Source: Clostridia bacterium (lineage in GTDB: Bacteria; Bacillota; Clostridia; Oscillospirales; Acutalibacteraceae). From it: DNA of 64,000 bases. Shown in pieces: positions 1 to 64,000 of the stretch. The stretch lies in contig JAFSEF010000053.1 of the NCBI GenBank assembly GCA_017435865.1, positions 1 to 64,000 of the forward strand, read 5' to 3'. Position 1 is the stretch's first letter, and the number at the start of each line of letters is the position of its first letter. The translations under genes and the position numbers were made by a program. The notes beneath the pieces were generated by a model that had not been told where the DNA came from, ran no database searches, and saw nothing but the letters and a program-made list of their open reading frames with translations.

Positions 1-175
1 CGTTACCGGCGTTATCTCCCTTCCCGAAGGCACTGAAATGTGCATGCCCGGTGACCACGTTGAAATGAACGTTGAACTCATCACTCCCATCGCTATCGAA
101 AACGGTCTTCGTTTCGCTATCCGTGAAGGCGGCCGTACTGTCGGTTCCGGTAGAGTTATCGCTATCAACGAATAA
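1..175 (+). CDS. tuf: Elongation factor Tu, C-terminal end (partial)
   Basis: This is the last 57 codons of EF-Tu, the GTPase that brings aminoacyl-tRNA to the ribosome. The 5' part lies outside the window. The visible part is the end of the third beta-barrel domain: it contains [10 protein letters not shown] and [10 protein letters not shown] and ends [17 protein letters not shown], the near-universal EF-Tu ending. A strong hairpin terminator follows 13 bases after the stop. The stop region overlaps the 3' end of the convergent flippase gene by 11 bases. Confidence 0.97.
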
Positions 176-1751
176 TTTCTGCTTTCTTCACAGCGGATTC
201 CCAATCGGGTTTCCGCTGTGTTTTTTGTTGTCTTGACTGTTTTGTTTTTTGATTCTGAAAGAGAGAGAGAAAACTGAATTGCATGATAACGGGAACACAA
301 GTGATCAGACTGAATATGATTCCCGTGATGCAAAATAATCTCATTGATGTTATGTGCAACAGTGTCAACAATTGTCGTGATAAAGCTGTTGTTATGCAAC
401 ATATCAAAAGCGGCAGACATACAGAATGAACAGGCCGCAGACGCAGTTCTGTGATGCTTGCCAGCTTGCTGAAACTGAACAAAAAATTCAGAATCTCCGT
501 TGTAAAAACGGTTACAATGTATCCGAGTAATCCGTACTTCGGAATCAGTGTCTTTGTCATCACGACACTGATTGCAGCATCCATAATATTGACAATCATT
601 GTATAAACCTGCTTATCCATACCTTTCAGCATAGAATCTGCTGTCGTATCACAGTACATAAACGGAATCAAAAAAGAAAAATAACGGATGAATCTGCCGG
701 CATCCGCATTCTTATAAATGCAAATTCCGAGTTCTTTACCGAATGCAAAGAGTATACCGGCAGAAACAATTGAAAAAACACAGGATAAATCCATTGAAAC
801 AGATGCTTTTTTGTTGATTCCTTGTCTGTTTTCAGCAACAAAATCTTCCGTAAATTCAGGTATCAGAAGGCCTGTGAAGGATGACAAAACAGAAGCAGGG
901 AAGAGTATGATCGGCAAAGACATTCCTCTGACGATTCCATACTCTGCCAATGCATTGCTTTTATTCTGACCGTATTGTTGCAATCCTTTTGGGATCAAAG
1001 AATGTTCAATGGTGACCAGTCCTGATCTTGCATACGTTGAAAGAGCAATCGGCAAGGAAATGCGAAGCAGACTTTCGGTTTTTGCTGTGTATTGTTGCTT
1101 TTGTTTGTCAAAAGTTTTTATGTCTTTATGATACATGATAAATGACACGATAAAAGCAATGATTTCACCAATACAATTCCCCTTTGTAACAGCTGTCACG
1201 CCGGCTTCAATTCCAAAAGGCAAAGCTGATTTCAACAGCAGAATACCGATAAAAATTTTTGTTACCTCTTCAACGATATCCGATATTGCACTTTTATATA
1301 CCCGTCCTACACTTGCAAAATAACTGTCCGTGACTGTGGTCATTGCAATAAATGGCAGAGCTATGGCAAGTGTTTTTATGGCCTCTGTTGAACGTGCATC
1401 ACCTAAAAACTGTGTTCCGAGAAAAGAAGCCGCATTGAACAGAATGAAAAATGATATGCAGCCGAAAACAATTGCGTGCAAAAAGCTTTTCTGCATGGCA
1501 GTGTGTAAAGCAAATGCATTCTTCTGCACAATGGCAGAAGAGCATAAACGCATACAGGCGAGATAGATGCCGCTGACTGCCAATGTGATTCCGAATCCGT
1601 AGACCGTAGTAACAAGCGACAATAAGCCTGTTCCTTCCGCGCCGAGATGAAGAGTCATGTATGCACTGAAACCAAGTCCCGTCAGGCGTAACAAAAGGGA
1701 AGTGACGGCAAGCAGACTTCCGTTTAAAAAAAATTTTGTCATTCGCTGCAA
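165..1751 (-). CDS. SpoVB/MurJ-like polysaccharide flippase
   Basis: Predicted 528-residue multipass membrane protein of the MOP/MATE exporter superfamily (SpoVB, RfbX, MurJ group), which flips lipid-linked sugars across the membrane. About 12-14 hydrophobic segments run through the length. The N-terminal [24 protein letters not shown] is typical of Clostridia SpoVB-like proteins. The start is taken as TTG because AAAGGAG lies about 10 bases upstream; an ATG three codons later is the alternative. The last ~20 residues (rich in K, Q and R) are encoded by the tuf terminator, and the stop overlaps tuf. The substrate cannot be told from sequence. It is a single gene, not in a visible operon. Confidence 0.85.
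189..226 (+). terminator. Intrinsic terminator after tuf
   Basis: Inverted repeat CACAGCGGA / TCCGCTGTG with a 13-base loop, followed by TTTTTTG on the plus strand. It lies inside the C-terminal codons of the opposing flippase gene. Confidence 0.85.
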
Positions 1752-1887
1752 AAAAAATCAGCTCCTTTTAATTTATTTATATGAGAGTCTGATATGAGAA
1801 TATTAAAATAAGATCGTTTATTTACGGTTTATCTGAATTATTGTGAATAATTGTTGTAAATAATGTGCAAAAAGTGTTGATTGGATA

Positions 1888-1916
1888 TTGACAAGATTTG
1901 TGAAATGCTATATAAT
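1888..1916 (+). promoter_or_regulatory. SigA promoter of the Cys-rich secreted protein
   Basis: Perfect TTGACA (1888-1893), 17-base spacer, perfect TATAAT (1911-1916). The expected start site is near 1923, about 30 bases before the ATG at 1953. Confidence 0.9.
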
Positions 1917-1952
1917 ACAAGAGTAAAAAAATATATTGGAGGCCCGGAAACT

Positions 1953-2687
1953 ATGAAAAAGACTCTTGCAATCCTTCTGAGCATTCTTATGCTCGCTATA
2001 ATGGCAGTGCCCGCAATGGCTGCTGATACTGTTTGTCCCGAATGTAAAATGAATACATTCATTTATTACATGACTGTCACTCCCAATTGCAAAGAAGAAG
2101 GTTATACACTTTGGAAATGCAGCAATGCAGAATGCGGTTATGAAGAAAAGATCGATTTTGTTCCTGCTCTCGGACATTCTTTCCGCGATGCATACGAGCA
2201 TGTAGACGGCGGTTGCACAAAGCCTTCTTTTGATCACAGATACTGTGCTGTCTGCGGTTATGAAGACAAGATCAATGTTGTTGAAGCTCCCGATGATCAT
2301 GCTTGGGATGAAGGTGTGCATGTTCCTGCCGGTTGTGAACTTGCCGAACATTACTTCTACACTTGCACAGCTTGCGGCGTGACCAAGATTGAAAAGGAAC
2401 TGGGTGGTGCACCTTACACAGGACATGACATGGTTCTCATTTCTTCCCCCGCTTCCTGCCTTGATGAAGCTGTCAATGTTTACAAGTGCAACAATTGCGG
2501 CAAAGAAGACACCATTCCTACCACTCCCGTAGATCATGTCGATGAAGATTCCAATGGCGTTTGCGATGTTTGTGAAAAAGAAATCGTACTTGATGAAGAA
2601 CCCCACGGCTTCTATGCTCAGATTATCAAGTGGATCTCCGAAATCGTTGAAGCTTTCAAAGCTTTCATCGCTGCTATCAAAGGCTAA
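1953..2687 (+). CDS. Secreted Cys-rich repeat protein
   Basis: A 244-residue predicted exported protein of unknown function. Residues 1-25 form a signal peptide ending AVPAMAA. The body has about five imperfect ~40-residue repeats, each with a CxxC or CxxxC pair and a following Gly-His or Asp-His (CPEC, CSNAEC, CAVC, CTAC, CNNC, CDVC). This repeat type is common in Clostridia surface proteins and may bind metal or form disulphides. The C-terminus (QIIKWISEIVEAFKAFIAAI) looks like an amphipathic helix. The start was chosen because GGAGG lies 10 bases upstream; an upstream in-frame extension to 1881 would overlap the promoter. A terminator follows directly, so it is monocistronic and probably highly expressed. 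Confidence 0.8.
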   Translation: MKKTLAILLSILMLAIMAVPAMAADTVCPECKMNTFIYYMTVTPNCKEEGYTLWKCSNAECGYEEKIDFVPALGHSFRDAYEHVDGGCTKPSFDHRYCAVCGYEDKINVVEAPDDHAWDEGVHVPAGCELAEHYFYTCTACGVTKIEKELGGAPYTGHDMVLISSPASCLDEAVNVYKCNNCGKEDTIPTTPVDHVDEDSNGVCDVCEKEIVLDEEPHGFYAQIIKWISEIVEAFKAFIAAIKG

Positions 2688-2714
2688 GTCCCTCTTCTGA
2701 GAATAATTGTTATT

Positions 2715-2745
2715 GCAGAGACCGAAACGGTCTCTGCTTTTTTTG
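2715..2745 (+). terminator. Intrinsic terminator
   Basis: GCAGAGACCG-AAA-CGGTCTCTGC stem followed by a run of seven T. Confidence 0.93.
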
Positions 2746-2767
2746 TTTATAATAAATGTGACTTGTG

Positions 2768-2796
2768 TTGCATTGTAGGCATAAATGTGTTATTAT
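2768..2796 (+). promoter_or_regulatory. Promoter of the LRR-dockerin gene
   Basis: TTGCAT (2768-2773), 17-base spacer, TATTAT (2791-2796), about 80 bases before the GTG start. Confidence 0.6.
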
Positions 2797-2874
2797 AGAA
2801 AAACAACATTTGTTTTCCAGTTTGAGTCGGAATTATTATGTTGATCATTATTATATTTTGTCAATGGTGATTTT

Positions 2875-5283
2875 GTGATAAAAAGAAAAAGAAGCTTCAA
2901 TGCAATACTGTCGCTGCTTGCTGTATTCGCAATTCTTCTTTCGGGAATTGCAGGCAACGGTGCGTTTTTTAAACAGGTCACGGGGACTATGTTTCCTTCG
3001 GCATACGCCTTTGTTTATCGAGGAACATGCGGTGAAGAGCTGACGTGGTCTTATGATTCAAATGATGGGATATTGATCATTCAAGGCAACGGTGATATGT
3101 ATGAATATGACGAAATGCATAAAATTCCATGGTATTATTACCGTGCAAGAATTCATACGATTGTTGTTGAAGAAGGTGTGACTTCACTTTGTGCGAATGC
3201 CTTTAAATATTTTTCATCTTTGACTTCGGTTTCTTTACCGACAACCCTCAAAAGAGTCGGTGCTTTTGCTTTTGATGAAAGTAAGTATTATAAAGATGAA
3301 AACAACTGGCACAACGGGATTCTGTATATCAACAGACATCTGATTGAAGTGGATGCTGAAAAATTGCCGAAGAATTATACCATTCCTGAGGATTTGCTGT
3401 CGATCGGCACCTATGCATTCAGCAATTGCAGTTCGCTTACGGATGTTGTTATTCCCGAAAGTGTGCAGTACATAGGCGAATTTGCATTTTCGTATTGCAA
3501 GAATTTAAAAACAATAACACTTCCTCATACTCTCGAAGTGATCAAGTCAAATACTTTTGCGTATTGTGATTCTTTGACGGCTGTCAATTTTGGAGAACAG
3601 AGTTGCGTTGCAGAAATAGAAGAAGGGGCATTCAGAGGTTGCAAGAGTCTCGCTGAAATCACACTTCCTGATGCTGTGACATCGCTCGGCAACGCTGCCT
3701 TTGAAAACTGTACTGCTCTTTCCGAAATATTCATTTCGAAAAATGTGGAAGAAATTGAAGAGGATGTGTTTAACGGCTGTATCTCTTTGACTACTTTTAC
3801 TGTGGACGAAGAGAATCTTGCTTTTTGTTCCGTTGAAGGTGTTTTGTATGATAAAGAAGTACAGACTTTGCTTTATTATCCGTCTGCAAAAGAAGTACAG
3901 GAAGTTGCGGTTCCGGAGTCTGTTGTTCGAATTAACTCATTTGCCTTTTATGAGAATCAACACCTGAAAAGGATCACTCTGCCGACAACTTTGCAGCAGA
4001 TTGCAGCGTTTGCATTTTACGGTTGCCATGCACTGGAATTTATGGAGATACCGACAGGTATTACCGAGATCAACAGTTTTGCATTTTCAGATTGCAGTGT
4101 GTTGAACAGTGTGCTGATTCCGGCTACAGTGAAAAGAATTAATGATTATGCTTTTTCCGGATGCACAGCATTGACAGACATTCAACTACCCGATTCCGTT
4201 GAATATGTAGCATCTGAAGCTTTTATTGATACCGCTTTTTTTGGTAATCCTGATAATCTCATTGACGGTGTGCTTTATCTCGGTAATCATTTGCTGTTTG
4301 CTGACAGTGAGCAGGTGGCAGGTGCCTATACGGTTCGCGAAAACACCAAAACCATATCACCCTTTGCTTTTCTTAACTGCATCAATCTGACCGCTGTGCA
4401 GATTCCTGACAGTGTGGAGTATATCGGAGAGCAGGCATTTTTCGGGTGCAGTCATTTGAATGAAATTGACATGTCGGAAAATCTGAAGCAAATCGGTTTT
4501 TCTGTATTTGCAGAAACTGCTTATTATCAGAATCCGGAAAACTGGATCGAAGGCGTGTTGTATGTTGCAGATTGTCTTGTTAAAGCAGATCCCGTAAACT
4601 GCGTGGGTGTTTTTGATATTCCGGGTCATGTCACCTGCATTGCAGAACAGGCCTTTTCGGGTTGCGAAAATCTGACAGGGATTGATCTTCCGTACGGACT
4701 TGAAACAGTGCCTGCGGCAGCTTTTTATGACTGTAAGGCATTGCAGACCGTGTTCTTTCCCATAACGGTGAAGCATATTGAAGAATCTGCTTTTTTCGGT
4801 TGTGAAGCGTTGGAGTGCGTACAGTTTCAGCAGTATATGGAAACCGTTGAAACCGCTGCATTTTTTAATTGTACCTCGCTTCGGGAGATTTATTTTCCTG
4901 TCGGTATGAAAAGAATTGCACCTCTTGCATTTTCAGGGTGCACCGCGTTGCAGGCGGTTCATTTCGGAAGCAATGAGAAAAACTGGACAGCACTTGCTGT
5001 ACCTTACGGAAATGATCCGCTGTTGCAGGCTGAAATGCACTATTATTCTGTTTTTGATGCTTTTATGCGTGGCGATATCGATTGCAACAGGGTTATTGAT
5101 TCGTCGGATGCAAGACTTGCTTTGCGACTCGCTGTCGGATTGGAAACATTCGATGAATACCGCACAACAGCGGCGGACATTGATCTTGACGGTGCCATCA
5201 CATCGACGGATGCAAGATACATTCTCAGACGTTCCGTATCACTTCCTGATTGGGTATGGGATGAAATTGTAATGCCTATATAA
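2875..5283 (+). CDS. BspA-type LRR surface protein with C-terminal dockerin
   Basis: An 802-residue exported protein. Residues 1-32 are a signal peptide. From about residue 60 to 720 it is built of ~23-residue LRR_5 (BspA/TpLRR) repeats of the form L..I.LP..V..IG..AF..C. The last ~60 residues form a type I dockerin: two duplicated calcium loops (GDIDCNRVIDSSD and ADIDLDGAITSTD), each followed by an ARLALR or ARYILR helix. All loop ligand positions (1, 3, 5, 9, 12) carry Asp, Asn or Thr. Dockerins dock to cohesins, so the protein is probably attached to a cell-surface or cellulosome-like scaffold; no cohesin gene is in the window. The GTG start has GGTGAT 4 bases upstream, matching the 3' half of the anti-SD. 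BspA repeats mediate binding to proteins, cells or mucin in known cases; the ligand here is unknown. Confidence 0.9.
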   Translation: MIKRKRSFNAILSLLAVFAILLSGIAGNGAFFKQVTGTMFPSAYAFVYRGTCGEELTWSYDSNDGILIIQGNGDMYEYDEMHKIPWYYYRARIHTIVVEEGVTSLCANAFKYFSSLTSVSLPTTLKRVGAFAFDESKYYKDENNWHNGILYINRHLIEVDAEKLPKNYTIPEDLLSIGTYAFSNCSSLTDVVIPESVQYIGEFAFSYCKNLKTITLPHTLEVIKSNTFAYCDSLTAVNFGEQSCVAEIEEGAFRGCKSLAEITLPDAVTSLGNAAFENCTALSEIFISKNVEEIEEDVFNGCISLTTFTVDEENLAFCSVEGVLYDKEVQTLLYYPSAKEVQEVAVPESVVRINSFAFYENQHLKRITLPTTLQQIAAFAFYGCHALEFMEIPTGITEINSFAFSDCSVLNSVLIPATVKRINDYAFSGCTALTDIQLPDSVEYVASEAFIDTAFFGNPDNLIDGVLYLGNHLLFADSEQVAGAYTVRENTKTISPFAFLNCINLTAVQIPDSVEYIGEQAFFGCSHLNEIDMSENLKQIGFSVFAETAYYQNPENWIEGVLYVADCLVKADPVNCVGVFDIPGHVTCIAEQAFSGCENLTGIDLPYGLETVPAAAFYDCKALQTVFFPITVKHIEESAFFGCEALECVQFQQYMETVETAAFFNCTSLREIYFPVGMKRIAPLAFSGCTALQAVHFGSNEKNWTALAVPYGNDPLLQAEMHYYSVFDAFMRGDIDCNRVIDSSDARLALRLAVGLETFDEYRTTAADIDLDGAITSTDARYILRRSVSLPDWVWDEIVMPI

Positions 5284-5286
5284 TAA

Positions 5287-5327
5287 GAAAAAGGTGATGA
5301 ACGGAAAACTCCGGACATCACCTTTTG
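5287..5327. terminator. Bidirectional terminator between LRR gene and nagB
   Basis: AAAAGGTGATG / CATCACCTTTT inverted repeat; A and T tracts flank both arms, so it can end both convergent transcripts. Confidence 0.8.
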
Positions 5328-5346
5328 TGAGTTTGTGATTCAAAAA

Positions 5347-6069
5347 TTACAGCAGGGAAGCAGCTGCTTTGTCGAGCAACAAAACACAATCAGGATGCTG
5401 CTGCAGAATAGAAGCAGGAACCTGCGGTGTGACTTCACCCTTGACCGTATTGAAAATAGCCTGTGCTTTTGCAGGGCCGGTTGCAATGAGAACGATCTTT
5501 TTTGCATCCATGATGGAACCGACACCCATGGTAAGCGCATAGTGCGGCATGGGATTTTCGTCAAAATAACGGCTGTTTGCCTGCAATGTGCTTTCGGTCA
5601 GCTTGACTTTGAATGTACCCGTGGTAAATGCATCGGCAGGTTCATTGAAACCGATATGACCGTTGTTGCCGATACCCAGCAGCTGTACGTCAATACCGCC
5701 GGCAGCTTTGATGGCTGCATCAAAATCAGCAGCTTCTTTTTCAGCATCAGCAGCATTGCCGTCAAGAATATTGACATTTTCTTCTTTTATATCAACAAGG
5801 TTGAAAAGATTTTCATGCATGAAGGTGTAATAACTGTTCTTATCATCCTTCGGCAGATCGCAATATTCATCCAGGTTGAAAGTTTTTACATCTGCAAAAC
5901 TGATTTCTTTTGCATTGCACAGTTCTACCAGACGATTGTAAGTCGGAATGGGGGATGCACCGGTTGCAAGTCCGAGCACACAAGACGGTTTGTTTTTGAT
6001 GGTCTGTGCAAAAATATCAGCAGCAGCAAGACCAAGGGAAGCAGCATCTTCAAAAATTCTGATTTCCAT
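5347..6069 (-). CDS. nagB: Glucosamine-6-phosphate deaminase
   Basis: A 240-residue NagB that converts glucosamine 6-phosphate to fructose 6-phosphate and ammonia in the cytoplasm. The phosphate-binding loop is LGLATGASP (32-40), the catalytic Asp-Glu pair is NLDEY (65-69), and the ring-opening site is GNNGHIGFNEP (134-144). Length is typical for the short monomeric Gram-positive form. AAGGAAGG lies just upstream of the ATG and a near-perfect promoter precedes it. nagA is not adjacent. The gene may also receive read-through from dacF, since no terminator lies between them. Confidence 0.96.
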   Translation of the reverse strand: MEIRIFEDAASLGLAAADIFAQTIKNKPSCVLGLATGASPIPTYNRLVELCNAKEISFADVKTFNLDEYCDLPKDDKNSYYTFMHENLFNLVDIKEENVNILDGNAADAEKEAADFDAAIKAAGGIDVQLLGIGNNGHIGFNEPADAFTTGTFKVKLTESTLQANSRYFDENPMPHYALTMGVGSIMDAKKIVLIATGPAKAQAIFNTVKGEVTPQVPASILQQHPDCVLLLDKAAASLL

Positions 6070-6099
6070 AATGAACCTTCCTTATTTTATATTGACAAC

Positions 6100-6128
6100 A
6101 TTATATCATTGACGAAATTGGCTGTCAA
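6100..6128 (-). promoter_or_regulatory. SigA promoter of nagB
   Basis: On the minus strand: TTGACA (6128-6123), 17-base spacer, TATAAT (6105-6100). Confidence 0.9.
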
Positions 6129-6138
6129 TAAAAATGTG

Positions 6139-7386
6139 TCACGTTTTGTCTTCCTGTGATCTGAATGATTGCAGCAACAGTACAACGGCGGTGAAAAATC
6201 CCATTTTGTCGACATTTTCTCCTGCAACCAAGGGAATTTCTGTCAGCAGTGTATCTTTCTCGTAAAATTGAACCGAACCGAGTTTTTGTCCCGCCTGTAC
6301 GGGAGCTTCGACCGATTCTGCCAATTCAACTTTCTGGCTTATTGTGTCGCTGTTGCCTTTTTTTAAGAGTATTTTTTCCGGTGCCTGTGCACAAACCGGA
6401 TGCAAGCTTCTTTGCTCACCTTTTATGACCTGCACATCATAAAACAAACTTTTGTCGATTACGGGTTGGTAGTTTTCATAATTGGAAAAACCCCAGTTCA
6501 GCATTGTTTTGGCCGCTTCAAAGCGATCATTGCTGTTTTCTGCTCCCATAACAACAGCAATCAGATGCAATCCGTTTCTGCTTGCACTGGCAGATACGCA
6601 ACAGCCTGCTTTATCGGTTGTACCTGTTTTTAAGCCCGTGGCACCGTTGTAAAAACGGATAAGTTTGTTGGTGTTTACAATTTCCGTTTCTCCGTTTCTC
6701 AAGGTGTCCATCCATATGGTTGTGTACTGTGTGATGAACGGATGTTGCAACAAAGCACGTGACATAACGGCAACATCATAAGCTGTTGTCAGATGGTTGA
6801 CGGCAGTATCGTCAAGTCCCGTGCAGTTTTCAAAATTGGTGTTTGTCATACCCAGTTCAACGGCTTTGTTGTTCATCATGCTCACAAAAGCTTCGTCACT
6901 GCCTGCAATGTGTTCACCCAGTGCCGTGCAGGCATCATTGGCACTGTATACTGCAGTGGCTTTAAGCAGTTCTTCCACGGTCATGGTTTCACCTGTTTCC
7001 AGCCAGATCTGTGAGCCGCCGCGGGATGCAGCCGTTTCACTGATGGTTACGTTGTCACTGAGCTTGACGGAGCCGTTGTCAATTGCTTCACAGACAAGCA
7101 GCAGTGACATGATTTTTGTAACAGAAGCAGGGTAGACTGCTTCGTTTTCGTTTAAGGTCATCAGCACAGTGCCTGAGTCTGCATCCATCAGAACGGCAGA
7201 TTTGGCCTTGATGGTCTGTGCCATCTCATCTGCAGCTGTTTGCGTCGCATAGATTGTGTTTTCATCCACGATTTCCTCATTCGCAGCGGCTCCTGTTTGC
7301 TGTGTGGTCTGATCGGCAAAAACAGTTGTACACAAAGTGAATAAAAGGATGCACGCTGTTAAAAAAGAGATTGTTTTTTTACCCAT
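6139..7386 (-). CDS. dacF: D-alanyl-D-alanine carboxypeptidase (PBP5/DacF family)
   Basis: A 415-residue penicillin-binding protein (family S11) that trims the terminal D-Ala of peptidoglycan stem peptides outside the membrane. A signal peptide covers residues 1-24. Catalytic motifs are SVTK (88-91), SAN (148-150) and KTG (253-255). The PBP5 C-terminal beta domain follows and a hydrophobic tail near residue 400 anchors the protein. GGGAGG lies 7-8 bases before the chosen ATG; the longer frame upstream has no ribosome site. DacF or DacB could be meant by the symbol; the paralogue cannot be decided. Confidence 0.93.
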   Translation of the reverse strand: MGKKTISFLTACILLFTLCTTVFADQTTQQTGAAANEEIVDENTIYATQTAADEMAQTIKAKSAVLMDADSGTVLMTLNENEAVYPASVTKIMSLLLVCEAIDNGSVKLSDNVTISETAASRGGSQIWLETGETMTVEELLKATAVYSANDACTALGEHIAGSDEAFVSMMNNKAVELGMTNTNFENCTGLDDTAVNHLTTAYDVAVMSRALLQHPFITQYTTIWMDTLRNGETEIVNTNKLIRFYNGATGLKTGTTDKAGCCVSASASRNGLHLIAVVMGAENSNDRFEAAKTMLNWGFSNYENYQPVIDKSLFYDVQVIKGEQRSLHPVCAQAPEKILLKKGNSDTISQKVELAESVEAPVQAGQKLGSVQFYEKDTLLTEIPLVAGENVDKMGFFTAVVLLLQSFRSQEDKT

Positions 7387-7453
7387 AATATCCTCCCATA
7401 GATCATTTTTGTTAATCTTTATGTGGACAGGGCGGAAAAAATGCAAACTTACA

Positions 7454-7482
7454 TTGATTTACAAGGAAAATTGTTGTATAAT
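7454..7482 (+). promoter_or_regulatory. Promoter of mtaB
   Basis: TTGATT (7454-7459), 17-base spacer, perfect TATAAT (7477-7482). Translation starts only ~10 bases after the expected start site. Confidence 0.8.
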
Positions 7483-7498
7483 TTGCATCGGTGATTTT

Positions 7499-8770
7499 AT
7501 GGAGCTGAATATATACACGCTCGGTTGCAAAGTGAATCAATATGAATCTGAGCAAATCCGCAGTTTGTTGAACACTGCAGATTTGGCACAGACGGATGTG
7601 CAGATTTATGTTATTAATTCCTGCACCGTAACCGCAGAAAGTTCAAGAAAAACACGACAGGCCGTCAACAGAATCAGAAAAGAATATCCCGATGCGGTAC
7701 TTGTGCTGACAGGTTGTTATCCGCAGGCGTTTCCGCAGGAAGCGGCACAGACGGATGCGGATATCGTAATCGGTAATAAGAATAATCTGCAGATTGTTTC
7801 CTTTGTCAATCGTTTTTTGCAGGAAAAACAAAGAATTGTTGCCGTAGAGCAACATGACAAACCTGAATTGTATTCTGATTATCCGATTTGTGAGTTTGCA
7901 GGACATACCAGAGCGTTTGTAAAGATACAGGATGGCTGCAATCGTTTTTGTTCTTATTGTATTATTCCTTTTGCACGCGGAAGATCCCGTTCAAGAAAAA
8001 TTGAGGATATCAAAAATGAGTTGCAACAGCTTGCTGCAAACGGATACAGGGAAGTGGTGCTGACAGGAATTGATTTGTCTGCATACGGTGCAGATATAGG
8101 AAAAGATCTTGCCGATGTGGTCGAACTTGCACAGGGAATAGACGGCATTGACCGTATTCGTCTCGGTTCACTTGAAACAGATCGCATGACGGTGCATCTG
8201 CTTGATCGTTTTGCTGCTTGTTCAAAATTCTGTCCGCAGTTTCATTTGTCTCTGCAAAGCGGCAGTGATGCAATTCTGAAACGCATGAACAGACATTATA
8301 CCTCTGCTGATTATCTGCAGTTGTGCACACGCATTCGTGATTTGTTTGCAGATGCAGCAATCACAACCGATATCATTACAGGTTTTCCCGGTGAAACCGA
8401 TGAAGATCATTTGCAAACAATGAACTTTGTAAAACAAATCGGTTTTGAAAAAGTGCACGTGTTTCCCTTTTCGGAAAGGAGCGGTACAAGAGCTGCTGCA
8501 TTTGAACAACAGGTGCCGAAGAAAATCCGCAGCGATCGTGCAAAAGAACTTTCTGCGGTCTGTGCAGAAATCAGAAAGGACTATTTGCAGCGTTGTGTCG
8601 GCAAAACGGTTGAGGTGTTGTTTGAAACTCCCGATGGGGCGTACCAACAGGGGTACACAGCATCCTATCTGCCTGTCAAGGTCAAAGCAGATTGTTTGCT
8701 GACAGGTTCTTCCGCTCTTGTCAGAATCGACAGGGCAGAGGATGATTATTGCATCGGAACTCTCATATGA
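7499..8770 (+). CDS. mtaB: tRNA t6A37 methylthiotransferase MtaB
   Basis: A 423-residue radical SAM methylthiotransferase that adds a methylthio group to t6A37 of tRNAs reading ANN codons. The N-terminal UPF0004 domain carries three cluster Cys in TLGCKVNQYE, NSCTVT and LTGCYPQ. The radical SAM motif is CNRFCSYC (147-154) and a C-terminal TRAM domain ends the protein. The LGCKVNQYE signature separates MtaB from MiaB and RimO. The start was chosen because GGTGAT lies 4 bases upstream and the promoter -10 lies just before it. Monocistronic. Confidence 0.95.
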   Translation: MELNIYTLGCKVNQYESEQIRSLLNTADLAQTDVQIYVINSCTVTAESSRKTRQAVNRIRKEYPDAVLVLTGCYPQAFPQEAAQTDADIVIGNKNNLQIVSFVNRFLQEKQRIVAVEQHDKPELYSDYPICEFAGHTRAFVKIQDGCNRFCSYCIIPFARGRSRSRKIEDIKNELQQLAANGYREVVLTGIDLSAYGADIGKDLADVVELAQGIDGIDRIRLGSLETDRMTVHLLDRFAACSKFCPQFHLSLQSGSDAILKRMNRHYTSADYLQLCTRIRDLFADAAITTDIITGFPGETDEDHLQTMNFVKQIGFEKVHVFPFSERSGTRAAAFEQQVPKKIRSDRAKELSAVCAEIRKDYLQRCVGKTVEVLFETPDGAYQQGYTASYLPVKVKADCLLTGSSALVRIDRAEDDYCIGTLI

Positions 8771-8775
8771 ATAAC

Positions 8776-8824
8776 AAAAAAGGTGATTTTGAATCCGTTG
8801 AAAGGAATCAAATCACCTTTTTTT
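8776..8824. terminator. Bidirectional terminator between mtaB and 6S RNA
   Basis: AAAAAAGGTGATTT pairs with AAATCACCTTTTTT around GAATCC/GGAATC; T tracts occur on both strands. Confidence 0.85.
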
Positions 8825-8829
8825 AATAT

Positions 8830-9014
8830 ACCCGCCTTGCCGTCATGCGGTAATTCTAACCTGCCGTCATAAGCAGGTGGGTGCCCGCCCTTCTGTTTCA
8901 CGCTCCCTTCGTCCGACAAAAGTCGGGAGGTCTGCAATCCGCAGCCGGAGTCAAGCTCCCTTAAAAAAGAATGTTGGGTTAGTATTGACCGCAAAGCCTC
9001 GCACAAGGCAGGAT
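8830..9014 (-). ncRNA. ssrS: 6S RNA
   Basis: About 185 bases read on the minus strand fold as 6S RNA, the regulator that sequesters SigA-RNA polymerase. A closing stem is formed by CCTGCCTTG and CAAGGCGGG, extended by GCGGT/ACCGC and TAACC/GGTTA with an internal bubble. An apical stem GGGAG/CTCCC holds a GAC-TTTT-GTC hairpin. The GGGCACCCACCTG segment and the CACCTGC/GCAGGT 3' hairpin are typical of Firmicute 6S RNAs. Both ends are estimated from the stem. A weak promoter (ATGACA-17-TAATTG, 9050-9022) lies inside the preceding gene; otherwise the RNA would come from a read-through transcript. Confidence 0.82.
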
Positions 9015-9027
9015 ATCAGCACAATTA

Positions 9028-9330
9028 TTATTCTTCTTCGTCGATGTCATAGAATTCGGACAATCTTTCAAGGAACAGTTCTTCGATTTTGTCGTATTCA
9101 TCATCGTCTTCGATCTGCGACAAGAAAGGATCGCCGTTTTCTTCCGTTACTTCGAGAATGATCAGCTCTATATTTTCGGCTGTATCATCATCCTCTTCAC
9201 CATCGGTCGGAACAACGGCAATGTACTGTTTGCCGTCATCTGTGTCTATTCTGTCCAGAACTTCAAAAACATATTCCGTTCCGTCTTCATCAGAAACGCA
9301 AATAAATTCGGGATTGTAATTGTCTTCCAT
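9028..9330 (-). CDS. DUF1292 protein (YrzB-like)
   Basis: A 100-residue very acidic protein of the DUF1292 family, found across Firmicutes; function unknown. It shows the family pattern with FICVSDEDGTEYVFEVLD near the start, and Asp/Glu-rich stretches including DGEEDDDTAEN and an EEE end. It is often next to alaS-yrzL-yrrK in relatives but here stands alone in front of 6S RNA. AAAGGAG lies 8 bases before this ATG; a longer frame of 7 more codons would run over that site and is rejected. Confidence 0.85.
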   Translation of the reverse strand: MEDNYNPEFICVSDEDGTEYVFEVLDRIDTDDGKQYIAVVPTDGEEDDDTAENIELIILEVTEENGDPFLSQIEDDDEYDKIEELFLERLSEFYDIDEEE

Positions 9331-9355
9331 GCAAAAAACTCCTTTCTGCATTTAC

Positions 9356-9385
9356 ATAATAACATACTGTCTTTATTCTTGTCAA
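9356..9385 (-). promoter_or_regulatory. Promoter of the DUF1292 gene
   Basis: Minus strand: TTGACA (9385-9380), 18-base spacer, TATTAT (9361-9356). Confidence 0.65.
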
Positions 9386-9401
9386 CGGTGTGACTTATAT
9401 A

Positions 9402-10265
9402 TTATTCGGAAAAACTTGCCTTCCATGTGAAATTGAAGACATCATCTGCAGCAACACTCTGAATGCCTTCTTTTTGGGAAAAATCAGCCACTTTTTCGGT
9501 GCTGTCATTGACACCGCACCACGGTTCAATGCAGACATACGGTGCACCGGGTTTTGCCCAGATGCCAAGATACGGTGCATGACCGAGATCAAATGCAACC
9601 GTGCGGTCATGTGCAGGACTGCAGAGTGTGATCTTGTCGGATTGAATACCGCTAAGAATCAGTGCATCTTCATTGAAAATATCTTCAGTGATCACGATGT
9701 CTGTTTCGTCATTGAGAACAGGCAGCTTTTCGGGGAGACGCAGTGAATATACGAGGTCAATTTTTTCGGTCTGCAGGGTTTCTTTCTTTTCAAAGCGAAG
9801 AATATCACCCATCTGACAGTTGAAGCCGGGGTGTGCACCGAGTGAAAAGTACATAACATCGTCATTTTTGTTGACAACATCATGTGAGACACGCAGGTTG
9901 TTTTCTTCCACCGTGAAGCTGACAATCAGATCAAAATCATAAGGATACACAGCTTTTGTTGCACTGTTTTCGCTGAGAATGAAAGTCATGGAATCACTGT
10001 CTTTTGAAAGCAGCGTGAAATCCGATTTTCTTGCAAAACCGTGTTTGGGCATGGTATATTCGGTGCCGTTGAGTGTGTATTTGTCTTCAATGAGTCTTCC
10101 GACAATGGGGAACAGGATCGGGGACTGGCCGTACCATACGTTTGTGTCACCCTGCCAGATGTATTCATATCCCGTTTTTTTGGAAACAACGCTGCTCAGT
10201 TCTGCACCGTGTTCTTTTACACCTACGCGCAGAAATTCATTTTCGATATAATGAATTGTACTCAT
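9402..10265 (-). CDS. Aldose 1-epimerase family protein (LacX-like)
   Basis: A 287-residue protein of the aldose 1-epimerase/galactose mutarotase superfamily, LacX-like subgroup, predicted to interconvert sugar anomers in the cytosol. It shows the family N-terminus (HGAELSSVVSK), WYGQSPILFPIVGR, HGFAR with a candidate catalytic His, LGAHPGF, and CIEPWCG with the candidate Glu. AAGGATG lies upstream of the ATG. It is the last gene of the acn-icd-rex-orf operon, 17 bases after its neighbour. The true substrate is unknown. Confidence 0.88.
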   Translation of the reverse strand: MSTIHYIENEFLRVGVKEHGAELSSVVSKKTGYEYIWQGDTNVWYGQSPILFPIVGRLIEDKYTLNGTEYTMPKHGFARKSDFTLLSKDSDSMTFILSENSATKAVYPYDFDLIVSFTVEENNLRVSHDVVNKNDDVMYFSLGAHPGFNCQMGDILRFEKKETLQTEKIDLVYSLRLPEKLPVLNDETDIVITEDIFNEDALILSGIQSDKITLCSPAHDRTVAFDLGHAPYLGIWAKPGAPYVCIEPWCGVNDSTEKVADFSQKEGIQSVAADDVFNFTWKASFSE

Positions 10266-10282
10266 ATAGTATTCATCCTTTC

Positions 10283-10954
10283 TTATAAAAGATACAATCC
10301 GCTTTCCAGCAAAACAAACTCATTGCCGTCGATACGCAGATATTTATAAAGCGGTTCGTCGAAGGTTTTGTATGTTTCAACCGTGTAATTGTCGAGCGAT
10401 ACCCGTTTTATTGCGGATTCGGATTTGCAGCAGACATAAAGGTGTTTATCAATTTTTTCAATGGTCAGCGGTCTGCCGAAGGTCGGGTTTGTGTCATCCC
10501 CGATGCGAAGCGTGATTCTTTTCTTGTCAAGGGAATAACACACAATCTGATTACTGTCGGGTACCGTGAACCATATTGAATCCTCGTCATCGGTGCAATC
10601 ACGGACGGGATACTCATGGTAGTACACATCATCAGAAAAAAGCAATATGCCTTTGTCTGAGAAAATGCCGATTTCACCCGACTTATAGCAGATAAAAATG
10701 CTGCCGTTTTTCAGTTTCAGAACACCGCAGGAAATATAATCCGCCAGATGCGGTGTGATGACAGATGCAGCGGAACCGAACTTTGTAATCAGATATGCAT
10801 TTTTTGTTGCCGAAGACAGGCTTTGTGTCTGTGTGTCATAAGCAAAAAAAGAAGCTTTGATGCGTTCATCTTTTGTGATTTCCTTTTTTACGAAAATAAC
10901 ACCCTTGTGAATGGGAAGCAGATCAACAATGTTCTGCGAAGCAATTCTGGTCAT
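10283..10954 (-). CDS. Unknown protein, possible beta-propeller fragment
   Basis: A 223-residue soluble protein that I do not recognise. It has no signal peptide or membrane segment. The sequence is a series of short beta strands with repeated aromatic/turn patterns (IFICYKSGEIGIFSDKG, IWFTVPDSNQIVCYSLDKK, LYVCCKSESAIKRVSLD), like blades of a WD40/NHL-like propeller but with too few repeats to close a ring. AAAGGAG lies 10 bases upstream. It sits 15 bases after rex and 17 before the epimerase, so it is cotranscribed with redox and TCA-cycle genes. Confidence 0.6.
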   Translation of the reverse strand: MTRIASQNIVDLLPIHKGVIFVKKEITKDERIKASFFAYDTQTQSLSSATKNAYLITKFGSAASVITPHLADYISCGVLKLKNGSIFICYKSGEIGIFSDKGILLFSDDVYYHEYPVRDCTDDEDSIWFTVPDSNQIVCYSLDKKRITLRIGDDTNPTFGRPLTIEKIDKHLYVCCKSESAIKRVSLDNYTVETYKTFDEPLYKYLRIDGNEFVLLESGLYLL

Positions 10955-10969
10955 TGGTCGACAACTCCT

Positions 10970-11611
10970 TTACAGCTTTGTGTCACCGTATTTGTGCAGG
11001 TAAGAAAGTGTCATGAGGCTGTCGCTGAGGTTAACGTTTTCCACAATTGCGGTGGGAAAATTGGATGCAATATCATAGTGTGTGAAATTCCAGAATGAAC
11101 GGATTCCGAGCTGCATAAGAAGAGATACGATTTCCGGTGCACTCTTGTCGGGAATGCAGAGGATGGCAGTCTGCGGTTGGTTCTCTTGGCAGAATTCAGG
11201 TAAGGAATCCATGGAGCTGATCGGCAGATTCTTGATTCGAAGACCCGAGAACAGTGTGTCCGAGTCATAAATGCCGATCAGTTCAAAGCCCAGATCCGTA
11301 AACGGAACGTGTGTGGCAATGGCACGTCCGAGGTTGCCGGCACCGATGAGAATTGTTTTTGCAACATCACCGATGCCGAGTATGGAAGCTATTTCTTTTC
11401 GCAGGTCGGAGATGTTGTAGCCGTATCCCTGTTGACCGAAGCCGCCGAAACAGTTCAGATCCTGTCTGATCTGTGAAGCGGTTACGCTCAGTCGAATCGA
11501 AAGTTCTTTTGACGAAATGCGATCCATGCCTGCCTTTTCAAGATCGGTCAGAATGCGGTAGTAGCGAGGTAACCGTTTGATAACAGAACGGGAAATCTTG
11601 TCGTCTTTCAT
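10970..11611 (-). CDS. rex: Redox-sensing repressor Rex
   Basis: A 213-residue Rex. It represses fermentation and respiration genes and leaves DNA when NADH is high. The winged helix covers residues 1-80 (LPRYYRIL, then SVTASQIRQDLNCFGGFGQQGYGY) and the Rossmann domain starts with LIGAGNLGRAIA (88-99). It is the third gene of the acn operon, 13 bases after icd. Placing Rex with aconitase and isocitrate dehydrogenase suggests NADH feedback on the oxidative branch; this is inference. Confidence 0.97.
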   Translation of the reverse strand: MKDDKISRSVIKRLPRYYRILTDLEKAGMDRISSKELSIRLSVTASQIRQDLNCFGGFGQQGYGYNISDLRKEIASILGIGDVAKTILIGAGNLGRAIATHVPFTDLGFELIGIYDSDTLFSGLRIKNLPISSMDSLPEFCQENQPQTAILCIPDKSAPEIVSLLMQLGIRSFWNFTHYDIASNFPTAIVENVNLSDSLMTLSYLHKYGDTKL

Positions 11612-11624
11612 TGTTTTATCATCC

Positions 11625-12797
11625 TCATTTGTTGCGGATTGTTGTTAATGTCTGCATGACATAATTGCCGAAATCTTCACAGGTGCAGCCGTCGGGTCTG
11701 CCTGTGATCTTCAGGGCTGCATCGGGAGCCATACAGATGTCAAGTGCCTGTTCGAGAGCTGCACTTTCTTTCTGTCTGCCGATGTGAGACAGAAGCATAA
11801 CAGCAGCACGAAGCATGGAGCACGGGTCTGCGTAAGCGGCTCTGCCTTCTTTGACCATACGCGGTGCAGAACCGTGGATGGCTTCAAACATAGCATAACG
11901 CTTGCCGAGGTTTGCACTGCCTGCCGTGCCGACTCCACCCTGGAATTCAGCAGCTTCGTCGGTGATGATATCACCGTAAAGGTTTGGCAGCACAAAGACT
12001 TTGAAATCCATGCGGCGTTTCTTGTCGATGAGTTTTGCGGTCATGATATCAATGTACCATTCGTCGGTCATGATATCGGGATATTCTTTGCCGACTTCAC
12101 GGCAGAGGTTGAGGAATTTGCCGTCGGTTGTTTTGATGACGTTTGCTTTCTGAATGATGGAAACACGTTCTTTGCCGTTGCGTTTCGCATAATCGTAAGC
12201 AAGTCTTGCAACGCGTTCGGTACCTTCTGTTGTGGTTACAACAAAGTCCATGGCGAGGTCATCCGTAACGTTGACACCTTTTGAACCGACTGCATAGGCA
12301 CCTTCCGTATTCTCACGGAAGAATGTCCAGTCAATGCCTTCTTCGGGCACTTTGACGGGACGCACATTTGCAAACAGGTCGAGAGCTTTACGCATAGCGA
12401 CATTGGCACTTTCAATATTGGGAAGACCGTCGCCTGCCTGCGGAGTGGTGGTCGGACCTTTGAGGATGACGTGGCACTTTTTCAGTTCTTCCAGTACGTC
12501 ATCGGGAATTGCCTTCATGTGGGCAATTCTGTTTTCAATGGTCAATCCTTCAATAACACGGAATTCGATCTTGCCTGCATCAACATCTTCCTTGAGAAGG
12601 AATTCGAGTACGCGGGCAGCTTCTTTGGTGATGATCGGACCGATGCCGTCGCCGCCGCAGACACCGATGACAATGGTGTTGAGTGCATCATAATCAACAA
12701 ACTCTTTTGTGGCTTTGATTTTTTCGTTTCTTTCAAGCTGTTCTGCAAGGAGCTTTTTAAAATGCTCTGCAGCAGCTTCAATTTCTTTTGTATACAT
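11625..12797 (-). CDS. icd: NAD-dependent isocitrate dehydrogenase (IDH/IMDH family)
   Basis: A 390-residue member of the isocitrate/isopropylmalate dehydrogenase family. It is expected to oxidise isocitrate to 2-oxoglutarate. Visible family features are GGDGIGP (48-54), the substrate segment FRENTEGAYAVGSKG, KANVIKTTDG with the catalytic Lys, and NLYGDIITDEAAE with the metal-binding Asp. It lies 8 bases downstream of acn, which supports isocitrate rather than isopropylmalate as substrate. Cofactor preference (NAD) is inferred from this clostridial subgroup. No citrate synthase is in the window. Confidence 0.92.
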   Translation of the reverse strand: MYTKEIEAAAEHFKKLLAEQLERNEKIKATKEFVDYDALNTIVIGVCGGDGIGPIITKEAARVLEFLLKEDVDAGKIEFRVIEGLTIENRIAHMKAIPDDVLEELKKCHVILKGPTTTPQAGDGLPNIESANVAMRKALDLFANVRPVKVPEEGIDWTFFRENTEGAYAVGSKGVNVTDDLAMDFVVTTTEGTERVARLAYDYAKRNGKERVSIIQKANVIKTTDGKFLNLCREVGKEYPDIMTDEWYIDIMTAKLIDKKRRMDFKVFVLPNLYGDIITDEAAEFQGGVGTAGSANLGKRYAMFEAIHGSAPRMVKEGRAAYADPCSMLRAAVMLLSHIGRQKESAALEQALDICMAPDAALKITGRPDGCTCEDFGNYVMQTLTTIRNK

Positions 12798-12805
12798 AAT
12801 AACTC

Positions 12806-14743
12806 TTAGTCCTTTCCGAGGTTTGCGGTGTAGTTCAGAAGACCGCCTGCAAGAAGAATATCAATCTGACGATCGGAGAATTCCGTTGTCAGTTCATAAC
12901 TTTCATTCTTTGTTTTGTTTGTAAGAACGGCATTGGTGCCTTCTTTTACGCTTGTGCGGATGTTTTCAAGAACGATTTCGTCGCCCTGTTCAATGCGGTC
13001 ATAATCAGCAGCATTGATGAATGTCAGCGGCAGAATACCGGAGTTGATGAGGTTTGCTTTGTGCATTCTTGCAAAGGAAACGGCAACAACTGCACGGATG
13101 CCGAGATACAGCGGAACGAGTGCAGCGTGTTCACGGGAAGAACCCTGGCCGTAGTTTGCACCGCCGACGATGATACCGGACTTTTCTTCCTTGCAACGCT
13201 GTGCAAAACTTTCGTCGCAGACAGCAAAGCAGAACTGTGAAAGGTGCGGCACATTGGAACGATAGGGAAGAATTTTTGCACCTGCGGGCATGATGTGGTC
13301 GGTTGTGATGTTGTCGCCGACTTTCAGCAGCACTTTGCTTGTAACGGATTCTTCCAGTTCTTTTCCTGTCGGTACTTCTTTGATGTTCGGACCGTAAATG
13401 ACTTCACAGTCTTTGTAGCTGTCTGCCGCACAGGGAAGTGCCACCATGTTGTCGTTGATGGTGAAATACTCGGGCATGTTGATTTCGGGCATATCGCCGA
13501 GACTTGTCGGATCAGACAGATAGCCGTTGATTGCGGAAAGAGCTGCCACTTCGGGGCTGACAAGGTAAACACCTGCATCCGCTGTACCCGAACGACCGAG
13601 GAAGTTTCTGTTGAATGTACGCAGGGAAATACCTGCGGAATTGGGTGACTGTCCCATGCCGATGCACGGACCGCAGGCACTTTCAAGAATTCTTGCACCT
13701 GCATCGATCATGTCGGCCAGAGCTCCGTTTGCTGCAAGCATATTCAGCACCTGCTTGGAACCGGGAGCAATGGACAGACTGACGGACGGATGGACGGTCT
13801 TGCCCTTGAGGATGGCTGCTACTTTGAGCATATCGAACAAAGAGGAGTTTGTGCAGGAACCGATGCAGACCTGATCAATTTTCAGCTGTCCGATTTCTTC
13901 AACCGTTTTTACATTGTCAGGCATGTGCGGCATGGCAGCCATCGGACGAAGTGCGGACAGATCAATGTTGATTTCTTCATCATAAACCGCATCTTCATCT
14001 GCTGCAAGCGGCACATACACTTCTTCACGTCTTTGTGCTCTGAGGAAAGCTTTTGTGATTTCATCGGACGGGAAGATGGAAGTGGTTGCACCCAGTTCGG
14101 CCCCCATGTTTGTGATGGTTGCTCTTTCGGGAACGGAAAGTGTTTTTACACCTTCACCTGTGTATTCGATGATTTTGCCCACACCGCCCTTGACGGACAT
14201 GATACGCAGCACTTCGAGAATAACGTCTTTTGCTGCGACCCAGGGACTGAGTTTGCCTGTCAGGTTGACTTTGACAATTTTCGGCATGGGGATATAATAT
14301 GTACCGCCGCCCATGGCAACAGCAACGTCCAGGCCGCCTGCACCCATTGCAAGCATACCGATACCGCCGCCTGTGGGGGTATGGCTGTCAGAGCCGAGCA
14401 ATGTTTTGCCGGGAATGCCGAAGCGTTCGAGGTGAACCTGGTGGCAGATGCCGTTACCGGGTCTTGAAAAACGAATGCCTCTTTTGTAAGCTACGGTCTG
14501 AATAAAGCGATGATCGTCTGCATTTTCAAAACCGTTCTGCAAAGTGTTGTGGTCAATGTATGCAACCGAAAGTTCGGTTTTTACTCTTTCAATGCCCATG
14601 GCCTCAAACTGAAGATATGCCATGGTACCTGTTGCATCCTGTGTCAGTGTCTGATCGATACGAAGACCGATTTCGGAACCGGGAATCATTTCACCGCAGA
14701 CAAGATGACTTTTGATGATTTTTTGAGCAAGTGTCAGTCCCAT
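12806..14743 (-). CDS. acnA: Aconitate hydratase
   Basis: A 645-residue aconitase that isomerises citrate and isocitrate using a 4Fe-4S cluster. Cluster ligands are in CIGSCTN (around residue 290) and SACGPCIGMGQ (around 355). GSDSHTPTGGGIG and the C-terminal swivel signature VGGANYGQGSSREHAA are intact. The ~645-residue length fits the shorter anaerobe-type aconitase. AAAGGAGG precedes the chosen ATG; an in-frame ATG at 14803 lies within the promoter and is rejected. First gene of the operon acn-icd-rex-orf-galM. Confidence 0.96.
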   Translation of the reverse strand: MGLTLAQKIIKSHLVCGEMIPGSEIGLRIDQTLTQDATGTMAYLQFEAMGIERVKTELSVAYIDHNTLQNGFENADDHRFIQTVAYKRGIRFSRPGNGICHQVHLERFGIPGKTLLGSDSHTPTGGGIGMLAMGAGGLDVAVAMGGGTYYIPMPKIVKVNLTGKLSPWVAAKDVILEVLRIMSVKGGVGKIIEYTGEGVKTLSVPERATITNMGAELGATTSIFPSDEITKAFLRAQRREEVYVPLAADEDAVYDEEINIDLSALRPMAAMPHMPDNVKTVEEIGQLKIDQVCIGSCTNSSLFDMLKVAAILKGKTVHPSVSLSIAPGSKQVLNMLAANGALADMIDAGARILESACGPCIGMGQSPNSAGISLRTFNRNFLGRSGTADAGVYLVSPEVAALSAINGYLSDPTSLGDMPEINMPEYFTINDNMVALPCAADSYKDCEVIYGPNIKEVPTGKELEESVTSKVLLKVGDNITTDHIMPAGAKILPYRSNVPHLSQFCFAVCDESFAQRCKEEKSGIIVGGANYGQGSSREHAALVPLYLGIRAVVAVSFARMHKANLINSGILPLTFINAADYDRIEQGDEIVLENIRTSVKEGTNAVLTNKTKNESYELTTEFSDRQIDILLAGGLLNYTANLGKD

Positions 14744-14774
14744 GTTTTTTTGCCTCCTTTGTGATAACTCATAT

Positions 14775-14803
14775 ATTATATTATTTTCATTAAGATATGT
14801 CAA
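14775..14803 (-). promoter_or_regulatory. SigA promoter of the acn-icd-rex operon
   Basis: Minus strand: TTGACA (14803-14798), 17-base spacer, TATAAT (14780-14775). No convincing Rex operator was found around it. Confidence 0.88.
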
Positions 14804-14826
14804 TTACAATTTAATTATTTTAAATA

Positions 14827-14859
14827 TTTGTTGCAACAAAAAAAAGCTTATGCTATAAT
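14827..14859 (+). promoter_or_regulatory. Promoter of the tepA-ftsK operon, with palindrome over -35
   Basis: TTGCAA (14831-14836), 17-base spacer, TATAAT (14854-14859). The -35 is embedded in the perfect palindrome TTTGTTGCAACAAA (14827-14840), a possible operator. Confidence 0.7.
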
Positions 14860-14911
14860 AAAAATAATTGTGCATTTCCTGTTTATAATAATAAACGGGA
14901 AGGTGTGTACA

Positions 14912-15643
14912 ATGAATCATTTTATAAGAAAAGTCAACGACAAAGAAGATGAAGCTGACTTTACAATTATGTCAGCACCTGATTCTGCAGAACAGGAATC
15001 ATCTTCCGAAGAAACCGATTCTGACGGTGCGGTATTGCTGAAAAAGAACGGAAAAGTGTTTTATTGCCTGACGATCATCGGGCAGATTGAAGGACACTAT
15101 CTCTTGCCGTCGCAGAACAAATCGACAAAATACGAGCATCTGATCCCGAAACTTGTAGCCATTGAAGAAAGCGATGATGTTGACGGTTTGCTGATTGTGC
15201 TCAATACGGTCGGCGGTGACATTGAAGCAGGACTTGCACTTGCCGAACTTGTGGCAGGAATGCACAAACCGAGTGTTTCCCTGGTACTTGGCGGCGGTCA
15301 TTCCATTGGTGTTCCGCTTGCGGTTTCTGCAAAAAAGTCATTCATAACCAAAACCGCGACCATGACACTGCATCCCGTCCGCATGAACGGTATGGTGCTG
15401 GGTGTGCAGCAGCAGCTTGATTATTTTCAGAGTATTCAGGAAAGAATTGTCGGTTTTGTCAGTGACAATTCCCACATTTCTGCGGATCGGTTCCGCAGTC
15501 TTATGCTGGCTTCAGGGCAACTGGTTATGGACCTCGGAACGGTGCTCAGCGGTCCGCGTGCAGTGGAAGAAGGTCTGATCGATGCGGTCGGATCCCTCAA
15601 AGAAGCACTTGCCGCTTTGTCGGAAATGTGCAACAAACAATGA
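14912..15643 (+). CDS. tepA: ClpP-fold protease, TepA-like
   Basis: A 243-residue protein of the ClpP/crotonase-fold serine protease clan, closest in feel to TepA/YmfB of Bacillus, which also lies next to spoIIIE. After a ~35-residue acidic leader, the core has GLLIVLNTVGGDIEAGLALAEL, the candidate nucleophile in GGGHSIG (Ser about 131) and the catalytic His in MTLHPVRMNG. GGGAAGG precedes the ATG. No signal peptide is seen, so it is probably cytosolic or membrane-peripheral. First gene of an operon with ftsK. Confidence 0.85.
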   Translation: MNHFIRKVNDKEDEADFTIMSAPDSAEQESSSEETDSDGAVLLKKNGKVFYCLTIIGQIEGHYLLPSQNKSTKYEHLIPKLVAIEESDDVDGLLIVLNTVGGDIEAGLALAELVAGMHKPSVSLVLGGGHSIGVPLAVSAKKSFITKTATMTLHPVRMNGMVLGVQQQLDYFQSIQERIVGFVSDNSHISADRFRSLMLASGQLVMDLGTVLSGPRAVEEGLIDAVGSLKEALAALSEMCNKQ

Positions 15644-15692
15644 TTTACCATGGCGGTTCTCCGCCTACATATTATTAAGGAGAGTATTTATT

Positions 15693-18452
15693 TTGGCTCA
15701 ACAAAAATCAACGGCAGCAAAAAAAACAACCAACAAAAAACCGACGTCTTCTTCCAAAAAACCGACGTCCCGTAAGAAGACATCCAAAAGCAAGAAAAAA
15801 CAAAAGAATATTTTTGACATAGTCGCACAGCGTTCTTTTATGTACATATTGATGCTGGTCATTGCACTTCTTTTATTGTTGCTGACTTTTGTCACAGGCG
15901 GTTTTCTGACACCGTGGAATAAACTGCGTAGCTTGTATTTTGCATTGTTCGGTATCAGTGCATATTTGTTGCCGTTTATTCTGTTGTTCAGATCCCTGAT
16001 GGGCATTATGAGCCGTGATAAACATCTTTATAAGGTGAAAAGTGTACAGCTTTTTGTTTTTGCAGTGCTCATCGGTGCTATGATTTTTGTCAATACAAAA
16101 GCGGATGCAGCCGTTTCTTTTCTGCAGGCAGTGCAGGAGAACAATAAACTGTTTTTTGCAGGCAGCACAGGCTTTACCGTTACCAATACAGGTCTTTTGT
16201 CCACATTGGTCGGTGGATTGCTGTTTGCTCTCGGCCGCAATACGATCCTCGCGGATATCCTGTTGGTGATTCTGCTTGTAACGGATGTTATGTTTATTTT
16301 CCGCTTGACACCGCAGAAGATTTATTCCATGCTTGAAGGTCCTCTTTCGCAGCTTTCCGTAATTGTTGCCGAACGTAAAAAAGAAAACGAAGAAATGCGT
16401 TTGCGTGAAGAACAGGAAGAAACAGAACGTACCAAACGCAAAAAAGAGGCAGTTAAAGAGGAGGACGAGCTGCCTGCACATCCCGTCCGTACAAGAACAA
16501 AGCCGAAAAAAGAAACGATTGATGTTGAACCTGCTGTGGTTGAAAAACCGCAGAAGAGAAATGTTACCGTTGCTGCCACAAAGGCACTGCTCGAAGAACT
16601 TGAACAGGAAGAAACAAACGGTAAAAAGGAACAGACCGATGATGATGCACTTGAGCCGATTCCGGATTTGTTCCGCATTGCCGATCATGAAATTGCAGAT
16701 ATTTTTACACTTGCAAACGAGGCAAAAATTGCACAGACACAGGCACCTGTTATCCCTGCACCCGTGCAGCCGCAACCGGTTATCATTCCGGAAGAACCGA
16801 AAGCCGAACAGGTGAAGGAAGAACCGATTGTTCCGCTTTCCGATGCTGAAAAACAGTCTGCCGCACAGGAGCTGAATGCAGCACTTGAAACAGAAATGCA
16901 AGTAGAAAAAGTGTATGTCCTGCCGCCTGTTGAAATGCTCACACCACCCAAACAGCAGGGCAATATCAACAATGAAATGGAATTGCAGGCAAACGGTGAA
17001 AAACTCATCAAAGCACTTGCAAGCTTCAATGTTTCCGCCTCCATTCTGGATGTTGTTCCGGGACCGAGTGTTACCCGTTATGAGCTTTCTCCGGCACCCG
17101 GTGTCAAAATCAGTCGTTTTGTCGGTCTTGCCGATGACCTTGCACTGCATCTTGCAGCTCCTTCGGGACTTCGTATCGAAGCACCCATCCCCAACAAATC
17201 CGCCATCGGTATTGAAGTGCCTAACAAGGCTCGACGTACCGTTACATTCCGCGAAGTCATCGACACAAAGGAATACCGCAAGTCAAAGAGTAAACTCAAT
17301 GTCGGTCTCGGTAAAGACATTGCAGGAAATATCATCTGCTCTGACCTTGCAAAAATGCCGCACATTCTTGTAGCAGGTACAACAGGTTCAGGTAAGTCCG
17401 TCTGTATGAATACCATGATCTGCAGCCTGCTTTATAATGCAACACCCGATGAGGTCAAGTTGCTTCTCATAGACCCCAAACAGGTTGAATTTTCTGTTTA
17501 CAACGGCATTCCGCATCTGCTTGTACCCGTTGTGTCTGATCCGCGTAAAGCGGCAGGTGCTTTGGGTTGGGCAGTTACCGAAATGCTCAGCCGTTACAAA
17601 ACACTCAACGCCAACGGTGTTCGTGATATCGGTGCATACAATCAGCTTTGCGATGAAGTCGAAGGCTTGCAAAAAATGCCGCAGATTGTCATCTTTATCG
17701 ACGAATTGTCTGACCTTATGACGGTTGCTCCGTCCGAGGTTGAAGACTCCATTCAACGTCTTGCACAGATGGCACGTGCCGCAGGTATGCATCTTGTTAT
17801 TGCAACACAAAGACCTTCCGTTGACGTTATTACAGGTGTTATCAAAGCGAACATCCCGAGCCGTATTGCATTGTCCGTTTCTTCACAGGTTGACTCCCGT
17901 ACCATCATTGACTCCGCAGGTGCGGAAAAGCTGATGGGTTACGGTGATATGCTGTATTATCCTGTCGGTGTACCCAAGCCCATGCGTGTGCAGGGTGCAT
18001 TCCTGTCTGACGAAGACATTGAAAATGTGGTTCATTATCTGAAAACACAGGCAACAACTGTTTACAACGATGAAGTCGAACAGGAAATTGAAAGACAGGC
18101 TGTGCAGGATAAGAAGAAAACAAGTGCACAGATTTCGGGCGGTGGCGATTCTGCTGATGCAGCTTATGAAGAACTTGTTCAGAAAGCCATTGAATTGTTT
18201 GTCAACACACCCGAAAAGGCATCTACCTCTTCTTTGCAACGTCATTTGCGTTTGGGGTACTCCAAGGCAGGCAGTCTGATGGATGTGCTGGAAGAACGCG
18301 GAATTGTCGGCCCCATTGAAGGCAGTAAGCCGCGTAAAGTGCTCATTACAAAAGCACAATGGTATGAAATGCAGGCAAATGCAGGAGATGCCGTAGAATC
18401 TGCGGTGCAGGCGGAAGAACTTCCGTTTGAACCCGATCATGGGGATGAATAA
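15693..18452 (+). CDS. ftsK: DNA translocase FtsK/SpoIIIE
   Basis: A 919-residue septal DNA pump that moves chromosomes through the closing division or sporulation septum. Residues 1-35 are very rich in Lys, Thr and Ser; four or five membrane segments follow at about 49-205. A Glu/Lys/Pro-rich linker spans about 215-440. The motor domain has Walker A GTTGSGKSV (about 561-569) and Walker B IVIFIDELSDLM. The C-terminal gamma winged helix (about 825-905) has STSSLQRHLRLGYSKAG, which reads KOPS/SRS-type sites. The start is TTG: AAGGAG lies 10 bases upstream and the protein begins as expected. Whether it acts as FtsK or SpoIIIE cannot be decided. Confidence 0.96.
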   Translation: MAQQKSTAAKKTTNKKPTSSSKKPTSRKKTSKSKKKQKNIFDIVAQRSFMYILMLVIALLLLLLTFVTGGFLTPWNKLRSLYFALFGISAYLLPFILLFRSLMGIMSRDKHLYKVKSVQLFVFAVLIGAMIFVNTKADAAVSFLQAVQENNKLFFAGSTGFTVTNTGLLSTLVGGLLFALGRNTILADILLVILLVTDVMFIFRLTPQKIYSMLEGPLSQLSVIVAERKKENEEMRLREEQEETERTKRKKEAVKEEDELPAHPVRTRTKPKKETIDVEPAVVEKPQKRNVTVAATKALLEELEQEETNGKKEQTDDDALEPIPDLFRIADHEIADIFTLANEAKIAQTQAPVIPAPVQPQPVIIPEEPKAEQVKEEPIVPLSDAEKQSAAQELNAALETEMQVEKVYVLPPVEMLTPPKQQGNINNEMELQANGEKLIKALASFNVSASILDVVPGPSVTRYELSPAPGVKISRFVGLADDLALHLAAPSGLRIEAPIPNKSAIGIEVPNKARRTVTFREVIDTKEYRKSKSKLNVGLGKDIAGNIICSDLAKMPHILVAGTTGSGKSVCMNTMICSLLYNATPDEVKLLLIDPKQVEFSVYNGIPHLLVPVVSDPRKAAGALGWAVTEMLSRYKTLNANGVRDIGAYNQLCDEVEGLQKMPQIVIFIDELSDLMTVAPSEVEDSIQRLAQMARAAGMHLVIATQRPSVDVITGVIKANIPSRIALSVSSQVDSRTIIDSAGAEKLMGYGDMLYYPVGVPKPMRVQGAFLSDEDIENVVHYLKTQATTVYNDEVEQEIERQAVQDKKKTSAQISGGGDSADAAYEELVQKAIELFVNTPEKASTSSLQRHLRLGYSKAGSLMDVLEERGIVGPIEGSKPRKVLITKAQWYEMQANAGDAVESAVQAEELPFEPDHGDE

Positions 18453-18453
18453 T

Positions 18454-20331
18454 ATGTTTTTACCCACCACAAGAGAAGAAATGTTGTCCCGCGGATGGGA
18501 CAGTGTTGATTTTGTATATGTAAGCGGTGACGCATATGTTGATCACCCCAGCTTTGGTGCTGCCATTATCACGAGAGTCCTCGAAAACGAGGGCTTTCGT
18601 GTTGCTTTTTTAAGCCAGCCGAACTGGAGAACAGATGCCGATTTTATGCAATTCGGCAGACCTGAACTCGGTTTTCTTGTTTCTTCAGGCAATATAGATT
18701 CCATGGTTGCACATTACACGGCAGCAAAGAAAAAACGCAGTGAAGATGCATACACCCCCGGAGGGATTGCAGGCATGCGTCCCGATTATGCAGTGGAGGT
18801 TTATTGTCAGAAAATCCGTAGTATTTATGCAGACATTCCGATCATTATCGGCGGTCTTGAAGCATCATTGCGTCGTTTTGCACACTATGATTACTGGAAA
18901 GATACAGTTTTGCCGTCTGTTCTTGTTTCCTCGGGAGCAGATATTCTGTCCTACGGTATGGGAGAACATTCCATCACGGAAATCGCTTTGCGGTTGCGTA
19001 ACGGTGAGACTGTGAATACAATCCGCGACGTACGCGGAACCTGTTATCTTTGCCCGACAACCGAAACACCGTATGTCGGTGCTGAGTGTCCTTCCTTTGA
19101 AAATGTAAGCACAAATAAAAAGGAATATGCCGTTGCTGCAAGAATTCAGCAGGATGAGCAGGATCATATCCGCGGAAAGCTTATCAAGCAAAAACACGGC
19201 AAGACCATGCTTGTGCAGAATCCGCCTGCATTGCCGCTTACAACAGAAGAAATGGATGAAGTTTATGCATTGCCCTTTATGCGGAAATGGCATCCGTCTT
19301 ATGACGAAAAAGGCGGTGTGCCCGGATTTCAGGAAGTGCAGTTTTCCGTCGCCCATAACCGCGGTTGCTTCGGCGGCTGCAATTTCTGTTCCCTTGCTTT
19401 TCATCAGGGCAGATATATCAGCACCCGAAGCCATCAATCAGTTCTCAATGAAGTTGAGCTGCTGACAAAACAAGACGGATTCAAGGGGTACATACACGAT
19501 ATCGGCGGTCCGACCGCCAACTTCAGACAACCGTCCTGTGATCTTCAGAAAGAAAAGGGACTTTGCAAGGGCAAAAAATGTCTTGCACCGACACCCTGTC
19601 CGAATCTGAAAGCGGATCACAGCGACTATCTTACATTGCTCGAAAAAGCACGTGCAATTCCGGGAGTCAAAAAAATATTCATCCGTTCGGGAATCAGATT
19701 CGATTACCTGATGGCAGATAAAAATGACAGCTTTTTCCGTTCTTTGGTGGAAAACCATGTCAGCGGTCAGCTGAAAGTAGCTCCCGAACATATCTGTGAC
19801 GGTGTGCTCGATAAAATGGGCAAACCGCATTCCGAAGTTTTCAAGGCATTTGCCAAAAAATATTTCCGCCTGACAGCAAAAGCAGGGAAGGAGCAATATC
19901 TTGTTCCTTACCTCATGTCATCGCATCCGGGCAGCACATTGCAGGATGCTGTCGAATTGGCTGTCTTTTTGAAGAAAGAAAGAATGCGAGCCGAGCAGGT
20001 ACAGGATTTTTATCCAACCCCGGGTACCATTTCCACTGCGATGTTCTATACGGAGCTGGATCCGTATACCATGCAAAAAGTATATGTTGCAAAAGATCCG
20101 CATGACAAGGCATTGCAACGTGCGTTGCTCAATTATTGGGTTCCCGAGAAAAGAGCGTTGGTTGTTGAAGCTTTGCGAAAAGCAGGCAGACAGGACCTGA
20201 TCGGTACGGCACAGCACTGTCTTGTCAATGATATAAAAGTCCCCAAAAAACAAGGATTTTCGCAACAAAAAAGCCCTGCAATGCGTGAGAAGGAGAAACA
20301 GTATGCCTCCACGAAAAAGCGTCGCAGATAA
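18454..20331 (+). CDS. YgiQ-family radical SAM protein
   Basis: A 625-residue radical SAM protein of the UPF0313/YgiQ family; reaction unknown. The N-terminal domain has FVYVSGDAYVDHPSFGAAII. The cluster motif is CFGGCNFC (305-312). Later features include DIGGPTANFR, CPNLKADHSDY and PTPGTISTAMFYT. It starts one base after the ftsK stop. ATG codons at 18439 and 18445 are in frame, but 18454 gives the usual MFLPTTREEM start with GGGGATG in front. It overlaps the next gene by 29 bases. Confidence 0.93.
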   Translation: MFLPTTREEMLSRGWDSVDFVYVSGDAYVDHPSFGAAIITRVLENEGFRVAFLSQPNWRTDADFMQFGRPELGFLVSSGNIDSMVAHYTAAKKKRSEDAYTPGGIAGMRPDYAVEVYCQKIRSIYADIPIIIGGLEASLRRFAHYDYWKDTVLPSVLVSSGADILSYGMGEHSITEIALRLRNGETVNTIRDVRGTCYLCPTTETPYVGAECPSFENVSTNKKEYAVAARIQQDEQDHIRGKLIKQKHGKTMLVQNPPALPLTTEEMDEVYALPFMRKWHPSYDEKGGVPGFQEVQFSVAHNRGCFGGCNFCSLAFHQGRYISTRSHQSVLNEVELLTKQDGFKGYIHDIGGPTANFRQPSCDLQKEKGLCKGKKCLAPTPCPNLKADHSDYLTLLEKARAIPGVKKIFIRSGIRFDYLMADKNDSFFRSLVENHVSGQLKVAPEHICDGVLDKMGKPHSEVFKAFAKKYFRLTAKAGKEQYLVPYLMSSHPGSTLQDAVELAVFLKKERMRAEQVQDFYPTPGTISTAMFYTELDPYTMQKVYVAKDPHDKALQRALLNYWVPEKRALVVEALRKAGRQDLIGTAQHCLVNDIKVPKKQGFSQQKSPAMREKEKQYASTKKRRR

Positions 20332-21226
20332 ACTGAAAAAGCCGCTGCAGATCATATTGTTCGTTTTGTTTTTCGCCGGAGGTACTTTATACTATTTTAT
20401 CATCGGAGAAACAAAAGCACCCGGTTTCGGCAGTGATGTTGCTGATTATGAGGTGGCAGGAATTGAATTTCATTTTCTTGATGTAGGTCAGGGTGATTGT
20501 TCTTTGATTCTGTGTGATGAGTATGCAGTGCTCATTGACGGCGGCGAATATGAAAACGGTGAATATATTGTGCCTTATTTAAAAGACCACGGTGTTGAAA
20601 AGGTGGATCTGATGGTTGCAAGTCATCGTCATTCCGATCATATCGGAGGCTTGACTGCAGTATTGGAGCAAATGCCTGTCAGTGAAATTCTGATCAATCC
20701 GGACGGTGTCTCCGAAGATGTTGATTCGCTTGCCGAGGAGCAGTTTTTAAGTGTTGCACAGGAACAGGAAGTCACAATGACAATTGCCGAAGTCGGAACG
20801 GTATACGATTTTGCAGGCTTGCATCTCAGTGTGCTTTCTGCCGATGCGCAATGTGCACAGGAAAACGAAAGCTCTGTTGTATTGCTTGCTGCCTGTGATC
20901 GCACAACTGCTTTGTTCACAGGGGATATCAGCGAAGAAACAGAAAAATCACTGTGTACAAGCGGCAAAATTGCTGATTGCGATATTCTGAAAGTCGCTCA
21001 TCATGGCAGCAATTATTCCAACTCGGATGACTTTATACGTATGGTCAGCCCCGAATATGCTGTGGTATCCTGTGCTGCCGACAACGCTTACGGACATCCC
21101 GGGGCAAAAACACTTGATCGTCTGCAGAATGTCGGTGCAACTCTTTACAGAACCGATCAGATGGGGACGATCGCTATTACCTGTTTTGCAGAAAAAACAA
21201 GCATTTACATAAACGGAAAGGATTGA
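20303..21226 (+). CDS. Membrane-anchored MBL-fold hydrolase (ComEC C-domain-like)
   Basis: A 307-residue metallo-beta-lactamase-fold protein. One membrane segment at about residues 13-33 anchors it, with the enzyme domain probably outside. The metal site is SHRHSDHIGG (about 107-116), with further ligands in FTGDIS and VAHHGSNYSNS. The FHFLDVGQGDCSLI start is characteristic of the ComEC/Rec2-type nuclease domain, here free of the channel. These proteins are thought to cut DNA or RNA; the substrate here is unknown. AAGGAG precedes the ATG inside the ygiQ 3' end. Confidence 0.9.
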   Translation: MPPRKSVADKLKKPLQIILFVLFFAGGTLYYFIIGETKAPGFGSDVADYEVAGIEFHFLDVGQGDCSLILCDEYAVLIDGGEYENGEYIVPYLKDHGVEKVDLMVASHRHSDHIGGLTAVLEQMPVSEILINPDGVSEDVDSLAEEQFLSVAQEQEVTMTIAEVGTVYDFAGLHLSVLSADAQCAQENESSVVLLAACDRTTALFTGDISEETEKSLCTSGKIADCDILKVAHHGSNYSNSDDFIRMVSPEYAVVSCAADNAYGHPGAKTLDRLQNVGATLYRTDQMGTIAITCFAEKTSIYINGKD

Positions 21227-21233
21227 AAAAACT

Positions 21234-22295
21234 ATGAAAAAGTTGAAGGTTGGTATCATCGGTACAGGCGGCATAAGCCAGAGTCATACGGAAGGGTACA
21301 AGGAAATTCCCGAACTCTGTGAAGTGGTTGCTTGCTGTGATATCGATGAAGAAAAAGTCAAAAAATATGCAGCACGCTACGGCATTCCGCGTTGGTACAC
21401 CGATTGCCGCGAAATGATGGCAAAGGAAGAACTTGATTGTGTCAGCGTCTGTACATGGAACTCTGCTCATAAAGAATGTACAATTGTTGCACTTGACGGC
21501 GGTGCCAATGTCATTTGTGAAAAACCCATGGCAATGAATGCACAGGAAGCAAAAGAAATGAACGAGGCAGCTGCACGCAACGGAAAATTGTTGCAGGTCG
21601 GTTTTGTCCGTCGTTTCGGTCAGGATGCCGATACTGTACTTGACTTTGCAAAAGCCGGCATGATCGGTGATGTGTATTATGCAAAGGCACAATACCTTCG
21701 TCGCAGCGGTTGTCCCGGCGGATGGTTCAAAGACAAGCGTTTTTCCGGTGGCGGCCCCCTGATTGACCTTGGTGTGCACGTTATTGACCTTGCCCGTTAC
21801 CTTGCAGGCAATCCCAAGCCTGTTTCCGTTTTCGGATGCACTTATGACAACCTTGGCCCCAACCGTGCAAACGGCGGCCAGTCTGCATGGTCGGTTGCTG
21901 ACCTTGATGAGCATCCCTACAATGTTGAGGATTTTGTATCTGCACTGATCCGTTTTGATAACGGTTTTACGCTGCAGCTTGAGGCCTCCTTCAACCTGAA
22001 TGTGCCGGAAGATCACGGTGAAGTGGATATTTTCGGCACAAAGGCAGGTATCAAGATCGAAGACGATGTTGAAATTTACACCGATTTTGCAGGCAAATTT
22101 GTGAATATGTCTCCCACAGGCAAAACAGGTTTCGATTTCCGTAAGGCATTCAATGCAGAGATGGCAGGATTTATCAATGCATCTCTCGGTAATACACCTT
22201 GCAAGGCAACAGGTGAAGACGGTGAAGAACTCATGAAGATCATCGATGCCATTTATGAATCTGCCGAAAAAGGCATCAGTGTGAACATTCAGTAA
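21234..22295 (+). CDS. Gfo/Idh/MocA-family oxidoreductase
   Basis: A 353-residue NAD(P)-dependent sugar or inositol dehydrogenase-like protein. The Rossmann motif is VGIIGTGGISQSH (6-18); VICEKPMAM holds the conserved EKP lysine; DLGVHVIDLARYL carries the likely catalytic Asp and His. It starts 7 bases after the MBL hydrolase, so it is the last gene of the tepA-ftsK operon, which is an unexpected partner set. Substrate unknown. A second paralogue lies at 45778-46932. Confidence 0.92.
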   Translation: MKKLKVGIIGTGGISQSHTEGYKEIPELCEVVACCDIDEEKVKKYAARYGIPRWYTDCREMMAKEELDCVSVCTWNSAHKECTIVALDGGANVICEKPMAMNAQEAKEMNEAAARNGKLLQVGFVRRFGQDADTVLDFAKAGMIGDVYYAKAQYLRRSGCPGGWFKDKRFSGGGPLIDLGVHVIDLARYLAGNPKPVSVFGCTYDNLGPNRANGGQSAWSVADLDEHPYNVEDFVSALIRFDNGFTLQLEASFNLNVPEDHGEVDIFGTKAGIKIEDDVEIYTDFAGKFVNMSPTGKTGFDFRKAFNAEMAGFINASLGNTPCKATGEDGEELMKIIDAIYESAEKGISVNIQ

Positions 22296-22353
22296 GACGA
22301 AAATAATCTCAAAAAGAAAATAAAAAATATTTCAAAAAAATTGCAAAAAACCC

Positions 22354-22382
22354 TTGACAAACGTGGTGCGTTCTGTTATAAT
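22354..22382 (+). promoter_or_regulatory. Strong SigA promoter of tRNA-Leu
   Basis: Perfect TTGACA (22354-22359), 17-base spacer, perfect TATAAT (22377-22382). The ~50 bases upstream are almost pure A/T with A-tracts, resembling an UP element. Confidence 0.92.
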
Positions 22383-22412
22383 CCTCACTGTTCCGAAGAG
22401 AACAAACGATAC

Positions 22413-22495
22413 GCGAGAGTGGCGGAATAGGCAGACGCGCACGTTTGAGGGGCGTGTGTTTTTACGTACGGGTTCAAGTCCCGTCTCTCGCACCA
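22413..22495 (+). tRNA. tRNA-Leu (anticodon GAG)
   Basis: GCGAGAG pairs with CTCTCGC to form the acceptor stem, with encoded CCA. The anticodon loop TTGAGGG gives anticodon GAG. The long variable arm is class II, as expected for leucine; the T-loop GGTTCAAGTCC is canonical. Confidence 0.97.
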
Positions 22496-22497
22496 AA

Positions 22498-22528
22498 AGC
22501 TCATCGACTTCATGTCGGTGAGCTTTTT
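22498..22528 (+). terminator. Terminator after tRNA-Leu
   Basis: AGCTCATCGAC / GTCGGTGAGCT stem with loop TTCAT, followed by TTTTTT. Confidence 0.9.
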
Positions 22529-22561
22529 TCATATTTTCAACAATAATCTGCTGTTAATATA

Positions 22562-22600
22562 AAAAACTCCCTGTAACCGATATCGGCGGCAGGGAGGATT
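22562..22600 (-). terminator. Terminator of the FAD oxidoreductase gene
   Basis: Minus strand: CTCCCTG / CAGGGAG arms around a CCGATATCGG inner stem, then TTTTTT. Confidence 0.8.
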
Positions 22601-22604
22601 TTCT

Positions 22605-24293
22605 TTATTCGATTTCAAAATCAAACAATCGGAACTCTTTTGCACCGTGAGTAGCAATGGGGATAAACCGGATTTCTGTTACGCACCAATCTGCAGAATG
22701 CTTTACAAATCGTTGATGATTCTCGGTGATATGTATTTCTTTTGTTTCTCCGTTTTCCGAAATTCCCTGAATTTTATATTCCTTGATCAGGGTGTCGGGT
22801 AATCTGAACTTTGTTTGAACCAAAGGATAATTGCAAGGCATATTGTGATAATTACGGTTCAGGTCACTGTCAAAGATCAGTCGGATTTTTCTGATTTTTG
22901 TGTCCTTTTCAAAACGGTAAGCAATGAAATCATTTTCTTTGCCGATCCACAGATTTTCCTCACCTCTGTCAATCCCGTTGCGAACGACTTCGGCAGAACA
23001 TTCCGCTTGCAGTGTCAGTACAGGCAAACGTCTTTCTTTCCACGGAATAAAGCAGTCATCCTCCATTAAAGTCTGCTGCAGCTTCTTTATATCAACATTC
23101 TCAAGTACCGCATTGTCCCTGATGGCCTGTGCTGCCGCCGTTCCCAATGCCTGCCCCAGAATTGCGCAGGTTGCCATTACGCGTGATGAGCTGAGTGCTG
23201 CATGGGTCACGCTGATATTTCGTCCTGCAAAGCAAAGATTCTCAATGTTCTTTGACAGCATGCAACGCAAGGGGAGGCCCCATGGTGTGGGTGCGGGGTG
23301 GAAAATGGTCGGATATCCATCTTTATAGTAAAATCCTTCCGGGAAATGATCGTCCATACTCCATCCGGCATACGCAACAATGTCTTCAAATCTACCTTCC
23401 GATTCGACATCATTCTGTGTTACGATATATTTGCCTATATACCGTCGGCTTTCTCTCTTGCCCGGCAGAAAACCGATCCATTCGAGCTCCCAGTTTTCAA
23501 CACCGTGGTCGCCATGGTTTTTCATGTGATCCCACACACCGTAGCAAATCTTTAAAAGTTCTTCACGGCATCTGTCGGTATCATGGATGCAATCCCATTC
23601 TCCGCCGATTTCAATCCACCAGAAGTTATTGTTTTTATCATGGTCTTTAAAGGGCAGATCGTCGTCAGAAGTGTATTTATATGCCCATTCGGGCGGCGTA
23701 AACGGAATGGGATGGTTCGTTTCTCTGATCTGAAAAAGGCAACTCATACCCATGGTTTTGTGATCACGCACATCAGGCGGAATTGTTTCACCGAAATCAC
23801 TTTTTGCTTCTCTTCCGTATATGTACTGCGCACCGCTGAGTGTGGAAAGAACAGAGTCTCCGGAACAGTCGGCAAAATATGCGGCTTCAACAATATGGAA
23901 GGTTTCGGCATTGGATTGCCATGCTTTGACGCTTTTTATTCTGTTTTTGTCTGTTACGCAGTCAAAACAACTTGTGTTCAGCAGAATCGTAAGATTCTCT
24001 TGCGTAATAGCTTTCTGATAAAGCACACTGTCCCACAAAGAATATCGCAGGGACGGATTCTGATAGAAGTTTTCAAGCATAATTTCTTCAATGATGCCGC
24101 CCTCGCGGTTATCCTTGCCGTGACAACCGCCGATCCACATACGGATTTCGCTTGAAGCATTGCCACCGAGAACAGGTCGATCATGAATCAGTATGACCTG
24201 AATGCCGTGCCGTGCTGCGGCTATTGCACAGCAGAGTCCTGCCATACCTCCACCGATCACACACAGGTCTGTTTTATATTCAAGAGTTCTCAT
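22605..24293 (-). CDS. FAD-dependent oxidoreductase
   Basis: A 562-residue protein with an N-terminal FAD-binding Rossmann motif (CVIGGGMAGLCCAIAAARHG, about 10-29), an ENASSEIRMW-like flavin segment (VLGGNASSEIRMWIGG), ADCSGDSVLS, and a C-terminal CFAGRNISVTHAALSSSRVMATCAILG flavin segment. It belongs to the FAD-dependent oxidoreductase family often found with plant-polysaccharide genes in Firmicutes and Bacteroidetes; the reaction is not known. AAAGGGGG lies upstream of the ATG; a 30-codon longer frame runs through the promoter. Monocistronic. Confidence 0.87.
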   Translation of the reverse strand: MRTLEYKTDLCVIGGGMAGLCCAIAAARHGIQVILIHDRPVLGGNASSEIRMWIGGCHGKDNREGGIIEEIMLENFYQNPSLRYSLWDSVLYQKAITQENLTILLNTSCFDCVTDKNRIKSVKAWQSNAETFHIVEAAYFADCSGDSVLSTLSGAQYIYGREAKSDFGETIPPDVRDHKTMGMSCLFQIRETNHPIPFTPPEWAYKYTSDDDLPFKDHDKNNNFWWIEIGGEWDCIHDTDRCREELLKICYGVWDHMKNHGDHGVENWELEWIGFLPGKRESRRYIGKYIVTQNDVESEGRFEDIVAYAGWSMDDHFPEGFYYKDGYPTIFHPAPTPWGLPLRCMLSKNIENLCFAGRNISVTHAALSSSRVMATCAILGQALGTAAAQAIRDNAVLENVDIKKLQQTLMEDDCFIPWKERRLPVLTLQAECSAEVVRNGIDRGEENLWIGKENDFIAYRFEKDTKIRKIRLIFDSDLNRNYHNMPCNYPLVQTKFRLPDTLIKEYKIQGISENGETKEIHITENHQRFVKHSADWCVTEIRFIPIATHGAKEFRLFDFEIE

Positions 24294-24327
24294 TCCGATT
24301 CCCCCTTTGCAATGTATTTCTGTAATC

Positions 24328-24357
24328 ATTATATACCAAACAACATCAGGATGTAAA
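24328..24357 (-). promoter_or_regulatory. Promoter of the FAD oxidoreductase gene
   Basis: Minus strand: TTTACA (24357-24352), 18-base spacer, TATAAT (24333-24328). Confidence 0.65.
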
Positions 24358-24408
24358 TTATTAATTTTATGATTATTTTGCACAGTGTATCAATACATTT
24401 TTTGTCAA

Positions 24409-24445
24409 AAAACGGCGACAGAAAGAAATCTCCCTGTTGCCGTTT
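24409..24445 (-). terminator. Terminator of the DUF4838 gene
   Basis: Minus strand: AAACGGCAACAGG pairs with CTGTCGCCGTTT, followed by TTTTTT-like sequence. Confidence 0.75.
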
Positions 24446-24491
24446 GTTTTGTTACTCGTAATTTATGCTATGGATTGCACGTATATGGTTA

Positions 24492-26438
24492 TTATTTTGT
24501 TTCGACCCATTCGGCAGGAACGGATTGGAAGTCGGGGTTCTCAGCAAGACGACCCGTATGTCTCGGGTTGCCGATCATAAGTGTTGAAATTCCAAAATGC
24601 ACCATGTCTTCATAGAGCTTTTTGTTTTCTTCAATTCGCTTGCATTCATTGCGTGCGGAAAACTCACCGCGTTTTATGTTTGCTTTCCAATATCGCCAGC
24701 AAATCTGTGAGCGTTTTACGTTTTCTTTCTGCCATTCGGTTTCAGCTTCTGCTATGGCATTTTCCCACAGAGCATCATATTCTGCCAATGTTTTGTCATC
24801 AATATTCAGAACGGTTGTTGCATAGTATTTGTCGAAGCAGCCGAGACCGTATTCCATATCGATGTGTTCCGGGAAAATGAACCAGTATTGGATGATGTTG
24901 AATCCGAAACCGTTGTTTTCGTCAATACCGTTGATGAAGTCAATGACGTATTGATAGCCTGCACCGTAATACGCTTTGCAGAAATCATACATCAGTTTAT
25001 CTGCATCCTGATACGGATCCCACATAAGACGGGACAGCATATAGCAACGAAGTGCCGCAAATTCACCGTCGGCATTTCTGCCGCTGACTCCTTCTTCAAA
25101 CACACCGATTACATCGTTTTCGGCAAAAATCTGCAGATTACGCTGAATGGCTCCGAAGTTGCCGAAAGGAAGCAGGAAACTGCTGTAATCGGTCGTGTAG
25201 TCCCACACGAAAAGGTTGTCACTGATAGCAGACCAATTCTTCAGATCCTGCAGGAACTCCTCGTTGTCTTCTGAGTATCCGCTGTCCATGGGCGCTGAAA
25301 ACTTGCACTCAATGGAGCAAAGACGAATCACGACGTTATCTCTCGGAACGGTAATTTTCGGGGCCTGTCTTGTGTAGCCGTCGAGATATGCAAACGTATC
25401 AACAAGAACATCGGGATAATCCTCTCTGATGTCATCGGCAATTTCATTGACAAAACGGATCATCGTGCCGGCATGACTTCCTTCTTCTGCATCAACTTTT
25501 GCACATTCTTCGCATACGCAGTAATTGGAGTTGTCATTCTGCGTTACGGATACAAAGGCTGCGTCAGGATTGGATTCCAACCATTTGCGAACCGTTGCTT
25601 TTGCGATTGCAAGTGTTTTCGGATTGGTCAGACAAAGCTGGTCTGTTGTTCTTTCACCGCTCTGCACACCGAGTGCAAAAAGTTCGGGTTCTGTTTCAAT
25701 CAAGGCGGTCGGTACAAGAGATGAAAAAGTATGGCAGAACGGTCCTGCATATTCAACACCGCCGCCAAGAGTCTCTGCCATGGTGCCGTCATTGAGCCTG
25801 TTTGCGACTTTATAGTCTTTGCTGGTTGTTCCGTACCAGTCAGTTTGTCTGAACATAAAGGGCGGAGTGTAAGTATAATCAATTTTTGTCGGAACGAGCA
25901 GCTTTTCGGCTTCGGGAATAACGGTTAATTCGGTGGTGTATCTGCGATATCCGAAATACTCTTCAAGGAAGGTGTAAGCTGAATAAAGCGTTCCTCGTTT
26001 TGCACCACCCGTAATGACAATGTCATCATCTGTTGTTTTTATGCAAACGCCTTCGTTACCGAGCTCCGAATAATCAACCGTATCATCGTATTCTCTGGCA
26101 TTTTTGCCGATTGAAATTTCTTTTTCGGTTTTTTCGGAACTGTCCGTGATTATGTCGAGTTGCGTTCCGTTGATTGCTTTGAATGTCTCCTGCAGCAGAT
26201 TTGCGGCAGTAATTTCGGCAGGACTTGCCGTATCAGAAACAACAAGAACATACTCATCGGTTATTTCAAAAACTTCTGTTTCAACCTGTGTTTCTACAGG
26301 TGGTGTAAAAATATGCCCCTGCGGTTCTGCAGGAATGACTGCTGAAAAAACGGAAGTCAAAAAGATTGCCAATGCTGTAAAAAACGGCATGATATAACGC
26401 GGATTAATAGAGTAAAAGAATGATTTGACAGATTCCAT
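24492..26438 (-). CDS. DUF4838 glycoside-hydrolase-like surface protein
   Basis: A 648-residue exported protein. A hydrophobic segment at about 16-34 is a signal peptide or membrane anchor. Residues 60-180 form the alpha/beta domain seen before GH20/GH67 enzymes (TASPAEITAANLLQ, then GGAKRGTLYSAYTFLEEYFGYRRY). The DUF4838 core follows, with SVTQNDNSNYCVCEEC, VDTFAYLDGY and VWDYTTDYSSFLLPFGN. DUF4838 proteins are TIM-barrel glycosidase relatives that occur in polysaccharide-use loci; activity and substrate are not established here. GGAGG lies 8 bases before the ATG. The gene has its own promoter with a palindrome over the start site. Confidence 0.85.
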   Translation of the reverse strand: MESVKSFFYSINPRYIMPFFTALAIFLTSVFSAVIPAEPQGHIFTPPVETQVETEVFEITDEYVLVVSDTASPAEITAANLLQETFKAINGTQLDIITDSSEKTEKEISIGKNAREYDDTVDYSELGNEGVCIKTTDDDIVITGGAKRGTLYSAYTFLEEYFGYRRYTTELTVIPEAEKLLVPTKIDYTYTPPFMFRQTDWYGTTSKDYKVANRLNDGTMAETLGGGVEYAGPFCHTFSSLVPTALIETEPELFALGVQSGERTTDQLCLTNPKTLAIAKATVRKWLESNPDAAFVSVTQNDNSNYCVCEECAKVDAEEGSHAGTMIRFVNEIADDIREDYPDVLVDTFAYLDGYTRQAPKITVPRDNVVIRLCSIECKFSAPMDSGYSEDNEEFLQDLKNWSAISDNLFVWDYTTDYSSFLLPFGNFGAIQRNLQIFAENDVIGVFEEGVSGRNADGEFAALRCYMLSRLMWDPYQDADKLMYDFCKAYYGAGYQYVIDFINGIDENNGFGFNIIQYWFIFPEHIDMEYGLGCFDKYYATTVLNIDDKTLAEYDALWENAIAEAETEWQKENVKRSQICWRYWKANIKRGEFSARNECKRIEENKKLYEDMVHFGISTLMIGNPRHTGRLAENPDFQSVPAEWVETK

Positions 26439-26472
26439 AAACAATTCCTCCGATTTTTATAAACTTTTATGA

Positions 26473-26528
26473 AACACATTTCTTGATGTGTTAATTTTAA
26501 TATACTCTAATGTGACACTGTCTGTCAA
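26473..26528 (-). promoter_or_regulatory. Promoter and putative operator of the DUF4838 gene
   Basis: Minus strand: TTGACA (26528-26523), 18-base spacer, TATATT (26504-26499). The inverted repeat AACACAT-N6-ATGTGTT (26473-26492) begins at the predicted +1, the usual place for a repressor site. Confidence 0.65.
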
Positions 26529-26576
26529 TGCGTTATGCCTGTTTTTTGCAAATAAGAATAATTTTGGTTGCAAAAA

Positions 26577-26628
26577 AAAAGTCTGCATCAGAGCATCGCA
26601 GATGCAATGTCTGACACAGACCATTTTT
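26577..26628 (-). terminator. Terminator of the iron alcohol dehydrogenase gene
   Basis: Minus strand: nested arms GTCTG/CAGAC and GCATC-TGC-GATGC, then a run of nine T. Confidence 0.8.
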
Positions 26629-26640
26629 TATGAACCAAAA

Positions 26641-27858
26641 TCAGAAATCAACTTCAGTGTCGTAGTAGCAGCACTTGAGGAGTTTTTCCATTTCTTCCTG
26701 GCTGGGCTGACGGGGATTGGAACCTGTGCAGGCGTCGCCGATTGCATTCTTTGCAATTTCGGGAAGCTGTGCAAGGAAAGCTTCTTCGGGAACGAAGCCC
26801 TGTTCGCAGGGATAGCTGTCAGCACCGTAGTTCTTGATGCAGTGGGGGATTCTCAGATCATCATTCAGCTTACGAAGGAAAGCAATGAGGAGCTGCACTT
26901 TTTCTTCAACGGTTTCGCCGCCGAGGTTGATGAAGTCGGCAATGTCAGCATAACGCTTTGCAGCGGTTGCATCCTTTGCATTAAAAGCGATGACCTTGGG
27001 AAGGTACATAGCATTTGCAGCACCGTGGATGATATGTGCACCGTACTTTTCAAAAGCAGCACCGGTCTTGTGAGCCATGGAGTGAACAATACCGAGAAGA
27101 GCATTGGTAAATGCCATACCTGCAAGGCACTGTGCATTGTGCATGGAATCACGCTTTGCCATATCGCCGTTGTAAGAATCAACGAGATCATTCTTGATCA
27201 TCTTGATTGCGTGAAGAGCAAGCGGATCTGTGAAGTCGCAGTTTGCAGTGGAAACATAAGCTTCAACAGCGTGGGTGATGGCATCCATACCGGTGTGAGC
27301 AACAAGCTTCTGGGGCATTGTTTCTGCAAGATCGGGATCAACGATGGCAACGTCGGGAGTGATTTCGAAGTCAGCAATGGGGTATTTGATGCCCTTTGCA
27401 TAGTCGGTGATGATGGAGAAAGCAGTCACTTCTGTAGCTGTGCCGGAAGTGGAGGAAATTGCACAGAAGTGAGCCTTGCGGCGAAGCTTCGGAAGGCCGA
27501 AAACCTTGCACATATCTTCGAATGTAACTTCGGGATATTCGTATTTGATCCACATTGCCTTTGCAGCATCGATGGGGGAACCGCCGCCCATAGCGATGAT
27601 CCAGTCGGGTTCAAAAGCAAGCATTGCGTCTGCACCCTTCATAACGGTTTCAACGGAGGGATCGGGTTCAATGCCGTCAATGACCTGTACTTCCATACCT
27701 GCTTCGTTGAGGTATGCAATTGCTTTATCAAGGAAGCCGAAACGCTTCATGGAGCCGCCGCCGACACAGATAACGGCTTTTTTGCCTTCAAATGTCTTGA
27801 GTGCTTCGAGAGCACCTTTGCCGTGGTAGAGATCTCTGGGGAGAGTGAATCTTGCCAT
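26641..27858 (-). CDS. Iron-containing alcohol dehydrogenase
   Basis: A 405-residue group III (Fe-dependent) alcohol dehydrogenase. The NAD-binding GGGSPIDAAKAM motif is at about 94-105; the STSGTATEVTAFSII segment and the metal-binding His residues in IVHSMAHKTG and HGAANA are intact. It most likely reduces an aldehyde to an alcohol during fermentation. AGGAGG lies upstream of the ATG; promoter and terminator make it monocistronic. Clostridial relatives are often Rex targets, but I see no clear Rex site here. Confidence 0.93.
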   Translation of the reverse strand: MARFTLPRDLYHGKGALEALKTFEGKKAVICVGGGSMKRFGFLDKAIAYLNEAGMEVQVIDGIEPDPSVETVMKGADAMLAFEPDWIIAMGGGSPIDAAKAMWIKYEYPEVTFEDMCKVFGLPKLRRKAHFCAISSTSGTATEVTAFSIITDYAKGIKYPIADFEITPDVAIVDPDLAETMPQKLVAHTGMDAITHAVEAYVSTANCDFTDPLALHAIKMIKNDLVDSYNGDMAKRDSMHNAQCLAGMAFTNALLGIVHSMAHKTGAAFEKYGAHIIHGAANAMYLPKVIAFNAKDATAAKRYADIADFINLGGETVEEKVQLLIAFLRKLNDDLRIPHCIKNYGADSYPCEQGFVPEEAFLAQLPEIAKNAIGDACTGSNPRQPSQEEMEKLLKCCYYDTEVDF

Positions 27859-27898
27859 TTTTTAGTCCTCCTGAATAATTAAAATTTTGACCAAAGAT

Positions 27899-27927
27899 AT
27901 TTTAACACAATCATAATGAGGTGTCAA
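27899..27927 (-). promoter_or_regulatory. Promoter of the iron alcohol dehydrogenase gene
   Basis: Minus strand: TTGACA (27927-27922), 17-base spacer, TAAAAT (27904-27899). Confidence 0.78.
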
Positions 27928-28014
27928 CAATATTGTCAAAAAAATAACAAACCAAAAGATGTTATTATAAATGGTCTTTTTTGTATATTAAGCCAATTCT
28001 TAATATTTTATTCA

Positions 28015-28043
28015 TTGACAGTATGTTTTTAATTTGGTATTAT
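28015..28043 (+). promoter_or_regulatory. Promoter of the HAD-GH13 operon
   Basis: TTGACA (28015-28020), 17-base spacer, TATTAT (28038-28043); drives four genes to 32296. Confidence 0.82.
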
Positions 28044-28073
28044 ACTTTAAGGAGATAAGGAGAGGATTTACGG

Positions 28074-28865
28074 ATGAACAAAGCAAATCTTTATGACGAT
28101 ATCAAATGTTTTATAGTTGATATGGATGGTACGTTCTATCTTGGTGAGCAATTGCTGGACGGTGCACTTGATTTTGCAGCGGCTGTCAAAGAAAAGGGAA
28201 AGCGTTTTTTCTTTTTCACCAACAATTCTTCACATGAAGCAGGCAAGATTGCAGAAAAACTCAACAGGCTCGGTTACTCTGCAACAAAAGATGATATTAT
28301 TATTTCTTCTCATGTCTGCATTGACTTTTTAAAACGCAACCGACCCGGTAAAACGGTCTATCTTCTCGGAAACGAAAATATGACCGCTGATTTTGTTGAA
28401 GCCGGCATTCCCATGGTGGATGACAATCCCGACATTGTGGTACTCGGTTTTGACACAACTCTTACATATGAAAAAATCCGCAAAGCAGCATTGTTCATTG
28501 CTGACGGAAAAGAATACATCGCGACCCATCCCGACAAGAACTGCCCCATGAAAGAAGGCTTCATGCTTGATACCGGCTCCATGATTGCCATGTTTGCTGC
28601 TTCCACGGGCAGAGAACCCGATCTGATTATGGGGAAACCCCATGCGTTTACTGTTGATTATGTCTGCAATAAAATCGGCTGCAAACGCGAAGAAATTGCT
28701 TTTGTCGGTGACCGTCTTGAAACGGATATTGCAATCGGTTCCATGAACGGACTCAAAACCGCACTGGTATATACAGGTGTCACAAGTCCCGAATTGTATG
28801 AAAAATCCGAAATCCGTGCAACCGGTGCATTCGCAAGCTTAGGTGAACTCAGTCTTTATATATAA
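28074..28865 (+). CDS. HAD-IIA family sugar phosphatase (NagD-like)
   Basis: A 263-residue haloacid-dehalogenase hydrolase, subfamily IIA. Motif I is VDMDGTFYLG (14-23) with nucleophile Asp, motif II is FFTNNSS, and the C-terminal motif is FVGDRLETDIAIG. It should release phosphate from a small phosphorylated sugar or nucleotide. AAGGAGAGG precedes the ATG. First gene of an operon with GH13, suggesting a role in sugar phosphate turnover (inference). Confidence 0.92.
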   Translation: MNKANLYDDIKCFIVDMDGTFYLGEQLLDGALDFAAAVKEKGKRFFFFTNNSSHEAGKIAEKLNRLGYSATKDDIIISSHVCIDFLKRNRPGKTVYLLGNENMTADFVEAGIPMVDDNPDIVVLGFDTTLTYEKIRKAALFIADGKEYIATHPDKNCPMKEGFMLDTGSMIAMFAASTGREPDLIMGKPHAFTVDYVCNKIGCKREEIAFVGDRLETDIAIGSMNGLKTALVYTGVTSPELYEKSEIRATGAFASLGELSLYI

Positions 28866-28882
28866 GTTAGGAGGAAATTTCT

Positions 28883-30559
28883 ATGTCTGAAATCAAAAGA
28901 ACATGGTGGAAAGAGATGGCCGTTTATCAGGTCTGGCCGCGTTCATTCTGTGACGGTAACGGCGACGGTATCGGTGACCTGAAAGGTGTATTGTCCAAGC
29001 TTGATTACATCAAGAGCCTCGGTGTGGATGCCATCTGGTTCTCACCGCTTTACAAATCCCCCCAGGCTGACTACGGTTATGATATTGCGGATTACAGAGA
29101 TATTCAGCCTGAATACGGCACTCTCGAAGAATTCAAAACCGTTCTTGATGAAGCACACAAGCGTGGTCTGAAAGTTATTATGGACCTTGTTGTCAACCAC
29201 ACTTCCAATCAGCACGAATGGTTCCTTGAAAGTAAAAAAGGCAAGGATAACCCATATCACGATTATTATTTCTGGCGTAAAGGCAAAGGCAACAGACGTC
29301 CCAACAACTGGATGTCCACTTTTGCAGGTCCCGCCTGGGAATATGACAAGGAAGCAGGGGAATACTACCTGCATCTGTTTGCCGTTGAACAGCCCGATCT
29401 GAATATGGACAACCCGAAAGTCCGTGAAGAAGTCAAGGATATCATGCGTTATTGGCTCGATATGGGTGTTGACGGCTTCCGTGAAGACGTTATTACCTTT
29501 ATTTCCAAGACCGAAGGTCTGCCCTCAAGTCCCTATTGGTTCCCCGTGGCTACCGGTATGGAACACTACATGGGCGGTCCGCATCTTGATGAATACCTGC
29601 AGGAATTCAAGGATGATGTCCTGAGCAAATATGATTGCATGACCGTCGGTGAAGCTCCGATGATGACCATCAAAAAGGCACTGCACCACATCAAGGAAGG
29701 TCCCAATCAGCAGCTTAATATGATGTTCCACTTTGAACACATGGCAGCCGACTGTATGTTCTACAGCTGGTTCAAAGCTCCGTTCAGCCTGAAAAAGCTC
29801 AAGAAGGTTTATACCCGTTGGCAGAAGGGTCTTTACGGCATCGCTTGGAACGCAAACTACATTGAAAACCATGACCAGCCCCGTATCGTTAACCGTTACG
29901 GCAGCCTGAAATACAGAGAAGCAAGTGCAAAAATGCTTGCAACCATGTACATCTGTCAGTCCGGTACTCCCTTTATTTATCAGGGCCAGGAAATCGGTAT
30001 GACCAACATCAAACTCAACTCCATTGATGATTATGTTGACGTTTCCACCATCAATAACTACGGCGTTGCCAAAGCCATCATGGGCAAGAAGAAAGCTCTT
30101 GACCTTGCAAACTATGCTTCCCGTGACAATGCAAGAACACCCGTTCAGTGGGACGACAGCAAGAACGCAGGTTTCACAACTGCTGAAAAGCCCTGGTTCT
30201 TCATCAATGAAAACTACAAGGAAATCAACGTTGCTGCACAGGAAAACGACGAAAATTCAATTCTGAATTACTACCGTAAGCTTCTCAAATTCAGAAAAGA
30301 AAATGACATTGTTATTTACGGTGACTATGAAGAACATTTTGCTGAAAGCGATAAACTGTTCTGTTATTCCCGTTCTCTTGACGGTAAGAGAATGCTTGTA
30401 GCTTGTTCTTTCAGTGAAGAACCCATTCAGTTCACAGCTCCCAAGGGCTTCAACATTGCCGACGGCGAACTGATGATGACCAACTACGACATCGACAAGC
30501 TGTACGGAAACGGCTTCTGCTTGCAGCCGTACGAATGTCGTGTATATATGTTTGATTAA
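28883..30559 (+). CDS. GH13 alpha-glucosidase (oligo-1,6-glucosidase type)
   Basis: A 558-residue cytosolic GH13 enzyme of the oligo-1,6-glucosidase/trehalose-6-phosphate hydrolase group. The N-terminus (WWKEMAVYQVWPRSFCD) and DLVVNHTSNQHEWF are typical. Catalytic residues are Asp in DGFREDV (about 201), Glu in TVGEAPMM (about 256) and Asp in NHDQPR (about 330). No signal peptide, so it acts on imported isomaltose-, maltose- or sucrose-type oligosaccharides; fine specificity is not readable. AGGAGG lies upstream. It begins 18 bases after the HAD gene. Confidence 0.94.
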   Translation: MSEIKRTWWKEMAVYQVWPRSFCDGNGDGIGDLKGVLSKLDYIKSLGVDAIWFSPLYKSPQADYGYDIADYRDIQPEYGTLEEFKTVLDEAHKRGLKVIMDLVVNHTSNQHEWFLESKKGKDNPYHDYYFWRKGKGNRRPNNWMSTFAGPAWEYDKEAGEYYLHLFAVEQPDLNMDNPKVREEVKDIMRYWLDMGVDGFREDVITFISKTEGLPSSPYWFPVATGMEHYMGGPHLDEYLQEFKDDVLSKYDCMTVGEAPMMTIKKALHHIKEGPNQQLNMMFHFEHMAADCMFYSWFKAPFSLKKLKKVYTRWQKGLYGIAWNANYIENHDQPRIVNRYGSLKYREASAKMLATMYICQSGTPFIYQGQEIGMTNIKLNSIDDYVDVSTINNYGVAKAIMGKKKALDLANYASRDNARTPVQWDDSKNAGFTTAEKPWFFINENYKEINVAAQENDENSILNYYRKLLKFRKENDIVIYGDYEEHFAESDKLFCYSRSLDGKRMLVACSFSEEPIQFTAPKGFNIADGELMMTNYDIDKLYGNGFCLQPYECRVYMFD

Positions 30560-30581
30560 TTGATTGCAGGAGGCGGCTTTT

Positions 30582-31535
30582 ATGGCTGTTATCAGAAAAG
30601 AAGCGTATTATGCATCTGCAAACGGCAGAAATCAGATCAGAACACTCATCTGGCAGGATGATGAAGTGCAGCCTGTGGCTGTCATTCAGCTTGCCCACGG
30701 TGTTGTTGAACACATCGGCAGGTATGATGAATTTGCACGCTATCTGACGCAGTTCGGTTTTGTGGTTTGCGGTAATGATCACATCGGTCACGGCAAGTCC
30801 GTGAATGATGTGGACGAACTCGGCTATATCGACGAACAGGACGGCTATGTGTATATGGTACGCGATATGAATACGCTGTACAGAATTATGCACAAACGCT
30901 ATGCGGAACTGCCTTATTTTCTTTTCGGACACAGCCTCGGCTCTTTCCTTGCAAAAATTTATGCAGCCAATTTCGGTTCTGACCTTGCAGGTCTTGTGCT
31001 TTGCGGAACAGGTATGTTGCCTCCGGTCGCATCCATGTTTGACGGTGCACTGGATGATCTGATCGCCAGACTCGGCGGAACAGGATCACATCTGCAGTTT
31101 ATGAATACGCTGACAGGGAAGATCTCTGCAAAAGCCTATGGTGACGGTGATGAACTGTCCTGGTTGTCCGAAAACAAGGAGAATCGCGAAGCATACAGAG
31201 CCGATCCTCTTTGCGGCTTTGCTCTGAAAAATGCCGGTACCAAAAATGTTGCATTGATCGGCATCAAAGCCTGCGATCCCGAATGGGCATCCAAATTGCC
31301 GCAGGACCTTCCGATCATGCTTGTGTCAGGTGCAAAGGATCCCATCGGCATGAACGGCAAAGGTGTGCTTGATCTTTCTGATCAGCTTGTGAATGCAGGT
31401 CTGGATCCGGTTGTCATTCTCTATCCTTGCGACCGTCACGAAATTCTGCATGAAGATGACAAAGAACGTGTCTATGAAGATGTTGCGAACTTTGTAAAAG
31501 CATCCGTGCAGGGTGTATCGTTCTACGATCTGTGA
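30582..31535 (+). CDS. Alpha/beta hydrolase (monoacylglycerol lipase-like)
   Basis: A 317-residue serine hydrolase of the Hydrolase_4/lysophospholipase family. Visible features are QLAHGVVEHIGRYDEFARYL, GNDHIGHGKS, the nucleophile in FGHSLGS (Ser about 118), the acid in SGAKDPIG and the His in DRHEILHE. It probably cleaves an ester such as a monoacylglycerol or lysolipid; no signal peptide. AGGAGG lies 8 bases before the ATG. Its stop overlaps the start of the next gene by one base (TGATG), so the two are translationally coupled. Confidence 0.9.
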   Translation: MAVIRKEAYYASANGRNQIRTLIWQDDEVQPVAVIQLAHGVVEHIGRYDEFARYLTQFGFVVCGNDHIGHGKSVNDVDELGYIDEQDGYVYMVRDMNTLYRIMHKRYAELPYFLFGHSLGSFLAKIYAANFGSDLAGLVLCGTGMLPPVASMFDGALDDLIARLGGTGSHLQFMNTLTGKISAKAYGDGDELSWLSENKENREAYRADPLCGFALKNAGTKNVALIGIKACDPEWASKLPQDLPIMLVSGAKDPIGMNGKGVLDLSDQLVNAGLDPVVILYPCDRHEILHEDDKERVYEDVANFVKASVQGVSFYDL

Positions 31536-32296
31536 TGACGTTCAGAAAAAACAAAATCGGACGGTATCCTCTGTTTGATACCGTCCGCGGATTGTGCATT
31601 GCGGGCATGGTTGTTTACCATGCCCTTTTTGACTGTGTTTATATGTTCGGTCTGTTCAGTATTTCCGCGGAAATGATGCAGCCGGTTTTGTATGTTCGTG
31701 ATTTCGGTTGTATGCTGTTTGTGTTGCTTGCAGGTATGTGCGAACACTTCGGAAAACAGAAATACAAACGGGCAGGACTGTTCATTCTTCTCGGAGCGGC
31801 AATCAGCCTGATTTCTTATCTGTTCATGCCCGAACAGCCGGTTGTTTTCGGCGTGCTGACATTTTTAGGTTTTGCTTCACTGCTGTTGCAACCGTTGAAA
31901 AAATTCATATTGAAATGTAATAATATAATCACCCGATTGTTGTTACTTGCCATATTTTTACTCTTTTTTAATGCCGCATACGGTACATTCGGTGGGTTCG
32001 GCTTTTATTTCGGCAAACTGCCCGAAGTGTTGTATGTCAATACCCTGACAGCAATTCTCGGTTTTCCGCCTGCAGATTTCGCATCCTCCGATTATTTTCC
32101 GATCATCCCTTGGATATTTTTATATTTGTTTGGCTTTTTGCTTTATCCCGCTTTGCAAAAAAGCAAAGTTTTTCAAAAGTTTTCCGCAATCAATATAAAA
32201 CCTTTTTCCTTTATCGGTCGATATTCACTGTGGTTTTATCTTGCCCACCAGCCGATCATCATGGCTTTCTTATGGCTTTTAGCTGAGTTTTTATAA
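31535..32296 (+). CDS. DUF1624 membrane acyltransferase-like protein
   Basis: A 253-residue membrane protein with about seven hydrophobic segments. FDTVRGLCIAGMVVYHALFD at the N-terminus and GRYSLWFYLAHQPII at the C-terminus match DUF1624 proteins, related to heparan-alpha-glucosaminide N-acetyltransferase. It may move an acyl group across the membrane onto a sugar or lipid; unproven. The ATG overlaps the stop of the upstream hydrolase. Last gene of the operon. Confidence 0.82.
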   Translation: MTFRKNKIGRYPLFDTVRGLCIAGMVVYHALFDCVYMFGLFSISAEMMQPVLYVRDFGCMLFVLLAGMCEHFGKQKYKRAGLFILLGAAISLISYLFMPEQPVVFGVLTFLGFASLLLQPLKKFILKCNNIITRLLLLAIFLLFFNAAYGTFGGFGFYFGKLPEVLYVNTLTAILGFPPADFASSDYFPIIPWIFLYLFGFLLYPALQKSKVFQKFSAINIKPFSFIGRYSLWFYLAHQPIIMAFLWLLAEFL

Positions 32297-32311
32297 TCAA
32301 TCAACCGAAAT

Positions 32312-32351
32312 GCCACGCAGGCTTCTTACAGTCTGCGTGGCTGCTTTTTTT
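32312..32351 (+). terminator. Terminator of the HAD-GH13 operon
   Basis: GCCACGCAG / CTGCGTGGC stem followed by TTTTTTT. It touches the 3' end of the convergent permease gene. Confidence 0.88.
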
Positions 32352-35148
32352 ATACATTCTCATTGCGCAGTGTTTCAACCGTGTTTTCATTGTGTAACTT
32401 TTTGATTGAATACGTCACACTCAAAACAACGATTATAAATACACTTGCAATGGCTATAACGAATTTATCCCACGGAACATAGAAACGCATTGCATATCCG
32501 CTGTTTGCTGCCACAAAATGTATCAGATATGTCAGTGCAAATGAAACAGGCAGGGAATACAAAAGGCTTTTTGCACCGTAAAAAACAGACTCAAAGGTCA
32601 TCATTTTTCTCATTCCCTTGCTTGTCAGTCCGACAGATCTGAGCGTTGCAAATTCCCGTCTTCTTAAAGAAATGTTTGTTGATATTGTATTGAAAACATT
32701 CGCGGCTGCAATCATGGAGATCAGAACGATAAAACCGTATGCCAACACTTGTGCGATCGTCACAAGTGCCCGGATGCTTTCAATTTCAGCGGAATAATCG
32801 TATACATTCACATTGTTTGAAGTTCCGCCGATATCGCTTATCAACCGGTGTACTTCATTTGTCACTTTTGCATGGTCTTCACAGAGAATATATACATGGC
32901 TGTAATTGTTATACTGCTCCGGAATTTCAACAAATCCTATTGCCGATTCGGGATAAATAAGATTTGTATTGTTTCTTGTAAAATAAGGCTTGTTTTCAAG
33001 GATTGCACCGATTTCAATGTTGGTATGATTTACGGCTTCTTCTTCAGTCAGATAACGCTTTGTTTCTCCATTGAATGTATCTCCCTCATCACGAGCTATA
33101 TCATATGCATAACAAAGAGCTCCGTTTTGCATTACGGTTTCACCGGAATAAAAGTATTCCGTACCGGATTCTTCAAAAAAAGGAAGAATATTTGTGATTT
33201 CAAGTGTTGACGGGAAAGTATTCTGATTCAGAAATGACACGATATAAACACTTTCCTTTGTACCCGTTTGATAGTTATAGGTGTTTTTGTCGTAAACCAG
33301 TGCTTTCGGGGTTTCATTGTCAAAGTATTCCTTTTCATTAAGACCGTTCTCTCTGAGAAGCCTTTTGAATGCTTCATCATCAATAAAATTGTAAACAAAG
33401 TTACCGTTGAACTGATTTTCATTTTTCGTATCATACTGCTCCTTGTTGAGAATTTCCAGATATTCTTCCGAAACATACTTCTTTTCGATATTAAAGGTTG
33501 CGGTCATTTCCTGAACAAAGGTATATTCATTGATTCCTTTTACAGTCGGTAATTCTTTATACAGTTTTTGGTATAACTCATCTGTTTCTGATGCTGCCCC
33601 TTCTTCTGTGCTGTCTTCATTGCTGTATAAATTAATTGCAACATCATAGTTCATAATATTGCTTTCGGCATCAACAATATCCGTAAAATAGGTTGCAAGG
33701 GAAGAGGCGGAAATGAAAAGCACAACGGAAACAAAAAGAGAAAAAACGGTAGTTCTGTATTTTCTCTTGTTACGTTTGAAGTTTTTGGAGGAGAGGGTTG
33801 CTTCAAAACCGAAAATCTTCTGCGTCAACGGAGAGACTTTTACACTGCGACGTTTGATTTTGATTTCATTTGACTGTCTTACAGATTCAATGGGGTTGAT
33901 TCTGATTGCCTTTCTTGCGGGAATGTATGCAGAAATAATGACTGTTATAAAACTTAATAAACTTGCGGCAATGATTGCTGACGGAGAAAAAACAAATCGC
34001 ATTTTAAGGTCTGTAAGTTCTGCAAGAACCGTTGTAATCGTATCGCTCAGGAAATGGAATGTTATTGCTATTCCGAGACAGCCGGAAATAAGACCTATCG
34101 GAATGCCGATCATACAAAGCACAGCTGCCTCGTAAAGAACCGAAGTTTTTATCTGTTTTTTTGTCGCACCGATGCTTTTCAGAATACCGAACTGTTTTGT
34201 GCGTTCGCTGACTGAAATTGAAAATGAATTATATATCAGTGCAACCGAACCGAAAACAATAAGTCCGATCAGAATTGCGAGCAATCCTATTGCCAATATC
34301 GGAAATGCAGAATCGAAGCTGTTGAAGCTGAACATCAGAAGATCGTGATTGATACAACTGCTGATATCTAAAGCATTCGTGATTTCACTGTTGAATGTAT
34401 CGTATTCAACAGGCTTTTTCAGAACAGTATAGATGCTTTTTGTGTTCTTGTTGTTTTCTTCGTTCATTGTGAATGCGGTATATCCGGGGGCAGAAAACGG
34501 TTCAAGAGACAATTGATCGGGTCTTACACAAAAGCCTACAATGGTATATGCTTTTTCTTTTGTATCAATAAGTAGTTCGGATTGAGCATCCCAATTGAAT
34601 AACGGAACCTTTTGCGTAAGCTCCTTGCGTTCTTTGCTGTCTGATTCTATACTGTTATAATCCGTACGTTGTCTTTTTCCGATTTGTAAATTGATTTGCT
34701 GGCCGAGTTCAAATTTTACTCCGCCGTTTGTATAAAGATGATCCGAAACAACAATTTCATTGCTGTTTTCAGGGAGTCTGCCCTCTGTCAGATGAATCGG
34801 CATCACATCGGTGAAATCTGCGGGAATGCCTCCGATGAATAAATACGGTTTATCCGGATTTGAGGAGCCGATTTCGGAATAACCGATTTCCTGAATATAA
34901 GTATATTTTTCTACTCGTTCATCTTCTGTAATTGCAGATGCGTCGTTGATTTTAACATCATAAAATCCGACATGATATTTTCCGTTATACATCTCGGCAT
35001 AATTAACGAGATAGTTTTGTACGGTAACAAAAGCTTCCGTGGTGGCGGTAAACATAGCGACGGAAAGAATGATGCCGATTATGGTAACAACCGTTCGTAT
35101 TTTATTCTCTTTGAGGGAGCGATTTGTGAATTGTCTGAAAATATTCAT
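32350..35148 (-). CDS. Large FtsX-type ABC transporter permease
   Basis: A 932-residue permease of the MacB/FtsX (type VII ABC) kind. TM1 is near 17-38, then a ~260-residue outer domain, TM2-TM4 to about 410, a duplicated TM5 near 470-490, a second ~300-residue outer domain, and TM6-TM8 at the C-terminus. SERTKQFGILKSIGATKKQI and the repeat-like SLRRREFATLRSVGLTSKGM are the coupling motifs of two FtsX modules. It is longer than BceB (about 650) and has two large outer domains. It lies 10 bases after its ATPase and downstream of a Bce-like two-component system, so a role in peptide-antibiotic sensing or resistance is likely but inferred. Confidence 0.9.
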   Translation of the reverse strand: MNIFRQFTNRSLKENKIRTVVTIIGIILSVAMFTATTEAFVTVQNYLVNYAEMYNGKYHVGFYDVKINDASAITEDERVEKYTYIQEIGYSEIGSSNPDKPYLFIGGIPADFTDVMPIHLTEGRLPENSNEIVVSDHLYTNGGVKFELGQQINLQIGKRQRTDYNSIESDSKERKELTQKVPLFNWDAQSELLIDTKEKAYTIVGFCVRPDQLSLEPFSAPGYTAFTMNEENNKNTKSIYTVLKKPVEYDTFNSEITNALDISSCINHDLLMFSFNSFDSAFPILAIGLLAILIGLIVFGSVALIYNSFSISVSERTKQFGILKSIGATKKQIKTSVLYEAAVLCMIGIPIGLISGCLGIAITFHFLSDTITTVLAELTDLKMRFVFSPSAIIAASLLSFITVIISAYIPARKAIRINPIESVRQSNEIKIKRRSVKVSPLTQKIFGFEATLSSKNFKRNKRKYRTTVFSLFVSVVLFISASSLATYFTDIVDAESNIMNYDVAINLYSNEDSTEEGAASETDELYQKLYKELPTVKGINEYTFVQEMTATFNIEKKYVSEEYLEILNKEQYDTKNENQFNGNFVYNFIDDEAFKRLLRENGLNEKEYFDNETPKALVYDKNTYNYQTGTKESVYIVSFLNQNTFPSTLEITNILPFFEESGTEYFYSGETVMQNGALCYAYDIARDEGDTFNGETKRYLTEEEAVNHTNIEIGAILENKPYFTRNNTNLIYPESAIGFVEIPEQYNNYSHVYILCEDHAKVTNEVHRLISDIGGTSNNVNVYDYSAEIESIRALVTIAQVLAYGFIVLISMIAAANVFNTISTNISLRRREFATLRSVGLTSKGMRKMMTFESVFYGAKSLLYSLPVSFALTYLIHFVAANSGYAMRFYVPWDKFVIAIASVFIIVVLSVTYSIKKLHNENTVETLRNENV

Positions 35149-35158
35149 TACGCATACC

Positions 35159-35842
35159 TCACTTGACAAACAGGCTGTCGCTTGCTATTTTTCCGTCATT
35201 GATTGTTATAATTCTGTCTGCCTGCAAGGCGATTGATTTGTCATGTGTAATGACAATGAGTGTCTGACCGTATTTTTTATTGGACAGTTTAAGAAGTTCC
35301 ACGATTTCGTGGCTGTTTTTTGAATCAAGGTTTCCCGTCGGTTCGTCCGCAAGCATCACTGCCGGATTGTTAATCAGTGCTCTTCCGATGGAAACTCTTT
35401 GCTGCTGACCGCCGGAAAGCTCATTCGGAAGATGCTTTTCTCTTCCGTTCAGTGCAAGCAGAGTAATCAACTCGTTCAGGTGTTTTTCGTCTACTTTTTT
35501 GCCGTCCATAAGCACGGGTAAGGTAATGTTTTCCGTTACATTGAGCACCGGAATCAGATTGTAAAACTGATAAATAAGTCCTACCTGTCTGCGACGAAAA
35601 ACGGCAAGCTGATCTTCGTTCTGTTCATAAACATCCTGCCCGTCAAGATAAACCTTGCCGCTTGTCGGCTTATCTACGCCTCCTAAAATGTGCAGAAGTG
35701 TGCTTTTGCCCGAGCCTGACGGACCAATGATGGCAACAAACTGTCCTTTCGGTACACTGAAACTCACATTGTCGAGCGCTTTGACCTGATTTTCACCCGC
35801 ACCGTAAACTTTGGACAGGTTTTCAATTTTCAGAATATCCAT
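35159..35842 (-). CDS. ABC transporter ATPase (BceA/MacB/LolD family)
   Basis: A 227-residue ATPase. Walker A is GPSGSGKST (40-48), the signature is LSGGQQQRVSIGRAL, Walker B is VMLADEPTGNLDSKN, and the H-loop is VITHD. These are typical of the MacB/LolD/BceA group that works with FtsX permeases. AAAGGAG precedes the ATG; an upstream TTG in frame (35890) is less likely. A Bce-type response-regulator site lies about 75 bases upstream. Confidence 0.93.
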   Translation of the reverse strand: MDILKIENLSKVYGAGENQVKALDNVSFSVPKGQFVAIIGPSGSGKSTLLHILGGVDKPTSGKVYLDGQDVYEQNEDQLAVFRRRQVGLIYQFYNLIPVLNVTENITLPVLMDGKKVDEKHLNELITLLALNGREKHLPNELSGGQQQRVSIGRALINNPAVMLADEPTGNLDSKNSHEIVELLKLSNKKYGQTLIVITHDKSIALQADRIITINDGKIASDSLFVK

Positions 35843-35914
35843 TTTGAATGTCTCCTTTGTTTTTGATGTGGCTTTATTGTACCGATGCAAAATGACAATA
35901 CGGTGACTTTGTTA

Positions 35915-35928
35915 TTACAAAAATGTCA
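35915..35928 (-). promoter_or_regulatory. Putative response-regulator site, Bce type
   Basis: On the minus strand TGACA-TTTT-TGTAA, a full match to the motif TNACA-N4-TGTAA described for BceR-like regulators. It overlaps the histidine kinase stop codon. A candidate -10 TACAAT (35881-35876) lies downstream without a good -35; the site centres at about -52. Confidence 0.65.
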
Positions 35929-36930
35929 CACAACCTGTTTATGAAATCTTATTATGAATTTTGCACCACCTGACGGGTTGTTTTCTGCGGTTATTGTTCC
36001 GTTTTGTGCAGTTATGATCATTTTTGCAAGATTGAGCCCTATGCCGAAGCTTTCCTTTGTGGCGTTTTTACCTTTGTAAAATCGATCGAAAATGTGTGGA
36101 ATATCAGTTTCGTCAAATCCTTTTCCCGTATCGGCAATTATGATTTCCGTGAAAACAGAAGTGTCTTTAGCCGTAACGGTTATTGTACTGTTTTCGGGTG
36201 CGTGTTCTGTACAGTTTTTAAGAATGTTACCAAAGGCTTCGAGGCACCAGGCGTAATCACAATGAAGAAAAATATCATCTGCATTTATAACCATGTTTTG
36301 GTTTTTTATATCCATCGGAATCAGGAGAGGTTCTGCAGATTGTTGCAAAAGATGATGGAGATTGTTTTCAGTCCTTTCAAACTGTACTGTACCTGCATCA
36401 ATTTTTGAGATTTTAAGAAGAACGGTAACAAGATATTCTGTTTTTGTTATAAGTGTGCAAAGCTCTCTGAGGAGCTCATTTTTTCTTTCTTGTGTAACAT
36501 CATAGGATTGTAAAAGTGTTATAATAAGATTTATGCTTGTAAGCGGTGTTCTTAATTGATGGGAGATATCTGCAATGGAATCTGCAAGAAAAACTTTTTC
36601 TCTTTGCAGAATATCTTTCTGATCGCGAAGACGAACAAGCATTTTCTGAACGTCGCTTTCAAGAATTGAAAGTTCACCTTCACCGAAAGATTTGATATTT
36701 ATTGTATCATTGCCGTGCAGAATTTTATCAATACTTTCGTCGAGTCGGTTGATTCTTTTGTATCTTCGGTTTGTAAAAATAAGAAAACTGAAGATCAAAA
36801 AGGAGCTTATAAAAAGAACGCAGACTGCGGCAAATTTCGAGACGACAGCAGCAAGAATGCAAAGCAACAGTGACGGAAGCACAGTGATTGTCAAAAATCT
36901 TTTTATTTCAGGATTTCTTAACAGTTTCAT
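35926..36930 (-). CDS. Intramembrane-sensing histidine kinase (BceS-like)
   Basis: A 334-residue kinase. Two membrane helices (about 11-31 and 33-53) are joined by almost no outer loop, so it has no sensor domain of its own and probably senses through the partner ABC transporter. A HAMP-like linker leads to the H-box ISHQLRTPLTS (His124). N-box NILKNCTEHA, G1 IADTGKGF, F-box IFDRFYKG and G2 FGIGLNLAK are present. ATG overlaps the response-regulator stop by four bases; AGGAG lies upstream. Confidence 0.93.
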   Translation of the reverse strand: MKLLRNPEIKRFLTITVLPSLLLCILAAVVSKFAAVCVLFISSFLIFSFLIFTNRRYKRINRLDESIDKILHGNDTINIKSFGEGELSILESDVQKMLVRLRDQKDILQREKVFLADSIADISHQLRTPLTSINLIITLLQSYDVTQERKNELLRELCTLITKTEYLVTVLLKISKIDAGTVQFERTENNLHHLLQQSAEPLLIPMDIKNQNMVINADDIFLHCDYAWCLEAFGNILKNCTEHAPENSTITVTAKDTSVFTEIIIADTGKGFDETDIPHIFDRFYKGKNATKESFGIGLNLAKMIITAQNGTITAENNPSGGAKFIIRFHKQVV

Positions 36931-37604
36931 TTCTGATCTCCTAATTTGTAGCCGATGCCTCTGACAGTTAGAATGATTTTGGGATTCTGCATATCATCTT
37001 CTATTTTCTCCCGCAGCCTTTTTATATAAACCGTAAGCGTGTTATCGTTAACAAAGTCGCCTGAAATATCCCATATTTCTGAAAGCATCTTGTTTCTTGT
37101 AAGTGTTATGCCGGGGTTGTTAAGAAAAACAAGAAAGAGTCTGTACTCCAATGCAGACAGACAAACATCCTTACCGTTTTTGGTTACAATACCTTTATCC
37201 ATATCAACACTTACATTGCCCAGTGTCAATATGTTTTGCCCCTTGACTGTTCTGCGAAGAACGGATTTTATACGGGAAATAAGCTCTTTCGGACGGTATG
37301 GCTTTTCAATATAATCGTCAGCACCGATATCAAGTCCCGTCACAACGCTGAATTCATCCGCAGATGCTGTGAGAAAAATAACGGGACAAGAAGACTCGCT
37401 TTTTATTTTTCTGCACAAAGAAAAACCGTTTCCGTCAGGCAGAAGAACATCCAACAGAATCAGATCCACCTGATTCTGTTCTATTATAATTTCCGCTTCT
37501 TTACAATTCATTGCATAAGTTGTTGCAAAGCCTTCATATTGCAAAAGTTCACATAAGCTTTTGACGATTGTAGTATCATCTTCAATGATTAAAATCTTGT
37601 ACAT
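36927..37604 (-). CDS. OmpR-family response regulator (BceR-like)
   Basis: A 225-residue regulator. The receiver domain has the acidic pair EDD (8-10), the phospho-acceptor Asp in LLDVLLPDG (Asp52) and the Lys in EKPYRPKEL. The C-terminal OmpR winged helix has LSALEYRLFLVFLNNPG and NTLTVYIKRLREKIED. First gene of the RR-HK-ATPase-permease cluster. Confidence 0.94.
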   Translation of the reverse strand: MYKILIIEDDTTIVKSLCELLQYEGFATTYAMNCKEAEIIIEQNQVDLILLDVLLPDGNGFSLCRKIKSESSCPVIFLTASADEFSVVTGLDIGADDYIEKPYRPKELISRIKSVLRRTVKGQNILTLGNVSVDMDKGIVTKNGKDVCLSALEYRLFLVFLNNPGITLTRNKMLSEIWDISGDFVNDNTLTVYIKRLREKIEDDMQNPKIILTVRGIGYKLGDQK

Positions 37605-37633
37605 TCTTTCACTCTTTTCATTTTTATATTTTT

Positions 37634-37662
37634 AGTATATAAAGCTTACATACAAAAATCAA
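37634..37662 (-). promoter_or_regulatory. Promoter of the two-component operon
   Basis: Minus strand: TTGATT (37662-37657), 17-base spacer, TATACT (37639-37634). Confidence 0.65.
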
Positions 37663-37694
37663 CTTTTGTGACAGATACGTAATATTAGAATAGT

Positions 37695-37730
37695 AAAAGG
37701 AGCATTCTCTGATGAGAAGTGCCCCTTGCA
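37695..37730 (-). terminator. Terminator of the serine hydrolase gene
   Basis: Minus strand: AGGGGCA-C-TTCTC / GAGAA-TGCTCCT stem, then TTTTACTATT. Confidence 0.65.
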
Positions 37731-37749
37731 GTTGTTTTATGTGTTCATA

Positions 37750-38631
37750 TTATAATTCAGCTAATACCTTTTCAAATGCTTCCAGGAACCGGTCATTGCG
37801 GTCATTTCCGCCTGTTGAACAGCAACCGTGCCAGGATATACCGACCCGTTTAGATTTTGAATAAGCAACCATCTGTCCTCGTGCACCGGTTTTGACAAAG
37901 ATGTCTGTTTCTCTGAACGGTGTCCACGCATAGTCGTTTGCAGCGGAAAGCTCGATCCATTCTTTTGAGATAATCTGCTTGCCGTTGCAAACACCTTCGT
38001 TTGCATACAGATAAGCAAATCTTGCCATGTCGTCACTGCGGGCATAAAAAGCTCCACCGCCGATGGGATGTCCTTTCGGACAGCACCCGAATGCACATTC
38101 GTGGAAACCGATGGGGTTTAACAGTTTTTCAAGCAGGAATTTGTCAGCCGTCTGTCCGCTGACAGCATGCATGATGCGTGAGAGAATATAGTATGCCGCA
38201 TCGCTGTATTTCCTGTATGTGCCGGGGATATGTTCAAGCGTCACCGAGAAAATATGCTTCAGAAAATCATCCCCGATTTTATCTCTTGAATCATCGGCAT
38301 CAATACCCAGAAGTCCGCTGTTTTCACCGAGTCCCATTTTGTGTTGCAATGCATATTCCACCGTGACAGCGTTCCAGCGTTCGTCGATCTGTTCCGGCAG
38401 ATCTTCCTTTTTGAAAAAGGACAACACACAATCGTTCAAACTCAATTTGCCTTTATCTCGTAAAATGCCGATCCCTGCCGCAATGATCGCTTTGGTGGCA
38501 GAGTGGCTGTTGTTGCATTCATTTGCATCTGCTGACAGATGCCATTCCACACCGTCCGCAGAGGCAATACCGACATCAAACACCGGGTGTCCGTCATCGG
38601 GAATGTAAGCTAAATATTTGTCCATCAACAA
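37750..38631 (-). CDS. Class C beta-lactamase-fold serine hydrolase
   Basis: A 293-residue protein of the beta-lactamase/PBP4-like transpeptidase fold. The SxxK motif is SATK (44-47), the YxN-type motif is YSD, and GGGAFYARSDDMARFAYLY marks the family. It has no signal peptide, unlike true secreted beta-lactamases, so an esterase-like cytosolic activity is possible. The start is uncertain: TTG at 38631 has GAGGTG 7 bases upstream, ATG at 38625 is further away. Confidence 0.82.
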   Translation of the reverse strand: MLMDKYLAYIPDDGHPVFDVGIASADGVEWHLSADANECNNSHSATKAIIAAGIGILRDKGKLSLNDCVLSFFKKEDLPEQIDERWNAVTVEYALQHKMGLGENSGLLGIDADDSRDKIGDDFLKHIFSVTLEHIPGTYRKYSDAAYYILSRIMHAVSGQTADKFLLEKLLNPIGFHECAFGCCPKGHPIGGGAFYARSDDMARFAYLYANEGVCNGKQIISKEWIELSAANDYAWTPFRETDIFVKTGARGQMVAYSKSKRVGISWHGCCSTGGNDRNDRFLEAFEKVLAEL

Positions 38632-38662
38632 AACAATGCACCTCTTTTATTCTGATAAGTAT

Positions 38663-38691
38663 ACTATAAAATGATGTCCGCAGAAAGTCAA
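38663..38691 (-). promoter_or_regulatory. Promoter of the serine hydrolase gene
   Basis: Minus strand: TTGACT (38691-38686), 17-base spacer, TATAGT (38668-38663). Confidence 0.7.
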
Positions 38692-38699
38692 TATTCAGG

Positions 38700-38728
38700 T
38701 TGACTATCATGAAATGAAGTGATAAAAT
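38700..38728 (+). promoter_or_regulatory. Promoter of the SGNH hydrolase gene
   Basis: TTGACT (38700-38705), 17-base spacer, TAAAAT (38723-38728). It is back to back with the divergent promoter, only 8 bases between the -35 boxes. Confidence 0.7.
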
Positions 38729-38752
38729 AAATACAAAAGGGAGGTAATTTCT

Positions 38753-39376
38753 ATGAAAACAATTCTTTTTCAGGGCGATTCCATAACCGATGTCGGTCGT
38801 TCGAGAAGCAATGATAACGAAAGAGGACTCGGATATCCGCATCTTGTTTGTGCAAGACTCGGACTTGATAATCCCGAAGAATATAATTTCATCAATCGCG
38901 GCATCAGTGGCAACAGAATTGTTGACCTGTATGCAAGAATCAAATGCGATTTTATCAATCTGCAGCCCGACTTTTTGTCCATTCTCATCGGTATCAATGA
39001 TGTGTGGCATGAAATCGGCAATCAGAACGGTGTATCTGCTGAAAAATTTGAAAAGGTTTATTCCATGCTGATTGAAGAAATCAAAGAAGCTTGCCCGGAC
39101 ATTAAGATTATGCTCATGGAGCCTTTTGTGCTGCCCGGACCTGCAACGGTTGAACATTGGGAATACTTTGAAAGTGAAACGAAGCTTCGTGCCGAGGCTG
39201 TCAAAAGAATTGCAGAAAAATATGATCTCGCATTCCTGCCCTTGCAGAATCTGCTTGATGAAGCTTGCGAAAAAGCACCTGCCGTTTATTGGCTTGCAGA
39301 CGGTGTGCATCCGACCGCATTCGGTCATGAGCTGATTGCACGCGAATGGTGCAAAAAATTCGCAGAAATGCAATAA
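38753..39376 (+). CDS. SGNH/GDSL-family hydrolase
   Basis: A 207-residue SGNH esterase or lipase. Block I is FQGDSITDVGRS (Ser10), block II NRGISGNRIVDL, block III IGINDVW and block V ADGVHPTAFGH with catalytic Asp and His. No signal peptide, so probably intracellular deacylation of sugars or lipids. GGGAGG precedes the ATG. Confidence 0.93.
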   Translation: MKTILFQGDSITDVGRSRSNDNERGLGYPHLVCARLGLDNPEEYNFINRGISGNRIVDLYARIKCDFINLQPDFLSILIGINDVWHEIGNQNGVSAEKFEKVYSMLIEEIKEACPDIKIMLMEPFVLPGPATVEHWEYFESETKLRAEAVKRIAEKYDLAFLPLQNLLDEACEKAPAVYWLADGVHPTAFGHELIAREWCKKFAEMQ

Positions 39377-39382
39377 TAAAAT

Positions 39383-39424
39383 ACGCACGGAAGACCAACC
39401 GTTTTCCGTGCGTTGTTTTTTTAA
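39383..39424. terminator. Bidirectional terminator
   Basis: ACGCACGGAA / TTCCGTGCGT stem with T-rich sequence on both strands; ends the SGNH gene and the convergent ABC-peptidase operon. Confidence 0.85.
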
Positions 39425-40134
39425 TTGTTAATGACCTTGCTGAAAAAGCTGAGGTTTTCTTCATCTGTCAGGCAGAATTCTTTGAAGTTCTGCGTTTTGT
39501 CAAAGAACCATACTTCACCGCCGTCATTGCCGTGCATGGTGGACCATTTTCCTTCATCATAAATGAGTGCCGCACCGTTGTCACAGGCAGTTGCGGACAA
39601 ATCCTGTTCGCTGACACGCACAGAGAATTTGTGCCAGTTTTCGTTTTCGTAGTGCGGACAATGGCAACCGAGAAGAATACCCATGCAATCCACAAAAATG
39701 AACGAATGATCTTTTGCACAGTCATCATATCCGCGTTCAAACCAGCACATAGCACCTGAACTGTAGCCTGAAAGAACAATGCCTTTTTTAAATGCTTCTT
39801 TCAGGTAAATGTCGGCTTTGCTCTTTTTGAAGGTGTCCATCAGAAATGCAAGATGACCGCCGCCGGCATAGATGATATCAGCACCGAGAATGGTTGATTT
39901 TATGTATTCTTCTGACAGTGTTATGTCAGACAGACACAGAACGGTGACATCACATCCGACAGCCTTGAGCATCAGAATTTCACCGTCATCTTCGCTCCAA
40001 TTGTCAAAACTTGCCGTCGGCAGGAACACTGCTTTCGGATTTGTTTTGCCGCTCAATTCGGCAATCTTTTCAAAGATGTTTTTGATTTCACCGTCGCCGT
40101 AATATCCGCCGCCGATTGCTACGATTTTACCCAT
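39421..40134 (-). CDS. Peptidase S51-family protein (PepE-like)
   Basis: A 237-residue class I glutamine-amidotransferase-like protein of peptidase family S51 (aspartyl dipeptidase/cyanophycinase group). The nucleophile is Ser125 in SGYSSGAM; GGGHLAFL and HCPHYENE follow the family. It would cleave Asp-containing dipeptides or related substrates in the cytosol. It starts 6 bases after the ABC ATPase stop with AGGAG upstream, so it belongs to the importer operon, perhaps processing the imported compound. Confidence 0.88.
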   Translation of the reverse strand: MGKIVAIGGGYYGDGEIKNIFEKIAELSGKTNPKAVFLPTASFDNWSEDDGEILMLKAVGCDVTVLCLSDITLSEEYIKSTILGADIIYAGGGHLAFLMDTFKKSKADIYLKEAFKKGIVLSGYSSGAMCWFERGYDDCAKDHSFIFVDCMGILLGCHCPHYENENWHKFSVRVSEQDLSATACDNGAALIYDEGKWSTMHGNDGGEVWFFDKTQNFKEFCLTDEENLSFFSKVINN

Positions 40135-40140
40135 TTTTTC

Positions 40141-40716
40141 TTACTCCTCCGCAGTGATAATTGTATCGGTGAAAAACAGAGCTTCCTCTTTGTCGTGCGT
40201 AATCAGAAGTACCGTTTTGCCTTTTGTCATCTCTTTGACGAGCTGCATGGTTTTTTCTTTTGTCTGCTCGTCAAGCCCTTTGAACGGCTCGTCGAGCACA
40301 AGAAAATCATATTCCGCACACAAGGCTCTTGCCAAAGCAACGCGTCTTTTCATGCCGCCGCTCAAAGATTTTACCTGCGTTTTTATATCATTTGCAAGTC
40401 CGAGACTTTCCAGCAGTTTTTTTGCCTTTTCTTTTTCTGCTTTATTTTTACATACAGCCTGCACATTTGTCAATGCCGAAAAATTCTCACTCAGTCTGTC
40501 TTCCTGAAAAACTGCACTTTTACGTTCCGGTATACCTGTTACCGAACCGCTGTCTGCCTGCTCAAAACCGAGCAGAATGTTTGCAAGTGTCGTTTTTCCG
40601 CTGCCTGATGTGCCCATGAAAGCTGTTGTTTTGCCGTTCGGAAGTGTTGCATTGAAGTGTTGCAGAACTTTCTTTTCGCCGTATGATTTGCACAGATCAG
40701 AAATAATAATATTCAT
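40141..40716 (-). CDS. ABC importer ATPase (SsuB/TauB/NrtD type)
   Basis: A 191-residue ATPase, shorter than the usual ~240-250 residues. Walker A is GTSGSGKTT, the signature is LSGGMKRRVALARAL, Walker B is FLVLDEPFKGLD, and the H-loop is LITHDKEEA. The C-terminal region after the H-loop is almost absent. It overlaps the permease by four bases and forms an importer with it and the lipoprotein. Confidence 0.92.
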   Translation of the reverse strand: MNIIISDLCKSYGEKKVLQHFNATLPNGKTTAFMGTSGSGKTTLANILLGFEQADSGSVTGIPERKSAVFQEDRLSENFSALTNVQAVCKNKAEKEKAKKLLESLGLANDIKTQVKSLSGGMKRRVALARALCAEYDFLVLDEPFKGLDEQTKEKTMQLVKEMTKGKTVLLITHDKEEALFFTDTIITAEE

Positions 40717-41483
40717 ATTTTCTTCTCCAATCCTGCAAAAATGACTTTGAGCAACAGCAAGAACAGCTTTTCAATTCCTACGCTCAGTATAACAATGATC
40801 AGTGTCCATGCAAACAGATCCTTTGAATCAAAGTACAGCTTCGCATAATACAGCATTTCACCGATCGAATCTTTCGGTATGCCGATGACTTCCGCAGCAA
40901 TGCCTGCTTTCCACGCAAGTCCCATGCCGGTCGAACAAGCGGATAATAAAAACGGTTTGACAGCAGGGAAACGCACAAGCAGAAATCGTTTGAAAAACGA
41001 GAAATGAAACAGGTCGGCACACTGCAGCATTTTCGGATCGGTGTTTTTGTACCCCTGCAAAAGATTGTTATACAGAATCGGTAATGCCATTAAAAAAGAG
41101 ATAAAAACCGATAATTTGTTGCCACTGAGCCAGATGAGGCTGATAACAATAAAGGATGCCACCGGGACGGTTTTGACCGTCAGCAGAAAAGGACGGAAAA
41201 AGATTTCGAGTACGGGAAATCTGCCGGCAGCCGCAGCAAGAACAACTGCACAACCGAGGGCAAGAAAGAATCCGGCAGTGATATGCCCTGCAGAACGCAA
41301 AACAATTGCTGCAAAGGTCTCTGATTGCAGTAATTCAAACACTCGTCTGAGCACCTGCAGAGGGGATGCAATCAGCACATCCGCATGAATCCAAAGCGAT
41401 GCCGCCTGCCACATGAATATGGCAAGCAGCACCGCCAAGGTGTTGAGTATTATTTTTTTGACATCAATAGCAGAAGTCCTCAC
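40713..41483 (-). CDS. ABC importer permease (SsuC/TauC/NrtB type)
   Basis: A 256-residue inner-membrane permease with about six helices. The EAA-like loop (SIGEMLYYAKLYFDSKDLFAW preceded by GLAWKAGIAAEVIGIP) is typical of nitrate/sulfonate/taurine-type permeases. The GTG start at 41483 is preferred because GGAGG lies 11 bases upstream; an ATG 13 codons earlier lacks a ribosome site. It overlaps the binding-protein gene by 20 bases. Confidence 0.9.
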   Translation of the reverse strand: MRTSAIDVKKIILNTLAVLLAIFMWQAASLWIHADVLIASPLQVLRRVFELLQSETFAAIVLRSAGHITAGFFLALGCAVVLAAAAGRFPVLEIFFRPFLLTVKTVPVASFIVISLIWLSGNKLSVFISFLMALPILYNNLLQGYKNTDPKMLQCADLFHFSFFKRFLLVRFPAVKPFLLSACSTGMGLAWKAGIAAEVIGIPKDSIGEMLYYAKLYFDSKDLFAWTLIIVILSVGIEKLFLLLLKVIFAGLEKKI

Positions 41484-42489
41484 CGGGAAGATTTCCTCCG
41501 ATCGAAGCGGGATTTTGTTCATAAAGCACAGTCAGATATGCTGTCAGAGCAGATGCCATTTCTTCACCGTCAAGATAAACAATGTTGCACTGCGGAATTG
41601 CTTTTTTTGCAACTGCGGCAGCGAAAATGTCAAACTTTTCTACCAATGCAGCAGCATCTTCTGTGTTGGTGTTGACATAATCAACACTTGCTTTGTATTC
41701 ATTCAGGAAAGCTGTAACAGCTTCGGGATTGTTTGCAATGAAGTCATTTCTTGCGACCACAACACCTGTTACCAGCTTGCTGCCGTTGTCAAGTTTGTTC
41801 CATTCATCATTCAGATTGATAGCGGTACGAAGTCCTTCAACTTTCTGCGATGCAACCGTTACATAAGGCTGGGGAAGCATTGCAATGCCTTCTTCTGCAG
41901 TTGCAAGAACGCTGACGATTTCCGTTGCTTCACTGCGGAATTCGATGGTGACATCGTTGTCGGGGTCAATGCCGTTCTGTGTCAGCAGATAACGCAGGCT
42001 GTATTCGGGTGTTGTGCCTTTGCCTGTTGCATAAATTGTTTTGCCGATGAGATCTTCAAAACTGTTGACGGATTCACCTTTTTCAACAATGTAAAGAACG
42101 CCGAGTGTATTGATTGCAAGAACACTGACAGCACCCTGTGTTTTATTGTAAAGAACACTTGCAAGGTTTGCGGGTACAGCGGCAATGTCAAGTTCACCCT
42201 TGATGAGCTTCGGTGCGATTTCATCTGCAGTGCCTGCAATGGTAAAATCATAAGTGCCGCTTACGGTGTTGTCTTCCATGATTTTGACCATACCGATGGA
42301 AGTCGGACCTTTCATGCCGGCAACACGGATGGGAGCTGCATCGGAAGGAGTGATTTCTTCCACTGCGTCAGCAACTGTTGTTGCATCGGGTTCACTTGCT
42401 TGTGTCGGGTCGGTTGTGGTGTTGGTGCAGGCAGCAAATGCTGTCAGCATCAGGACGAGGGAAAGGATGAGTGCTAAATACTTTTTCAT
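41464..42489 (-). CDS. ABC importer substrate-binding lipoprotein
   Basis: A 341-residue lipoprotein. The signal ends in lipobox TAFAAC (Cys21). A Thr/Asp-rich linker follows, then an NMT1/SsuA-like bilobed domain (IRVAGMKGPTSIGMVKIM, KGELDIAAVPANLASVLYN, GTTPEYSLRYLL). This fold binds sulfonates, nitrate, pyrimidine precursors or similar; the ligand is not readable. AGGAG precedes the ATG. First gene of the importer operon; its promoter has a CRP-type site at -41.5. Confidence 0.92.
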   Translation of the reverse strand: MKKYLALILSLVLMLTAFAACTNTTTDPTQASEPDATTVADAVEEITPSDAAPIRVAGMKGPTSIGMVKIMEDNTVSGTYDFTIAGTADEIAPKLIKGELDIAAVPANLASVLYNKTQGAVSVLAINTLGVLYIVEKGESVNSFEDLIGKTIYATGKGTTPEYSLRYLLTQNGIDPDNDVTIEFRSEATEIVSVLATAEEGIAMLPQPYVTVASQKVEGLRTAINLNDEWNKLDNGSKLVTGVVVARNDFIANNPEAVTAFLNEYKASVDYVNTNTEDAAALVEKFDIFAAAVAKKAIPQCNIVYLDGEEMASALTAYLTVLYEQNPASIGGNLPGEDFCY

Positions 42490-42527
42490 GATTTGTTTTC
42501 TCCTGTTTTAATTTTTTTTTCATCTGT

Positions 42528-42570
42528 ATTATAGCAGGAGAGTTTGTAAAAGTATGTTGCATTTGCAACA
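42528..42570 (-). promoter_or_regulatory. Crp/Fnr-type activated promoter of the importer operon
   Basis: Minus strand: palindrome with arms TGTTGCA/TGCAACA (42570-42555; TGTTG-N6-CAACA, 16 bases as in CRP sites), 21 bases, then perfect TATAAT (42533-42528). There is no good -35. The palindrome centre falls at -41.5 from the expected start, the class II activator position. Confidence 0.75.
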
Positions 42571-42580
42571 AAAAATAAAT

Positions 42581-43234
42581 TTATTTTCGGATCAGTGTAA
42601 TTGTATTTTTGTTGATATGGATGATGTTGTCTTTCTGCATTTTTGACAATTCTCTGGATAAAGCACTGCGTTCGGTGCCGATGTAAGCGGCCAGTGATGC
42701 TCGATCCATAGGAAGTACAAAAGTGTCGCTTTTTGTGCGGTTGGCACATTGCGAAAAATATGTAATCAGTTTGTCGCGGATTGTGAATTTTGACAAGACC
42801 TGAATGCGGTTGTTCATGTCAAGGGCACGGTTTGCAAGCAGGGAAATAAAACGATTCCGCAGCTCGCAGGACATTTCACATCCGCAATCATCCTGCAGAC
42901 GGTCACAGTGCAACCATAATATATCCGTATTCTGCGTTGCGACAATATAAACAGGTTCGTTTCTTTGCAAAAAACACAAGGACTCACCGAATGTGTCGCT
43001 TGCCTGTGCACTGCTCATGACAAGGCAGTTGCCGTCAAAATCGTCCATGTAAACGGTGATGGATCCGGAAAGAACAAGACCGAATGCCGTCAATCTTGCA
43101 TCCCTGTTTTTTACAATGTCATTTTTTGCAAAATGTTCTTGTTTAGCCGAGAAAAAAGCAAGAGCCTGTTTTGTGTCATCAGGGCTCATATTCTGAAATA
43201 ATTTACTTTTATTGATAACGCTGTAATTCATCAT
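42581..43234 (-). CDS. Crp/Fnr-family transcription regulator
   Basis: A 217-residue regulator. A cyclic-nucleotide-binding-type beta-roll covers about 20-115, the dimer helix about 124-150, and the helix-turn-helix about 175-200 (DRASLAAYIGTERSALSRELSKM). Cys residues at 110, 117, 119 and 123 cluster at the entrance of the dimer helix (HCDRLQDDCGCEMSC), a placement seen in clostridial relatives and possibly redox- or metal-related. GAGG precedes the ATG; a second ATG follows at once. It lies directly upstream of the importer operon it probably activates. Confidence 0.92.
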   Translation of the reverse strand: MMNYSVINKSKLFQNMSPDDTKQALAFFSAKQEHFAKNDIVKNRDARLTAFGLVLSGSITVYMDDFDGNCLVMSSAQASDTFGESLCFLQRNEPVYIVATQNTDILWLHCDRLQDDCGCEMSCELRNRFISLLANRALDMNNRIQVLSKFTIRDKLITYFSQCANRTKSDTFVLPMDRASLAAYIGTERSALSRELSKMQKDNIIHINKNTITLIRK

Positions 43235-43253
43235 TATAATAAACCTCACTTGT

Positions 43254-43282
43254 ATTATTTTACATTTTACAGATTTTGTCAA
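43254..43282 (-). promoter_or_regulatory. Promoter of the Crp/Fnr gene
   Basis: Minus strand: TTGACA (43282-43277), 17-base spacer, AATAAT (43259-43254). Confidence 0.75.
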
Positions 43283-43291
43283 TACAAATTA

Positions 43292-43320
43292 TTGCTTTTT
43301 CTGCATTGTTGTGGTATATT
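43292..43320 (+). promoter_or_regulatory. Promoter of the phosphoesterase gene
   Basis: TTGCTT (43292-43297), 17-base spacer, TATATT (43315-43320). Confidence 0.55.
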
Positions 43321-43350
43321 TATGGTATTAATATTACGGAGGTTCAGATT

Positions 43351-44451
43351 ATGTTTTCATTCCCGAAGAAGATTCTTGTATTTCTTATGTGCCTTGTTCA
43401 GATTCTTGTTCCGTTCATTTATACCGGTGCAAGCAACAACGAAGCCAATTTTACCCCCTGGACAAAAGATGATGTTTATTCTGTTGACAATACCACGGTT
43501 CTTGAAAAAACAAAAGGCGAAGACTTTGTTGTTCTCAATCTGACCGATATTCAGCTTGGTGAAGGGGAAGCTCTTACCATGAACAGTGACTATGCTTTTG
43601 ATCTGATTGATGAACTGGTTGCAAGAACGCAGCCTGATCTTATTACTGTTTCAGGTGACAATCTGCTCGGTTTTGTCGGCAGTTACTCCACGGTTGAAAA
43701 GCTCTCTTCCATCGGTATTCCTTATGCCCTTGTAATGGGCAACCATGACGGGCAGGATACCATCACGGAAGACTGGGCAGCATATCTTGTATCCAATGCA
43801 GAAAACAGCCTGTTTGAATTCGGTCCGAAAGACATGGGCTTCGGCAACTACATCATCAATATCAGACAGGATAATGAAATCATCCATACTCTGTTCATGA
43901 TGGATACCCACGATCATGCAGAACATCTCAAAGAAGACGGTACAACGGTTGAAGGTTATGATCATCTCTGGCCCAATCAGTTTGAGTGGTACAAATGGGC
44001 AGTTGAAGGTCTTGCAGCTGTTGAAGGCAAAACTGTACAGAGCACTGCAATCTTCCACATTCCCGTTTATGAATACACCGAAGCTTATGAAACCGCTTTT
44101 GATGCCCAGGCAAATGCTTACAGACCCGAATATGCAGATGTCTGCTTCGGTGAAAGAAATGAAGGCGTTTGCTCTGCTCCTGTCAACAACGGATTCTTTG
44201 ATCTTGTAAAGGAACTCGGCTCCACCAAGGATATCATTGTCGGTCACGATCATGTCAACAGCTTTTCCGTTCCTTTTGAAGGTGTTCGTCTGAGCTATGG
44301 TCTGAAGACAGGTTACGGCAGCTATGCAGATGAAAGCGGCAATAATAACGGCGGTTCCGTTCTCAGAATTCATGATGACGGCTCAACCACCTTTGAACAT
44401 ATTTATATCACCCCCGACGAACTCGGTTACGATATCAATAAACTTTCCTGA
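43351..44451 (+). CDS. Exported metallophosphoesterase
   Basis: A 366-residue calcineurin-like phosphoesterase. A signal peptide covers about residues 1-27. Metal-site motifs are LTDIQLG, VSGDNL, MGNHDGQD, FHIPVYEY and VGHDHVNSF, close to the purple-acid-phosphatase/PhoD-like groups. It probably dephosphorylates organic phosphates outside the cell. GGAGG lies upstream; a strong terminator follows. Confidence 0.9.
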   Translation: MFSFPKKILVFLMCLVQILVPFIYTGASNNEANFTPWTKDDVYSVDNTTVLEKTKGEDFVVLNLTDIQLGEGEALTMNSDYAFDLIDELVARTQPDLITVSGDNLLGFVGSYSTVEKLSSIGIPYALVMGNHDGQDTITEDWAAYLVSNAENSLFEFGPKDMGFGNYIINIRQDNEIIHTLFMMDTHDHAEHLKEDGTTVEGYDHLWPNQFEWYKWAVEGLAAVEGKTVQSTAIFHIPVYEYTEAYETAFDAQANAYRPEYADVCFGERNEGVCSAPVNNGFFDLVKELGSTKDIIVGHDHVNSFSVPFEGVRLSYGLKTGYGSYADESGNNNGGSVLRIHDDGSTTFEHIYITPDELGYDINKLS

Positions 44452-44459
44452 GACTGTTT

Positions 44460-44488
44460 GCCCGGATTTTTTATCCGGGCTTTTTTTT
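44460..44488 (+). terminator. Terminator of the phosphoesterase gene
   Basis: GCCCGGAT-TTTTT-ATCCGGGC followed by eight T. Confidence 0.95.
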
Positions 44489-44502
44489 GCGAAAAAAATG
44501 AT

Positions 44503-44531
44503 TTGCATATTCTATTATTGTATGTTAAGAT
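44503..44531 (+). promoter_or_regulatory. Promoter of the Eis-like gene
   Basis: TTGCAT (44503-44508), 17-base spacer, TAAGAT (44526-44531). Confidence 0.5.
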
Positions 44532-44550
44532 AATTCCGGGAGGGATGAAA

Positions 44551-45711
44551 ATGATCATCAGAAATCTTGTACACGGGGATCTCGATCAGCACGAACAGGT
44601 GGCTTCACTTGCTTTTGTTTATCGCTATGCGGACGGTGATGAGCTTGTCATGAGTGACGGTGTGTTCATCGGTGCATTCCTCGATGATGATGAAACGCTG
44701 ATTGCCAATATGGAAGTTGAAGATTTTGAACTCGCTTTCAACGGTCAGAAAATCACTTGCGGCGGTATCGGTGCTGTTGCGACCCGTCCCGAATACCGCA
44801 GGAACGGTGCGGTGAAACAGATTTTCAATTTCTATTATGAAACAAACACAAAGCACGATGTTTCCGTATTGTATCCGTTTTCTACATTGTTTTATCGCAG
44901 ACTCGGTTATGCAAAAGCAGGTCAATTTGTGAATCTGGAAATGCCGTTTTCGCATATCGATTTTGTTGAGCGTGAATTCAATGTGGAATTGTACAACGGC
45001 AAGCAAGCGGATGAATTGTATGCTTTCCATAATCGCAATGCACTGAAAACAAATCTTACATTCATGCGGCATTCCGATCGTTATTTCAAAGACAAGCCTT
45101 ATGAACAGCTCGGTTATACATATATGGGACGAAATGCAAGCGGTGCCGTTGACGGTTATGTGACTTTCCGTTGCGACCGACCTGCTTCAAAAATTTTCGT
45201 GTCTGAACTCGCTTTTGAAAACAAACAATCGCTTTTCAATCTGCTCGGTTTTCTGAGAACATATGACGGCAATTTCAAGACAATTGTCATTGATCGTCTG
45301 CCTGTGTGGTCGCCTTTGTTTGATATTCTTCCGAATACGGCCAAAGAATGCAACAGAACCATGCGTGATATGGGATCCGTCAGAATTCTGCGTCTTGAAA
45401 AAATTCTGAACATGGCCCGGTATCCCGAAGCACACGGCAAGTTTTCATTTTATTCCGATGACACAATTGTTGAGAATCGCGGCATTTTTGATGTGGAATA
45501 TGAAAACGGAAAAGCAATTGTAACAAGACGTAAGGACGGAGCGTATGACATAAAACTCGATGCCGCTGCTGTGAGTGCTCTTGTTTTGTTAGGGCATGAC
45601 GGCGATTATGATGATCTTTCTTATTGGCAAGGTGTTAAAATCGTCAATCGCAATCCTGATTTGCTGCGGGCATTTCCGCGGAAAAGAACGTATTTTACAG
45701 ATGATTTTTAA
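44551..45711 (+). CDS. Eis-like GNAT acetyltransferase
   Basis: A 386-residue protein with the Eis layout: an N-terminal GNAT domain with the acetyl-CoA loop VATRPEYRRNGAVKQI (about 75-90), a second degenerate GNAT domain, and a C-terminal SCP2-like domain. Eis proteins acetylate amines such as aminoglycosides or lysines; the natural target here is unknown. The second ATG is chosen because GGGAGG is 7 bases upstream of it. Confidence 0.88.
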   Translation: MIIRNLVHGDLDQHEQVASLAFVYRYADGDELVMSDGVFIGAFLDDDETLIANMEVEDFELAFNGQKITCGGIGAVATRPEYRRNGAVKQIFNFYYETNTKHDVSVLYPFSTLFYRRLGYAKAGQFVNLEMPFSHIDFVEREFNVELYNGKQADELYAFHNRNALKTNLTFMRHSDRYFKDKPYEQLGYTYMGRNASGAVDGYVTFRCDRPASKIFVSELAFENKQSLFNLLGFLRTYDGNFKTIVIDRLPVWSPLFDILPNTAKECNRTMRDMGSVRILRLEKILNMARYPEAHGKFSFYSDDTIVENRGIFDVEYENGKAIVTRRKDGAYDIKLDAAAVSALVLLGHDGDYDDLSYWQGVKIVNRNPDLLRAFPRKRTYFTDDF

Positions 45712-45713
45712 TA

Positions 45714-45742
45714 TTGACACTTGATTACTGCAATGTTATAAT
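45714..45742 (+). promoter_or_regulatory. SigA promoter of the second Gfo/Idh gene
   Basis: Perfect TTGACA (45714-45719), 17-base spacer, perfect TATAAT (45737-45742). Confidence 0.9.
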
Positions 45743-45777
45743 GAAGAAAAGTATTTTGCTTAAGGAGGCTTTTTTTA

Positions 45778-46932
45778 ATGGCTGAAAATGTATTGGATCG
45801 TTTCAAAGAAGGCAGTATTGAAGAAACTGTGATTGATACAACAAAGAAGGTTAAAGTCGGTATCATCGGTACCGGTTGGATTGCAGAAGAACACGTCAAA
45901 AAGTATCTTATGTGTCCCGATGTTGAAATCGTTGCTGCTGCAGACCTTGTAGAAGGCAAAGCCGAAAAATTCTGCAAAGCAAACGGAATCGACGGCGTAC
46001 GTCTTTACAGAAGTCACAAAGAGCTGCTTGATGCTGAAGAACTCGATGCTGTCAGCGTCTGCACCTATAACCGTACCCATGCGGAATGCACCATTTACGC
46101 ACTGCAGAAAGGTGTCAATGTTCTTCTTGAAAAACCCATGTGTGTTACACTTGAAGAAGCGGTTGCTATCTGCAAGGCTGAAAAGGAAAGCGGCAAGATC
46201 GTTTCTGTCGGCTTCCAGCCTCGTTTTGACGAAAATATGAAGATGGTCAAAGAGATCGTCCAGTCCGGCGAACTCGGTGATGTTTATTATATCCAGACCG
46301 GCGGCGGCAGACGCAGAGGCATTCCGACTCCTTACGGCACTTCTTTCATCGAAGACAAGACCGCAGGTATCGGTGCACTTGCTGATATCGGTTGCTATTC
46401 TCTTGATATGGTTCTCAATGCTGTCGGTTATCCGAAGCCCCTGACGGTTTCCGGTTACACCAACGATTGCTTCGGTAAGGATCCCGTAACATATCCCGGT
46501 CATCCCGAATATGCCGATCTGTTCAGCGTTGACGATTTTGCAGCAGCATTTGTCCGTTTGGAAGGCGGTATCATTCTTGACTTCCGTATTTCCTGGGCTA
46601 TGAATATGGACACCCCCGGTGATACCATCATTCTCGGTACAAAAGCAGGTCTTCGTATTCCTTCAACCGAATGCTGGAACGGCTCTATCGGCGGTCCGCT
46701 TGTTATTTATCGTGATGTTGCAGGTACCCATGTTGAAACAAAGGTACCCGAAAAGAAGAACAGCCACGACAATTTCTACAACAAGATCCGTTTCTTCGTT
46801 GATGCTGTCAAGAACGGTACTTCTTCACCTGTTCCCACCAGCCAGATCATTTACAACCAGGCAATCATTGACGGTATTGCCCGTTCTGCAAAGGCAGGCA
46901 GAGAAGTCACCGTCGAAATTCCCGAAATATAA
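45778..46932 (+). CDS. Gfo/Idh/MocA-family oxidoreductase
   Basis: A 384-residue NAD(P)-dependent dehydrogenase-like protein. The Rossmann motif is VGIIGTGWIAEEH (27-39), VLLEKPMCV holds the EKP lysine, and ALADIGCYSLDMVLNAVG carries the catalytic region. The N-terminus has ~20 extra residues before the first strand. It is a distant paralogue of the gene at 21234. Substrate unknown. AAGGAGG lies upstream and the strong promoter suggests high expression. Confidence 0.92.
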   Translation: MAENVLDRFKEGSIEETVIDTTKKVKVGIIGTGWIAEEHVKKYLMCPDVEIVAAADLVEGKAEKFCKANGIDGVRLYRSHKELLDAEELDAVSVCTYNRTHAECTIYALQKGVNVLLEKPMCVTLEEAVAICKAEKESGKIVSVGFQPRFDENMKMVKEIVQSGELGDVYYIQTGGGRRRGIPTPYGTSFIEDKTAGIGALADIGCYSLDMVLNAVGYPKPLTVSGYTNDCFGKDPVTYPGHPEYADLFSVDDFAAAFVRLEGGIILDFRISWAMNMDTPGDTIILGTKAGLRIPSTECWNGSIGGPLVIYRDVAGTHVETKVPEKKNSHDNFYNKIRFFVDAVKNGTSSPVPTSQIIYNQAIIDGIARSAKAGREVTVEIPEI

Positions 46933-46940
46933 AAACACAT

Positions 46941-46967
46941 ACGGGGCATTCAAAACGAGTGTCCCGT
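46941..46967 (+). terminator. Terminator upstream of rimM
   Basis: ACGGGGCATTC / GAGTGTCCCGT stem, loop AAAAC, followed by TTTTTT. Confidence 0.85.
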
Positions 46968-46982
46968 TTTTTTGAGGTTATT

Positions 46983-47498
46983 ATGATTAAAGAATATCTT
47001 GAACTCGGTCAGATCGTCGGTACACATGGTGTCCGCGGTGAATTGCGATTCAATCCCTGGGCAGATTCTCCGGTTTTTGCTGCGGGTTTCAAACAGCTTT
47101 ATACAGACCCGCAGGGGAAGAACTGCGTAAAAGTGGTTTCCCGTCCGCACGGTAATGTCGTGCTGATGAAAATGGAAGGAATTGAAACTGTTGAAAAAGC
47201 GGCAGCATTGCGTGATAAGATTCTGTATATCAAAAGAAGTGATGCCGATTTGCCGGAAGGCACATGGTTTATCCAGGAGTTGATCGGTTGTCATGTTTAT
47301 GATGCCGACAACGGGCAGGAATACGGAGTTTTGTCCGATGTGTCTGAAACCGGTGCCAATGATGTCTGGCATATCCGCGATACACAAGACCGTGAGTATT
47401 TATTGCCTGCCATCAAACAGGTGATTGTTGAAACGGATGTCGCTGCAGACAGAATTCTGATTCGTCCGATGAAAGGGATTTTTGAAGATGCGGATTGA
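46983..47498 (+). CDS. rimM: Ribosome maturation factor RimM
   Basis: A 171-residue 30S assembly factor. The N-terminal RimM domain starts LELGQIVGTHGVRGELRFNPW; the C-terminal PRC barrel has LIGCHVYDADNGQEYGVLSDV and YLLPAIKQVI. GAGG precedes the ATG. It overlaps trmD by 11 bases. The usual upstream partners rpsP and the KH protein are missing here, and a terminator lies directly before it, so its promoter is unclear. Confidence 0.95.
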   Translation: MIKEYLELGQIVGTHGVRGELRFNPWADSPVFAAGFKQLYTDPQGKNCVKVVSRPHGNVVLMKMEGIETVEKAAALRDKILYIKRSDADLPEGTWFIQELIGCHVYDADNGQEYGVLSDVSETGANDVWHIRDTQDREYLLPAIKQVIVETDVAADRILIRPMKGIFEDAD

Positions 47499-48231
47499 TA
47501 TTCTTACACTCTTTCCCGATATGTGCCGTGCTGTTTTCAATGAAAGCATCACAGGTCGTGCCATACAAAAAGGAATTCTGCAGATTCATGCAAGAAATAT
47601 CCGTGATTATACGCTCGATAAACACAATCGTGTGGATGATACACCGTACGGCGGCGGCATGGGAATGCTCATGCAGGCACAGCCCATTTATGATTGTTTC
47701 AAAGCCTTGTGTGAAGAATTGGGAGAGCGGCCGCACCTTGTTTATATGTCTCCGCAGGGAAGCGTGCTGACACAGCAAAAAGCAGTTGAATTGTCAAAAT
47801 TGCCGAATCTTTGCATTCTTTGCGGACATTATGAGGGTGTCGATGAACGCGTTCTGGAAGAAATTGTCGATGAGGAAATCTCAATCGGCGATTATGTTCT
47901 TACGGGTGGCGAGTTGCCTGCACTGGTTCTTGCAGACAGTATTGCACGTATGATCGACGGTGTGCTTGCGAATGAAGATGCGTATACGCTCGAAAGTCAC
48001 TACAATTCATTGCTTGAATATCCGCAGTATACCAAGCCTGCCGTGTGGAATGAAAAGGAAGTTCCTGCTGTTTTGCTGTCGGGACATCATGCAAATATTG
48101 AAAAATGGCGTCGCGAACAATCAATACGCAGAACTTTTGAACGCAGACCCGATATGCTGGAATCTGCCGATTTGTCTGCAAAGGAAAAACAGTTTGTTGC
48201 TCTTCTTGCCATGAATGAAGAGGATGCGTGA
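47488..48231 (+). CDS. trmD: tRNA (guanine37-N1)-methyltransferase
   Basis: A 247-residue SPOUT methyltransferase that makes m1G37 and prevents frameshifts. Signature parts are RIDILTLFPDMC at the start, YGGGMGMLMQ, GHYEGVDERV and the trefoil-knot SAM site IGDYVLTGGELPAL. It overlaps rimM; rplS does not follow. Confidence 0.97.
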   Translation: MRIDILTLFPDMCRAVFNESITGRAIQKGILQIHARNIRDYTLDKHNRVDDTPYGGGMGMLMQAQPIYDCFKALCEELGERPHLVYMSPQGSVLTQQKAVELSKLPNLCILCGHYEGVDERVLEEIVDEEISIGDYVLTGGELPALVLADSIARMIDGVLANEDAYTLESHYNSLLEYPQYTKPAVWNEKEVPAVLLSGHHANIEKWRREQSIRRTFERRPDMLESADLSAKEKQFVALLAMNEEDA

Positions 48232-48336
48232 CGAGTTGAGTTTATTTTGTTGTTGTGATATTGCACAAATCAAACTTGAATAAATTGTGAAACTTTAGCC
48301 TATCAAACGATTTTTCTGAAAGTGTAATTTTTCTCA

Positions 48337-48410
48337 TTGACGGAGAAAAGATTTGTGATATAATATGTAACTGCAGAGGTTTTACGGGCGTATTTTACGC
48401 TTTAAGTAAA
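48337..48410 (+). promoter_or_regulatory. Promoter and leader hairpin of ptsH
   Basis: TTGACG (48337-48342), 16-base spacer, TATAAT (48359-48364). The leader holds a two-part stem TTTAC/GTAAA and GCGTA/TACGC (48381-48410) ahead of the ribosome site. Confidence 0.65.
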
Positions 48411-48438
48411 CCAAATTTTTGCCGTGGGAGAGTCGAAT

Positions 48439-48702
48439 ATGGTCCATAAAGATATTACTGTACAGAATCAAGTAGGTTTGCATGCACGCCCTGCGACTTT
48501 CTTTATTCAGAAAGCTAATGAGTACAGATCTTCCATCTGGGTTGAAAAGGAAGAGCGCAGAGCAAACGCCAAGAGTCTCCTCGGTGTTTTGTCTTTGGGT
48601 ATTACCGGCGGAACAGATATCCGCATCATTGCTGATGGCAGCGATGAAAATGAAGCTCTTGATGCTCTCGTAAAGATGGTAGAAACCGGCTTCGCTGAAT
48701 AA
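48439..48702 (+). CDS. ptsH: Phosphocarrier protein HPr
   Basis: An 87-residue HPr of the sugar phosphotransferase system. The phosphorylated His15 is in VGLHARPAT and regulatory Ser46 in AKSLLGVLSLGI, so it can both carry phosphate and, with HPr kinase and CcpA, serve catabolite repression. GGGAGAG lies 7 bases upstream of the ATG. ptsI is not adjacent, as in many Clostridia. Confidence 0.95.
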   Translation: MVHKDITVQNQVGLHARPATFFIQKANEYRSSIWVEKEERRANAKSLLGVLSLGITGGTDIRIIADGSDENEALDALVKMVETGFAE

Positions 48703-48725
48703 TTGATTTACAGGAAAATGAAAAA

Positions 48726-48753
48726 CCGTTCTGCAGGTCAGGACGGATTTTTT
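48726..48753 (+). terminator. Terminator of ptsH
   Basis: CCGTTCTG / CAGGACGG stem followed by ATTTTTT. Confidence 0.85.
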
Positions 48754-48776
48754 CATTTCAGGAAAGGAGGCAAAAA

Positions 48777-50627
48777 ATGGATATAAAACAATTACGTGCC
48801 AAAGCCATGAAACTTCCGTTGACACCGGGGGTTTACATTATGAAAAATACTGAGAATGAAATTATCTATATCGGCAAGGCGAAGGCTTTGCGGAACAGAG
48901 TCAGTCAGTATTTCGGCTCTCCGCACAACCACGGAATCAAGGTACGCAGAATGGTCGAAAATGTAAACGATTTCGATTATATCCTGGTTGCCTCTGAATT
49001 TGAAGCTCTGGTGCTTGAATGTTCACTTATCAAGCAACACAGACCGAAATACAACATTCTTCTGAAGGATGACAAAGGCTACGGCTACATCAAAGTCACC
49101 AATGACGGTTGGCCGACTCTGGAAGCGGTAAAACAAAAACAGGATGACGGTGCTGTGTATTACGGCCCGTTTGCATCTGCAGGTTATGTGTCAAAAGCGG
49201 TGAGGGATGCAAAAGCGATTTTCGGATTGCCGACCTGCAATAAACACTTTCCGAAAGACATCAACCGTAACACACGTCCTTGTCTGCATTATCATATCAA
49301 AAATTGTGCTGCTGCGTGCTGCGGCAAAATGTCAGAAAGCGAATATCTTGATTCCCATAAAGATGCACTGTCGTTGCTTCTGAACGGCGGCGGTGACGTC
49401 ATGCGGAAATTGAAAACCGAAATGCAGCAGGCAGCAGAGAATCTTGAGTTTGAACGTGCCGCAAGAATGCGTGATCGCATAGCATCCATTCAGAAAACGT
49501 GGCAGAAACAGAATGTTGTTGCTGTGAAAAGCGGTCTGCAGGATGTGTTTGCCATTGCCGACGGTCGGGAAAAATCCTGTCTGACCGTGTTACGGTATTC
49601 CGAAGGGAAGCTGTATGATACGGAATGCTTTATATTGGATAAAATTGAAAATCCGCAGGAGGACAGGCTGCGTTTGTTGACGGAGTATTATACGCTGCGA
49701 GACAGTATCCCCGGGCGTATTTCCGTGGACAGCGAACCTGCCGATTGTGAATTGCTTGAAAAATGGTTGACTGAAAAACGCGGCAAAAAGTGTGAAGTCT
49801 TCATCCCCAAACAAGGGGAAGGATTGAAGCTGATTGCTCTTGCACGCGAAAATGCCACCGAAAAACTTTCAAGGTATACGGGGAAGAATGAAAAACAGTA
49901 TCGGGTGTTGGAAGATCTCGGCAAAACACTCGGATTGTCTTCAGCACCCGAATACATCGAAGCCTATGATATCTCTCATACTGCAGGTGAAGAAACGGTT
50001 GGCGGTATGATTGTTTTCAAAGACGGAAAGTCTTTCAAGAATGCTTACCGCCGTTTTGCTGTCCGCGGAATTGCAAATGATGACTGTGCAGCAATGGCAC
50101 AGGTGCTTGAAAGAAGGTTCGATGAGTATCTGAAAAGCGAGAATAAGGAAGAAGGTTTTGGCAGACTTCCCGATCTGATTCTGCTTGACGGCGGAAAAGG
50201 TGAAGTCAATGCTGTCAGGGCGGTGCTGTTGCAAAAAGGCATATCGGTTCCGGTATTCGGTATGGTCAAGGACGGAAAACACCGCACAAGAGCCATTGCG
50301 ACAAGCGGTGCTGAAATTGCCATCAATGACAATCGTGCCGTATTTACCCTTGTTGCGGATATGCAGGAGGAAGTGCACCGTTTTGCAATCACATACCATC
50401 GGCAAAAAAGAGCAAAATCCTCTTTGTCTGCAACGCTGACGCAAATTGAAGGCGTCGGTCAGACACGAGCAAAAGCATTGTTGAAACATTTCGGTACATT
50501 GGCGGCAGTGCGTGAAGCCGATCTGAATTCTTTATATGCGGTGGAAGGTTTGCCTGCACCGGTTGCAGAAAAGGTGTATGCTTTTTTTCATGAACAGGAA
50601 ACAACGGATGGTGAAGAAAATGTATAA
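48777..50627 (+). CDS. uvrC: Excinuclease ABC subunit C
   Basis: A 616-residue nucleotide-excision repair nuclease. The GIY-YIG domain (about 14-93) has GVYIMK and IIYIGKAKALRNRV; the UVR domain near 205-240 binds UvrB (AENLEFERAARMRDRIASI); the RNase H-like core has AYDISHTAGEETVG and LLDGGKGEVN; tandem HhH motifs end the protein (IEGVGQTRAKALLKHFG). AAAGGAGG precedes the ATG. It overlaps the next gene by 8 bases. Confidence 0.97.
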   Translation: MDIKQLRAKAMKLPLTPGVYIMKNTENEIIYIGKAKALRNRVSQYFGSPHNHGIKVRRMVENVNDFDYILVASEFEALVLECSLIKQHRPKYNILLKDDKGYGYIKVTNDGWPTLEAVKQKQDDGAVYYGPFASAGYVSKAVRDAKAIFGLPTCNKHFPKDINRNTRPCLHYHIKNCAAACCGKMSESEYLDSHKDALSLLLNGGGDVMRKLKTEMQQAAENLEFERAARMRDRIASIQKTWQKQNVVAVKSGLQDVFAIADGREKSCLTVLRYSEGKLYDTECFILDKIENPQEDRLRLLTEYYTLRDSIPGRISVDSEPADCELLEKWLTEKRGKKCEVFIPKQGEGLKLIALARENATEKLSRYTGKNEKQYRVLEDLGKTLGLSSAPEYIEAYDISHTAGEETVGGMIVFKDGKSFKNAYRRFAVRGIANDDCAAMAQVLERRFDEYLKSENKEEGFGRLPDLILLDGGKGEVNAVRAVLLQKGISVPVFGMVKDGKHRTRAIATSGAEIAINDNRAVFTLVADMQEEVHRFAITYHRQKRAKSSLSATLTQIEGVGQTRAKALLKHFGTLAAVREADLNSLYAVEGLPAPVAEKVYAFFHEQETTDGEENV

Positions 50628-51273
50628 AGCTGTAATATTTGATCTGGATGGTACGCTGACAGATACGCTTGATGATCTTGCGGATGCTGTCAATCATGTG
50701 TTGACGCAATATGGTTTTGCAACAAGGAGCAGGGAAGAGGTGCGTTCTTTTGTCGGGAACGGATTGTACCGTCTGATGCGGCGTTCTTTGCCGGCAGAAG
50801 TGTCAGATGCGGATGCACAGGTTTATACGCAGCAATTGACCGCCTATTATAAGGCACATGCACTGGATAAAACAAAACCTTACGAGGGTATTGTGCCGCT
50901 GTTGGAAAAACTGAATGCACGCGGCGTTGTTTGTGCTGTCGCCACCAATAAAAGAGAAACGGCGGCCGTTGATATCTGCAGGCATTTCTTCGGGGAGCTT
51001 GTTGTTCTTGTGAAGGGGGATAACGGAACGCGGCCGTTGAAACCCGACAAAGCCTGTATTGATGAGATTTTGCAGGAATTACATCTTGCAAAAGAAGATG
51101 TGCTGTATGTCGGCGATTCCGAACCTGATGCTTACACTGCACGCAATGCAGGTCTGCAAGGGGTTGGCGTTTTGTGGGGTTTTCGTTCTGCTGAACAACT
51201 TCGTGAGGCAGGTTTTGATAAATTGGCAGGCAATTGTGAAGAATTGTTTAATGTTGTTGAAAATTTCAGTTGA
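50620..51273 (+). CDS. gph: HAD-IA hydrolase, phosphoglycolate phosphatase-like
   Basis: A 217-residue HAD phosphatase. Motif I is FDLDGTLTDTLDDL, motif II VCAVATNK, motif III KPDKACI, motif IV YVGDSEPDAYTARNAG. Gph would remove 2-phosphoglycolate from damaged DNA ends, which fits the coupling to uvrC, but the substrate is inferred. ATG at 50620 with GGTGA upstream is chosen; one at 50608 is possible. Confidence 0.88.
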   Translation: MYKAVIFDLDGTLTDTLDDLADAVNHVLTQYGFATRSREEVRSFVGNGLYRLMRRSLPAEVSDADAQVYTQQLTAYYKAHALDKTKPYEGIVPLLEKLNARGVVCAVATNKRETAAVDICRHFFGELVVLVKGDNGTRPLKPDKACIDEILQELHLAKEDVLYVGDSEPDAYTARNAGLQGVGVLWGFRSAEQLREAGFDKLAGNCEELFNVVENFS

Positions 51274-51299
51274 CAAAAGCAGTCGTTTTGTGTCATAAT
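51270..51299 (+). promoter_or_regulatory. Promoter of rsmD-coaD
   Basis: TTGACA (51270-51275, overlapping the gph stop), 18-base spacer, CATAAT (51294-51299). Confidence 0.65.
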
Positions 51300-51337
51300 A
51301 AATAAAAGAATTTAATTTTTTTGAATGGGGAATTCTT

Positions 51338-51880
51338 TTGCGTGTAATTACAGGCTCCGCAAGGGGCAGGAAACTTGTTTCTCCGGACGGATATGAAGTC
51401 CGCCCGACACTCGATAAGGTCAAGGAAGGCCTGTTCAGTGCAATTCAGTTTGAAATTGAGGGAAGATCCTGTCTTGATTTGTTTGCAGGATCCGGTCAGC
51501 TCGGTATCGAGGCTTTGAGCCGCGGTGCAGCTGATTGTGTATTTGTTGATAATTCAAAAAAATCATTACAGGCAATCAATGCCAACATTGCAGCCTGTGG
51601 TTTTGCACAGCAGGCAAAGGTCGTCAGCGGCGATGCCTTGTCTTATATGCGTTCTTGTATGCAGACATTCGGCATTGTTTTTCTGGATCCGCCTTACGGG
51701 CAGAAAATGATTGACCGCGTGCTGCCGTATGTTGCAGATCATATGACGGATGGCGGTATCATCGTGTGCGAATGTGATCTGGATGAAGTGCTTCCGCAAA
51801 CGGTCGGTGCGTTTGAAATTGACCGCGAACGCAGGTATTCTCACACAAGGGTTACCATTTACAGACGTAAACAGGTGTAA
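51338..51880 (+). CDS. rsmD: 16S rRNA (guanine966-N2)-methyltransferase
   Basis: A 180-residue Rossmann methyltransferase. Features are RVITGSARGRKL at the N-terminus, DLFAGSGQLGIEALSRGA for SAM, and the catalytic FLDPPYG. The start is TTG, with GGGG 7-8 bases upstream and no ATG in a suitable place. Followed by coaD, the common pairing. Confidence 0.94.
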   Translation: MRVITGSARGRKLVSPDGYEVRPTLDKVKEGLFSAIQFEIEGRSCLDLFAGSGQLGIEALSRGAADCVFVDNSKKSLQAINANIAACGFAQQAKVVSGDALSYMRSCMQTFGIVFLDPPYGQKMIDRVLPYVADHMTDGGIIVCECDLDEVLPQTVGAFEIDRERRYSHTRVTIYRRKQV

Positions 51881-51895
51881 ATGAGGAGACAGTGT

Positions 51896-52384
51896 ATGAA
51901 AACAGCAATTTGTCCCGGCAGTTTTGATCCCGTAACTCTTGGCCATATTGATGTTATAACCAGAGCTGCCAAGGTGTTTGATAAGGTTATTGTAACCGTT
52001 CTGTACAATGCAAAAAAAAGAAATACGGGTTTGTTTGAACCTTTGGAACGTGTTGAACTGATCCGTAAAAGTGTTTCGCATCTTCCGAATGTTGAAGTTG
52101 ACTTTTATGACGGTCTGCTGGCCGACTATGCTATGAAAAAGAATGCTGTCGCAATTGTCAAAGGTTTGCGGGCGGTGTCCGATTATGAGGATGAATTTCA
52201 GCAGGCTTTGACCAATAAGCGTCTTGCACCGCAGATTGACACCATGTTCTTTGTTACGAACTCCGAATATATGTTCCTCAGTTCCAGTCTTGTTCGTGAA
52301 GTTTGTCGCTACGGCGGAGACATCAGTGCATTTGTTCCGAGTGAAATTATTGAAGATATAAAATTGAAAACCATGAATAATTAA
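51896..52384 (+). CDS. coaD: Phosphopantetheine adenylyltransferase
   Basis: A 162-residue CoaD, the fourth step of coenzyme A synthesis. ICPGSFDPVTLGH holds the T/HxGH nucleotide site, KGLRAVSDYEDEFQQA the substrate site, and FLSSSLVREVCRYGGDI the ISSTxxR-like motif. AGGAG lies 7 bases upstream of this ATG. Confidence 0.97.
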   Translation: MKTAICPGSFDPVTLGHIDVITRAAKVFDKVIVTVLYNAKKRNTGLFEPLERVELIRKSVSHLPNVEVDFYDGLLADYAMKKNAVAIVKGLRAVSDYEDEFQQALTNKRLAPQIDTMFFVTNSEYMFLSSSLVREVCRYGGDISAFVPSEIIEDIKLKTMNN

Positions 52385-52404
52385 TTTTGAAAGGTGATGT
52401 AATT

Positions 52405-52962
52405 ATGAGTGTTGAGGATTTGCTTGGTCAGATTGAAGATCTGCTCGATGAGGGAAAACCTGCGCTTATGAGCTCCGGTAAAGTCCGTGTGGATTCGGAA
52501 GCCATTCGCAGAATTATTGATGAAATCAAATTGATAATGCCTGAAGAAGTCAGACAGGCAAGAAAAATTGCTTCAGAACGCAAAGAAATTCTTGAAAAAG
52601 CACAGGCTGTTGCTGCTGCAAGAATCAAACAGGGTGAACTGCAGGCAAATCAGATGGTCGAGGAGCATGAAATCACCAAGGCTGCACAGCAGAATGCTGC
52701 TCAGATCATTTCCGAAGCAAGAGGACAGTCTGCCGATATTATTGAAAAGGCAAAGGCAAGCTCTGCTGAGATTATCAACAATGCACAGAAGTGGGCAGGC
52801 GACCTGCGTACCAGTGCAAGCAATTTCGTGGAATCTGTCATGAATGAAAGTGAGTCGATTCTCACCAAGAGCATGGAAGACTTTGCTGTCAGCCTGAACA
52901 AAGTCCGTGCTGTCAATCAGCAGCTTCATGGTTCTGCCGCCAAAAAAGCAGAAAACGAATAA
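52405..52962 (+). CDS. Coiled-coil protein downstream of coaD
   Basis: A 185-residue Ala/Glu/Lys/Gln-rich protein of unknown function that is almost all helix. A short N-terminal hairpin (MSVEDLLGQIEDLLDEG) is followed by a long coiled coil at about 45-175, similar in pattern to ATP synthase b subunits or DivIVA-type proteins, but with no membrane segment. Relatives follow coaD in many Clostridia. AAAGGTGAT lies upstream. Confidence 0.75.
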   Translation: MSVEDLLGQIEDLLDEGKPALMSSGKVRVDSEAIRRIIDEIKLIMPEEVRQARKIASERKEILEKAQAVAAARIKQGELQANQMVEEHEITKAAQQNAAQIISEARGQSADIIEKAKASSAEIINNAQKWAGDLRTSASNFVESVMNESESILTKSMEDFAVSLNKVRAVNQQLHGSAAKKAENE

Positions 52963-52984
52963 GCAATTGAACATACTTTTTCAG

Positions 52985-53015
52985 ATCACCTCATATCTTT
53001 TTGATATGAGGTGAT
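52985..53015 (+). promoter_or_regulatory. Hairpin burying the ribosome site of the DUF4830 gene
   Basis: A 13-base perfect stem ATCACCTCATATC / GATATGAGGTGAT with loop TTTTT. Its 3' arm contains the Shine-Dalgarno GAGGTGAT of the next gene. No T-run follows, so it is a poor terminator. Confidence 0.6.
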
Positions 53016-53020
53016 TGATT

Positions 53021-53506
53021 GTGTTTTGTATTCATCTGAAACCGAAACGAATCCATGTTCTGTTTGTGTTGATGTGTCTGTTTTCTTTTTCGGGCGTTGT
53101 TTTGCTGACCGCTGTGTCACCTGCAATGGTGCCGGCATCAACAGAGGTCCGCTTCCCCGGGAAAACGGCAGAGGACAGAATCGGATTTATTGAAAATTTC
53201 GGGTGGGAAGTAGAAGAAGATCCTGTTTCTGTGGAAGATGTGGTGATTCCGTCGCAGTTTGGTGATGTGTATGAGAACTACAACCGGTTGCAAATCAGAC
53301 AAGGCTTTGATCTGCAACCTTATGCAGGCAGAATGGTCAAAAAATGGACCTATGCGATTACGAATTATCCCGGTTATGCTGACAGTGCAGTGTTTGTCAG
53401 AGTCACATTGCTTGTCTGTCAGGGGATGATCATCGGCGGTGACGTCTGTTCTGTCGAGTTGGACGGTTTTATGCACGGATTTGCCTATGAAACAGCAATC
53501 GGATGA
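53021..53506 (+). CDS. DUF4830 membrane-anchored protein
   Basis: A 161-residue protein of the DUF4830 family; function unknown. One hydrophobic segment at about 11-33 anchors it or is a signal peptide. The outer domain has the family pattern TAEDRIGFIENFGWEVEEDPV, then VYENYNRLQIRQGFDL and YAITNYPGY. The start is a GTG with GAGGTGAT upstream inside a stable hairpin; TTG at 53015 is less likely. It precedes a pseudouridine synthase by 16 bases. Confidence 0.8.
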   Translation: MFCIHLKPKRIHVLFVLMCLFSFSGVVLLTAVSPAMVPASTEVRFPGKTAEDRIGFIENFGWEVEEDPVSVEDVVIPSQFGDVYENYNRLQIRQGFDLQPYAGRMVKKWTYAITNYPGYADSAVFVRVTLLVCQGMIIGGDVCSVELDGFMHGFAYETAIG

Positions 53507-53522
53507 GAAATGAGTGAAAAAT

Positions 53523-54263
53523 ATGAGTGTGGTCAGAGCCGATAAGTATCTGTCCGTTGTAAAAAATGTAACAAGAAGTGAAGCCAAAAAACTATTGCGC
53601 GCAGGTTGCATTGCCGTAAACGGGAAAGTATGCAAAAACGGAGATGCGAAAATTGATACGCAGAAAGATGAAGTTTTTTTCAATGGCCTCAGATTGGAAT
53701 GGAAAGAACATATCTATATAATGATGAATAAGCCTGCCGGTGTTGTGTCCGCATCAAAGGATCCGCATGAAAAAACCGTAACCGATCTTGTGCCCGAAGA
53801 ATTGCAACGAACGGGGTTGTTTCCTGCAGGTCGCCTCGACAAGGATACCACCGGTTTTGTGCTGATTACGGATGACGGTGTTTTTGCTCATAACATTCTT
53901 GCTCCGGGGAAACATGTGCCGAAAACATATATTGTCGGTCTGACACGTCCCGTAACGCAGCAGGAAATCAGGGAGCTTGCAGACGGTCCTGTGCTGGATG
54001 ATGAAAAACTGTTGCCGGTGTTGGTTGAATGTGAAATAAAAGACGAGACGAAATATCGTGTAATTCTACAAGAAGGACGTTATCATCAGATAAAACGAAT
54101 GTTCGCAAAACAACAGAACCCTGTTTTGTCTTTGCATCGGATCAGAATGGGCAAACTTTTTCTTGACGCACAGTTGCAGCCGGGAGAATGCAGAGAATTA
54201 ACTGACGAAGAGGTCGAGCTGATTGCGTCAAGGGATATATCTTGTGTTGAGGATGTAATGTAA
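53523..54263 (+). CDS. 16S/23S rRNA pseudouridine synthase (RsuA/RluB family)
   Basis: A 246-residue enzyme with an N-terminal S4 RNA-binding domain (VRADKYLSVVKNVTRSEAKKLL) and the RsuA-type catalytic domain, with active Asp in AGRLDKDTTG. YIMMNKPAGVVSA and GRYHQIKRMF are also typical. It isomerises a uridine in ribosomal RNA; whether it is RsuA- or RluB/F-like is not decided. The start is weakly supported: no clear ribosome site precedes the ATG. Confidence 0.92.
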   Translation: MSVVRADKYLSVVKNVTRSEAKKLLRAGCIAVNGKVCKNGDAKIDTQKDEVFFNGLRLEWKEHIYIMMNKPAGVVSASKDPHEKTVTDLVPEELQRTGLFPAGRLDKDTTGFVLITDDGVFAHNILAPGKHVPKTYIVGLTRPVTQQEIRELADGPVLDDEKLLPVLVECEIKDETKYRVILQEGRYHQIKRMFAKQQNPVLSLHRIRMGKLFLDAQLQPGECRELTDEEVELIASRDISCVEDVM

Positions 54264-54287
54264 ACTATATATATGTACATATTGGTC

Positions 54288-54346
54288 AAAATACACAATA
54301 TGCAAGTTGCTGAAAAAATGACTTGTTTTATTGTGTATTTTTTTAT
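54288..54346 (+). terminator. Long hairpin terminator
   Basis: AAATACACAAT / ATTGTGTATTT outer stem and CAAGT / ACTTG inner stem, then TTTTT. Confidence 0.75.
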
Positions 54347-54364
54347 GTTCAAGGAGCAATGTAA

Positions 54365-54446
54365 TGCAAAATGTGCAAATTTTTTTAAAAATATTGGTGC
54401 AAATTTATAAAAAACTCTTGCAATTTTAAAAAAAGCAAGGTATAAT
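54365..54446 (+). promoter_or_regulatory. Promoter of the PucR/CdaR gene with TGCAAA repeats
   Basis: TTGCAA (54418-54423), 17-base spacer, TATAAT (54441-54446). TGCAAA boxes at 54365 and TGCAAAT at 54374 and 54398 precede it in an A/T-rich stretch; they may be binding sites. Confidence 0.65.
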
Positions 54447-54497
54447 CAAAATGAATTGTTGTGATTTTGCATAAAACTAATCAGAAGGGGTTTCGTT

Positions 54498-55583
54498 ATG
54501 TCAAACAGACTTTTTCAAGGCATTGTGCATCAGATGAAGGATTCGGTTGGTCGCACCATCGGTGTGATTGATGAAAACAGTACAGTCATTGCCTGCAGTG
54601 AACTCGGTAAAATCGGTGAGGTCGTAGGTGTTACACCTGCTGCAGTTTTTTCTGCAGGACAATCTCTTGCGGCAGGCGGTTTTACTTACCGCTGTTTCGG
54701 TTCTCCCGTACAGCCCGAGTATGCGGTTTTTGTTGAAGGAGCCGATGCACTTGCTGAAAAATATGCAGCAATTATTGTTATTTCTCTTTCCAGCGTCAAG
54801 CAGTATTATGATGAAAAATATGATCGCGGAAACTTCATCAAGAATGTAATGCTTGATAACATTCTTCCCGGTGATATTTATCTGAAGGCCCGTGAACTTC
54901 ATTTTAATAATGAAGCACTTCGCTGCGTGGTGCTCATTCGTCTGGAAGAAGCCTGTGATGCATCTGTTTTTGATCTTGTGCAGTCTTTGTTCCCCGATAA
55001 GAACAAGGATTTTGTTATCAATGTAAATGAAACAGATATTGCAATCATCAAGGAAGTCTCCGCAGGTACCGAAAGCCGTGATCTTGAAAAGCTTGCAAGA
55101 AGCATTGTGGATACCCTCAGCTCCGAAACCACGGTGGCTATTGTTGCCGGCATCGGCACTGTGATCAAGGGCATCCGCGATCTGTCCCGCAGTTTCAAGG
55201 AATCTCAGGTGGCTCTTGAAGTCGGTAAGGTGTTTGATACCGAAAAGACCATTGTCAGCTACGAGAATCTCGGTATTGCAAGACTTATTTATCAGCTTCC
55301 CAGCACCCTTTGCGAAATGTTCCTGCGTGAAGTTTTCAAACGCGGTTCCATTGAAACACTTGACCACGAAACATTGTTCACCATTCAGAAGTTCTTTGAA
55401 AACAATCTGAATGTATCCGAAACATCAAGAAAGCTTTTTGTTCACAGAAATACTCTTGTTTACAGATTGGAAAAAATCCGTAAACTCACAGGTCTTGATC
55501 TTCGTGAGTTTGATGATGCCATCGTATTTAAAGTCGCTCTGATGGTCAAAAAGTATATTGACACTTCACCCATCAAGTATTAA
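54498..55583 (+). CDS. PucR/CdaR-family transcription regulator
   Basis: A 361-residue regulator. An N-terminal sensor-like domain (about 10-115, VGRTIGVIDENSTVIACSELG) is followed by a GGDEF-like middle domain (about 120-270) and a C-terminal PucR helix-turn-helix (NVSETSRKLFVHRNTLVYRLEKIRKLTG, about 310-337). Such proteins sense sugar acids, purines or amino acids and usually activate; the ligand here is unknown. AGAAGGGG lies upstream. Confidence 0.9.
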   Translation: MSNRLFQGIVHQMKDSVGRTIGVIDENSTVIACSELGKIGEVVGVTPAAVFSAGQSLAAGGFTYRCFGSPVQPEYAVFVEGADALAEKYAAIIVISLSSVKQYYDEKYDRGNFIKNVMLDNILPGDIYLKARELHFNNEALRCVVLIRLEEACDASVFDLVQSLFPDKNKDFVINVNETDIAIIKEVSAGTESRDLEKLARSIVDTLSSETTVAIVAGIGTVIKGIRDLSRSFKESQVALEVGKVFDTEKTIVSYENLGIARLIYQLPSTLCEMFLREVFKRGSIETLDHETLFTIQKFFENNLNVSETSRKLFVHRNTLVYRLEKIRKLTGLDLREFDDAIVFKVALMVKKYIDTSPIKY

Positions 55584-55649
55584 GAGCCTTTTAAGTATAG
55601 CTTGCTACAATGCAAATGAGCTCGTAAGAGAAAAAATGATTTGAAGTTT

Positions 55650-55689
55650 CGGGCAGCGGCCCGTCGGTTTTGCAAAAAACCGGGAGGTT
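55650..55689 (+). promoter_or_regulatory. Tandem hairpins in the ftsE leader
   Basis: CGGGC-AGCG-GCCCG (55650-55663), then CGGTTTT/AAAACCG (55665-55682), whose 3' arm touches the ribosome site GGGAGG. Possible control of ftsE translation. Confidence 0.4.
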
Positions 55690-55691
55690 TT

Positions 55692-56597
55692 ATGATTGAT
55701 TTTAAACATGTAACAAAAACATACAAGAATGGGACAAAAGCTCTCAATGATGTTTCATTGCACATTGACAAGGGGGAATTTGTCTTTATTCTCGGTGCTT
55801 CGGGTGCAGGTAAAAGTACATTCCTGAAAACGCTGATGCGTGAAGAATTGCCCACATCGGGTTCTGTGAAAGTCAACGGTATTGATCTGATCAGTATCAA
55901 ACCGAGAAAAATTCCGTATTTCCGCAGAACACTCGGCATCGTTTTTCAGGATTTCCGTTTGATTCCGACCATGACAGTGTATGACAATGTCGCATTTGCC
56001 ATGTACTGCACAGGTGCCAGAGCAAAAGAGATTTCCAGACGTGTTGCCTATGCACTCAGCCTTGTCGGTCTGAGCCAGAAGGCACGTAATTATCCCAATG
56101 AGCTTTCCGGCGGTGAGCAACAGCGTGTTGCTCTTGCAAGAGCACTTGTCAACAAGGCAGAAATTATCATCGCGGACGAACCCACCGGTAACATTGACCC
56201 TGAAATGTCCCGTGAAATCGTCGATCTGCTCAATCATCTGAACAAAAACAACGGTACAACCATCGTCATGGTAACACATGAACATGAACTGATCAAGCAG
56301 TACAATAAGCGTGTTATCACCATCAAGGACGGTTGTGTTGTGTCTGATACTGCACATCCCGAAATTGCTGCAGGTATGCAGAATAACGGTGAAGTGAATG
56401 TAGCTTCTTCTGCAGGTTTTTATCATCCGCCTGTTGAAAAAGTCGAAATTGAAAACTTCCTGCAGAGTTACGGTTCCGCTGATGATCAGTTTGCCGATAT
56501 CAGCGACGGTGCAGAACTTGCAGGTTCCAATGGTGCCGATTTACGTTCTTCGGGCGTGTCCGATGCTTCTGCATCGAATAAAAAGGTATCGGATTAA
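55692..56597 (+). CDS. ftsE: Cell division ATPase FtsE
   Basis: A 301-residue ATPase that with FtsX controls septal or lateral peptidoglycan hydrolases. Walker A is GASGAGKST (35-43), the signature is LSGGEQQRVALARAL, Walker B is IIIADEPTGNIDPE. It carries a ~70-residue C-terminal extension (Ser/Gly/Asp-rich, no clear fold) beyond the usual ~230. GGGAGG precedes the ATG. First gene of ftsE-ftsX-envC. Confidence 0.95.
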   Translation: MIDFKHVTKTYKNGTKALNDVSLHIDKGEFVFILGASGAGKSTFLKTLMREELPTSGSVKVNGIDLISIKPRKIPYFRRTLGIVFQDFRLIPTMTVYDNVAFAMYCTGARAKEISRRVAYALSLVGLSQKARNYPNELSGGEQQRVALARALVNKAEIIIADEPTGNIDPEMSREIVDLLNHLNKNNGTTIVMVTHEHELIKQYNKRVITIKDGCVVSDTAHPEIAAGMQNNGEVNVASSAGFYHPPVEKVEIENFLQSYGSADDQFADISDGAELAGSNGADLRSSGVSDASASNKKVSD

Positions 56598-56612
56598 CGG
56601 AGGGCACGAAAG

Positions 56613-57548
56613 ATGAAAAGAAGAGGTAGTATTCGTTATCTTATTTCCGAAGGTTTCCGCAATCTTCATGTAAACCGTCTTATGTCGGTCGCATCCGTTG
56701 CTGTTCTCGTTGCTTGTCTTGTTATGATCGGTAGTGCCGTTTTGCTGTTTCTGAACGTCGATGTTGCCGTTGAAAAAGTCGGTCAGCAGAATATCATTAT
56801 GGTTTTTGTTTAAGATACGGCGGATGAAACAAGCAGGGAAACAAATCTTTCCGATATGCAGAACAAACTGCAGATGATTGATAATATTTCCGATATCTCG
56901 CTTGTCAGACGTGAAGAAGGATTTGAGGACATTCTTGATGACCTCGAAGGCAATGCCTCTGTTTTGTCGGAAGCAGATTCTTCATTCCTGCCTGATGCAT
57001 TCCGCATCACCGTCAAGGATATGAATCTTTTTAATGATACTGTCAATGCCGTTGCTGCTGTGCCGGGTATTCTGCATGTGCGTCAGAATTCTGATCTTGC
57101 ATACCGTTTGCAGCATATCAGCCAGGCAATCACCTACATCAGCCTCGGTATTATCGTGTTGTTGCTTTTGGTTGCTTTGTTTATCATCGCAAACACAATC
57201 CGTATCACCATGCATTCCAGAAGACTTGAAATCAGCATTATGAAAGCTGTCGGTGCAACCAATTGGTTCATCAGAACTCCCTTCCTGGTGGAAGGCATTG
57301 TGCTGGGTACCATTGCCGCAATTCTGAGTCTCGGTTTGTTGTTTGCTCTTTACACACTTGCAGGTACCGCTCTGCAGAATGTGTTCAGTATTTTCAATTC
57401 TGATGTGATTCCGTTTGCCAATTATGTACTGCCTATTTTTGGCGGCTTCCTTGCAATCAGTGTCATCACAGGCGGCCTGGGAAGTATTTTCAGTATCGGT
57501 AAATATCTCAAAGAACAGGGAGGCGTTGTGCTCAATGAAGAAGAATAA
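56613..57548 (+). pseudogene. ftsX: ftsX interrupted by an in-frame TAA
   Basis: Cell division permease FtsX, split in one frame by a single TAA at 56811-56813 (codon 67). The first part (66 codons) has SEGFRNLHVNRLMSVASVAVLVACLVMIG with TM1 and ends IIMVFV. The second part continues without frameshift: outer domain, then three membrane helices (ITYISLGIIVLLLLVALFI, GIVLGTIAAILSLGLLFALYT, YVLPIFGGFLAISVITGG) with the MHSRRLEISIMKAVGAT motif. No ribosome site precedes the next ATG (56856). Without the stop the protein would have 311 residues, a normal FtsX length. ftsE and envC look intact, so a sequencing error, a recent mutation or read-through must be considered. Confidence 0.85.
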
Positions 57549-59028
57549 TAAGGCAAAACGCATTGTTGCTCTTGTTATTTCCGTGCTGCTTCTGATTGCA
57601 TCTGTTCCTTTTGCAGCAACTGCAAACGAAGCAAACCTGACAGATGAAGAAAAGAATGTCATTGAAGGTCTCAGACAGCAGCAGGCTGAACTGGATGCTA
57701 AAATTGAAGATGCTTACAATTCAATTGATGCCCTGAAAGATGATATTGAAAATGAACAGAAATATGCCGAACAGCTCACGCAGCAACTGAATAATCTCGA
57801 TCAGCAGATCACGGTTCTCAATCAGAGCATTTCTGTTTATGATGAAGATATCGAAACGCTTGACGAACAGATCAGAGCCAATACCGTCATCAGCAAGAAC
57901 CTTGAAACGGATATGTACAGATATCGTCAGAAAGCGATTGACCTGCATCAGCTCAAACAGGATACAATGGTTGAGCTGCAGGAAAGACTTCGCTATATGT
58001 ACATGACCGGCGAGTCAACCGAAATCGAAGCACTGCTTGATTCCAACAATCTGTATTCATTTTTGTTGCGTCTTGAACTGATGAACGGCATTGCCGAATA
58101 TGATAATGACCTGATAACAAAATTGCAGGGCAGCATTGCAGGTGCGCAGGATGCCGAAGTGCAGTATCAGCAGAAAGCCGAAGCAAAGCTTGCTGTTATT
58201 CAGCAGCTTGAAGACGATACCGTATCGCTTGAACAGCAGAAAACAGAAGCTGAAGCAGCACGTGCAAAGCTTGAAGTTACACAGGAAGAACACCATGAAC
58301 TGTATGTTGCAGCCATGGACAATATCAGTGCTCTTGATAAAGAGAGTGAAGAGTATGAAATGCTTGTTGCTACTTATGATGCAGACAGAGCAAGCTTTGA
58401 TGCCGAAATTGAACGTCTGATTGAAGAATACAACAGTCAGCATGCCGCAGAAGCAAGCATTGCAGCTTCCATTTCCGAATCTGCATCCATCGAAGCTGCA
58501 TCAAGATATCAGGCAAGTCTTGACGCATCCAATGCCATGTCGCAGTATACCACGACAACACAGCAGTATGTGCCGCAGACTACCAAGCCTGTACAGACAA
58601 CACCCTCCGGCGGCAGTTCTTCCGGATTCATTCATCCGCTGTCCCAGTATTCCGATATTTACATTTCATCTCCTTACGGAAACCGAATCGAACCTGCAAC
58701 CGGTTCATCAGGATTCCATACCGGTACGGACTTCTGTTCTTATTCCGGTACAATGGGTAAGAATGTTGTTGCAGCAGCAGCCGGTACGGTTGTAACGGCA
58801 ACATGGCATTCTTCTTACGGTTACTATGTGCTGATTTCTCATGGTAACAATATTTACACCTTGTATGCTCACAACAGTGAACTGCTTGTCAGCGAAGGCG
58901 ATTCCGTTGCACAGGGACAGGTCATTTCTCATGCAGGTTCCACGGGCTATTCAACCGGTGCACACGTTCACTTTGAAGTGCGTGTAAACGGTTCCACCAC
59001 AGATCCGATGGGTTATGTATCTCTTTGA
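57535..59028 (+). CDS. Murein hydrolase/activator (EnvC/PcsB-like, M23)
   Basis: A 497-residue exported protein. A signal peptide covers about 1-28. A long coiled coil (about 35-300, Gln/Glu/Leu-rich) is the FtsX-docking part. A Ser/Thr/Gln/Pro linker leads to a C-terminal LytM/M23 domain (about 385-495), with metal ligands in HTGTDFCS and HVHFEVR and YAHNSELLVSEGD. These are intact, so it may cut peptidoglycan itself, unlike inactive EnvC. It overlaps the ftsX 3' end by 14 bases, GGGAGG upstream, and with FtsEX forms the FtsEX-PcsB/EnvC system. Confidence 0.92.
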   Translation: MKKNNKAKRIVALVISVLLLIASVPFAATANEANLTDEEKNVIEGLRQQQAELDAKIEDAYNSIDALKDDIENEQKYAEQLTQQLNNLDQQITVLNQSISVYDEDIETLDEQIRANTVISKNLETDMYRYRQKAIDLHQLKQDTMVELQERLRYMYMTGESTEIEALLDSNNLYSFLLRLELMNGIAEYDNDLITKLQGSIAGAQDAEVQYQQKAEAKLAVIQQLEDDTVSLEQQKTEAEAARAKLEVTQEEHHELYVAAMDNISALDKESEEYEMLVATYDADRASFDAEIERLIEEYNSQHAAEASIAASISESASIEAASRYQASLDASNAMSQYTTTTQQYVPQTTKPVQTTPSGGSSSGFIHPLSQYSDIYISSPYGNRIEPATGSSGFHTGTDFCSYSGTMGKNVVAAAAGTVVTATWHSSYGYYVLISHGNNIYTLYAHNSELLVSEGDSVAQGQVISHAGSTGYSTGAHVHFEVRVNGSTTDPMGYVSL

Positions 59029-59042
59029 TTGTAAATGAAATG

Positions 59043-59080
59043 ATAGCTTTACGGTTCATGCCGTAAAGCTATTTTTTTTT
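59043..59080 (+). terminator. Terminator of ftsE-ftsX-envC
   Basis: ATAGCTTTACGG / CCGTAAAGCTAT stem, loop TTCATG, followed by eight T. Confidence 0.95.
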
Positions 59081-59091
59081 GCCTGCTTGTT

Positions 59092-59125
59092 TTCGACAGG
59101 ATGTGCTTGTCAAAAGTTTTATAAT
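59092..59125 (+). promoter_or_regulatory. Spo0A-type promoter of spoIIGA-sigE
   Basis: TTCGACA (59092-59098), the complement of the Spo0A box TGTCGAA, then 21 bases, then TATAAT (59120-59125). This wide spacing copies Bacillus spoIIG. A weaker TGTCAAA lies at 59108. Confidence 0.72.
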
Positions 59126-59152
59126 AAGAACAAATGTAATACGGGTGTATTC

Positions 59153-60100
59153 ATGAAAACAGTTATCTATATCGACGTTCTTCTTGTTACCAATTTTTTT
59201 ATCAATTTGCTGCTTCTTTCTGCAACAGCCGCTTTTTTAAGAATCAGAGTACACAGGCTGAGGTTGTTGTGCGGCACTCTGATCGGTACTGCTTGCTCAC
59301 TTGTTTTGTTGATTCCCGATATCGGATTTGTTATGAATTTGATTCTGAAAACCGTTGTCAGCATTTGTATGTCCTGTGTGGTTTTTGCGGGAAAGAATTT
59401 AAGAGGAATCTGCAGACAATCCTTTTGTTTTTTTGCTGTGAGTTGTTTTTTTGCAGGATTCATGCTTTTGATCAAAACAGTTTTTTCTTCCGAGACTTTG
59501 ATTGTAAACAACGCGACAACCTATTTTGCCGTCGGCAGCGGACAAATAGTTGTCATTTCTGCCGTTTGTTATGTGTGTCTGCGGCTGATTATCAATTTTG
59601 TGCATCGTACACAGGTAGATAAAAAAGTAGTGCGTGTATCCGTAATCTGTGATGCAAAGCAGGTTGATTTAAAAGCATTTGTTGACAGTGGTAATCATCT
59701 GTTTGATCCCATTTCGCAAAAGGCCGTGTCGCTTGTGAACTTTAATTCGGTCAGTGAATTGTTACCGACTGATCTGTTTTCATTTTTCAGCGGAGAGTTG
59801 TCTGTCGGAAGCATTCCTGTTAGTGCGTGGAATCGAAGAATCTGTTTGATTCCTGCTCATTTTGCTGTCGGTGAATCTTTGCTGCCTGCTTTTCGTGCTG
59901 ATAAAATGATCATCATCACACAAGAAGGTACATTTGTTGCAGAGAATCCGTTGCTTGCTGTGACCAAGGCGGATTTTTTTTCAGACAATACTTCCGTTTT
60001 GCTGCATCCGTCGATGCTCAACGAAGAACAACAACAGGAGAGGATACAATATGAAACTATTACGCAGCAGGGGAATACTTTTTCTTCTCAGAACGGTTAA
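59153..60100 (+). CDS. spoIIGA: Sporulation SigE-processing protease SpoIIGA
   Basis: A 315-residue sporulation protease. Five membrane helices fill about 1-150; the cytosolic aspartic-protease-like domain has the catalytic Asp in FVDSGNHLFDP. It cleaves pro-SigE at the sporulation septum when signalled by SpoIIR. ATG at 59153 begins the family-typical MKTVIYIDVLLVTNFFIN; the ribosome site GGGTG is weak. It overlaps sigE by 50 bases. Confidence 0.93.
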   Translation: MKTVIYIDVLLVTNFFINLLLLSATAAFLRIRVHRLRLLCGTLIGTACSLVLLIPDIGFVMNLILKTVVSICMSCVVFAGKNLRGICRQSFCFFAVSCFFAGFMLLIKTVFSSETLIVNNATTYFAVGSGQIVVISAVCYVCLRLIINFVHRTQVDKKVVRVSVICDAKQVDLKAFVDSGNHLFDPISQKAVSLVNFNSVSELLPTDLFSFFSGELSVGSIPVSAWNRRICLIPAHFAVGESLLPAFRADKMIIITQEGTFVAENPLLAVTKADFFSDNTSVLLHPSMLNEEQQQERIQYETITQQGNTFSSQNG

Positions 60101-60764
60101 AGCAGAGTCCACGCTGTATTATGTAAATACCCCGCAGATGCTTCCTGCACCCTTGAATAAGGAGGAAGAAGCTGCATTGATGGACAAAATACGTCAAGGT
60201 GATGAATCAGCAAGAGAACCTTTGATCGTGCACAATCTGCGGCTTGTGGTTTACATAGCACAAAAATTTGACAATGCAGGTGTACAGCAGGAGGATCTTG
60301 TTTCCATCGGTACAATCGGACTCATCAAAGCTGTCAATACCTTTTGTCCTGATCGCAATATAAAGCTCGCAACCTATGCAAGCCGATGCATCGGAAATGA
60401 AATTCTGATGTACCTGCGAAAAACCGGGAATCTGAAAGCGGAAGTGTCGCTGGATGAACCGCTGAATACAGATTGGGACGGAAATGAATTGCATCTCGGG
60501 GATGTGCTGACAGACCTCGATGCTTCTGTGGGAGCCAATGTGGAAACAGAAGATGAAATTGCATTGCTGCTGCAATGTGTGGAGCATCTGCCGGACAGAG
60601 AACGTGAAATAATCACACTTCGATTTGGTCTCAACGGAGAAAAAGAACTGACACAAAAGGAGGTTGCCGACAAACTTCATATCTCACAAAGTTACATATC
60701 ACGCCTTGAAAAGAAGATTCTGATACGGCTGAAAGAAGAAATAGAAAAGGCGGAAAAAATATAG
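60051..60764 (+). CDS. sigE: RNA polymerase sigma factor SigE (mother cell)
   Basis: A 237-residue sporulation sigma factor made as an inactive precursor. The pro-sequence covers about residues 1-23, and Tyr23-Tyr24 (LYYVN) mark the likely SpoIIGA cut. Region 2 has NLRLVVYIAQKFDNAGVQQEDLVSIGTIGLIKAV and KLATYASRCIGNEILMYLR; region 4 has ELTQKEVADKLHISQSYISRLEKKIL. AGGAGAGG precedes the ATG inside spoIIGA. sigG, which follows in Bacillus, is not next; a terminator ends the operon. Confidence 0.97.
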   Translation: MKLLRSRGILFLLRTVKAESTLYYVNTPQMLPAPLNKEEEAALMDKIRQGDESAREPLIVHNLRLVVYIAQKFDNAGVQQEDLVSIGTIGLIKAVNTFCPDRNIKLATYASRCIGNEILMYLRKTGNLKAEVSLDEPLNTDWDGNELHLGDVLTDLDASVGANVETEDEIALLLQCVEHLPDREREIITLRFGLNGEKELTQKEVADKLHISQSYISRLEKKILIRLKEEIEKAEKI

Positions 60765-60790
60765 AAGACGGTTTTCTGACCGTCTTCTTT
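60763..60790 (+). terminator. Terminator of spoIIGA-sigE
   Basis: AGAAGACGG / CCGTCTTCT stem followed by only TT; moderately convincing. Confidence 0.65.
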
Positions 60791-60794
60791 GCTA

Positions 60795-60823
60795 TTGAAA
60801 AATTGTTTTTATGGTGATATAAT
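60795..60823 (+). promoter_or_regulatory. Promoter of the TIM-barrel gene
   Basis: TTGAAA (60795-60800), 17-base spacer, TATAAT (60818-60823). Confidence 0.75.
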
Positions 60824-60855
60824 AAGTTATAATTATCATAATGGAGAGGTGTGCC

Positions 60856-61710
60856 ATGATTTTATCAACACAGACACATGAGACCGCCCGACGTTTTGGA
60901 GATATCGAAGCCGTAAAACATCTTGCGGCAGCAGGTTTCGATGCAATTGATCTTACAATGTTTGATGATTACAACGAACAGCAACTCTTTTATGATTCTG
61001 ATTATCAAGAGTACGCATACAAGCTTTTGCAGACAGCAAAAGAGTGCGGTGTGTATTTCAATCAGGCACATGCACCGTTTCCGTCGTATAGAGTCGGGGA
61101 TGATGAATATAATAAGAAGACATACCCCAAGCTGCATCGCAGCATTGAAGTGTGCGGAATATTGGGTGTAAAGAATATTATCATTCATCCCGTTGATTTC
61201 AAAGGGGACAACAAAAAGAAGAACCTTGCCATGTACAGGTCTTTGCTGCCCACGGCAAAAAAAGCAGGTGTCAGGATTGCACTTGAAAATATGTGGACAC
61301 GCAATCCGCGTACACGCAATATTTCCCCCAATGTCTGCTCCGTGTCTTCCGAATTTATTGATTTTCTGGATGCTCTGGAGCCGGAATGGTTCACTGCTTG
61401 TCTTGATCTTGGTCACATCGGTCTGATCGGTGAGGATGAAGTCAGCTTTATCCATGCACTCGGCAGAGAGCGGTTGACCGCACTGCACGTGCATGATACC
61501 ACCTTTAAGGAAGACTCGCACACATTACCGTTCTGCGGAAAAATGGATTGGATATCTATTACAAAAGCTTTGAAAGATATCGGTTATAAGGGTGATTTAA
61601 CCTTTGAAGCGGATAATTTCCTGCGTCCCGTTCCGGACGGATTCTTTGATACCGCACTCAGATATATGCATGATTGCGGCAGATATTTAATTTCTATGAT
61701 CGAGGGGTAA
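60856..61710 (+). CDS. Sugar phosphate isomerase/epimerase-like TIM barrel
   Basis: A 284-residue protein of the xylose-isomerase-like/AP-endonuclease-2 TIM-barrel family. Metal-site residues appear in FNQAHAPF, IIHPVDF, IALENMW, CLDLGHIGL, LHVHDT and LTFEADN. Likely isomerises or epimerises a sugar, with unknown substrate. GAGAGGTG lies upstream; an earlier ATG at 60841 overlaps that site. It may be cotranscribed with the next gene, 3 bases apart. Confidence 0.88.
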   Translation: MILSTQTHETARRFGDIEAVKHLAAAGFDAIDLTMFDDYNEQQLFYDSDYQEYAYKLLQTAKECGVYFNQAHAPFPSYRVGDDEYNKKTYPKLHRSIEVCGILGVKNIIIHPVDFKGDNKKKNLAMYRSLLPTAKKAGVRIALENMWTRNPRTRNISPNVCSVSSEFIDFLDALEPEWFTACLDLGHIGLIGEDEVSFIHALGRERLTALHVHDTTFKEDSHTLPFCGKMDWISITKALKDIGYKGDLTFEADNFLRPVPDGFFDTALRYMHDCGRYLISMIEG

Positions 61711-61713
61711 ACT

Positions 61714-62652
61714 ATGAAAACAGTATCATTGATCATACCATGTTACAATGAAGCAGATGTTTTGCATATGCTTCGTACGGAATTGTACCGTGTTTGTGAT
61801 CCGTTGACTTCTTTTCAGTTTGAATTTGTTTTTGTCAATGACGGCAGCAAGGATGACACACTGCCGATTATCAAAAGCTTTGCTGAAACGGACAAGCGTT
61901 GTAAGTATATTTCTTTTTCGCGTAATTTCGGCAAAGAAGCTGCCATGCTTGCGGGAATGCAGTATTCCGTGCATTCCGATTACATCGGTATTATCGATGC
62001 CGACTTGCAGCATTCTCCGGATCTGATTCCCGAAATGCTGTCTGCCTGTGAAGAGGAAGGGTATGATGTTGCGGCTGCAAGACGCTCTGACCGTGAAGGT
62101 GAAGAGGCACTCAAGAGTGCACTTTCGGGGGCTTTTTATAAGGTCATCAACAAAGTCAGCGAAATCAACATCAATGACAGTGCACAGGATTTCCGTATCA
62201 TGAAACAGAAAGTGGTACAGTCCATTCTTGCAATGCCCGAACGAATCCGTTTTTCCAAAGGTATTTTTACATGGGTCGGATTCAATACAAAGTGGTTCAG
62301 CCATGAAAACCGTGAACGTGCTGCGGGTGAAACCAAATGGTCCATCCGTAAACTTGCAAAATATGCTCTTGACGGTATTCTCGGTTATACTTCTTCACCG
62401 CTTCGTCTTGCATTGTGGCTCGGTATTTTGTTCTGCATTCTCGGTGTCATCATCGGTGTGTATGCAATCATCCGTCGCTTTGCTTTTGACGAGCTGCTCA
62501 TGGAATCATTCGTTATGCTTTACGGCGTTTTGTTCGGAAGCAGCGGTTTGTTTATGATTCTCCTTGGTATTTTCGGCGAGTATCTTGCCCGTGTTTATAC
62601 CGAAATCAAAGGCAGACCTGTTTATATTATTTCAGAAACCAATACTAAATAA
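61714..62652 (+). CDS. GT2 glycosyltransferase (GtrB/DPM1-like)
   Basis: A 312-residue family 2 glycosyltransferase. The GT-A domain has LIIPCYNEADVL, VNDGSKDDT, SFSRNFGKEAAMLAG and the metal-binding IDADLQHSPDLIPEM. Two C-terminal membrane helices (about 227-255 and 262-290) are typical of enzymes that load a sugar onto polyprenyl phosphate for wall or teichoic modifications. Starts 3 bases after the preceding stop. Confidence 0.92.
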   Translation: MKTVSLIIPCYNEADVLHMLRTELYRVCDPLTSFQFEFVFVNDGSKDDTLPIIKSFAETDKRCKYISFSRNFGKEAAMLAGMQYSVHSDYIGIIDADLQHSPDLIPEMLSACEEEGYDVAAARRSDREGEEALKSALSGAFYKVINKVSEININDSAQDFRIMKQKVVQSILAMPERIRFSKGIFTWVGFNTKWFSHENRERAAGETKWSIRKLAKYALDGILGYTSSPLRLALWLGILFCILGVIIGVYAIIRRFAFDELLMESFVMLYGVLFGSSGLFMILLGIFGEYLARVYTEIKGRPVYIISETNTK

Positions 62653-62678
62653 TTTTTTTCAGAAAGGAATTTATTATT

Positions 62679-62879
62679 ATGACTGTTACAAAAACAACAA
62701 AAATCGGCGATATTCTTGATTACGACAGAGGTGTAGCACCTTTCTTCCTGAACATGGGAATGCATTGCCTCGGTTGTCCCTCCGCAAGAAGCGAAACTCT
62801 TGAACAGGCTTGTGCCGTACACGGTGTGCAGGTAGAAACACTTGTCGCCCAAATCAATGATTATTTTTCCAAAAAGTGA
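62679..62879 (+). CDS. DUF1858 small Cys protein
   Basis: A 66-residue DUF1858 protein; function unknown. It has KIGDILDYDRGVAPFFLNMGMHCLGCPSA with the CxxC pair (CLGC), as in the regulatory domain found with hybrid cluster proteins, likely redox- or metal-linked. AAAGGAAT lies upstream. Its stop overlaps the start of trmK (GTGA). Confidence 0.88.
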   Translation: MTVTKTTKIGDILDYDRGVAPFFLNMGMHCLGCPSARSETLEQACAVHGVQVETLVAQINDYFSKK

Positions 62880-63550
62880 ATCCGGGAAAACGATTGCTTG
62901 CAGCAGCACAGGCAGTCCGTGAAAACAGGTTGACGGTAGATGTCGGTACAGATCACGCATATCTGCCTGCATACCTTGTTTTAAGCGGAAAGACAAAACA
63001 CTGCCTTGCTGTTGATATCGGTGTCGGACCGTTACAGAATGCGGAAAAAACGGTTGCAAAATACGGTTTATCCGAATCTGTCCGTTTGCGTATTTCGGAC
63101 GGTCTGCAATCGGTGCTGCCCTCAGAAGCAGAGGATATTACCATCTGCGGCATGGGCGGTACACTGATGACAGAAATACTCAGTTCCTGTACATGGCTGC
63201 AAAAAGAGGATCTGCATCTTGTTTTGCAGCCGCAATCTCATGTCTGGGAAGTACGGTCATTTTTGCTGCACAACGGTTTTTGTATTACGGATGAGAGTGT
63301 GACGGAAGAAAACGGTAAGCTCTATATCACAATAGAAGCTCTGTTTGACGGCAAAAAACGGACTCCCTCAGCAGGGGAAGTGTATTTCGGATCTTTGCTT
63401 TTCAGCACACAATCGCTTGCAGTCCGTTATTGTCAGGATCGTTGCAGGCAATTGACTGTACGATTGAGTGCTCTTCAAAAGGCAGGTTTGCAGAATGAGG
63501 AAACAGATTTCCTTACATCTTGCCTTACTTACTACGAATCTTCAAAATAA
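62876..63550 (+). CDS. trmK: tRNA (adenine22-N1)-methyltransferase
   Basis: A 224-residue TrmK that makes m1A22 in tRNA. SAM motifs are TVDVGTDHAYLPAYLV, AVDIGVGPLQNAEKT and ICGMGGTLM; LVLQPQSHVWEVRSFL is characteristic. The start is GTG overlapping the DUF1858 stop without its own ribosome site, so translation is probably coupled. The Nif3-like gene follows, as yqfN-yqfO do in Bacillus. Confidence 0.93.
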   Translation: MNPGKRLLAAAQAVRENRLTVDVGTDHAYLPAYLVLSGKTKHCLAVDIGVGPLQNAEKTVAKYGLSESVRLRISDGLQSVLPSEAEDITICGMGGTLMTEILSSCTWLQKEDLHLVLQPQSHVWEVRSFLLHNGFCITDESVTEENGKLYITIEALFDGKKRTPSAGEVYFGSLLFSTQSLAVRYCQDRCRQLTVRLSALQKAGLQNEETDFLTSCLTYYESSK

Positions 63551-63566
63551 TTGGACGGATACAAAC

Positions 63567-64000
63567 GTGAAAATTTCAACAGTATACAAATACATAGATG
63601 CAATCGCACCGTTTGAAACGCAGATGTCTTTTGACAATGCAGGTCTTCTTGTCGGCAATGCGGACGGTGATTTTGAAAACGCTTTGCTTGCTTTGGATAT
63701 AACTCCGGCAGTCATCAGCGAAGCAGTTGAAAAAAACTGTCAGCTTATCATTTCGCATCATCCTGTCATTTTTCAACCGATCAAAAAGTGCCTTTCTGAC
63801 AGCATTGTCTATCAACTTGCTCAAAACGGACTTACTGCAATTTGTGCACACACCAATTTCGATATGGCTGTCGGCGGTGTAAACGATGTTATTTGTTCTC
63901 TGCTCGGTATTCACACGGCAGAGGTTGCACAGGCATCGGCCGAATTCCGTATCGGTATGTTGTCGCAGGCTGTTTGTGCAAAGGATTTCGCAAAGACGAT
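63567..64000 (+). CDS. Nif3-like dinuclear metal protein (partial)
   Basis: The first ~144 codons of a Nif3/YqfO-family protein; the gene runs out of the window. It begins KISTVYKYIDAIAPFETQMSFDNAGLLVG. Metal ligands appear in IISHHPVIF and CAHTNFDMAVGG. Function unsettled (sometimes called GTP cyclohydrolase I type 2). The GTG start has only a weak GGACGGAT in front. Paired with trmK. Confidence 0.92.
   Translation, partial: MKISTVYKYIDAIAPFETQMSFDNAGLLVGNADGDFENALLALDITPAVISEAVEKNCQLIISHHPVIFQPIKKCLSDSIVYQLAQNGLTAICAHTNFDMAVGGVNDVICSLLGIHTAEVAQASAEFRIGMLSQAVCAKDFAKT

Follow-up and report, generated by a model that had tools for sequence, protein, structure and literature searches.

FtsEX systems for the control of peptidoglycan hydrolases are described in two forms that are close to the locus reported here, FtsEX-PcsB and FtsEX-CwlO. 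FtsE and FtsX are termed essential in Streptococcus pneumoniae in the titles of published work. The TM1 helix of pneumococcal FtsX is connected to the extracellular domain by strand beta1 (PMC6355983). In Bacillus subtilis, loss of FtsE or FtsX is described as making cells dependent on LytE, with wall elongation blocked only upon LytE depletion (PMC6705773). The dependence on LytE indicates that other hydrolases can stand in.

We analyzed a 64,000-nucleotide stretch of a draft clostridial genome (the window) that carries the order ftsE, ftsX, M23 hydrolase gene. The locus resembles the FtsEX-PcsB and FtsEX-CwlO systems in this order and in the matches to the FtsX model NF038347 that flank a stop codon within ftsX; it differs from them by that stop, a TAA at codon 67, found in this genome only.

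The interrupted ftsX gene and its neighbors

The ftsX frame (56613..57548, plus strand) starts at ATG 56613, with GGAGGG immediately 5' of it, and ends at its own TAA (57546-57548). The initial annotation had described the gene as split by a single in-frame TAA (56811..56813, plus strand), and our results bear this out. The 66 codons 5' of the stop (56613..56810, plus strand), the N-terminal part of the gene, matched positions 4-63 of NF038347 (E 9.7e-9). In the same frame, the stop is followed by 244 codons (56814..57548, plus strand) that matched positions 65-296 (E 1.6e-53). Since the two matches adjoin, the stop interrupts neighboring stretches of one protein. No second stop or frameshift was present in the 244 codons 3' of the TAA, which encode the extracellular domain and the permease C-terminal domain. 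The Pfam matches (FtsX_ECD and FtsX) were confined to this part; Pfam gave no match in the 66-aa part 5' of the stop, which, by analogy with described FtsX proteins, probably contains the first membrane helix. With the stop entered as X, the frame matched NF038347 over its full length at 223.8 bits, slightly below the cut-off of 225, and the closest unbroken relatives gave comparable E-values against the model. A search of the 133 contigs of the assembly (84.81% complete) for a second ftsX, a possibility raised earlier, recovered this one copy only; the four other matches in the genome were weak and partial and lay inside long open frames.

The gene is flanked by ftsE and a coiled-coil hydrolase gene, an order common to two of the nearest relatives (G003 and G005). 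The ATP-binding partner of FtsX, ftsE (55692..56597, plus strand), ends in TAA and scored 281.5 bits against the curated FtsE model TIGR02673 (cut-off 264.85), in agreement with the earlier description of the gene as intact. The hydrolase gene (57535..59028, plus strand), whose probable start at 57535 gives a 14-base overlap with the 3' end of ftsX, was intact as well, as the initial annotation had stated, but the name envC given to it there was loose: the product reached 48.7 bits against the EnvC model (cut-off 270) and 24.4 bits against the PcsB model (cut-off 450). Pfam placed a Peptidase_M23 domain in it (E 2.8e-30) and a CC_PcsB match (E 3.5e-6) that is just above its cut-off, and PcsB-like coiled-coil M23 peptidoglycan hydrolase is the better description. 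Located 3' of the hydrolase gene, at 59153-60761 of the window, are a SpoIIGA-like gene and then a SigE-like sporulation sigma factor gene. Both matches are below their NCBIfam cut-offs (152.2 bits vs 209.55 for SpoIIGA and 322.4 bits vs 339 for SigE), and the pair suggests that the host is a spore former.

Comparison with ftsX of relatives

We searched 25 other genomes of the same genus for ftsX (E <= 1e-20) and recovered a match in 20, none of which has a stop inside. The alignment at codon 67 that had been proposed as a check showed a sense codon in all 20 genes (Asp in 9, Glu in 7, Asn in 2, Lys in 1 and Ser in 1), so that the position is variable and mainly acidic in the genus. The nearest ftsX relatives, G003, G004 and G005, were 69-71% identical. 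A scan of genome_contigs gave 57 ftsX loci, and none of the 12 that were aligned contains a stop, 7 of the 12 apparently being genomes already in the genus count. No same-species copy of ftsX was recovered in that scan, which may omit records of the genome itself, and the best locus was 71% identical. FtsX was matched in 277 of 300 genomes sampled from the family and missed in 23; no stop within FtsX was present among the matches listed, which did not include the gene studied here. A search of viral_contigs with an exact 30-base pattern taken from directly 3' of the stop gave no match. The nearest named relatives are metagenome-assembled genomes (MAGs) of Oscillospiraceae or Clostridia from goat caecum and other sources, one of them at a coverage of 2.3.

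The window and the genomes G003 and G005 share alignable stretches that are short only, and an error rate for the window is therefore not obtainable from them. A minus-strand frame at 26644-27858 of the window was 98-99% identical in amino-acid sequence to both genomes, compared to 51-78% for the genes of the ftsE-ftsX-hydrolase cluster; the gene is either unusually conserved or recently moved.

We then examined the gene for signs of decay with 14 representatives at < 80% identity, the gene itself included. At columns invariant in the other 13 representatives, the interrupted ftsX departed at none of 23 before the stop and none of 56 after it (0/79 in all), and the 13 themselves showed 0-1 departures before the stop position and 0-3 after it. 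Its differences from G003, G004 and G005 are mainly at third codon positions. The lack of decay indicates that the stop is either recent or not real. Pairwise dN/dS between this gene and the nearest three was 0.11-0.15 before the stop and 0.13-0.19 after it, compared to 0.04-0.06 among those three themselves in the part after the stop; the values are rough, as dS is near or above 1 and thus near saturation. The raised ratio could hint at relaxed selection, yet the same rise was found before the stop.

Possible decoding of the stop codon

The initial annotation had offered three explanations for the stop, namely a sequence error, a fresh null allele and programmed read-through, and the first two stand. 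Programmed or leaky read-through that still yields some full-length FtsX would account for a frame that is open and conserved 3' of the stop. Against this, the stop is absent from all 20 genus relatives with ftsX, and TAA serves as an ordinary terminator in the operon and the contig, ending ftsE, ftsX itself and 71 of the 148 frames of >= 300 codons on the 251-kb contig (C32), a count to which shadow frames may contribute. None of the 39 tRNA genes recovered (38 by the genome search and one, Ser(gct) in L142, by ARAGORN) has a stop-reading anticodon (TTA, CTA or TCA) in this roughly 85% complete genome, and reassignment of TAA to a sense codon is not indicated. The 120 bases 3' of the stop folded at -23.8 kcal/mol compared to a shuffle mean of -20.79 (z -0.96), and 38 of 200 shuffles folded equally well or better, giving no sign of a stimulating structure. 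Recoding of the TAA is unsupported by anything found, and we consider read-through very unlikely. That a real, leaky stop would supply a little full-length FtsX, and thereby keep hydrolase activity low and tunable, is more improbable still.

We also considered a two-piece FtsX, in which the 66-aa peptide works together with a separately started remainder of 230 aa. In its favor, the frame offers a further start past the stop, the nearest being ATG 56856, 42 bases downstream. The sequence preceding it, GGGAAACAAATCTTTCCGAT, is purine-rich but lies about 16 bases from the ATG, and no usable ribosome site was found 5' of this codon, as the initial annotation had also reported. A product started at 56856 would in addition lack the first membrane helix and, judging from the pneumococcal structure, the extracellular domain's first strand, and the gene is split in none of the relatives compared. 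We regard this arrangement as the least probable of those considered.

Sequence error or null allele

The lone stop in ftsX appears to reflect an error in the sequence or a recently broken copy peculiar to this genome, rather than a new way of reading genes. It resembles single-stop pseudogenes and base errors of draft genomes in that one private stop is present and the frame and its conservation are otherwise undisturbed. We lean towards a base error or a strain-mixture artefact of the assembly. The absence of decay in ftsX, the intact state of its partner genes and the draft status of the assembly lead us to rank this slightly above a null allele. The privacy of the stop (0/20 genus genes and 0/12 genome_contigs loci) and the MAG origin of the relatives also favor an error. 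The stop would then probably stem from a wrong base peculiar to this draft genome, the gene having the look of a working ftsX in other respects; living cells would make ordinary full-length FtsX, which would connect the FtsE ATPase with the external PcsB-like hydrolase.

An error of this kind has to be set against the quality of the contig at large. We screened the 251-kb contig by codon usage for stops flanked on each side by 40 open codons, a design blind to genes split < 40 codons from an end. The screen gave 737 stops, and at 50 of them the stop's own frame was the best on both sides. The ftsX stop ranked second of the 50 by its weaker side; the top-ranked stop, at 70323, resembles by eye a gene boundary with a start directly after it. 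Pfam scans at four other stops identified two as gene boundaries (YicC / RemA-like and MFS transporter / aldehyde dehydrogenase); the stop at 119144 (minus strand) had a match on neither side, and that at 41466 (minus strand) had an NMT1-like match before it and none after. The ftsX stop was the only one of the 50 demonstrated to split one family, stops beyond those scanned with Pfam having been judged by eye alone. A very error-rich assembly is therefore not indicated, and the contig is not littered with such stops, which argues against an error. As a separate observation, the minus strand at 41338-42507 of the window carries the NMT1-like binding-protein gene and then a coding-like frame of 42 codons past its stop.

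A real and recent null allele is a credible possibility, if a less than even one. The sampled cells would have lost FtsX function through the stop, and FtsE would perhaps lack its partner in the membrane and the hydrolase its control by FtsX, other hydrolases or controls covering for the loss. FtsEX appears dispensable in the family, and the lineages that lack it show that a null is tolerable, which is a further point against an error. We requeried 15 genomes without a good FtsX match, namely the 5 of the genus and 10 of the 23 from the family sample, the latter chosen mostly for high completeness. FtsE was absent in 14 of the 15 (E <= 1e-70, a threshold that a very divergent FtsE could escape); in the fifteenth, G030, ftsE is present and ftsX runs off the contig end. 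Both genes are missing in G009, G010, G011, G018, G019, G032, G045, G055, G136, G163, G174, G178, G259 and G294, including a single-contig genome (G032), and FtsEX seems to have been lost as a pair in these relatives. Three of them (G055, G178 and G259) belong to one other genus (g31) and all lack both genes, so the loss seems to extend to whole family lineages. The joint absence of the two genes indicates that a real null could survive, and the stand-in hydrolases of the B. subtilis LytE case (PMC6705773) point the same way. Two features do not fit a null so readily: losses elsewhere took ftsE and ftsX together, whereas here both neighbors, ftsE and the gene for the hydrolase, are intact, and ftsX itself is free of decay.

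A lone private stop in ftsX is an ordinary finding of little consequence. Were the null allele real, the locus would represent a step towards the FtsEX loss of some family lineages, with ftsX broken ahead of ftsE; if the stop is an error, it offers only a caution against a biological reading of isolated stops in draft assemblies. Elsewhere in the window, a 6S RNA was identified at 8825-9017 on the minus strand, with a score of 64 bits (gathering score 46.4).
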